32,512 bases of DNA from Deferribacterota bacterium (GTDB lineage Bacteria > Chrysiogenota > Deferribacteres > Deferribacterales > UBA228). The DNA lies in contig JAXHVM010000005.1 in NCBI GenBank assembly GCA_034189185.1, positions 1 through 32,512 on the forward strand, in the 5' to 3' direction. The stretch's first letter is position 1. Every line of letters starts with the position of its first letter. The translations under genes and the position numbers were made by a program. The notes below the pieces were generated by a model. It ran no database searches and was not told the DNA's origin. It was given only the letters and a program-made list of their open reading frames with translations. Below are positions 1 to 32,512 of this stretch, piece by piece.

Positions 1-5
1 GTAAA

Positions 6-26
6 TTCTATTGATGTAAAATAGAA
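6..26. promoter_or_regulatory. 21-bp inverted repeat upstream of the acyl-CoA island
   Basis: Perfect 7-bp arms TTCTATT and AATAGAA flank a 7-nt centre, about 40 bp before the first start codon. Its size and place fit a dimeric repressor operator (fatty-acid clusters are often under TetR-type or FadR-type control), but no regulator gene is visible nearby and in such AT-rich DNA a chance palindrome is possible. No convincing -35/-10 pair was found here. Confidence 0.3.
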
Positions 27-65
27 CGTAGTTGTTTATATATTATATAAATTGGAGGTATTTTT

Positions 66-953
66 ATGAATGTAGAGAACATAAAAAAAATAACAGTTGT
101 TGGCGCAGGGGTAATGGGTAATGGAATTACTCAAGTTTGTGCTAGGAATGGCTTTAAGGTTATGATGGTAGATGTTAATGAAGAAGTTTTAAAAAATGCC
201 TATAAGCAGATAAAGGATGGCCCTTTTGGGCTCTCAAGATTGGTTGAAAAGGGAAAGATTAAGAGTGATGAAATGGAACAAATTATAAATAATATAGAAT
301 CTACAACAGATCCAAGAGAAGCAGCTAAAGATGCAGACTTAGTTATAGAAGCTGTTTCTGAAAATCTTGAGCTAAAGAAAAAAATTTGGAACCAGTATGA
401 TGAGCTGTGCCCTGAAAAAACAATTTTTGCATCTAATACATCCACTATAATGATAACTGATCAGGCTGCTGCTACTGAGAGAGCTGATAGATTTATTGGA
501 ATGCATTGGTTTAATCCAGCTCCTGTTATGAAGTTAATAGAAGTTATACGTGGTGCGCTGACTTCTGATAGCACATTTAATTTTATTGTAGAATTTTCTA
601 AAAAGTTAGGAAAAATTCCTGTTGAAGCAAGCGATAGTCCTGGCTTTTTTACATCCCGTTTTATTTCTGAGTTTATGATTCGTGGCGTAAGGATGTTTGA
701 AGAGGGTATGGCTGGCATAAAGGAGATTGATACTATGTGTAAATTGGGCTTTGGTTTTCCTATGGGACCCTTTGAGCTTATGGATTTAACGGGTATTGAT
801 ATTATAATGCATGCTGGGGAATATGTATATAGCATAACAGGTGATCCAAATGATAAAGCTCCTATAACATTAAGAAAATTGGTTACTGCAGGCTATATTG
901 GAAAGAAACCTGGCAGTAGAGGTGGTTGGTATGATTTCTATAATATTAAATAG
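66..953 (+). CDS. 3-hydroxyacyl-CoA (3-hydroxybutyryl-CoA-type) dehydrogenase
   Basis: Predicted cytosolic NAD-dependent oxidation of 3-hydroxyacyl-CoA to 3-ketoacyl-CoA (or the reverse). The 295-aa length is that of single-domain HBD/PaaH enzymes. The N-terminal Rossmann motif GAGVMGNG is at residues 13-20. The catalytic region has Ser123 in ASNTS, His147 in MHWFNP and Glu159 in LIEV, the His-Glu pair of the family. The C-terminal helical domain carries FGFPMGPFELMDLTG. The start is set by a GGAGGT ribosome site just upstream. Odd: the usual DTPGFxxNR segment reads DSPGFFTSR, so the conserved active-site Asn is Ser197. It leads a same-strand series of acyl-CoA genes. Family is certain; chain length and direction of the reaction are not. 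Confidence 0.93.
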   Translation: MNVENIKKITVVGAGVMGNGITQVCARNGFKVMMVDVNEEVLKNAYKQIKDGPFGLSRLVEKGKIKSDEMEQIINNIESTTDPREAAKDADLVIEAVSENLELKKKIWNQYDELCPEKTIFASNTSTIMITDQAAATERADRFIGMHWFNPAPVMKLIEVIRGALTSDSTFNFIVEFSKKLGKIPVEASDSPGFFTSRFISEFMIRGVRMFEEGMAGIKEIDTMCKLGFGFPMGPFELMDLTGIDIIMHAGEYVYSITGDPNDKAPITLRKLVTAGYIGKKPGSRGGWYDFYNIK

Positions 954-1042
954 AATATTTAAGAATAATTTAATTTTTTTGATTTTTATTACTTGAAATA
1001 ATTAATAATTTTAAGGAGATATAAAGATTGTGAGGTGAAATA

Positions 1043-2467
1043 ATGGCGGGAATAGTTTCGTATGGAGCATATGTACCAATGTGGAGGATTGATAGGTCTA
1101 AATTATCCGAGATTACTGGTATACCCTCTCTTGGAGGCGAGAGGTCTGTGACTAGTTGGGATGAGGATAGCATATCAATGGCAGTTGAAGCTGGCCTTGA
1201 CTGTCTTGGGGAGATTGATCCAAAAGAGATTGACGGATTATACTTTGCAACAGTTTCTTCCCCTCTTAAAGAAAAACAAGCATCCTCTATTATAGCTTCA
1301 GCACTAGATTTAAGGGAGAATGTATTTACTGGAGATATTACTACTTCAACAAAAGCTGGTGTTACAGCTGTAAAGATTGCAATAGATGCTGTTAATTCAG
1401 GAAATGCTAGCAAAGTTTTAGTTATTGCTTCAGAATCTAGACTGGCGGAACCTAAGTCTTTTTTTGAACAGATATATGGTGATGGTGCAACAGCACTATT
1501 GATAGGCAAAGATAATATTGTGGCTGAAATTGAAGGGTTTAATTCTATAAATAATGCTATACCAGGGGTTTGGCGTAGAGAAACAGATGTTTATCCAAAA
1601 GTATATGAACCAAAACTTGATAACCTTTATGGTTTTTTGAAAGATGTACCAGAGACTGTAAGTGGTCTTTTAAAGAAATGTAATATAGAGGCAAAAGATA
1701 TCTCTAAAATTGCGCTCTATGCACCAGACCCAAGAGCTTATATGCGTTTTGGTAAAGCTTTGAATATAGATTTAATGACACAACTAGAAAATCCTCTATT
1801 TGAAAAGATTGGTATGACAGGTACACCTCACTGCCTTCTTCTTCTTGCTTTAGCTCTTGAAAAAGCTAAGCCAGATCAAAGGATTGTATGTATTGGTTAT
1901 GGAGACGGGTGCGATGCTTTTTTGGTTAAAACAACTGATAAAATACTGAGCATAAAAGGAAAGAGCAAGATAAATGCTTATATATCTTCAAAAAGAATGC
2001 TGCCGACATATGGTAGATTTGCTGATTTCAAGGATCTATGGAAAATAGAAAGATCAGAAAATGCAAGGGCTTCAGTAGTAAAATATTGGAGAGACAGAAA
2101 AGGGGCATTACCCCTTTATGGGATGAGGTGTAAAAAATGTAATACATTGCAATATCCTATAAAGCGCTGTTGTATAATATGCAGTGAGAAGGATAATTTT
2201 GAAGAAGTAAAACTTTCAAGGAATGGAAAGGTTTTTTCTTATACCCATGACTATCTGTTGGGTTATGGGATTATTGCTAGCAATGGTTTAAATCCAGCAA
2301 CACGTGTAATTGTTGATTTAGATGACGGTTGTAGATTGTTTATGGAAATGAGTGATCATGAGCTTGACGAAGTGGATGTTGGCATGGATATTAATTTAAC
2401 TTTTAGATTATTTCATCAAAAGTCTGGTTTTCCATTTTATTATTGGAGAGTAAGGCCAGCAAGATAA
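1043..2467 (+). CDS. HMG-CoA-synthase-like thiolase-fold protein fused to a DUF35 zinc-ribbon/OB domain
   Basis: Residues 1 to about 300 match the archaeal-type hydroxymethylglutaryl-CoA synthase fold (start MAGIVSYGAYVP; DEDSISMAVEA at 40-50; GYGDG near 285). Residues about 345-474 are a DUF35 module with zinc-ribbon cysteines C363, C366, C377 and C380 followed by an OB fold. In archaea, thiolase, HMG-CoA synthase and a separate DUF35 protein form one complex that channels acetoacetyl-CoA; here two of the parts are fused and the thiolase follows 17 bp later. The position equivalent to the catalytic Cys of HMG-CoA synthase (DLEFACKAG in archaea) is Thr103 (DITTSTKAG), while a Glu (E49) and a His (H263) are present. 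It may thus condense by another mechanism or act as a partner of the thiolase. The start follows GAGGTG. Confidence 0.88.
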   Translation: MAGIVSYGAYVPMWRIDRSKLSEITGIPSLGGERSVTSWDEDSISMAVEAGLDCLGEIDPKEIDGLYFATVSSPLKEKQASSIIASALDLRENVFTGDITTSTKAGVTAVKIAIDAVNSGNASKVLVIASESRLAEPKSFFEQIYGDGATALLIGKDNIVAEIEGFNSINNAIPGVWRRETDVYPKVYEPKLDNLYGFLKDVPETVSGLLKKCNIEAKDISKIALYAPDPRAYMRFGKALNIDLMTQLENPLFEKIGMTGTPHCLLLLALALEKAKPDQRIVCIGYGDGCDAFLVKTTDKILSIKGKSKINAYISSKRMLPTYGRFADFKDLWKIERSENARASVVKYWRDRKGALPLYGMRCKKCNTLQYPIKRCCIICSEKDNFEEVKLSRNGKVFSYTHDYLLGYGIIASNGLNPATRVIVDLDDGCRLFMEMSDHELDEVDVGMDINLTFRLFHQKSGFPFYYWRVRPAR

Positions 2468-2484
2468 TGTAGCAAGGAGGAGAT

Positions 2485-3681
2485 ATGTCAGATAAAACAA
2501 TTAGAGATAAAGTTGCAATAATAGGCACAGGTGTTACTAAGTTTGGTGAGATATGGGAGAGAGATGCAGCTAGCTTATTAGTTGATGCTGTTTATGAGGC
2601 CTGTAATGAAGCACATGTTAATTTGCATAAAGATGTTGAAGCTGCATGGATTGGAACGCTTTATGAATTTTCTGGAATGTCAGGTTTTGGTTTTGCTGAT
2701 CCACTTAGTTTTTATGGAAAACCTGTAACTAGATGTGAAAATCAATGTTGTACAGGGATGGATGCTATAAAAAATGCCTCCTATGCAATTGCCTCTGGAT
2801 TGTATGATATAGTTATTGCTTGTGGAGTGGAAAAAATATTGGATGAAGCAAGTACAGGATTGCCTAATATAGACATGCTTTGCCCTCATCCTGTGTTAGT
2901 AGCTCAATCAGCCCCAGCAATATTTGCGCCTTCTGCAATACGCGCATTTAAAGAGTGGGGCTGGAGCGAGGAAGATCTCGCGAGGGTTGCTATAAAAAAT
3001 CATCATAATGGTGTAGTTCATCCAAAAGCTCATTTTAGAAGAGAGATAAATATTGATATAGCGCTAAATTCGCCAATGATTTCCTATCCCCTTAGACTGT
3101 TTGATTGTTGTGCAATGTCTGATGGTGCAGCAGCAGTTGTTTTAACAAGACCTGAGATAGCAAGGGATCTTGTTGGTGAAGGAAATTACGTTACTATTAA
3201 GGCAATAGGTCACGCAGTAGAAACGGGTATTCCATTTTATAGGCCCGATTGGACAGGACTTTCATATCCAGCAAATGTAAAGGCTGCTGAAATGGCTTAT
3301 AGAGAAGCTGGTATTCAAAACCCACGCAAAGAGCTTGACTTTGGTATTGTACACGATTGTTTTACTATTACAGAATTGATAAACTATCAGGATATGAAGT
3401 TATGTGAGCAGGGTGAGGGTGCAGAGCTTATAAGAGAGGGAATTACTGCTATAGATGGTGAGTTTCCAATAAATCCAGATGGCGGCCTTAAATGTTTCGG
3501 TCATCCTATTGGTGCCACTGGTTGTAGAATGACTGTAGAATTAACAAGACAGATTTTAAATAGAGCAGAAGGACATCAATTAAAAGATGTAAAAGCTGGT
3601 TTTGCCCATAACTTGGGGGGTCCACTTTCAATTGCTATGGTTACAATAATAGGGACTCCAGATTGGGAGCCAGGAGGATAA
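2485..3681 (+). CDS. SCP2-type thiolase / acetyl-CoA acetyltransferase family
   Basis: A 398-aa thiolase-fold enzyme predicted to condense or cleave acyl-CoAs. The nucleophile is Cys88 in ENQCCTG. The GHP motif His340 lies in GGLKCFGHPIGATG, and the C-terminal HNLGG (His375) replaces the CxG motif of classical thiolases, as is usual for the SCP2-like class that pairs with DUF35 proteins. It follows the HMG-CoA-synthase/DUF35 fusion by 17 bp, with an AAGGAGG ribosome site in the gap, and precedes an acyl-CoA dehydrogenase by 12 bp, so the three are very probably one transcript. A physical complex with the fusion protein is inferred from the archaeal precedent. Substrate unknown. Confidence 0.92.
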   Translation: MSDKTIRDKVAIIGTGVTKFGEIWERDAASLLVDAVYEACNEAHVNLHKDVEAAWIGTLYEFSGMSGFGFADPLSFYGKPVTRCENQCCTGMDAIKNASYAIASGLYDIVIACGVEKILDEASTGLPNIDMLCPHPVLVAQSAPAIFAPSAIRAFKEWGWSEEDLARVAIKNHHNGVVHPKAHFRREINIDIALNSPMISYPLRLFDCCAMSDGAAAVVLTRPEIARDLVGEGNYVTIKAIGHAVETGIPFYRPDWTGLSYPANVKAAEMAYREAGIQNPRKELDFGIVHDCFTITELINYQDMKLCEQGEGAELIREGITAIDGEFPINPDGGLKCFGHPIGATGCRMTVELTRQILNRAEGHQLKDVKAGFAHNLGGPLSIAMVTIIGTPDWEPGG

Positions 3682-3693
3682 AAGGAGGTTTAA

Positions 3694-4842
3694 ATGGATT
3701 TTTCATTAACTGATGAACAAAATGTTATTAAAAATATGGGAGCAGATTTTGCTAAAAATGAGATAGCTCCTATAGCCGATGAAGCAGAAAAAACGGGTAA
3801 ACCCCCATATGATGTTATATCAAAGATGGGTGAACTAGGTATGATGGGTGTTCCTTTCCCTGAAAAATATGGTGGTAGTGGTGGTGATTGGGTAAGCCAA
3901 ATGATACTTGTAGAAGAACTTTCAAAAGGTGATCCTGGTATAGGCGGTATGCTTGATGTAACAAATATAGTAGCAGAAGAGTTGTATAGATTTGGTACAG
4001 AAGAACAGAAACAGAAGTGGTTAATTCCAATTGTAAAGGGTGAAAAAATAGGTGCATTTGCTCTTACTGAGCCAGAGGCAGGCTCTGATGCAGGAGCAAC
4101 TAAAACCACTGCTGTATTAGACGGGGATAATTGGGTTATTAATGGCACAAAACAATTTATTACTAATATAGCGATGGATAATGCATCTATTGTTATTTTG
4201 ACCGCTAAATGCCCTCAACTTGAGAATAAGCTAGGTAAGAAACGTGTGATAAACACCTTTATAGTCCCAAAGGGTACACCAGGTTTTAGTATTGCTACAC
4301 ACTGGGACAAACTTGCATGGAAGTGGTTGCCTTCTGTCGAATTGAGTTTTGATAATTGTAGGATTCCCAAAGATTATATTTTAGGTGAGGAAGGTAGGGG
4401 GTTTGCTCAACATTTAGAAGTGTTACAAACCGGACGTATTTTTGTTGCTGCAATAGCAGTAGGTGTAGCAAGAGCTTGCTATGAAGATGCGTTATCTTAC
4501 GCCAAGGAAAGACATCAATTTGGACAGCCTATTTATAATTTTCAATCAATATCCTTTAAGCTTGCAGATATGTCTATGCATATTGAGCTAGCTAGGCAAA
4601 TGTATTTAAAAGCTGCTTGGTTAAAAGATAAGGGCAAGTCATATACTATGGAAGCATCATATGCTAAATTATTTGCTTCAGAGATGGCGGAAAAGGTAGC
4701 AAGTGATGCTGTACAAATTCATGGTGGTTATGGACTTATGTCTGACTTCCCTGTTTCTCGCTTTTATGCAGCAGCTAAAGTATTGCAAATAGTAGAGGGG
4801 ACATCAGAAGTCCAAAGACTTGTTATAAGTCGATTTTTATAA
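3694..4842 (+). CDS. acyl-CoA dehydrogenase
   Basis: FAD-dependent alpha,beta-dehydrogenation of an acyl-CoA thioester, with electrons expected to leave through electron-transfer flavoprotein (not encoded here). The 382-aa length is standard for short/medium-chain types. Visible signatures are FALTEPEAGSDAG (FAD/substrate loop), the dimer/FAD segment RHQFGQPIYNFQSI, and the C-terminal IHGGYGLMSDFPVSRFYAAAK. The catalytic base is Glu368 in IVEGTSEVQR, as in butyryl- and medium-chain enzymes. AAAGGAGGT lies right before the ATG. It is the last gene of the first acyl-CoA block; an AT-rich gap of about 300 bp follows. Confidence 0.95.
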   Translation: MDFSLTDEQNVIKNMGADFAKNEIAPIADEAEKTGKPPYDVISKMGELGMMGVPFPEKYGGSGGDWVSQMILVEELSKGDPGIGGMLDVTNIVAEELYRFGTEEQKQKWLIPIVKGEKIGAFALTEPEAGSDAGATKTTAVLDGDNWVINGTKQFITNIAMDNASIVILTAKCPQLENKLGKKRVINTFIVPKGTPGFSIATHWDKLAWKWLPSVELSFDNCRIPKDYILGEEGRGFAQHLEVLQTGRIFVAAIAVGVARACYEDALSYAKERHQFGQPIYNFQSISFKLADMSMHIELARQMYLKAAWLKDKGKSYTMEASYAKLFASEMAEKVASDAVQIHGGYGLMSDFPVSRFYAAAKVLQIVEGTSEVQRLVISRFL

Positions 4843-5062
4843 ATTTAATTATACAGGATATAACATATATAAAAAATAATATTATATATTTTATATAAAA
4901 TATAACAATTTATAGATTATAAATTTTTTATTTAGTTTATAAGCGCAAGATAATAAATAATTAAAAATTAATTTAAAATAATATACTATATTACAGTTCT
5001 ATAATAGAGTATAACAATGTACAAATACATTTAATTATTTTATATGATCATATAATATTTTC

Positions 5063-5091
5063 TTGATATATTATTTTTTTGTTGATACAAT
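5063..5091 (+). promoter_or_regulatory. sigma-70-like promoter for the ligase block
   Basis: TTGATA (5063-5068), a 17-bp spacer and TACAAT (5086-5091) match the vegetative consensus at 10 of 12 positions. Transcription would start near 5098, about 48 bp before the ligase ATG. Confidence 0.6.
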
Positions 5092-5106
5092 ATAAAATAG
5101 CGTTTA

Positions 5107-5130
5107 TATTATTAATGAAAATTAATAATA
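5107..5130 (+). promoter_or_regulatory. 10-bp-arm inverted repeat in the 5' leader
   Basis: TATTATTAAT and ATTAATAATA form perfect arms around a 4-nt loop (gaaa), ending directly before the AAGGAGGT ribosome site. It could be an operator just downstream of the promoter or a leader hairpin modulating translation. It consists of A and T only, so chance is not excluded. Confidence 0.4.
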
Positions 5131-5145
5131 ATAAGGAGGTATAAA

Positions 5146-6825
5146 ATGAATGATAAAATCATAAAAGGAGCACCTTCTACATCAAATGATGATTACCAGT
5201 TAAATACCATAACACTCCTCAGGCATGCTGCAAGGAGTTATCCAGAACAGGAAGTAGTTTCTAGAAAAAACGATGGGAATCTTTTTAGATATAATTATGG
5301 AGAGTGTTATGATAGGGTCAAAAGACTTGCAAATGCATTGACTGAACTCGGTGTTAAGCCAGGGGATAGGATTGGAGTGATGGAATGGAATACCCATCGT
5401 TTTTGTGAGCTCTATTTTGCCATATCAGGTATAGGTGCTGTGCTTCTTCAGTTGAATCCAAGAATTTCTGCTGACTATCTTACCTATGTGATAAATCATA
5501 GCGATGCCAAATTTATATGTGTCTCAGACTTCTTATTGGCTTCTTTGTTTGAAAATATAGCTCCTAATCTCAAAGGTGTACAAGGGTACATAATATTAAG
5601 TGATTTTACAGAAAAAAGTACGTTAAAACTTTCACCCCAATATGACTATGAAAAACTTATTGAAGATGCTTCTAAAGAATATGAGTGGATAATGATAGAT
5701 GAACGTTCTGCTTATAGTGCATGTTATACTACAGGTACAACGGGCAAACCCAAAGGGGTTTATTATTCTCACCGTAATATATATCTGCATACTTACGCTG
5801 TCGCCACAGCATTACAGGTAGGAATAGAAGATGTGATAATGCAAATTACGCCAATGTTTCATGCGCAGGGATGGGGGTTCTTCTATGTAGGACCTTTAAC
5901 AGGCGCTAAATTGGTATTTCCAGGGGCGTATACTCTTGAAACCCTTGACCCACTTGCAGATTTACTAGTTTCAGAAAAGGTGACAGTAACTTGTGGTGCT
6001 CCAGCAATCTTTATGCCTATGCTCTATCACATCCAGAAATTACCAAAGAAGCCTGATCTTACAGGTCTTCGCATGGCTTCGGGGGCTAGTGAACCACCAC
6101 TTGCAATGATGAAAGGTTTTTGGGAATTAGGTAAGGCAGAGGTTATACATGCCTATGGTTCTACTGAAACCACACCTCTTGTAACAGGTAATATCCTTAA
6201 ACCCTCTTTAAAAAATCTATCTGAAAAAGAAAAATGGGAGCTTAAAAAGAAACAAGGGCTTATTGTTGTGGGTGTAGATGTTAAATTAGTAGGGATAGAT
6301 GGTAAAGAGGTGCCGCATGATGGAAAAAGTGTTGGTGAATTGTGGATAAAGGGACCATGGATTGCAAAGGAGTATTACAAAGATGAAAGAAGTGAGGAAT
6401 CTTTTCAGGATGGATATTGGAAGAGTGGTGATATGGCTACTATTGATAAGAACGGATATGTTAAGATTGTAGATCGATTAAAGGATGTAATTAAAAGTGG
6501 TGGTGAGTGGATCTCTTCTGTTGATTTAGAAAATACATTAATGGGACATCCTATGGTTTATGAGGCTGCTGTTGTAGGTGTTCCTCATCCAAAATGGGAG
6601 GAGAGACCATTGGCATTAGTAGTATTAACAGAGGAAGGGAAAAAGAGTCTTAAAAAGGAAGATTTATACACATTCCTTATGGAAGAGGGATCTTTTGCTA
6701 AATGGCAATTACCCGATGATATAATTTTTGTCGATGAGATTCCTAAGACAAGTGTGGGGAAGATTGCCAAGAAAGATATAAAGGGAAAATATAAGGATGT
6801 TTATATAAAAGGAGATAAAGAATGA
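5146..6825 (+). CDS. AMP-forming fatty acyl-CoA ligase, AlkK-like
   Basis: Activates a carboxylic acid to acyl-AMP and then acyl-CoA. The 559-aa protein has the ANL P-loop TTGTTGKPKG at residues 195-204 followed by VYYSHRN, a region MFHAQGWGFFYVGPLTGAKLVFPG typical of AlkK/medium-to-long-chain ligases, AYGSTETTP (motif A5), the hinge DRLKDVIKSGGEWIS, and the A10 lysine K539 in PKTSVGKIAKK. The ribosome site is AAGGAGGT. Its stop overlaps the next ligase start (ATGA), implying translational coupling. Its 3' end (codons for KYKDVYIKGDKE) recurs as a relic near 9.4 kb. Fatty acid chain length cannot be read from the sequence. Confidence 0.94.
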   Translation: MNDKIIKGAPSTSNDDYQLNTITLLRHAARSYPEQEVVSRKNDGNLFRYNYGECYDRVKRLANALTELGVKPGDRIGVMEWNTHRFCELYFAISGIGAVLLQLNPRISADYLTYVINHSDAKFICVSDFLLASLFENIAPNLKGVQGYIILSDFTEKSTLKLSPQYDYEKLIEDASKEYEWIMIDERSAYSACYTTGTTGKPKGVYYSHRNIYLHTYAVATALQVGIEDVIMQITPMFHAQGWGFFYVGPLTGAKLVFPGAYTLETLDPLADLLVSEKVTVTCGAPAIFMPMLYHIQKLPKKPDLTGLRMASGASEPPLAMMKGFWELGKAEVIHAYGSTETTPLVTGNILKPSLKNLSEKEKWELKKKQGLIVVGVDVKLVGIDGKEVPHDGKSVGELWIKGPWIAKEYYKDERSEESFQDGYWKSGDMATIDKNGYVKIVDRLKDVIKSGGEWISSVDLENTLMGHPMVYEAAVVGVPHPKWEERPLALVVLTEEGKKSLKKEDLYTFLMEEGSFAKWQLPDDIIFVDEIPKTSVGKIAKKDIKGKYKDVYIKGDKE

Positions 6826-8366
6826 GAGAAAATGTAGATAGTATTGGGGATAGCCTTACCCTTACAGCAGGCAAGTACCCCAATAAGATTGCGCTGATAA
6901 ACTTTGGTGGCTCTAGGTTTACGTACAGCGAATTTAATGAGAGAGTAAATAGGCTCGCTAATTCGCTTATTGATCTGGGCATTGGGAAGGGTGATAAAGT
7001 TGCCTATCTTTTTTATAATGGCAACAAGTTTTTGGAGGCGCACTACGCTGTAGCTAAGTTGGGAGCAGTAGGAGTTCCTCTAAATACCAGACTTGTAGGG
7101 CGTGAACTTTCATATCAGATAGATAATGCTGATGTGATCTGTGTTCTATACGGTAATGAATTTAATGATACAATAAATTCAATTAAAGGAAATCTTTCGA
7201 AGGTAAAACACTTCATCTCTGATGGCAATGAGAGAGAAGGCGTACTTAACTATGATGAGCTTATTAGTGATGGCAATTCGAAAGAACCTGAGGTTAAGGT
7301 GTCCCTTTATGATGAAAACCTGATCCTTTACACTGCAGGGACAACAGGCCTACCTAAGGGTGCTATTTTGACACATAGAAACAGTTTGTTTAATGGTTAT
7401 ACGATGCTTATGGATTACCACTTGACGCACGATGATATTGCTCAAGTGGTGCCACCTCTTTATCATTCTGCATCACTTAACGCTTTTGCTGTGCCCACAG
7501 TGATTATGGGGGGCACAATGGTTATTCATAATCCAATGTCTCTAAAAGAGATCTTTCAGGCAATAGAAGAGGAAAAGGTTACTGTTACATGGGGACCTGC
7601 GACACTGTGGCGAATGTTAATTAGTGATCCTGCTATTAAGGAGTATGATCTTAGTAGTGTTCGTCTTATTGCTAATGGCGCAATGTACATGCCTGCTAGT
7701 ATGCGTAAAGAACTGTTGTCTTATTTTCCAAATGCTGAGATAGGAGATACCTATGGCATGACAGAGTCCTCTCCTTGTACGACTATATTACCTCCAAAAG
7801 ATGCATTAAGAAAATCATCCTCCGTTGGGATTCCATTAACAGTCTGTGATGTGAAGATCTTTAATGAAGAAGGTGAAGAACTTCCAGTTGGTGAAATAGG
7901 GGAGATTGTTAATAGAGGTAATTTTATGAAAGGTTACTATAAAAACCCAGAGGCCACAGCGGAAGTCATAAAAAATGGATGGTTCTATACGGGCGATCTC
8001 GGCATGAAAGACGAGGAGGGTTTTATATATTTAGTAGACAGAAAAAAGGATATGATTGTCTCAGGTGGAGAGAATGTTTACTCTAAAGAGGTGGAAGAAG
8101 TTATCTCCACACACCCCAAAGTCTTTGAGGTGGCAGTAATTGGTCTACCCGATGAAAAATGGGGTGAGGTTGTAACAGCTGTAATTACACCAAAGCCTGG
8201 AGAAAAGATCACTGAAGAGGAAATTATTGAATATAGTAAGAAAAATTTGGCAGGCTATAAATGTCCAAAGATAGTTAAATTCGTCGATAATATCCCAAAA
8301 AATCCAGCTGGCAAGATTGTGAAGTCAGAACTGAAGAGATTATATGAGAAGCAAAGTAAACGTTAA
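6822..8366 (+). CDS. AMP-forming acyl-CoA ligase (FadD/class I family)
   Basis: Second acid:CoA ligase, 514 aa, sharing an ATGA overlap with the AlkK-like gene upstream. P-loop TAGTTGLPKG is at residues 171-180, followed by AILTHRN. Further motifs are DTYGMTESSP (A5), GWFYTGDLG (A7), DRKKDMIVSGGENVY (A8/hinge) and the A10 lysine K498 in PKNPAGKIVKSEL. Layout and length are those of FadD-like and long-chain/aryl acid ligases; the substrate is unknown. An adjacent pair of different ligases suggests activation of several acids, or of one acid and its breakdown products. Confidence 0.94.
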   Translation: MRENVDSIGDSLTLTAGKYPNKIALINFGGSRFTYSEFNERVNRLANSLIDLGIGKGDKVAYLFYNGNKFLEAHYAVAKLGAVGVPLNTRLVGRELSYQIDNADVICVLYGNEFNDTINSIKGNLSKVKHFISDGNEREGVLNYDELISDGNSKEPEVKVSLYDENLILYTAGTTGLPKGAILTHRNSLFNGYTMLMDYHLTHDDIAQVVPPLYHSASLNAFAVPTVIMGGTMVIHNPMSLKEIFQAIEEEKVTVTWGPATLWRMLISDPAIKEYDLSSVRLIANGAMYMPASMRKELLSYFPNAEIGDTYGMTESSPCTTILPPKDALRKSSSVGIPLTVCDVKIFNEEGEELPVGEIGEIVNRGNFMKGYYKNPEATAEVIKNGWFYTGDLGMKDEEGFIYLVDRKKDMIVSGGENVYSKEVEEVISTHPKVFEVAVIGLPDEKWGEVVTAVITPKPGEKITEEEIIEYSKKNLAGYKCPKIVKFVDNIPKNPAGKIVKSELKRLYEKQSKR

Positions 8367-8369
8367 TTC

Positions 8370-8467
8370 TAATAAGTCTAAAACTGGTAAAAAATATGAA
8401 GATGAAGAAAGAAGGGTATAAGAAAGATATAGAAGAAACATATGAGAGATGGAAGAATGAATCCTGA
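8370..8467 (+). pseudogene. relic of a ligase 3' end
   Basis: No intact gene. One frame reads SKTGKKYEDE, resembling the A10 motif of a ligase. The next frame from 8396 reads MKMKKEGYKKDI then EETYERWKNES and a stop. The last 46 bp recur exactly near 12.6 kb in front of another ligase, where the same peptide follows an A10-like ALGKI. I infer the decayed C-terminus of a deleted ligase paralogue with a frameshift; a chance 72-bp mini-ORF is less likely because of the perfect repeat. Confidence 0.5.
8417..8462 (+). repeat. 46-bp perfect direct repeat, copy 1
   Basis: Identical over all 46 positions to 12612-12657, begins TATAAGAAAGATATAGAAG and ends GGAAGAATGAAT. Both copies can be read as YKKDIEETYERWKNE. 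The copies are about 4.2 kb apart and bracket the enoyl-CoA hydratase, one ligase and one acyl-CoA dehydrogenase. Confidence 0.95.
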
Positions 8468-8481
8468 GATTTAAACTTATG

Positions 8482-8512
8482 TTAAATAGCCCAATAAAAA
8501 ATGGGGTATAAT
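8482..8512 (+). promoter_or_regulatory. possible promoter of the enoyl-CoA hydratase gene
   Basis: A perfect TATAAT lies at 8507-8512, about 75 bp before the start codon. The best upstream partner is TTAAAT at 8482-8487, spaced 19 bp, which is weak. Confidence 0.35.
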
Positions 8513-8585
8513 AATTAAAATTGAATATTTTTAAATTAACTATACGTCACAAAAATCAAAAAAAAGAGCTTATGAGGTATAAGTT

Positions 8586-9329
8586 ATGGGCAATGTTATC
8601 TATGAGAAGATGGAAGGTACAGCTATTATAAGGCTCAATAGGCCAGAAAAAAAGAATGCTTTAAATCTAGAATTAATAGAAAACTTAGGCAAGGTTTTAA
8701 AAAATGCAGAAGAGGATAAAGAGGTTAGAGTTGTAGTAATTACTGGAAGTGGGAACAATTTTTCATCTGGTGCTGACCTAACGGATCCCACTACTATCGA
8801 TATGATGAAACAGGAATTCTCTCAATCTTCTACCATGATTAGGCTTATAAACTTGGAAAAACCAACAATAGCCGCCGTGGATGGATATGCATTGGGACAT
8901 GGTGCTGAATATATGTTGATGTGTGACATTGTTATAGCGTCAGATAGAGCAATTATAGGGTTTATAGGACCTCAACGTGGGGTAGTATGCCCTTATGCTA
9001 TGATTAGGCTAGGAGATGAGATAGGTAGATCAAAAGCAAAGGAACTCATATGGACGTGTGATCGTATATCTGCAAGTACAGCATTAGAGATAGGGTTGAT
9101 AAATAAGGTTGTTCTCCAAGAAGAACTTATGAATGAGGTCTTATCCTTTGCTAAAAAACTGATAAAGTCTTCGCCAACCGCTATTAAATTGATAAAAAAA
9201 GCAATAAACAGGGGTTTGAACGATTATAAATATGCTAAAGATTTGTTTGATGAATCTTTAGAGAGCAAAGATTTTATAGAGGGGGTAACATCATTTATGG
9301 AGAGAAGAGATCCAAAATGGATTCTTTAA
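8586..9329 (+). CDS. enoyl-CoA hydratase/isomerase family protein
   Basis: Crotonase-fold protein of 247 aa acting on acyl-CoAs. The first oxyanion-hole segment is NFSSGADLTD (residues 58-67), and the second is VDGYALGHGAEYMLMCDI with Glu108, equivalent to the first catalytic Glu of rat crotonase (Glu144). The second catalytic Glu (PE in crotonase, Glu164) aligns with Gln130 in GPQRGVV, so simple hydration is doubtful; an isomerase, hydrolase or dehydratase role is possible. The C-terminal helices are typical. The start is preceded by GAGGT. It lies between a ligase relic and a further relic/ligase, on the same strand as both. Confidence 0.9.
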   Translation: MGNVIYEKMEGTAIIRLNRPEKKNALNLELIENLGKVLKNAEEDKEVRVVVITGSGNNFSSGADLTDPTTIDMMKQEFSQSSTMIRLINLEKPTIAAVDGYALGHGAEYMLMCDIVIASDRAIIGFIGPQRGVVCPYAMIRLGDEIGRSKAKELIWTCDRISASTALEIGLINKVVLQEELMNEVLSFAKKLIKSSPTAIKLIKKAINRGLNDYKYAKDLFDESLESKDFIEGVTSFMERRDPKWIL

Positions 9330-9366
9330 TTTTATAAAATTTAACTTAGAGATAAAATAAATAAAA

Positions 9367-9426
9367 AATAAGGGGGCTATAAATGAAAAGTATAGGGATA
9401 TTTATGTAAAAGGAGATAAAAAATGA
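9367..9426 (+). pseudogene. relic of an AlkK-like ligase 3' end with functional ribosome site
   Basis: In frame, this reads NKGAINEKYRDIYVKGDKK then TGA. The 3' end of the AlkK-like gene at 5.1-6.8 kb reads KKDIKGKYKDVYIKGDKE then TGA. In both places the TGA overlaps the ATG of the next ligase as ATGA, and both next ligases begin MR. Only about 60 bp survive. The AAAGGAG encoded by the KG codons is the ribosome site of the downstream gene, which may explain why this piece was kept. Confidence 0.65.
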
Positions 9427-11279
9427 GAGGTAAATCAGATAGAAATATTATAAGTACGTTGAAAGCTCTACCAACCTTATTGAGGATGGAGCAAACTTAT
9501 GGGCTCTTGATGGTAATAATGAGACAATGGGGAGTTGTAAATGTTCTTCCTATATTATTAAAAACAATTACAAAATCTGGATTAATAAATAGCGTAAAAA
9601 ATCTACTTAATCTTAGACTGGATAAGATCATGCCCTATCTCCTTCTATCAATGTGGGAAAGATTTGGAGAGAGAGAGGCATTTGTTTGTATTAGGTCTGA
9701 TGGAGAGAAAAGATATACATTTAAAGAATATAAAGATCGAACACTAAGGTTAGCAAATGGATTGCAGAGAATGGGTTTGAAACCTGGAGATAAGGTTGCC
9801 ATAATGTTATACAATGGAAATGAATACATGGAATCGATGTTTGGATCGTGGTTTATCGGGTGTGTAACTCCGCTTGTAAATTGGCACTTCAGGGGAGAAG
9901 AATTAGTAAAAATGCTGAACATAAGAAAGCCCAATATTCTCATACTCGAGGATGAATTTGCAGAAAGGATTAATGAGGTAAAAGATAGACTAGAGGGGAT
10001 AGAACAGTATATTGTAGTTGGAGGGAAAAGGGAAGGGATGCTATCATACGAGGAGTTGATCAAAGAATCTCCAGCAAGTGAGCCAAAGATAGACTTTACA
10101 ATAGGAATAAATCCATATACAGGTGGAACAACAGGAGTGCCAAAAAGTGTTGGGACTTTTGGTGGATTCGGCTATATTATCAGTGATAAATTTCAAAAAC
10201 CACATGGTGCATCATGGGTAGAATCTTTAATATTTGCAGTTAAGCTTCTTGCAACTCATTATTATTGGGGTTGTGCTGGTTTTAAGATGAAAGGTATGAC
10301 TCCCGGCCCACTCTATCATGGTACTCCGATATACTTCACATTAACGACTTTTCTTTTAGGTGGTAGTTACGTATTTAGATGGAAATATGAACCAGAAGAA
10401 TGTTTAAGGATTATCGAGAAGGAGAAGATAAACTATATACACTGCGCTCCTGTTCATGTGCAGAGAATAATAATGTTGCCTAATGATATAAAGAGAAAGT
10501 ATGATTTAAGCTCAATGAGAACAATAGTAACTGCTGCTGCACCATGCCCACTAGCTATCAAAAAAGCAATCAATGATTTATTTATGCAGCAAGGATGCGC
10601 TAGTCCAGTTTATAGCGAGTACTACTCCTCTGTCGAGATGATGATGCCTATAACAATATTAAGACAGAAAGATTATATTGAAAAACCGAAACGTTTAGAT
10701 AGTGTGGGGAAGAATCATAGAGGTGGTGATGTGAAAATCTTTGATGAAACATATAAAGAATGTCCGCCAAACAAAGAAGGGATAGTTCATACAAGAAGTC
10801 TTGGTACAGTTTCTCTTAACTATCCTGGAATGGAAGATTTATTAAAGGAAAACATTCATATTATAGATGGTGTTGAATGGTATAATGATTTTTTGTATGG
10901 ATGCCTAGATGAAGACGATTTTTTATATCTAACAGGGAGAGAAAAGGAGATGATAATCGTTGGTGGAGTAAATGTATTCCCAAATGAGATTGAAGCAGCA
11001 ATTATAAAACATCCAAAAGTCTATGAAGCTGTTGTGATCAGATATCCAGATAAGGATTTGGGAGAGGTTCCAATGGCTGTTATTCAACTGAAAGAGGGAG
11101 AAAGAATGAATAAAGATGAAATAATAGAGCATTGCAAAAAAGAAGGCTTATATGGTTTTAAAATTCCTAAAGTGGTTGAATTTGTAAAAGAAATTCCAAA
11201 AACTGCTCATGGAAAGACGTTAAAAAGAGAATTAGAGAAAAAATACTGGGAAGATAGGGGAATAAAAAGAAGAGGGTAA
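9423..11279 (+). CDS. long AMP-forming acyl-CoA ligase with N-terminal extension
   Basis: ANL-family ligase of 618 aa, 60 to 100 aa longer than its neighbours. About 75 extra residues precede the usual domain start (MWERFGEREAFV), containing hydrophobic stretches (YGLLMVIM, VVNVLPILL) that could associate with membrane or lipid. The P-loop is atypical: TGGTTGVPKS at residues 233-242, with Ser in place of the final Gly. A roughly 50-residue insertion follows, with hydrophobic and aromatic residues (LLATHYYWGCAGF), before GPLYHGTP. The hinge GREKEMIIVGGVNVFP and the A10 lysine K598 (PKTAHGKTLKREL) are intact. A bulky or very-long-chain acid is a reasonable guess, not shown. The ribosome site lies within an older ligase relic. 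Confidence 0.9.
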   Translation: MRGKSDRNIISTLKALPTLLRMEQTYGLLMVIMRQWGVVNVLPILLKTITKSGLINSVKNLLNLRLDKIMPYLLLSMWERFGEREAFVCIRSDGEKRYTFKEYKDRTLRLANGLQRMGLKPGDKVAIMLYNGNEYMESMFGSWFIGCVTPLVNWHFRGEELVKMLNIRKPNILILEDEFAERINEVKDRLEGIEQYIVVGGKREGMLSYEELIKESPASEPKIDFTIGINPYTGGTTGVPKSVGTFGGFGYIISDKFQKPHGASWVESLIFAVKLLATHYYWGCAGFKMKGMTPGPLYHGTPIYFTLTTFLLGGSYVFRWKYEPEECLRIIEKEKINYIHCAPVHVQRIIMLPNDIKRKYDLSSMRTIVTAAAPCPLAIKKAINDLFMQQGCASPVYSEYYSSVEMMMPITILRQKDYIEKPKRLDSVGKNHRGGDVKIFDETYKECPPNKEGIVHTRSLGTVSLNYPGMEDLLKENIHIIDGVEWYNDFLYGCLDEDDFLYLTGREKEMIIVGGVNVFPNEIEAAIIKHPKVYEAVVIRYPDKDLGEVPMAVIQLKEGERMNKDEIIEHCKKEGLYGFKIPKVVEFVKEIPKTAHGKTLKRELEKKYWEDRGIKRRG

Positions 11280-11323
11280 ATATAATTTTTAGTATTTTTT
11301 AGTTAATATTAGGGGGATTTGAT

Positions 11324-12538
11324 ATGGATTTTCAGCTAAATGAAGACCAAAAACTATTTAGGGATAGTATTCGAGAATTTTTGGAGAAAGAGATACTTCC
11401 AATAGAAAAAGAAAAAGAACCATTGGGCAAACCATTGACACACGATGAAGTGGTAAATGTTGTAAAGAAATTCAGAAAGGTAGGTATCAGTTCGGATATC
11501 GATGATATAAAGTGGATTGCAAGTGATTTGACACTTTTTGGGATTTTATCAGAGGAGATGGGACGAGTGGCTCCAGGTACGTGTACACCCTTGATATATT
11601 CTATTGCAATTCCAGCATTGATCCAGTTTCTACCAGATGGAATGGAGATAAAAGAGAGGCTCCTTCCGAAGATAAAGAGGTCAGAGATCTTGGCAACATA
11701 TTCTTTGACTGAACCAAATGCTGGTTCAGATAATAAGGCCATGACGACAACAGCTGTTTTAGATGGAGACGAGTATGTTATCAACGGTCGCAAAACATGG
11801 GCAACGGTTGGCCCAATCTCAGATCTATGTCTATTAGTTGCGAAGAATGAAAAGGGAGAACAGGAGATGTTTCTTATCGATAGAGAGCGGTCTCCATATG
11901 AATCTAGTGAACTGGGTCACATGGGAATTCGAACATGTTCTACTGGAGAGCTTTTCTTTGATGACTGCCGTGTTCCAAAGGAGAATAATCTGACAAATAT
12001 AATGACTAAGATGTTGTCGAGTGATAAGACCAAGATATCATCAAGGATGTTGAATTTATTTTCAACGATAACACCTGTATCTCTTGTATTAGCAGTACTA
12101 AGGACAGGAATGGCAATGTTATCAACAGGTATCTCTCAAGCATGTCTCGAGGCATCAGTAAATTATGCAAAGGAAAGGGTGCAGTTTGGAAGACCAATCG
12201 GTAAGTTCCAGCTGATTCAGGAGATGATCTATAAGATTGCAACGATAACTGAGACGTCGCGCCTTCTTGGATATAAGGCATTGAATCTTTTATCTAGAGG
12301 GGATACGGAGTTTCGTAAAGCATCTTCGATGGCTAAGGCATATGCCTGCAAAGAGGTGGTTAAGGCAGCATCTTATGCAATAGAGATCCACGGTGGGATA
12401 GGTCTCTCAGATGAATTACCGGTAGAAAAATACTTTAGGGATGCAAGAATGATGTCTATCCCAGATGGTACGACTAATATAAACAAATTGATTGTGGGGC
12501 GTGAGATTCTTGGACCAGGATTCTCTGCATATGTATAA
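11324..12538 (+). CDS. acyl-CoA dehydrogenase, Asp-type catalytic position
   Basis: FAD-dependent acyl-CoA dehydrogenase family, 404 aa. Motifs are YSLTEPNAGSDN (FAD/substrate loop), RVQFGRPIGKFQLI, and IHGGIGLSDELPVEKYFRDAR. Where the family has the catalytic Glu in YEGTSEIQ, this protein has IPDGTTNINK, so Asp381 takes the place of Glu. Replacement by Asp occurs in some family members acting on cyclic acyl-CoAs; whether that applies here is inference. It follows the long ligase by 44 bp with an AGGGGGAT ribosome site. An insertion of about 30 residues around 185-235 (SELGHMGIRT, TKMLSSDKTK) also differs from the enzyme at 3.7 kb. Confidence 0.93.
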   Translation: MDFQLNEDQKLFRDSIREFLEKEILPIEKEKEPLGKPLTHDEVVNVVKKFRKVGISSDIDDIKWIASDLTLFGILSEEMGRVAPGTCTPLIYSIAIPALIQFLPDGMEIKERLLPKIKRSEILATYSLTEPNAGSDNKAMTTTAVLDGDEYVINGRKTWATVGPISDLCLLVAKNEKGEQEMFLIDRERSPYESSELGHMGIRTCSTGELFFDDCRVPKENNLTNIMTKMLSSDKTKISSRMLNLFSTITPVSLVLAVLRTGMAMLSTGISQACLEASVNYAKERVQFGRPIGKFQLIQEMIYKIATITETSRLLGYKALNLLSRGDTEFRKASSMAKAYACKEVVKAASYAIEIHGGIGLSDELPVEKYFRDARMMSIPDGTTNINKLIVGREILGPGFSAYV

Positions 12539-12542
12539 AGGA

Positions 12543-12660
12543 GAGTTAAATATAAGGCATTAGGGAAGATTCCGATGGTTCTGATCAAGCTAAGAAAGAA
12601 GTGATAAAAAATATAAGAAAGATATAGAAGAAACATATGAGAGATGGAAGAATGAATTAG
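12543..12660 (+). pseudogene. relic of a ligase 3' end upstream of the next ligase
   Basis: From 12548 one frame reads KYKALGKIPMVLIKLRKK then stop, resembling a ligase A10 motif (ALGKI). A second frame continues SDQAKKEVIKN, and a third reads YKKDIEETYERWKNE, the peptide also found at 8.4 kb. The frame changes and lack of a start mark it as a decayed C-terminus. Its last bases join the GGAGGT ribosome site used by the following ligase. Confidence 0.5.
12612..12657 (+). repeat. 46-bp perfect direct repeat, copy 2
   Basis: Identical to 8417-8462. It ends 13 bp before the ATG of the following ligase and lies inside a relic of a ligase 3' end. Confidence 0.95.
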
Positions 12661-12670
12661 GAGGTAAAAG

Positions 12671-14335
12671 ATGATTTTAGTAAGCCAAGAACAGATAAAA
12701 AAATATGAAGATGAAGGGGTTTGGATAAAGAAGACCTTGTTGGATACCTTTAAGGAGAATGTACGAGAAAATCCTGATAGGTTGGCATTAATAGATCCAC
12801 CAAACAAGGAGCAACTAGTAGGACTAAAACCAGAAAGGCTTACCTACCAAGAATTAGATAAGGCTATAGATGCAGTAGCTACAGCGTTGTTAGATAGGGG
12901 TGTAAAAAAAGATGATATTATAGTAGCACAATTGCCAAATATCTGTGAGTTGGCTATGCTCTATCTTGCAGTCTCTAGAGCAGGGGGAATTCTTTCTCCT
13001 TTACCTGTACAATGGAGGGAGAAAGAGTTGAGGTATATACTCAATCTAACAAAGTCAAGGTATTTCATATCTGTAGAAGAATTTCATAGATTCAAACATC
13101 TTGAGATGGGAAAGAAATTGCAATCTGTAACTAATCTTCAGCATTTAATCTCCTTAGAAGAGCTAAAAAATATGACTAAGGGGCAAGTAAAAAAAGATGA
13201 GCTTAATAGGATAAAAATAGATGCAAATGACGTGTTTAATATCGAGTGGACATCTGGTACTGAGGCAGAACCAAAAGGTTGCCCCATGAGTCACAACAAT
13301 TGGAGATATGCATGCAATGGAGTTTCAAAGGCATGTCTACTGGAAAAGGGTGATACTATACTCTGCCTTGCTCCACTAGTAAACATGACAGCTATTGGTG
13401 TAAATTTTATGCCTTGGCTAGCAGTGTCCGGCACCTTTGTTTTGCATCATCCAATTGACCCAGTGGTTCTCATTAAACAAATAATAGAAGAAAAAGTTAA
13501 TTTTACTATTGTAGTTCCAGCGATTTTAAATGGAATCTTAAAGCACCCCGATGTTGATAAATTTGATTTTAGCAGTATAAGATCTTTGGCTAGTGGTTCA
13601 GCTCCTCTTTCGCTTTTTGCTTTAAAGGAATTTAAGAGAAGATGGGGGATAGAGTTGATAAATATATGGGGGCAGAACGAAGGGACAGGCACTGTTAGCG
13701 GACCACTTACTACCCCAGAACTAGAAAAGAGAGTGGATATGTTTCCTCGATTTACAAAGAAGATAAAGTGGGGTATTGATCCCGTAATAGATGCAACTGA
13801 GACAAAAATTGTTGATACAGTAACTGGAGAAGAGTTATCAAATCCTGGCGATGTAGGCGAATTGCTCTGGAAAGGACCCTTTACAATTCCTTGCTACTTT
13901 AATCAGCCTGATTTCACTGAGAAAGCCTTTGAACCTGATGGTTTCTTCCATACAGGCGACCTATTCATGATTAGGGATGATAGATATATGAGCTTCTTTG
14001 ATCGTAAGAAAGATATAATTATCCGTGGTGGTTTTAACATTAGCGCACAGGAGGTAGAGAATATTTTATTGGAGTATCCAAAAATACAAGATGTTGCAGC
14101 TATCCCTATGCCTGATGAGATAATGGGTGAAAAAGTATGTGTCTATGTGGTGCCCAAGGGTGGTGAGACGATTACTTTAGAAGAGATAACCTCTTTTATG
14201 AAAGAACAAGGGGTTACAACATATAAGTTGCCAGAAAGGTTAGAGATTATAGATGAGATACCAAGAAATCCTGTTGGTAAGATCCTCAAACAAAGATTAA
14301 AGGAAGATATAAGGAGAAGATTAGCTAAAAAATGA
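12671..14335 (+). CDS. AMP-forming acid-CoA ligase with TSGTEAEPKG P-loop
   Basis: ANL-superfamily ligase of 554 aa. The P-loop variant TSGTEAEPKG is at residues 194-203 (this Glu-Ala variant also occurs in aryl-acid adenylating enzymes such as DhbE), followed by CPMSHNN. Other motifs are NIWGQNEGTGT (A5), GFFHTGDLF (A7), DRKKDIIIRGGFNIS (hinge) and the A10 lysine K537 in PRNPVGKILKQRL. It therefore looks catalytically complete. The early segment QIKKYEDEGVW precedes the domain. AGGAGGT lies 5 to 6 bp upstream of the ATG. Aryl, cyclic or branched acids are possible substrates; not resolved. Confidence 0.93.
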   Translation: MILVSQEQIKKYEDEGVWIKKTLLDTFKENVRENPDRLALIDPPNKEQLVGLKPERLTYQELDKAIDAVATALLDRGVKKDDIIVAQLPNICELAMLYLAVSRAGGILSPLPVQWREKELRYILNLTKSRYFISVEEFHRFKHLEMGKKLQSVTNLQHLISLEELKNMTKGQVKKDELNRIKIDANDVFNIEWTSGTEAEPKGCPMSHNNWRYACNGVSKACLLEKGDTILCLAPLVNMTAIGVNFMPWLAVSGTFVLHHPIDPVVLIKQIIEEKVNFTIVVPAILNGILKHPDVDKFDFSSIRSLASGSAPLSLFALKEFKRRWGIELINIWGQNEGTGTVSGPLTTPELEKRVDMFPRFTKKIKWGIDPVIDATETKIVDTVTGEELSNPGDVGELLWKGPFTIPCYFNQPDFTEKAFEPDGFFHTGDLFMIRDDRYMSFFDRKKDIIIRGGFNISAQEVENILLEYPKIQDVAAIPMPDEIMGEKVCVYVVPKGGETITLEEITSFMKEQGVTTYKLPERLEIIDEIPRNPVGKILKQRLKEDIRRRLAKK

Positions 14336-14355
14336 TTTTGGAAAAAGATGTATAA

Positions 14356-14736
14356 ATGAATAGTTTAAATGAGAATTTAGTAAGGAGAGCTGTTTTGGGG
14401 GATGGATTAAGGAGGTCTTCTTTGAGATATCCTAACAAGGATGCCCTCATTTACTATTACTCTGATGGAAAAAATGTGAGGTATACATATAAGCGATTAA
14501 ATGAAAAAGTAAATAGAGTTGCAAATGGTTTATTAAATAGGGGTGTAGGCAAGGGAGACAAGATTTCTGTTATATCTCATAATTCTCCAGAGGTGGTTGT
14601 ATTAAGTTATGCTCTTTTAAAAATTGGCGCTTTATATACTCCTTTGAATTTTATGCTTGGAGCTTCTGATATCGAAAGATTAATTAATTTTTCTGGTGCT
14701 AAACTTTTCTTTTTTGTCTGTCTTTTTTATTCTTAG
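14356..14736 (+). pseudogene. truncated acyl-CoA ligase, N-terminal fragment
   Basis: About 117 residues match the N-terminus of an ANL ligase (GDGLRRSSLRYPNKDAL; RYTYKRLNEKVNRVANGLL; GVGKGDKISVISHNSPEVVVLSYALLKIGALYTPLNFML). The homology stops near 14707 at SGAKLF, and the last residues (FVCLFYS) come from foreign DNA: the minus-strand transposase relic that begins there. No P-loop or C-terminal domain exists and no continuation of the ligase was found beyond the relic, so it cannot be active. The spacing from the preceding ligase is 20 bp, without a good ribosome site. Confidence 0.85.
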
Positions 14737-15019
14737 CCATTTTAAATGGCCATAAGCTTAATGTGCTGATGTTGGAATGATGAAAAGATTCACCTAAGAA
14801 CCTTGTAAACACATCAGATATTCCGGTTCTCCTCAATCTTTTTTAAAATATATCAATCAACTGATCTCTTTAGTTTTATATATGGCTTCTGATAGCTCAA
14901 TCCTATCTTCCTCAATATTCTGGAGATGTACTCAAAGTGTATTTCACATCTAATTCTTTTTTTTTATCAAATCTCTTGTTTTTATCGATATACTTCAACC
15001 TGCCTCGATATTTCTTACC
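14712..15019 (-). mobile_element. decayed transposase relic (IS630-like)
   Basis: Reading the minus strand from 15019 gives GKKYRGRLKYIDKNK and KYTLSTSPEY, then after a frameshift near 14915 ILRKIGLSYQKPYIKLKRS, a stop, and YILKKIEENRNI. After another frameshift it gives RFLGESFHHSN and FKMAKNKKDR. The LRKIGLSYQKP segment resembles the end of the helix-turn-helix part of IS630-type transposases, and FLGES may be the degenerate FLDES segment holding the first catalytic Asp. The rest of the catalytic domain is missing at the junction with the ligase fragment. No clear terminal inverted repeats were seen. Family assignment is tentative. Confidence 0.45.
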
Positions 15020-15215
15020 TCCTATTATTCAAAAAGTGAGGAGATTGCCAGGATTTGTATAATGATAATAGCGTGGGGATAGCACTGGGATTTAACAAAT
15101 ATATTAATGGAAATAGCCCCTTGACAGGACAAACTTATTGTGATAAATAATTATATAAATTTATTTACAAATTTGAGCTGTATTATGAAGTTACATTATA
15201 GAGTGTCAAGCGCGA
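14737..15215. other. gene-free stretch after the truncated ligase
   Basis: The left two thirds is the decayed minus-strand transposase listed separately. From about 15020 to 15215 no coding signal was found; it contains a TTGACA promoter reading into the radical SAM gene. Confidence 0.6.
15121..15149 (+). promoter_or_regulatory. promoter of the radical SAM gene
   Basis: A perfect TTGACA at 15121-15126, a 17-bp spacer and TAAATA at 15144-15149, preceded by TGA as in an extended -10. The expected start of transcription, near 15157, is about 60 bp before the gene. Confidence 0.5.
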
Positions 15216-16841
15216 GTGAATATAGAAAGTAAGACCAATATGCGTGTATTGCTTATTAACACTCCCTATGCTTTAGAGGAGAATATAGTTCCTCCACTCT
15301 CGCTTGCTTACCTTGCTGGTACTCTAGAGAGGGAGGGTATTGAGGTTCAAATTCTCGATTTCCTGGTTTCCCGCTACAGTTTATCTAAGCTAAGACAAAA
15401 ACTTTCTGAATATAAGCCCCATCTTGTCGGTGCTACCTGTACTACCCTTACTTATAAGGTTGCCTCTAGGATACTAAAAGCATGCAAGGACTTCGATTTA
15501 GATATAGTAACGGTTATTGGTGGTCCCCACGTTAGTTTTATGATTGATGATACACTTATTAGCGCTCCCTGGATCGATGTGGTTGCTATTGGCGAGGGCG
15601 ACAGGACCCTGGTAGAATTGGTCAGGGTGATAGAGGGAAGCAGAGATCTTCGCAAAGTGGATGGCATTGCCTTTAGAGAGGAAGGAGTGGTTGTGAGAAC
15701 AGATCCGCGACCTTATATTGAGGACCTTGATAAATTGCCACTGCCAGCACGATACCTTCTGCCAATGGCCAAGTATAGGGCGTTGGGATGTTCTATTACT
15801 ATGATTACAAGTCGGGGATGTCCCTATAATTGTATTTTTTGCTCAGCGAATGCGATGTTTGGCAAAAGAGTACGTTTCCGTGACCCAGGGCTAGTAGTGG
15901 ATGAGATCGAAATGCTCGATCGCGATTTTGATTTCTTGCAGATAAACATAGTGGATGACACATTTACGGCGAACCATAAACACGCTGGTCAGGTGTGTGA
16001 GGAAATTTTAAGACGTAACATCAGGACTAAATGGAGTGCTTATGCACGGGTAGATACCATGACTAAAGAATTGGCAGAGTTAATGAAACGGGCTGGTTGC
16101 ACCTGGGTAGTTTTCGGAGTTGAATCTGCTGATGAGGGTATACTTAAAACTATAAAAAAAGGGATCACCCTTGATAAGGTAAGGTCTGGGGTAAAAATAG
16201 CCACTGAAGCTGGGATTAAGGTCTTTAATTCATTCATATTTGGACTTCCTGGGGAAACCCCTGATACTGCTCGCAAGTCTATGTCCTTTGCTAAAGAGCT
16301 TGAATACAAATATGGTGCGAGTTTTGGTTTCCATATACTGGCACCCATGCCGGGAACGGTTATATATGAAAGGGCTAAGGAATATGGTATTCGTTTTCTA
16401 ACACGAAACTGGGAACACTATGATGCCAATCGGGTTGTAACTGAGATACCTACCATTAGCGTGCAGATGGTTAATGAGGCTATGGCTATATATAATCAGA
16501 ATGTGGAAATTGCCCAGCAGGAAATTAAACGCCGAGCTAAGGAGGGAGATTCCGATTACATCGCCATGGTTTTGGGTCAGGAGAAGCAGGAATTCATCTG
16601 GAATCTTATTAAGCATGATGTGCTTGATGGTTTGGGAAAGATAACTTTAGCCAAAGAGTTCGATTTAAGTGAGGCTGAGGCGGAATTGTCCAGGCGGATA
16701 TCGCTGAAACTGAAAAGACCGATTGAAATTGTCCAACGTCAGATATCTGAGTTGTTGAAAGAAGGCCTTTTGCAGTTGCAGCCAGACGGCGACGGGCTGA
16801 AGTGGCTTTGGAGTGATGGCAGGCGGCCTGGGTTGCATTAG
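15216..16841 (+). CDS. B12-binding-domain radical SAM protein
   Basis: 541 aa. Residues about 9-140 form a cobalamin-binding-like Rossmann domain (MRVLLINTP; VIGGPH at 100-105; AIGEGDRTL) without the DxHxxG cobalamin-ligand motif. The radical SAM core follows, with C202, C206 and C209 (CPYNCIFC) to bind the 4Fe-4S cluster, and later FGVESADEGILKTIKKG and FIFGLPGETPDTA. The last 100 residues look like a winged-helix-type tail. Such class B enzymes methylate or rearrange lipids, cofactors or peptides; the substrate cannot be told. The start is GTG; an ATG at 15240 (MRVLLINTP) is equally possible, as neither has a good ribosome site. It uses more G/C-ending codons than its neighbours, hinting at transfer. 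Confidence 0.9.
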   Translation: MNIESKTNMRVLLINTPYALEENIVPPLSLAYLAGTLEREGIEVQILDFLVSRYSLSKLRQKLSEYKPHLVGATCTTLTYKVASRILKACKDFDLDIVTVIGGPHVSFMIDDTLISAPWIDVVAIGEGDRTLVELVRVIEGSRDLRKVDGIAFREEGVVVRTDPRPYIEDLDKLPLPARYLLPMAKYRALGCSITMITSRGCPYNCIFCSANAMFGKRVRFRDPGLVVDEIEMLDRDFDFLQINIVDDTFTANHKHAGQVCEEILRRNIRTKWSAYARVDTMTKELAELMKRAGCTWVVFGVESADEGILKTIKKGITLDKVRSGVKIATEAGIKVFNSFIFGLPGETPDTARKSMSFAKELEYKYGASFGFHILAPMPGTVIYERAKEYGIRFLTRNWEHYDANRVVTEIPTISVQMVNEAMAIYNQNVEIAQQEIKRRAKEGDSDYIAMVLGQEKQEFIWNLIKHDVLDGLGKITLAKEFDLSEAEAELSRRISLKLKRPIEIVQRQISELLKEGLLQLQPDGDGLKWLWSDGRRPGLH

Positions 16842-17534
16842 AACTTTATTTACGCTATAGAAGTGTGAAATTAATCACTCTGAGTTGTAACGGGTATATA
16901 CTTCCTTTTTATAAAACTGATTTTATAGAGGGAATTACCCTCAATTAACTTCAAATTTTATAGATGCATACTCACTAATATAGCCCTAGTTTTATCCTTA
17001 GCAAAATGGTTCCTTCATGCTATTCACTTGTCAGGCTTATTCTAAGTAGATTGCATTCTGTAAAAAACTCAATCCTAATATATAATAGCTACCAAATGTA
17101 CTGTTGTTGAGCTTTATTGGCATATAGCTTATAATTTAAAGCAACTTCTCACTATTTTGTAACTTGAGACTGCACAGTTTATTGATTGGTTTGCTTATTG
17201 CTATTTATCCCAACGGACTTTCACTTCTTTAAAGATATCTACTGAGATATTTTTAATACCATAGATATATCTTAGAGAGCATATCAAAAGAAAGTTTATC
17301 TATATTACTTAAATCTTTAATCTACAGTAATTTAAAAGAGACTTGTAACTCCTAATAAAATGTTAAAAATAAAAAATATCTCCAAAGGATCCTCTATAGT
17401 TTTATACTATTGTAGACAAAATTTATGGCCTTAATAATTAATAAATAAATATAAATTTTTATAACTTTATAATTTACTTACCTATAATTATATCATAAAA
17501 TAATCTTTCTAACAAATTAAAAAGGAGGATAAAT
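16842..17534. other. intergenic region of about 0.7 kb without recognisable gene
   Basis: No open frame with coding character on either strand. A GAGGG-aatta-CCCTC inverted repeat at 16928-16942 lies 86 bp after the radical SAM gene but lacks a T-run. On the minus strand short peptides such as VALNYKLYANKAQQQYIW and HFAKDKTRAILVSMHL can be read between stops and may be remains of a decayed gene, but they support no assignment. A TATAAT at 17483-17488 is about 50 bp before the next gene, without a matching -35. AAAGGAGG is the ribosome site of that gene. Confidence 0.5.
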
Positions 17535-19172
17535 ATGGATTTTTTAAAATCCAACGATGCGCTTGGAACAGTGAACAGAGGAAATCCAACTGAGTCAGGT
17601 CTGTGTACGCTATGTATGGCTGACTGTAAGGGAAAATGTGAAACATGGCTCTCCAGCATTAGGGGGAGAAAGATGCTTTATCCAAGAGATTTTGGAGAGA
17701 GTACAGCAGGAAGCTCGAACACTAATTATCTTGGAGCTTCATATTCTAACCTACGCATCCAGGGATATTTATACGGTGCAAAGGGTATTCCAGAAGGACT
17801 GACAAATAATCCGGATGATTGTATTTTTCCCAACACATCTACTGAGACAGAATTTGGGTTTAAAATAAAAACTAAGGTTAAGGTTCCTTTTATAACAGGA
17901 GCACTGGGATCAACATTTGTTGCTGAGAAATACTGGAACCCAATGGCTATTGGCGCTGCTCTTGTTGGTTTTCCAATTGTTATAGGAGAAAATGTTGTTG
18001 GTGTTGATCAAAAATCAAAAATTTCAAATGGCAGAGTAACCGAAGCCCCTGAACTGGATAGGAGAATAAATTCGTTTTTGAGATATTATGATGGTTATGG
18101 GGCGATTATTGTTCAGATGAATGTGGAAGATACAAGAAACGGTGTTGCTGAGTATTTGATAGAAAAATTCGGCAACAAGGTAATTCTTGAATTAAAATGG
18201 GGGCAGGGTGCTAAATGTATAGGCGGAGAAATACAGGTTACAGATTTGGATTATGCAATTTTTTTAAAAAACAGAGGTTATATTGTTGACCCTGATCCAA
18301 CTAAAAAAGAAAATCAGGAGGCTTTTTATAAGCATGCAATCACAAGCTTTGCTAGACACAGCAGGCTTGGCTTTACTGATATGAACAATCCCGATGAAGT
18401 ACATGATTTTTTTATGAATGAAGTGGAAAGACTGAGAAACCTTGGTTTTGAAAGAATTACTTTAAAAACTGGAGCATATGGAATGGCAGAACTTGCTATG
18501 GCTATAAAGCTTGCCACAGAAGCAAATCTAGATCTGCTAACTATAGACGGTTCTGGTGGTGGTACAGGCATGAGTCCTTGGAATATGATGGAGAATTGGG
18601 GTGTACCCTCTCTACACTTACATTCAAAAGCTTTCGAGTATGCGAAAATTATAAAGGAGAAAACAGGAAAAGTTGTTGACTTGGCTTTTGGAGGTGGTTT
18701 TGCAAGAGAAGACCAAATTTTTAAAGCACTTGCATTGGGGGCTCCTTTTACAAAATTGGTGTGCATGGGGCGTTCTATGATGATACCCGCTTTTCTTGGA
18801 TCAAATATTGAAGGTGCTATCTATAAAAACAGAAAAAATAGAGTATTTGGCCACTGGGAAAAACTACCGTCTTCCATTACACAGTTTGGAGCATATCCGG
18901 AGGAAATTTTTGCCAATTATTATGAGGTGGAAGAAAAAGTAGGTAGAGAGGAAATGAAAAATATTCCCTTTGGGGCAATCGGAGTATGGACCCTATGTGA
19001 TAAACTGAAAGGAGGAATTCAGCAATTTATGTCTGGGGCAAGGAAGTTCAATCTGTCAGAACTCAGCAGAAAAGATATTATGTCAGGTAATAGAGAAACA
19101 GCGGAAATAACAGGGATACCTATAATGACTGAATTAAATGATGATAAAGCTAAAGAAATCTTGAATTCCTGA
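17535..19172 (+). CDS. FMN-binding glutamate-synthase-domain protein
   Basis: 545-aa protein matching the FMN/synthase domain of glutamate synthase large subunit (GltB central domain, archaeal stand-alone type). Signatures are GALGSTFVAEKYWNP, IDGSGGGTGMSPWNMMENWGVP (glutamate-synthase phosphate/FMN loop) and FGGGFAREDQIFKALALGA. The N-terminal amidotransferase and C-terminal GXGXG domains are absent. Residues 24-35 carry a four-cysteine motif (C24, C27, C31, C35; CxxC-x3-C-x3-C) able to hold an Fe-S cluster or zinc. Whether it makes glutamate, or is one of the many related FMN oxidoreductases of unknown role, is not determined. It stands alone, with its own upstream gap and a hairpin downstream. 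Confidence 0.85.
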   Translation: MDFLKSNDALGTVNRGNPTESGLCTLCMADCKGKCETWLSSIRGRKMLYPRDFGESTAGSSNTNYLGASYSNLRIQGYLYGAKGIPEGLTNNPDDCIFPNTSTETEFGFKIKTKVKVPFITGALGSTFVAEKYWNPMAIGAALVGFPIVIGENVVGVDQKSKISNGRVTEAPELDRRINSFLRYYDGYGAIIVQMNVEDTRNGVAEYLIEKFGNKVILELKWGQGAKCIGGEIQVTDLDYAIFLKNRGYIVDPDPTKKENQEAFYKHAITSFARHSRLGFTDMNNPDEVHDFFMNEVERLRNLGFERITLKTGAYGMAELAMAIKLATEANLDLLTIDGSGGGTGMSPWNMMENWGVPSLHLHSKAFEYAKIIKEKTGKVVDLAFGGGFAREDQIFKALALGAPFTKLVCMGRSMMIPAFLGSNIEGAIYKNRKNRVFGHWEKLPSSITQFGAYPEEIFANYYEVEEKVGREEMKNIPFGAIGVWTLCDKLKGGIQQFMSGARKFNLSELSRKDIMSGNRETAEITGIPIMTELNDDKAKEILNS

Positions 19173-19180
19173 TCTGATGC

Positions 19181-19203
19181 GCAAAGCTCTTCATGGGCTT
19201 TGC
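19181..19203 (+). terminator. stem-loop after the glutamate-synthase-like gene
   Basis: GCAAAGC and GCTTTGC form a perfect 7-bp stem with a 9-nt loop, 9 bp after the stop codon. No T-run follows, so it is either a weak terminator or an mRNA 3'-end stabiliser. Confidence 0.5.
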
Positions 19204-19300
19204 CCCTGATTAAAAGAATAGATTAACACACTATTATTTCTTTTAACTACTTTAGCCTTATTTAGGCTGTTATTAACTATATCTGTTAGGCATGATAAAC

Positions 19301-19349
19301 TGGTGGAAAATTTTTACACTATAGTAGAAAAAACGCATCTAGTGGAAAA
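19301..19349 (+). repeat. three iterated TRGTRGAAAA repeats
   Basis: TGGTGGAAAA (19301-19310), TAGTAGAAAA (19322-19331) and TAGTGGAAAA (19340-19349) lie in the same orientation with 21- and 18-bp periods. Ends of IS21-family elements carry comparable multiple internal repeats bound by the transposase, so this may be a leftover end; an operator array is the alternative. No istA or istB coding sequence is visible. Confidence 0.45.
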
Positions 19350-19478
19350 ATATCAACTTTATTATATAAGGATCTTCTTAAAAATTTTTAAGTTAAGCTA
19401 TAAGAAAAAATCACAATGTTCTAAGTTTTTAAAATAGAAATATTTTGAAATTCTTTTTGAGTATAATTTCGGTTTATG

Positions 19479-19523
19479 ACAGACATCTGATGCCTGTCTG
19501 TTTCGAGCAAGAATGTATTCTTG
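19479..19523. terminator. tandem stem-loops beside the end of the CODH operon
   Basis: Stem 1: ACAGACA/TGTCTGT with a 9-nt loop (19479-19501). Stem 2: CAAGAA/TTCTTG with a TGTA loop (19508-19523). Stem 2 begins one base beyond the stop of the minus-strand oxidoreductase gene (stop at 19525-19527). Both lack a strong T-run; they probably end or protect the 3' end of the coo transcript. Confidence 0.5.
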
Positions 19524-19524
19524 T

Positions 19525-20736
19525 TTAGCTTGATAAGGCATATATGTAGTATGCCTTGCCTTTCTTTAATGATAAATAGTTATCAATTTGTTTGCCTATC
19601 TTTTTTTGTGTTATATATAGATTATAGATAAAACCTGATATAAGTGTATCACCAACCAGAATATAGCCATTAATTTTATCATCCTTTAAATATATTTTTC
19701 TAAAGATATTATTATTTTGATAAGCAATGACTTCACCTTCGAATATCCCCGCAGATATAATTGGGAAATCAATATGTTTTTTTAAAACATTTGTATTGAT
19801 AGATCCTCTAAAAATATTTTTATTAAATAGTATATTATAAGCTGCGCCTCTAGCTTGAATTCTTGCGTTAGGATATGTTGCGTAAATACCGTGAGAGCCT
19901 GTAATCAAATGTTTTGTTAAGGCAACATCCCCAGCTACATATATACTATCATCATATTTAAGTGAATCATCTACCTTGATACCCCCTTCTATACCCAATA
20001 GTTCAGAATTTGGTCTTACCCCAATTGTAATTATTAAAAGGTCAATATTCATAAATGTATTATCGCTTAATAAGACTCCTGTGATTTTTCCGTCTTTACT
20101 ATATATATCTTTTACAACTTTTTTTAATATAATATTAATACCAGTTTTTTCTCTTAATCTCTCAGTAGCAAATACACCTCCTTCAATATCTGTCATTTGG
20201 GATAAGACTCTGTTGTTTCTATGGACAAGAGTAACATTTAATCTACGTTTCCATAAGGAAAGGGCTGCATCTACCCCTATAAAGCCACCACCAAAAACTA
20301 AAGCATTTTTTACCTTTTCTTTTTTAATATACTTATCAATTGATATTATATCTGTTAGATTTTTAAATCCAAATACACCATTTGTTTTTAGCCACTCTTC
20401 TTGAGGGAAGAAACTTCTAGACCCTGGTGCAAATAACAATTTATCGTAAGGGATATGTCTTCCTTTTTGAGTATTTACAACTTTTTTATTGGTATCAATA
20501 TTAATTACTGCATCATTTAGGATAGCTTTAATATTATATCTTTTAAAAAAATCTCTTCTTTTCCAAAAAACAGTCTCAAGTGGTTCTCCTGAAATAAAAA
20601 AGGGTATTGAACATGGTGAATAGGGGATAAAAGGTTCATTTGAAACCATAGTGATATTCTTTTTAAAACCATTTTCTCTTAATGTTGTAACAAATTCAGC
20701 AGCTGCCATACCGCAGCCTACTGTAACTATTTCCAT
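19525..20736 (-). CDS. FAD-dependent NAD(P)H oxidoreductase associated with CO dehydrogenase
   Basis: 403-aa flavoprotein of the pyridine nucleotide-disulfide oxidoreductase fold (NADH oxidase/CoA-disulfide reductase branch). The first Rossmann motif is VGCGMAAAE (residues 6-14). A redox-type Cys42 is in YSPCSIP, as in the Cys43 enzymes. The second nucleotide motif, VFGGGFIGVDAA, is at 147-158, and the FAD motif SIYVAGDVA at 264-272. It begins one base after the ferredoxin stop (TAAAATG) and is the last gene of the coo operon. In other bacteria CODH, CooC, CooF and such an oxidoreductase occur together and are thought to pass CO electrons to NAD(P). That role is inferred from context. Confidence 0.9.
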   Translation of the reverse strand: MEIVTVGCGMAAAEFVTTLRENGFKKNITMVSNEPFIPYSPCSIPFFISGEPLETVFWKRRDFFKRYNIKAILNDAVINIDTNKKVVNTQKGRHIPYDKLLFAPGSRSFFPQEEWLKTNGVFGFKNLTDIISIDKYIKKEKVKNALVFGGGFIGVDAALSLWKRRLNVTLVHRNNRVLSQMTDIEGGVFATERLREKTGINIILKKVVKDIYSKDGKITGVLLSDNTFMNIDLLIITIGVRPNSELLGIEGGIKVDDSLKYDDSIYVAGDVALTKHLITGSHGIYATYPNARIQARGAAYNILFNKNIFRGSINTNVLKKHIDFPIISAGIFEGEVIAYQNNNIFRKIYLKDDKINGYILVGDTLISGFIYNLYITQKKIGKQIDNYLSLKKGKAYYIYALSS

Positions 20737-20737
20737 T

Positions 20738-21313
20738 TTAACCTGCCACTTTTTTTCTAAGCTCCTTATATTGTCTAATATTTTCAGGCTCCTTAGGGGC
20801 TCCTAAAAGAAATGCCTTTAGATCTTTTTTCTCTTTTTTTGTAACATATTCTCTAGCCTCTTTAAATACTAGTGCATTTGTCTTGCAAGATTCAACACAT
20901 GCTGGTAGTTTACCCTTTTTTATTCTACCTGTACAAAAATCACATTTAACTGCGTAATCTCGGTTAAATGGTGAGTTATAAGTTTTTTTAAAGATAATAG
21001 CATCAAATGGGCAGGTCATTGCGCACATTGCACAAGCTTTGCACATATAAGGATCAACTATAACAGCATCAGTTTCCTCATCCCTTTTTAATGCTCCTGA
21101 TGGACATGCATCTATACAATATGCAGGATTGCAGTGCCTACATGAGGAAGCAAAATTTATATAGTCAATTGCTATTACCCGAACGTTACTAAAAGCTTTG
21201 CTATCCCCTACTAAGGTATAAATAGATTTATCAGGATGATGCTCTACAGCACATGCTATTTCACAGGCTTTACACCCGACACATCTTTCATAATCTATAA
21301 ATATTTTTTTCAT
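20738..21313 (-). CDS. CooF-like four-cluster 4Fe-4S ferredoxin subunit
   Basis: 191 aa with sixteen cysteines in four sets: C11, C14, C17, C21; C58, C61, C66, C70; C91, C94, C97, C101; and C124, C127, C139, C143. This is the pattern of CooF/HycB/DmsB electron-transfer subunits with four 4Fe-4S clusters. It has no signal peptide and is cytosolic. The ATG lies 5 to 6 bp after an AGGAGG site inside the end of cooC (26-bp overlap), so translation is probably coupled. It should carry electrons from CooS to the flavoprotein encoded immediately downstream. Confidence 0.9.
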   Translation of the reverse strand: MKKIFIDYERCVGCKACEIACAVEHHPDKSIYTLVGDSKAFSNVRVIAIDYINFASSCRHCNPAYCIDACPSGALKRDEETDAVIVDPYMCKACAMCAMTCPFDAIIFKKTYNSPFNRDYAVKCDFCTGRIKKGKLPACVESCKTNALVFKEAREYVTKKEKKDLKAFLLGAPKEPENIRQYKELRKKVAG

Positions 21314-22151
21314 GAAATTCCTCCTGATTTTTAATGAGATTATTATCTCTCATAACTATTTCACTTAGTTTATTTATCGACTCTCCTACTTCTTTTATTT
21401 TCATAAGATTAGCTATGTTTAATTCTTCGTTTTCTACCTCTTCTATATAGGGTATCTTTATAATAGAGTTAAAATCGTCTTTTAAATTTAAACCTAAAAA
21501 GTGCGATGTCTCCTCTAGTTTTTTTATATGTTTATCTTTGAATTTGTTTAATACTAGATATATTTCTTTTATTCCTAACTCCCTAGATAGTTTTTGTATA
21601 TGCTTTGCAACATCTAGTGCATTAAAAGATGGATCTGCAACAATAAAACATTTATCAAAACCTTTTGCGATTGCTCTTCCAAAATGTTCCACACCTGCCT
21701 GTGTATCCATAACAATATATTGGCCTTTCATTAGAGATATATGCCTAACAACCTTATCTAATAATGCGTTTTCAGGGCATAAACAACCTGCAGCTGCTTT
21801 TTTTACAGTCCCCATAACAAGTATTCCCAAATTATTATTAACTTTTATACCAAATCTTTCTACAACATCGCCTACATCTGGATTTAGCTTAAAGAAGGCT
21901 CCCCAACTTTTACCAGGTCTTGCGCCTGTTTTTTCTTCTATATAATCATCTGCCTTGTTTAGTGGTATAATTTCCTTTATTTTATCGTGAGGAAGTCCCA
22001 ATGTGTATGGAAGATTCATTTGAGGGTCAGCATCTAGTGCTAAAACTGAACACCCCGAATTTGCAAGAACTAAAGACAGCAAGCTTGTTATTGTGCTTTT
22101 CCCTACCCCACCTTTACCGGTTACAACTATTTTTTTCCCATTATTTTCCAT
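21288..22151 (-). CDS. cooC: CO dehydrogenase nickel-insertion ATPase CooC
   Basis: MinD/ParA-type P-loop ATPase that matures the Ni-Fe C-cluster of CooS. The deviant Walker A, GKGGVGKST, is at residues 12-20. DADP follows at 40-43, VMDTQAGVEHF marks switch II, and the CLC pair (C123 and C125) is the CxC metal-binding/dimer motif of CooC. I prefer the ATG at 22151 (MENNGKKIVV), because GGGGGG precedes it at a proper distance and the cooS stop lies one base before it. An in-frame ATG at 22166 inside cooS has no ribosome site. It is encoded between cooS and the ferredoxin gene. Confidence 0.93.
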   Translation of the reverse strand: MENNGKKIVVTGKGGVGKSTITSLLSLVLANSGCSVLALDADPQMNLPYTLGLPHDKIKEIIPLNKADDYIEEKTGARPGKSWGAFFKLNPDVGDVVERFGIKVNNNLGILVMGTVKKAAAGCLCPENALLDKVVRHISLMKGQYIVMDTQAGVEHFGRAIAKGFDKCFIVADPSFNALDVAKHIQKLSRELGIKEIYLVLNKFKDKHIKKLEETSHFLGLNLKDDFNSIIKIPYIEEVENEELNIANLMKIKEVGESINKLSEIVMRDNNLIKNQEEFHEKNIYRL

Positions 22152-22152
22152 A

Positions 22153-24084
22153 TTAACCCCCCACATAGTTAGGCGTCTTTAAACCAAGAGCATTTCTTCT
22201 CTCTAAAATTATCTCTTCCATAATAGATGCAGTTTTATCAACATCGGGTTCAACAAAGAAATATCCATCTATTAGTTCTTTTGCATCCTTTGTTAATATG
22301 TTTAATACTTTTGGGCTGCCAAAAATAGGTGGTATAGGCCATAGATGAACTGGTATGCCTGTTGCAACAAAGTATGATCCAATAGCCACAGCCTTTTCAG
22401 TAGACCATTCTGGAGCTGAACCTACAATGGGCAACATACCTGTATCTACACCTAAATAATCAGCTATTGAGCCTGATAATACTAACAACCTTGAACAATC
22501 AACACATGAACCAAAATGCAGCACAGGCGGTATATTTAGCGTTTTGCATACCTCTTTTAGGGGAACATCTAATTTATCTAAATAACTCATATCCATCATA
22601 CCAGATTTTGCCAAAGCTATTGCCCAACATCCAGTACCAGTAACTAGTATATTTTTTTCAAGTAATTTTTTAGTTAAATTGATATGAAAATAATCTTGAG
22701 TGACCTTTGGATTATTGCAGCCAACAATCGCTGCAATTCCTAATATCTTGCCCTCTTTTATTGCATCAACTAATGGAGCAGGAGTGCCTCCTAATATCTC
22801 TAGTAAACCCTCAACTGAAAATCCCACAGTTGCTTTTTCCTTTATTTTTGGGATATGTATCTTCTCTTTGATTCTGTGTGGATAGTTATCTATTGCAATT
22901 CTTATTATTTTTTCAGCAATTTCATTTGCCCTATCCTCATAAAATTGTATATGCGTGCAATTGGGAAAGTGTGCCTGCTCGCTTGTTGAGATAACTTTTG
23001 TGTGAAAGCAATCTGATAATTTACCAAGTGAAGGATAAATACACTGAACATCAACCACAATAGCCTCTACAGCTCCTGTTGTAATAGCAAGCTCTTGATG
23101 TAGCTCATTACCTGCTACTGGTATTCCTTGCCTTTCTAAAAGCTCGTTTCCTGTGCAACACATGCCAACAACATTTATGCCACTGGCTCCTTTACTTTTA
23201 GCATACTGGATTAGATCTTCTTTTTCTGCAGCCTCAACAACTTTTTCTGAGAGAATTGGTTCATGTCCATTTACAATAATATTTACTGAGCTTTCATCTA
23301 AAACGCCTAAATTCGCATATATCTCCCTATTTTTAGGTAAACCAAATAATACATCTTGAAATTCTGTAGCAAACAAAGATCCACCCCATCCATCTGATAG
23401 GGCACATCTTAAGCCTTGAATGATCAACGTTAGTGGGTCATGGTCACAACCCATATGTGTTCTGTGTAATATGTCTATTGATTCTCTATCTATATTCCTT
23501 GGTAGTAAACCAACCTTATACCCATAATTTTTCTCTACGGCCTTTTCTATATTTTTAAGCTTTTCTACCCTTTTTTTAGGCATGTAAGAGTCTACTGTTG
23601 CCATTGGATCTTCATCTTGCCTGCCATAACAATCAAGTGCAATATGGGCTACCTTTTTTGCTAACTTTTCATAAGAATCATTTTTGTTATATATATTAAA
23701 TTTCTTTGCTATTTCTTTTAATTTATTTGGCTCTTTAATACGATAATCACTTATTTTACCTTCAGCTATTTCTTTTAATAGTATACTTGGTTTTCTACCA
23801 TGATCTGAATGTGCTGATGCACCTGCTGCTATCATTCTAATTAAATTTCTAGCAACAATAGCATCAGCATCGGCGCCACATACACCGTATTTAGGCTCGT
23901 CACCATATGGGTTTATCCTGCATGGCCCCATAGAGCAATTTTTACAACAAACACCTAATTCACCATATCCACATTGTGGTTTTTGGGCTTCTAATCTGCT
24001 CCATATATTATCATAATCATTTTTATCTATAATCTTTAGCATTTCCCTTGCAGCTTTATCAACAGAGCGTTTTTCATCTAACAT
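22153..24084 (-). CDS. cooS: anaerobic Ni-Fe carbon monoxide dehydrogenase catalytic subunit
   Basis: Oxidises CO with water to CO2, two protons and two electrons. From the ATG at 24084 (GGAGGT 7 bp upstream) it has 643 aa. All cluster ligands are visible: D-cluster C38 and C46; B-cluster C47, C50, C55 and C69; C-cluster His274 (NGHEP), the GMCC cysteine pair at 309-310, C348, C456, C486 and C527. Lys564 corresponds to the catalytic lysine. This numbering runs one off from C. hydrogenoformans CODH-II for the N-terminal cysteines, which supports the chosen start; a TTG 12 bp upstream lies within the ribosome site. No acetyl-CoA synthase gene is adjacent, so this is a monofunctional enzyme. Confidence 0.97.
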   Translation of the reverse strand: MLDEKRSVDKAAREMLKIIDKNDYDNIWSRLEAQKPQCGYGELGVCCKNCSMGPCRINPYGDEPKYGVCGADADAIVARNLIRMIAAGASAHSDHGRKPSILLKEIAEGKISDYRIKEPNKLKEIAKKFNIYNKNDSYEKLAKKVAHIALDCYGRQDEDPMATVDSYMPKKRVEKLKNIEKAVEKNYGYKVGLLPRNIDRESIDILHRTHMGCDHDPLTLIIQGLRCALSDGWGGSLFATEFQDVLFGLPKNREIYANLGVLDESSVNIIVNGHEPILSEKVVEAAEKEDLIQYAKSKGASGINVVGMCCTGNELLERQGIPVAGNELHQELAITTGAVEAIVVDVQCIYPSLGKLSDCFHTKVISTSEQAHFPNCTHIQFYEDRANEIAEKIIRIAIDNYPHRIKEKIHIPKIKEKATVGFSVEGLLEILGGTPAPLVDAIKEGKILGIAAIVGCNNPKVTQDYFHINLTKKLLEKNILVTGTGCWAIALAKSGMMDMSYLDKLDVPLKEVCKTLNIPPVLHFGSCVDCSRLLVLSGSIADYLGVDTGMLPIVGSAPEWSTEKAVAIGSYFVATGIPVHLWPIPPIFGSPKVLNILTKDAKELIDGYFFVEPDVDKTASIMEEIILERRNALGLKTPNYVGG

Positions 24085-24152
24085 ATAAACCTCCAATAAA
24101 ATATTTTTCTACTTTTTATAGTAACTATGTAATTAATTTAATAAAGGAATAA

Positions 24153-24196
24153 ATTGTAGAATGTTAAAACTATATATTAAAGTTTATATTAACTTT
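24153..24196 (-). promoter_or_regulatory. candidate coo promoter with operator
   Basis: On the minus strand a TACAAT -10 (24158-24153) has only a poor -35 (TTTAAT, spacer 17), as expected of an activated promoter. Overlapping and upstream of that -35 lies an inverted repeat AAAGTT-6 nt-AACTTT (24196-24179), the best candidate for regulator binding. Two AGTT cores also occur as direct repeats 23 bp apart, near the spacing used by LytTR-domain proteins. Confidence 0.35.
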
Positions 24197-24205
24197 GCGA
24201 ATTGC

Positions 24206-24910
24206 TTATTTTAATCCAATGAAGCTTTTAAATTCTTCCTTTCTTGATCGACTAATGGGTATTTTATTTTTATAAAACTTCATATTAATACTCAATCCAT
24301 GTGGATCTTTTATTATTTTTTCGATATAGTGCATATTAATTATATAGCTTCTATGAACCCTAAAAAATTTTTTTGTATCTAATCTTTCTTCTAAGCTACT
24401 GATTGTAAACTCAGATAAAAAGTTATCATCTGCAGTAAACAATCTTGTATAGATGTTTTCAGCCTTTATAAATATTATGTTATCAACACTTAAAAGATTG
24501 ATTTCTTTATTTTTTAATATAGGGATATAGTTTAGTATTTTCTCTTCTTCATCTGATAAAATATCACTCACATCAAATGTTAAAAGGCAATAATTGTAGT
24601 CATCATTTTTACTATAAATCTTTATTAGTTTTATCATTAAATATTTATGTCTGCCTAGGGAGTCATATTTTTTTAATGTAAAAGGAAGCTGCTCTTCAGT
24701 TTTATTTATATGGTAAATCATCTTTTTAATTTTTTCTCGAATTTTACTGCTATGAAAGTGAAAAATATCATTTTGAAAAATTTCATCTTTTGTAAACTCA
24801 TGAAATTGTGATAAAAATATTCTATTAATATATAGTATAGTATAATTCTTGCTAGAAAATATTAGAATACCTGGCTCTATATGCTCTAGATTGATTCTTT
24901 TATTATCCAT
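24206..24910 (-). CDS. PAS-LytTR transcriptional regulator, RcoM-like candidate CO sensor
   Basis: 234-aa single-component regulator. Residues about 8-115 form a PAS domain (GILIFSSKNYTILYINR; FHEFTKDEIF), and about 135-232 a LytTR DNA-binding domain (INLLSVDNIIFIKAENIYTRLF; FFRVHRSYIIN; IPISRSRKEEF). There is no receiver domain or membrane segment. This order and size match RcoM, the haem-PAS-LytTR CO sensor of aerobic CO oxidisers, whose haem is held by a His and a Met. His51 or His53 (DIFHFHSSKIREKI) and Met92 (KYLMIKL) are candidate ligands here. It lies 121 bp upstream of cooS on the same strand, and 5 bp after the tatD-family gene. Haem binding is inferred, not shown. Confidence 0.85.
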   Translation of the reverse strand: MDNKRINLEHIEPGILIFSSKNYTILYINRIFLSQFHEFTKDEIFQNDIFHFHSSKIREKIKKMIYHINKTEEQLPFTLKKYDSLGRHKYLMIKLIKIYSKNDDYNYCLLTFDVSDILSDEEEKILNYIPILKNKEINLLSVDNIIFIKAENIYTRLFTADDNFLSEFTISSLEERLDTKKFFRVHRSYIINMHYIEKIIKDPHGLSINMKFYKNKIPISRSRKEEFKSFIGLK

Positions 24911-24915
24911 TGTGA

Positions 24916-25770
24916 TTATTGATTGAAAAACAATCTCTCTACATTTTCTTCAAATATCCTTAGACAACTATCTAGTGGTTTATTAATAACTTTATGTACA
25001 GTATAAAGGGTATAGATTATATTTACTGGTTCATTCCTTTTGCCTCTATATGGCATAGGGGATAAGAAAGGACAATCTGTTTCAAGGATTATTCTACTTA
25101 ATGGTATTTTTGAAATAGCCGATCTTAACTCTGAAGATTTTGTGAAGGTAACATTACCTGCAAAGGAGAAGTAAAGATTATTTTTTATGCCAAATTCTAA
25201 TAGTTTTTTATCACCATTAAAACAGTGTAGCACACCCTTTATTTGATTGTTTTTTTTGATAAAGTTGGCTGCTATATCTATAAGATCATTTGATGCACTT
25301 CTACAATGTATTATTATAGGTTTATTGTGTTTTTTTGCTTGATGTAGAAAATAGTCAAAATATTTTTTTTGTACATTGATATTTGTTGTATCCCTATAGT
25401 AATCTAGGCCTGTTTCACCGATTGCTATGCATTTCTTATCATTAAAAATCTCATTAAAGAAGGTATCATCCTCCCTAAATTCAGATATTTCTGTTGGATG
25501 GTATGCTGCAGCAAAATATATGTTGTTATAAGAATGTGCTATCTTTGATGCTTTAATTATATCATCTTTATTAATTCCCACAGTTATTAATCTTTTAACA
25601 CCGAAATCTAAAGCCCTTTTTATAGCCTCTTCTAAGTCTTCATTAAAGTTATTAAAGTGAATATGGCTGTGAGTGTCTGTTATACTATATCCACTATCCA
25701 AAAGATTTTTAATTTCCTTTAGATAGTCTTTATGTATGGCACTGTCTTTTTTCTTTATACACAACTCCAT
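24916..25770 (-). CDS. TatD-family metal-dependent hydrolase/DNase
   Basis: TIM-barrel metal hydrolase of the TatD/YcfH family. Metal ligands are visible: H34 and H36 (DTHSH), E119 (IGETGLDYY), H155 (IIHCR), H182 (LHCFNG) and D232 (ETDCPFLSP). The protein has 284 aa, with about 30 residues before the usual start of the domain; the ATG lacks a good ribosome site, so coupling to metG (stop 2 bp before) is likely. The metG-tatD order is common across bacteria. Family members are 3'-5' DNases or of uncertain substrate. Confidence 0.92.
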   Translation of the reverse strand: MELCIKKKDSAIHKDYLKEIKNLLDSGYSITDTHSHIHFNNFNEDLEEAIKRALDFGVKRLITVGINKDDIIKASKIAHSYNNIYFAAAYHPTEISEFREDDTFFNEIFNDKKCIAIGETGLDYYRDTTNINVQKKYFDYFLHQAKKHNKPIIIHCRSASNDLIDIAANFIKKNNQIKGVLHCFNGDKKLLEFGIKNNLYFSFAGNVTFTKSSELRSAISKIPLSRIILETDCPFLSPMPYRGKRNEPVNIIYTLYTVHKVINKPLDSCLRIFEENVERLFFNQ

Positions 25771-25772
25771 AA

Positions 25773-27683
25773 TTATTTGATTTTTGTTCCCTCTTTTATT
25801 GTATCTGGCACAAAGATAGCGCTTACCTTATTTTCTTCACTTGCTGCAAGAAGCATGCCCTCCGATAGTTCACCCATTAGTTTTGCTGGCTTTAAATTAT
25901 TTATTATAAGGATTTTTTTCTCTATTAATTCCTCAGGTTTATAGGATTCAGCGATTCCTGCTACAATTTGTTTTTTTCTATCCCCTACATCAACTAGTAA
26001 TTTTAGGAGTCTATTAGAACCTTTGATTTGTTGTGCATGCAAGATCTTTGCTACCCTTATATCAATCTTTTTGAAATATTCTATGTCTACTAGATTCTCT
26101 TTTGAGAGTTCTGAGGTTATTTTGTTGTGCATTTCTTCTACTTTGATCTTCTCATCTACTCTTGGGAATAGAGGTTCTCCTTTTTTGATTACGGCCCCAT
26201 CTTGTAATTTAAATAGGGTCAATTCTTTGGTAAAAGATTTATTTTCAATGCTTTCTTCAAGCGAGAGTTGTTTTCTAATTTTTTCTGAGGTATGAGGCAT
26301 AAAAGGGTATATCAACAATGAGATTATCCTTATTGAATCCATAATTATATACATAACAGATCCTAATCTTTTTCTATATTTGTCTGATTTTGCCAAATTC
26401 CAAGGTTTTGTTGTATCTATATATTTATTCAAAGCACTAATTAATTCCCAAATAGCTGCTAAAGCTTTGCTAAATTCTAAGTTGTTCATAAAGGAGTCTA
26501 CATTATCTATAGTTTTATTAACTGTTTCTATAATAGCAGAATCAGCCATCTCTTTTTCTTCATATTTTGGCATAATGCCACCAAAATATTTTTCCATCAT
26601 ATTCACTGATCGATTTATAAGGTTACCAAGATCATTTGCTAGGTCACTATTTATTCTATGTATTAGTGTTTTAAATGAGAAATCCCCATCAAGCCCAAAA
26701 GTTACCTCTCTTAATAAAAAATATCTTATTGGATCAACACCAAAATTCTCTATTAAAAAGATTGGATTAATGGCGTTACCTAGAGATTTAGACATTTTTT
26801 GACCTTCAATTGTCCACCAGCCGTGTGCAAATACACATTTAGGCAATTCTTCTTCTATGCTCATTAATATTGTAGGCCAATATACTGTGTGGAATCTGAG
26901 AATATCTTTTCCAACTAGATGATAGTCAGCTGGCCAATATTTTTTAAAATTATCTCCTTCTTTATAATAATCTAGAGCAGAGATATAATTTGTTAAAGCA
27001 TCAACCCAAACATAGATAACATGGTTTGGATCATTAGGCATTTTAACCCCCCAATCAAAGGAGGTTCTACTTATAGAAAGATCCCTTAATCCCTCTTCTA
27101 CAAATGAAATAATTTCATTTCTTCTCGATTGGGGTTTTATAAATCCTGGGTGTTCTTTTATATGTTTTAGAAGTTTTTCTTGATATTTTGACATTCTGAA
27201 GAAATATGAGGGTTCTTTTATTCTTTCAGTTTGTCTGCCACATGAGGGGCATACATTGCCGTCTAACAATTGGGTTTCCGTCCAATATGTTTCGCAGGGT
27301 GTGCAATACCACCCTTCATAATGCCCTAAATAGATATCCCCTTTATCTATCATTTTATTAATTATTTTTTGTAATGTAAGTTTATGTTCATTATCTGTGG
27401 TTCTTATAAACTTTGAATATTTTATATTTAACTTCTCCCATAAATTTTTAAATCTCTCGACAACATTATCAGCAAGTTCTTTAGGGTGAACCCCTTTTTC
27501 TTTTGCTGCTTTTTCAATTTTAAGGCCATGTTCATCAGTGCCAGTCAGGAAGAATACATCATAGCCTAACATCCTTTTATATCGAGCAATTGTATCTGCA
27601 GCTATTGTTGTATAGGCATGTCCTAAATGGGGAATATCATTTACATAATATATTGGGGTAGTTACATAAAATGTTTTATTCAT
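25773..27683 (-). CDS. metG: methionyl-tRNA synthetase
   Basis: Charges tRNA-Met with methionine in the cytosol. 636 aa. The HIGH-type motif is HLGH at residues 19-22. The single zinc knuckle has C127, C130, C145 and C148. KMSKS is at 296-300. The anticodon-binding helical domain follows, and residues about 535-636 are the EMAP/Trbp111-type tRNA-binding domain (FKKIDIRVAKILHAQQI; VGDRKKQIVAGIAESY) that dimerises the enzyme. The start overlaps the ricT stop by 4 bp, so translation is coupled. Confidence 0.97.
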   Translation of the reverse strand: MNKTFYVTTPIYYVNDIPHLGHAYTTIAADTIARYKRMLGYDVFFLTGTDEHGLKIEKAAKEKGVHPKELADNVVERFKNLWEKLNIKYSKFIRTTDNEHKLTLQKIINKMIDKGDIYLGHYEGWYCTPCETYWTETQLLDGNVCPSCGRQTERIKEPSYFFRMSKYQEKLLKHIKEHPGFIKPQSRRNEIISFVEEGLRDLSISRTSFDWGVKMPNDPNHVIYVWVDALTNYISALDYYKEGDNFKKYWPADYHLVGKDILRFHTVYWPTILMSIEEELPKCVFAHGWWTIEGQKMSKSLGNAINPIFLIENFGVDPIRYFLLREVTFGLDGDFSFKTLIHRINSDLANDLGNLINRSVNMMEKYFGGIMPKYEEKEMADSAIIETVNKTIDNVDSFMNNLEFSKALAAIWELISALNKYIDTTKPWNLAKSDKYRKRLGSVMYIIMDSIRIISLLIYPFMPHTSEKIRKQLSLEESIENKSFTKELTLFKLQDGAVIKKGEPLFPRVDEKIKVEEMHNKITSELSKENLVDIEYFKKIDIRVAKILHAQQIKGSNRLLKLLVDVGDRKKQIVAGIAESYKPEELIEKKILIINNLKPAKLMGELSEGMLLAASEENKVSAIFVPDTIKEGTKIK

Positions 27684-28405
27684 AATTCTCCTCCTGCTTT
27701 TTCATCTACTAATTTAATATATTCTTGATCTTCAGATAGTTGGGGTTCAGCATAAAGATCCTTTTCATATAATAAACAGCACATTAAGCGCCCACATGCT
27801 CCAGTAATTTTTGTTGGATTAAATAACAGATTTTGATTTTGGGCAATCGTGATGGATATACTATCAAAGTTTCTTAAAAAAGAGGAGCAACAGAATTCTT
27901 TTCCACAAATACCTATACCCCCTAAAATTTTGGTAGAATCCCTAACCCCTATTTGCCTCATCTCAATTCTTGTTCTAAAAATTCTCGCTAAATCTTTAAC
28001 AAGTTGCCTAAAGTCAATTCTATCATCAGCTGTGTAAAAAAAAGTTAGTTTTAACCTATCCAGCGTATACTCAGCGTGTATTAGTTTCATCTCTAATTTT
28101 GCTTTTTCAGCCAGTTTTTTACATATTTGCAGTGCTTTTTTTGCATCAGTAATATTTTTTTTATAATTTAATATATCACCTTCATTTGCCTTTCTTATAA
28201 TTGATGGTTGTTGTTCGTCATTACTTATATCTTCACAGTTATTTATATTAATATTGCTCTTAACAACTGTAGCCATATTAATGCCTTTATCATCTTCAAC
28301 TACAACTAAATCACCATTGTTTAGCTCCAGTTCCTTGTTATATTTATAATTAAAAATTTTACCAGCACGTCTAAAAGTAACATATGCTATATTGTGATTA
28401 TTCAT
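27680..28405 (-). CDS. ricT: PSP1-domain protein RicT (YaaT)
   Basis: 241 aa. The PSP1 domain occupies about residues 90-215, with the conserved cysteine groups C167, C172, C173 (GICGKEFCC) and C204, C209, C210 (GACGRLMCC). In Bacillus these bind Fe-S clusters in the RicA-RicF-RicT complex that affects mRNA maturation by RNase Y; here only RicT is seen. Its start overlaps the holB stop (ATGA) and its stop overlaps metG, a gene order (tmk, holB, ricT, metG, tatD) also found in Firmicutes and other bacteria. The exact role outside Bacillus is uncertain. Confidence 0.9.
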   Translation of the reverse strand: MNNHNIAYVTFRRAGKIFNYKYNKELELNNGDLVVVEDDKGINMATVVKSNININNCEDISNDEQQPSIIRKANEGDILNYKKNITDAKKALQICKKLAEKAKLEMKLIHAEYTLDRLKLTFFYTADDRIDFRQLVKDLARIFRTRIEMRQIGVRDSTKILGGIGICGKEFCCSSFLRNFDSISITIAQNQNLLFNPTKITGACGRLMCCLLYEKDLYAEPQLSEDQEYIKLVDEKAGGEL

Positions 28406-29250
28406 TTGTTGTCCTCCAGAATATCTAAGATTAAGATTTGCTTAATAATATCAGTATTGACGTTTTCGTTAATTTTGTCAATTAGGTTAAGTAATTTCTC
28501 AATTTTTAATATTCTCGCTAAATTTTTATCAATTTTATCTATATCAAAAAATTTTAAAATATAAAAATATATAAAATTAATAAGATCATTTCTACCAGTA
28601 ATATTTTCTATAAAAGTTATTAAATTTATTGTTTTATAGTTTGGTAGTTTATTATCTATATTATCAAATTCTCTGATAATCTCCAGATTGTTTAAACTGT
28701 TATTTAAAAGCTGTATAGCTGTAGGCTTTAAATTGATATTTTGTTCTTTTACTATTTTTTCTGTATTATTTTTAGGTAGCCTATTAAAGGGAATTCTTAC
28801 GCACCTAGATCGTATAGTAGGGATAATTTTATGGTAGTTATTAGTAATTAAAATAAAAATAATATTAATAGGTGATTCCTCTAGTGTTTTGAGGAAAGAT
28901 GCTGCTGCTTCTCTTGTCATGTTGTGTGCATCATTTATAATGATGAATTTTTTATCTGGGCCTGTAAGATATATAAATTCTGATAACTCTCTAATATTAT
29001 TGATCTTTAGCTCATCTTCTTTGATATATTTAATCATTGGATGCTTTAAGCTGAGTATACTTTGGCAATTGTTACAATTACAATCATCGAAATATTTTTT
29101 ATATTTACAATAAAAATATTTTGCTAAGTATAGAGCAAATAGTTTTTTACCAATTCCACTTGCACCTTCAAATATATAACCACTACTCAATCTATTGTTT
29201 TTTATTGCATTGTAAAAATACTCTTTTTGAAAATTATGCCCATATATCAT
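28402..29250 (-). CDS. holB: DNA polymerase III delta-prime subunit
   Basis: Clamp-loader AAA+ subunit, 282 aa. A Walker A-like GASGIGKK is at residues 29-36. A cysteine cluster for zinc (C48, C57, C59, C62) follows, then an arginine-finger SRC motif (TIRSRCVRI) and the sequence INDAHNMTREAAASFLKTLEE, the delta-prime signature region. The C-terminal third is very rich in Asn, Ile and Lys and poorly conserved, as usual for HolB in AT-rich genomes. It follows tmk by 16 bp and overlaps ricT by 4 bp. Confidence 0.9.
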   Translation of the reverse strand: MIYGHNFQKEYFYNAIKNNRLSSGYIFEGASGIGKKLFALYLAKYFYCKYKKYFDDCNCNNCQSILSLKHPMIKYIKEDELKINNIRELSEFIYLTGPDKKFIIINDAHNMTREAAASFLKTLEESPINIIFILITNNYHKIIPTIRSRCVRIPFNRLPKNNTEKIVKEQNINLKPTAIQLLNNSLNNLEIIREFDNIDNKLPNYKTINLITFIENITGRNDLINFIYFYILKFFDIDKIDKNLARILKIEKLLNLIDKINENVNTDIIKQILILDILEDNK

Positions 29251-29266
29251 AATAAAATAAAATAAT

Positions 29267-29911
29267 TTAAAATTTCCCTAATGCTTTATCTATTATATTT
29301 AAAGCATCTTTTAGGGATGCCTCTACAGCCTTATCCCCATTAATTATATATGTATTATCAAAGTTTTTTGCATACCACAGAAAGCCCTTTCTAACACATT
29401 CTAAAAAATCTTTTCCCATTAATTCATATTTTTCTTCTAAAGGATTAGCTTTATCCGACCTTTTTCTTTTAATAGCTAATTTAACATCTATATCGATGAT
29501 AAGGGTGATATCTGGATAGAGTATTTGTAATCTCTTGGTTAAAAAATCAGTTATAGAACTGTCAACATTTCTACCAAAAACTTGGTAGGCATAAGTTGAT
29601 GGCGTATATCTATCACATATCACATTATAACCAGCATTTATTGCCGGTATAATGGTTTTATTAATATGTTCGTATCTATCAGCTAAAAATATGAGTGTTT
29701 CAGTTATTGGGGTAATATCAATTTTCGAGTTAAGTAAATATTCTCTTAGATATTTTGATGATGGTGATCCACCTGGTTCTTTAGTTAATATTATCTTTTT
29801 CCCTAGAGACTTGTAGTAATTATAGAGTTTTTTGGATAGAGTGCTTTTTCCACAACCATCAATACCATCTATTACAATAAATTTAGCCTCACATCGATCC
29901 ACAGTCTTCAT
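29267..29911 (-). CDS. tmk: thymidylate kinase
   Basis: Phosphorylates dTMP to dTDP. From the ATG at 29911 (AAGGTG ribosome site upstream) it has 214 aa. P-loop GIDGCGKST is at residues 16-24. KEPGGSPSSKYLREYLL is the substrate/arginine segment, and VICDRYTPSTYAYQ is the DRY motif; a lid-like region RKRSDKANPLEEKYELMG follows. An in-frame GTG two codons upstream overlaps the ribosome site and is less likely. It overlaps the 3' end of the MOSC-MogA gene by 23 bp. Confidence 0.95.
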   Translation of the reverse strand: MKTVDRCEAKFIVIDGIDGCGKSTLSKKLYNYYKSLGKKIILTKEPGGSPSSKYLREYLLNSKIDITPITETLIFLADRYEHINKTIIPAINAGYNVICDRYTPSTYAYQVFGRNVDSSITDFLTKRLQILYPDITLIIDIDVKLAIKRKRSDKANPLEEKYELMGKDFLECVRKGFLWYAKNFDNTYIINGDKAVEASLKDALNIIDKALGKF

Positions 29912-30815
29912 TATCACCTTTTATTTTATTTAATGTATGCATTATTGCACCAGATATAGTAGTTATATTTTCTAATGCAGCTTTTGGGGAGCCTGGTAAA
30001 TTTATTATAAGGCTTTCCTCTTTGATGCCACAAACACATCTAGATATTATACCATGAGGTGTTTTTTCAAAACTCTCCATTCTCATTGCTTCCTCATAAC
30101 CTAGCAATCTTCTCTCTATAGTCTCAATAGTGACATCTGGTGCTATATCCCTTTTTGTCACTCCTGTAGAACCGTTGGTTATTATCAAATCTATTTTTTG
30201 TTGAAAAATGAGATCCTCAAACAAATCCTGTAATATCTTCTTTTCGTCAGGTATCATATCATATCTAATAAATGAGAAGTCAAAGTTTTTGCTTAGATAT
30301 TCATGTAATAACGGACCTGTTTTATCCTCTCTTTCTCCTTTAAAGCCTTTATCGCTTAAGGTAATAATCGAGGCTGTGTATTTTGTTTTTTTAATATATT
30401 CTACTTTATCACCCACTTTTATTGTGCCATCCCCCTTTACAATAGTAAAAAATCCCTCTCTTGGCATTATACAATCCCCTACTTTGTAGTAGATATTACA
30501 TCTATTATGACATATTTTACCTTTTTGTGTTATAGTGAATTTAACATCATTTACTATTAAGTTGTCACCGACATTTATGTCACTTGAATCAATATTATCT
30601 AAAACAATATTTTCAGCAAAATCACCTGGCTTAACATCTAGACCCAATTCTCTCATTTTTTGTATACTTTTTTCAGCTAGGAAGCTTACCTGCCTATGTA
30701 AATATCCCGCATGGGCATCACCAATTATACCATAGTTATCTTTTATATTTGCTTTATCTATATTTTTCTTTTTTTCACCCTTTTTACTACTAATTGATAT
30801 AGCCTTTATTTGCAT
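29889..30815 (-). CDS. MOSC domain fused to MogA/MoaB-type molybdopterin-binding domain
   Basis: 308 aa with two parts. Residues 1 to about 145 are a MOSC domain (GIIGDAHAGYLHRQVSFL; PGDFAENI; GKICHNRCNIYYKVGDCIMP), a fold that handles sulfur or molybdopterin adducts. Residues about 148-300 are a MogA/MoaB domain (IITLSDKGFKGEREDKTGP; ITNGSTGVTKRDIAPD; INLPGSPKAA), which adenylates molybdopterin before molybdate insertion. The combination points to molybdenum or tungsten cofactor assembly in the cytosol. A GGAGG site precedes the ATG, and it is the first gene of the minus-strand housekeeping operon. Confidence 0.93.
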   Translation of the reverse strand: MQIKAISISSKKGEKKKNIDKANIKDNYGIIGDAHAGYLHRQVSFLAEKSIQKMRELGLDVKPGDFAENIVLDNIDSSDINVGDNLIVNDVKFTITQKGKICHNRCNIYYKVGDCIMPREGFFTIVKGDGTIKVGDKVEYIKKTKYTASIITLSDKGFKGEREDKTGPLLHEYLSKNFDFSFIRYDMIPDEKKILQDLFEDLIFQQKIDLIITNGSTGVTKRDIAPDVTIETIERRLLGYEEAMRMESFEKTPHGIISRCVCGIKEESLIINLPGSPKAALENITTISGAIMHTLNKIKGDNEDCGSM

Positions 30816-30945
30816 AATATTGCCTCCATAAAAATTAGCTAATTATTAAAATTAAATAATATTTAGATTATTTATAATAATTAATTATTTACTTTTTTAA
30901 ATAAAAATAATAAACTTTTAAAAATTAAATAGTTGTGGGGTTATT
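30816..30945. promoter_or_regulatory. divergent promoter region between the MOSC-MogA operon and leuC
   Basis: 130 bp, nearly all A and T, between divergently transcribed genes, so it must hold promoters for both. A perfect 12-bp palindrome AATTAGCTAATT sits at 30833-30844. No clear consensus promoter could be singled out. Confidence 0.4.
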
Positions 30946-32334
30946 GTGGGAGAGACTCTTTATAAAAAAATATGGGATATCCATAAAATTAGAAGACTTA
31001 ATAACGGAATGGATCAATTGTTTATTGGACTACATTTGATCCATGAGGTTACTAGCCCTCAAGCATTTCATATGCTAGAGGAGTTAGGATTGCATGTTTT
31101 AATGCCTCATAGAAATTTTGCAACAGTCGATCACATTGTTCCCACAGATTGCCAAAAAAGACCCTTTGATGATCCATTAGCAGAGGAGATGCTATGTGCA
31201 TTGGAGAAAAACACAAAGAAATATGGAATAAATTTTTTTTCTATGTCAAGTGGATTGCAGGGTATAGTACACGTTATAGGACCTGAATTAGGATTAACTA
31301 GGCCAGGTATGACTATCGCCTGTGGGGATTCTCATACTGCAACACATGGTGCTTTTGGAAGCATTGCTTTTGGTATAGGGACATCTCAGGTTAGAAATAT
31401 ATTGGCTACCCAGTCTTTAGCCTTTAGCCCTATGAAGGTTAGAAAGATTGAGATAAATGGCAAACTACCTCCATTTGTTTACGCAAAGGATATTATTTTG
31501 TATTTAATTGGTAAATTAACTGCTAAGGGTGGGTTAGGTTATGCTTACGAGTTTACAGGCGAGGCTGTTGAAAATCTTTCAATGGAGGGTAGGCTTACTC
31601 TATGTAATATGGCTATAGAAGGTGGGGCAAGGGTTGGATATGTTAACCCCGATGAGGTGACATATAATTACTTAAAGGGTAGGAGATATGCACCAAAAGG
31701 CGATGATTTTACAAAGAGTATAGAATATTGGGAATCTATAAAATCAGATAAAGACGCTGATTATGATGATATAAAATCTTTTAACGCACAGGATATATCA
31801 CCTATGGTTACATGGGGATTAAGCCCAGAGCATACAATATCAATATCAGAGAGAATACCCAAACCCACATGCAGGGATGAAGAGGATGCTTTAGCACACA
31901 TGAAGTTAAAAGCAGGAGAAAAAATAGAAGGACTAAGGGTGGATAGGGTATTCATTGGCAGCTGCACAAACGGTAGATTAGAGGATTTAAAGGTAGCAGC
32001 AAACTTCGTTAAGGGGCACAAGGTAAAAGAAAGTGTGAAAGCCATTGTTGTACCAGGTTCGAGCTTGGTTAAACATGAGGCTGAAAAAGAGGGTTTACAT
32101 CATGTTTTTCTAGAAGCCGGTTTTGAATGGCGAATGCCAGGATGTTCAATGTGTTTGGGTATGAACCCTGATAAATTAGCTGGCGAAGAAATATGTGTTT
32201 CAACATCAAATAGAAATTTTAAGGGTAGGCAAGGCTCTCCAAAAGGTAGAACCATATTAGCATCCCCTGCCACCGCAGCAGTAGCTGCTATAACAGGTGA
32301 ATTAACGGATATAAGGAAGTTTAAAAATGTTTAA
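30946..32334 (+). CDS. leuC: 3-isopropylmalate dehydratase large subunit
   Basis: Isomerises 2-isopropylmalate to 3-isopropylmalate in leucine synthesis, as a LeuC-LeuD heterodimer with one 4Fe-4S cluster. 462 aa, near the E. coli length. Cluster cysteines are C340 (GSCTNGR), C400 and C403 (PGCSMC). The N-terminus MGETLYKKIWDIH and HLIHEVTSPQAF are typical of LeuC. The start is GTG, supported by this alignment; the upstream GTGGGG is a poor ribosome site. Its 3' end overlaps leuD by 8 bp. Homoaconitase or a related aconitase-family role is less likely given the LeuD partner. Confidence 0.95.
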   Translation: MGETLYKKIWDIHKIRRLNNGMDQLFIGLHLIHEVTSPQAFHMLEELGLHVLMPHRNFATVDHIVPTDCQKRPFDDPLAEEMLCALEKNTKKYGINFFSMSSGLQGIVHVIGPELGLTRPGMTIACGDSHTATHGAFGSIAFGIGTSQVRNILATQSLAFSPMKVRKIEINGKLPPFVYAKDIILYLIGKLTAKGGLGYAYEFTGEAVENLSMEGRLTLCNMAIEGGARVGYVNPDEVTYNYLKGRRYAPKGDDFTKSIEYWESIKSDKDADYDDIKSFNAQDISPMVTWGLSPEHTISISERIPKPTCRDEEDALAHMKLKAGEKIEGLRVDRVFIGSCTNGRLEDLKVAANFVKGHKVKESVKAIVVPGSSLVKHEAEKEGLHHVFLEAGFEWRMPGCSMCLGMNPDKLAGEEICVSTSNRNFKGRQGSPKGRTILASPATAAVAAITGELTDIRKFKNV

Positions 32335-32512
32335 TATTATTAAAGAGATTAAATGCGTTGAAGGCAAGCCTATTGTCATACCCTATGACAACATAGATAC
32401 TGACAGGATAATCCCTGCTAGGTTTATGAAGACAACAACCTTTGAAAAACTAGGTGAATATTGCTTTTATGATGAGCGCTTTTCGAATGACGGTAAACCC
32501 TTGGATCATCCA
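32327..32512 (+). CDS. leuD: 3-isopropylmalate dehydratase small subunit (partial, runs off the window)
   Basis: An open frame of 62 codons continues to the last base. It begins MFNIIKEIKCVEGKPIVIPY and contains NIDTDRIIPARFMKTTTFE and GEYCFYDERF, which match the conserved N-terminus of the E. coli-type LeuD (DTDxIIPxxF, GEYLFYDWRF). The ATG overlaps the leuC stop by 8 bp, as expected for coupled subunits. The rest of the gene lies beyond the right edge. Confidence 0.9.
   Translation, partial: MFNIIKEIKCVEGKPIVIPYDNIDTDRIIPARFMKTTTFEKLGEYCFYDERFSNDGKPLDHP

Follow-up and report, generated by a model that had tools for sequence, protein, structure and literature searches.

A predicted RcoM-family regulator upstream of the anaerobic CO dehydrogenase operon of a Deferribacterota bacterium belongs to a clade without Met104

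In Geobacter sulfurreducens the gene GSU2099, which encodes an RcoM of 232 residues, precedes cooS-cooC-cooF-FNOR; the gene order is the same in other Geobacter and in Pelobacter, and RcoM control together with an electron flow CooS-CooF-FNOR-NAD(P) has been proposed for Geobacter (PMC4703632). Deferribacter autotrophicus, which grows on CO with nitrate, has the CO dehydrogenase (CODH) cluster CODH-I with the order rcoM-cooS-cooC-cooF-FNOR (PMC6896113), and in Rubrivivax gelatinosus rcoM is found among the coo genes, so that RcoM again occurs with an anaerobic CODH (PMC4257681). The reduced form of RcoM has His/Met heme ligation (PMC9670170), Met104 being the CO-replaceable ligand according to the title of Bowman 2016 as cited there. 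The RcoM1 operator consists of three repeats TTCNNGCA spaced 12-13 bp (PMC11347149).

The window that we analyzed, a stretch of 32,512 nucleotides from a Deferribacterota metagenome-assembled genome (MAG), carries five genes in the order rcoM-cooS-cooC-cooF-FNOR on one strand, with metG and tatD ahead of them:

25773-27683, minus strand: metG, methionyl-tRNA synthetase, upstream of tatD (named from its translation; order as in locus L003)
24916-25770, minus strand: tatD, 5 bp ahead of rcoM
24206-24910, minus strand: RcoM-like PAS-LytTR regulator, 234 residues, ATG start; His53 is the equivalent of RcoM His74
24085-24205, minus strand: rcoM-cooS gap of 121 bp, presumed to hold the cooS promoter and operator
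22153-24084, minus strand: cooS, catalytic subunit of anaerobic Ni-Fe CODH, 643 residues (TIGR01702)
21288-22166, minus strand: cooC-like nickel-insertion ATPase, a P-loop NTPase (~50-53% to its cooC counterpart in the equivalent Geobacter-type cluster)
20738-21313, minus strand: cooF-like 4Fe-4S ferredoxin
19525-20736, minus strand: FNOR, FAD-NAD(P) oxidoreductase

The window CooS scored 680 bits against TIGR01702 (cut-off 478) and has all of the active-site Cys/His motifs expected of this enzyme (GHEP, GMCCTG, DVQC, VGCNN, GTGC, and SCVDC), which we take to be the C-cluster ligands; its gene is the sole cooS of the 96%-complete genome. The mechanical open reading frame of cooS begins further upstream, at a TTG, and the likely start is the ATG at 24084, which has a GGAGG Shine-Dalgarno sequence at 24094-24090; with this start the rcoM-cooS gap is exactly 121 bp. 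The whole order metG-tatD-rcoM-cooS-cooC-cooF-FNOR is identical in the congener UBA4806 (a Deferribacterales MAG of the same genus as the host, of which L003 and L021 are one locus), and the five-gene order from rcoM onward was found in L021, L144-L146, L148, and L149. Since the order rcoM-cooS recurs in the congener and in other phyla, the adjacency of rcoM and cooS is not due to chance. Two further observations were made on the plus strand of the window: a 126-residue open reading frame at 14356-14736, whose match to an AMP-binding acyl-CoA synthetase is confined to the N-terminal part before the frame stops, is probably a truncated or frameshifted gene, and the gene of a glutamate-synthase-domain protein (17535-19172) and the end of the coo operon converge, with no evident link between the two.

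The locus thus resembles GSU2099-GSU2095 of G. sulfurreducens in the five genes and their order, in the size of the regulator (234 versus 232 residues), and in the presence of a single CODH per genome, whereas it differs in its host and in the position of rcoM after metG-tatD. The likeness to CODH-I of D. autotrophicus extends over the cluster and its gene order in a member of the same phylum, although a CooA homolog and a further, second CODH are present in D. autotrophicus, against one cooS in the window's genome. The initial annotation had implied that an RcoM beside an anaerobic CODH was novel, but an identical cluster has been published for Geobacter (PMC4703632) and for D. autotrophicus (PMC6896113); because the arrangement is on record for Geobacter, Deferribacter, and Rubrivivax, the premise that it is unusual is out of date, and the window cluster is in essence a further instance of a system already known.

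A Pfam search of the window regulator found a LytTR domain at residues 136-231 (E-value 3.3e-23), a PAS_9 match at residues 14-111 that is below the Pfam cut-off (4.6e-4), and no receiver domain. A confident AlphaFold2 model (mean pLDDT 87.8) showed a PAS followed by a LytTR domain, and Foldseek searches with this model returned the LytTR structure 3d6w and PAS structures of the LOV/DosP type; no solved RcoM structure was identified by sequence, whether the query was the window protein, the family profile, or a cox-linked RcoM. Together with the coordinates, these results bear out the original description of a 234-residue PAS-LytTR protein without a receiver domain, encoded 121 bp upstream of cooS on the same strand. 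The regulator is thus a single-component protein with an N-terminal PAS and a C-terminal LytTR domain, the architecture of the wider RcoM family. The same genome has a second PAS-LytTR gene, cut by the contig end (L002/L150, G000 contig 158; 1468-1920 of L002), and both this paralog and its congener copy (L015) are missing the heme His.

By similarity we collected 36 full-length PAS-LytTR relatives, none of them in viral contigs, and scored their neighborhoods with the coo proteins of the window and the cox proteins of Paraburkholderia. A CODH gene was found beside the regulator in 31 of the 36, this being cooS in 26 and cox (coxMSL) in five; the remaining five RcoM-like genes (L024, L120, L122, L132, and L137; loci L139-L143) had no cooS or cox within ~9 kb or up to the contig end. 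In Thermodesulfatator-like genomes (loci L027, L113, L114, L115, and L117) rcoM is downstream of cooS, not upstream. Another member of the order has a LytTR-like fragment that is interrupted by a stop (1501-1749 of L018; L147, G008 contig 10, 37813-38061), which adjoins a second CODH cluster (cooF-cooS ... cooC-FNOR) and is possibly a decayed regulator.

In a maximum-likelihood tree, one branch (support 100/99) parts the relatives into two clades. The window clade, with 23 sequences, holds the window regulator, those of other Deferribacterota, and Deferrisoma-like, Thermodesulfatator-like, and Geobacter-type sequences (the last, L129-L131, so called because they share the gene order published for Geobacter), and any CODH gene linked to its members is cooS; the sister clade, with 13, holds cox-linked Pseudomonadota, cooS-linked Pseudomonadota (L135 and L136), and cooS-linked Desulfobacteraceae-like sequences. 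As this tree was built without a distant non-heme PAS-LytTR outgroup, the test for clustering with non-heme PAS-LytTR proteins rests on the profile search. PAS-only profiles built from cox-linked and other Pseudomonadota RcoM placed nearly all CODH-linked regulators above the other open reading frames of the same loci (2340 in all); only toward the lower end of the regulators' ranking were a few further PAS proteins interspersed. The Pseudomonadota RcoM profile matched the window protein with an E-value of 2e-5 and its congener with 1.7e-11, and a profile from cox RcoM alone matched the window protein weakly (6.6e-4). The relationship to RcoM suggested in the initial annotation was therefore upheld, the window protein grouping with cox-linked RcoM by PAS profile and as a sister clade, at an identity of only ~24-27%. 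By these sequence comparisons we place the window regulator in the wider RcoM family, where it falls in the anaerobic-CODH clade and probably acts as a one-component sensor of CO.

We consider it very probable that the protein is a heme-based CO sensor that activates cooS-cooC-cooF-FNOR from the 121-bp gap and is itself expressed separately; in this scheme we infer heme binding, a response to CO, activation rather than repression, and the path of the electrons. His53, where the long PAS helix begins, would hold the heme, and CO binding to the ferrous heme would change the PAS-LytTR dimer, which would then bind three direct repeats in the gap and activate the operon; electrons from CO would pass from CooS via CooF and FNOR to NAD(P). 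The host genome encodes a ferrochelatase, so heme synthesis is possible. Being 5 bp after tatD, rcoM probably rides on the metG-tatD transcript, and read-through of this kind would keep the regulator at a basal level and leave only the enzyme operon CO-inducible. Separate expression of regulator and enzyme operon suits the finding that in G. sulfurreducens the CooSCF/FNOR proteins, and not RcoM, are raised under H2 or formate (PMC7894505). The earlier proposal that an RcoM-like sensor controls this Ni-Fe CODH electron-transfer operon is supported by the homology and the gene order, together with the invariant His and the operator-like repeats.

Within the gap we noted three candidate direct repeats:

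24195-24201, minus strand: direct repeat 1, TTCGCAA
24175-24181, minus strand: direct repeat 2, TTTAATA (weak)
24154-24160, minus strand: direct repeat 3, TCTACAA

The half-site first came to notice during visual inspection that included the window sequence. The repeat matrix was trained on nine half-sites from the Geobacter-type loci only, the gaps of which hold three TTCACAA-like repeats with periods of 21 and 20 bp; repeats with a 21-bp period were also seen at some of the examined cox loci. With this matrix, triples of 20-21 bp period were found in the gaps of the window, L021, L004, and L005, where 0, 2, 1, and 0 of 1000 shuffles were as good (p ≤ 0.002 each); the window triple has a 20/21-bp period, and the shuffles, none of which reached its score, preserved dinucleotides. 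In the same matrix scan most Deferrisoma-type gaps and one Thermodesulfobacteria-type gap showed weak repeats or none. An unrestricted scan of the 32.5-kb window found two other places that outscore the candidate operator, so the repeats are suggestive of an RcoM-type operator layout and not proof of it.

Such a layout would also suit a repressor that is released by CO. CoxC of Afipia carboxidovorans, an MHYT-LytTR protein, is likewise a LytTR CO regulator with three direct repeats, which overlap the -35 box, and it acts as a repressor (PMC11347149); in the window a weak -35 candidate is directly beside repeat 3. However, CoxC is membrane-bound and copper-dependent, the window protein has no MHYT domain, and characterized RcoM and most LytTR proteins are activators (PMC11347149). 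Moreover, in the loci compared repeat 3 precedes the cooS start by ~60-82 nt, so that a promoter could fit downstream of the repeat, and we regard repression as unlikely.

The candidate heme ligands of the window protein were compared with those of RcoM-1 and RcoM-2 of Paraburkholderia xenovorans, which are aerobic and cox-linked. These share with it the PAS-LytTR architecture, the proximal His, and a triple direct-repeat operator of 20-21 bp period (a candidate in the window), and they serve a Mo CODH whereas the window regulator would serve a Ni-Fe CODH. We assigned the positions of His74, Cys94, and Met104 in the Paraburkholderia protein from the intervals between them (20 and 30 residues), taking His74 and Cys94 to be the RcoM residue numbers of heme ligands. 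The residue aligning with His74, His53 in the window, is kept in all 36 relatives and is located in the turn that leads into the long PAS helix in both AlphaFold models; no His is present at this position in the two same-genus paralogs L002 and L015. Among the ligands first proposed, His53 therefore stands as a candidate by its invariance, while His51 varies among the relatives and Met92 varies between Met, Leu, and Phe and aligns ten residues after Met104 rather than with it, so that neither was retained. The Cys94-bearing insertion is absent from the window regulator, as it is from most Met-type members, and the loop after the strand with the Met104 position is three residues longer in the window than in P. 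xenovorans. Met104 itself was found in 13 of 13 sequences of the sister clade and in none of the 23 of the window clade, which have a hydrophobic residue there (Leu79 in the window). Because cooS-linked members are present in both clades, retention of Met104 follows phylogeny and not CODH type.

If heme is bound at all, this loss means that CO-dependent ligand exchange must differ in the window clade from that of characterized RcoM. We tentatively suggest, with somewhat more doubt than belief, that the anaerobic-CODH clade senses CO by a heme chemistry other than that of RcoM-1/2, with either a five-coordinate ferrous heme or another distal ligand. For the latter Lys80 would be a weak candidate: it directly follows the Met104 position on the same strand and is invariant in the window clade (23/23), but as it is also carried by the His-less paralogs it is poor evidence of heme ligation, and its role as distal ligand was not supported. 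Were the chemistry of the clade indeed different, CO would trigger the LytTR domain without a Met-to-CO ligand swap.

The loss of Met104 would also suit a CODH-linked PAS-LytTR regulator that senses something other than CO via heme, such as redox state, electron-donor status, or another small ligand; the rise of the G. sulfurreducens cluster proteins with H2 or formate (PMC7894505) points the same way, and the same-genus paralogs indicate that the fold works without the His. Still, His53 is among the very few invariant PAS residues and is common to heme-binding RcoM, and the linkage takes in cox as well as coo enzymes, which have CO in common, so we hold a signal other than CO to be quite improbable. 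That the regulator simply belongs to a metG-tatD operon and has no control over cooS, as the 5 bp between tatD and the regulator in the window's genus might suggest, is very hard to credit, since outside the genus cooS stays adjacent though the upstream genes differ.

With CO activation as the preferred reading, the window cluster adds one more lineage to the published CO-respiration module, and the loss of Met104 across its clade is the one less expected point and the sole part that merits experiment. The RcoM family splits cleanly into a clade that keeps both axial ligands, beside cox or coo, and a clade that keeps only the His, beside Ni-Fe CODH in Deferribacterota, Deferrisoma-like, Thermodesulfatator-like, and Geobacter-type bacteria, and this split makes the need of a distal Met for CO sensing directly testable.
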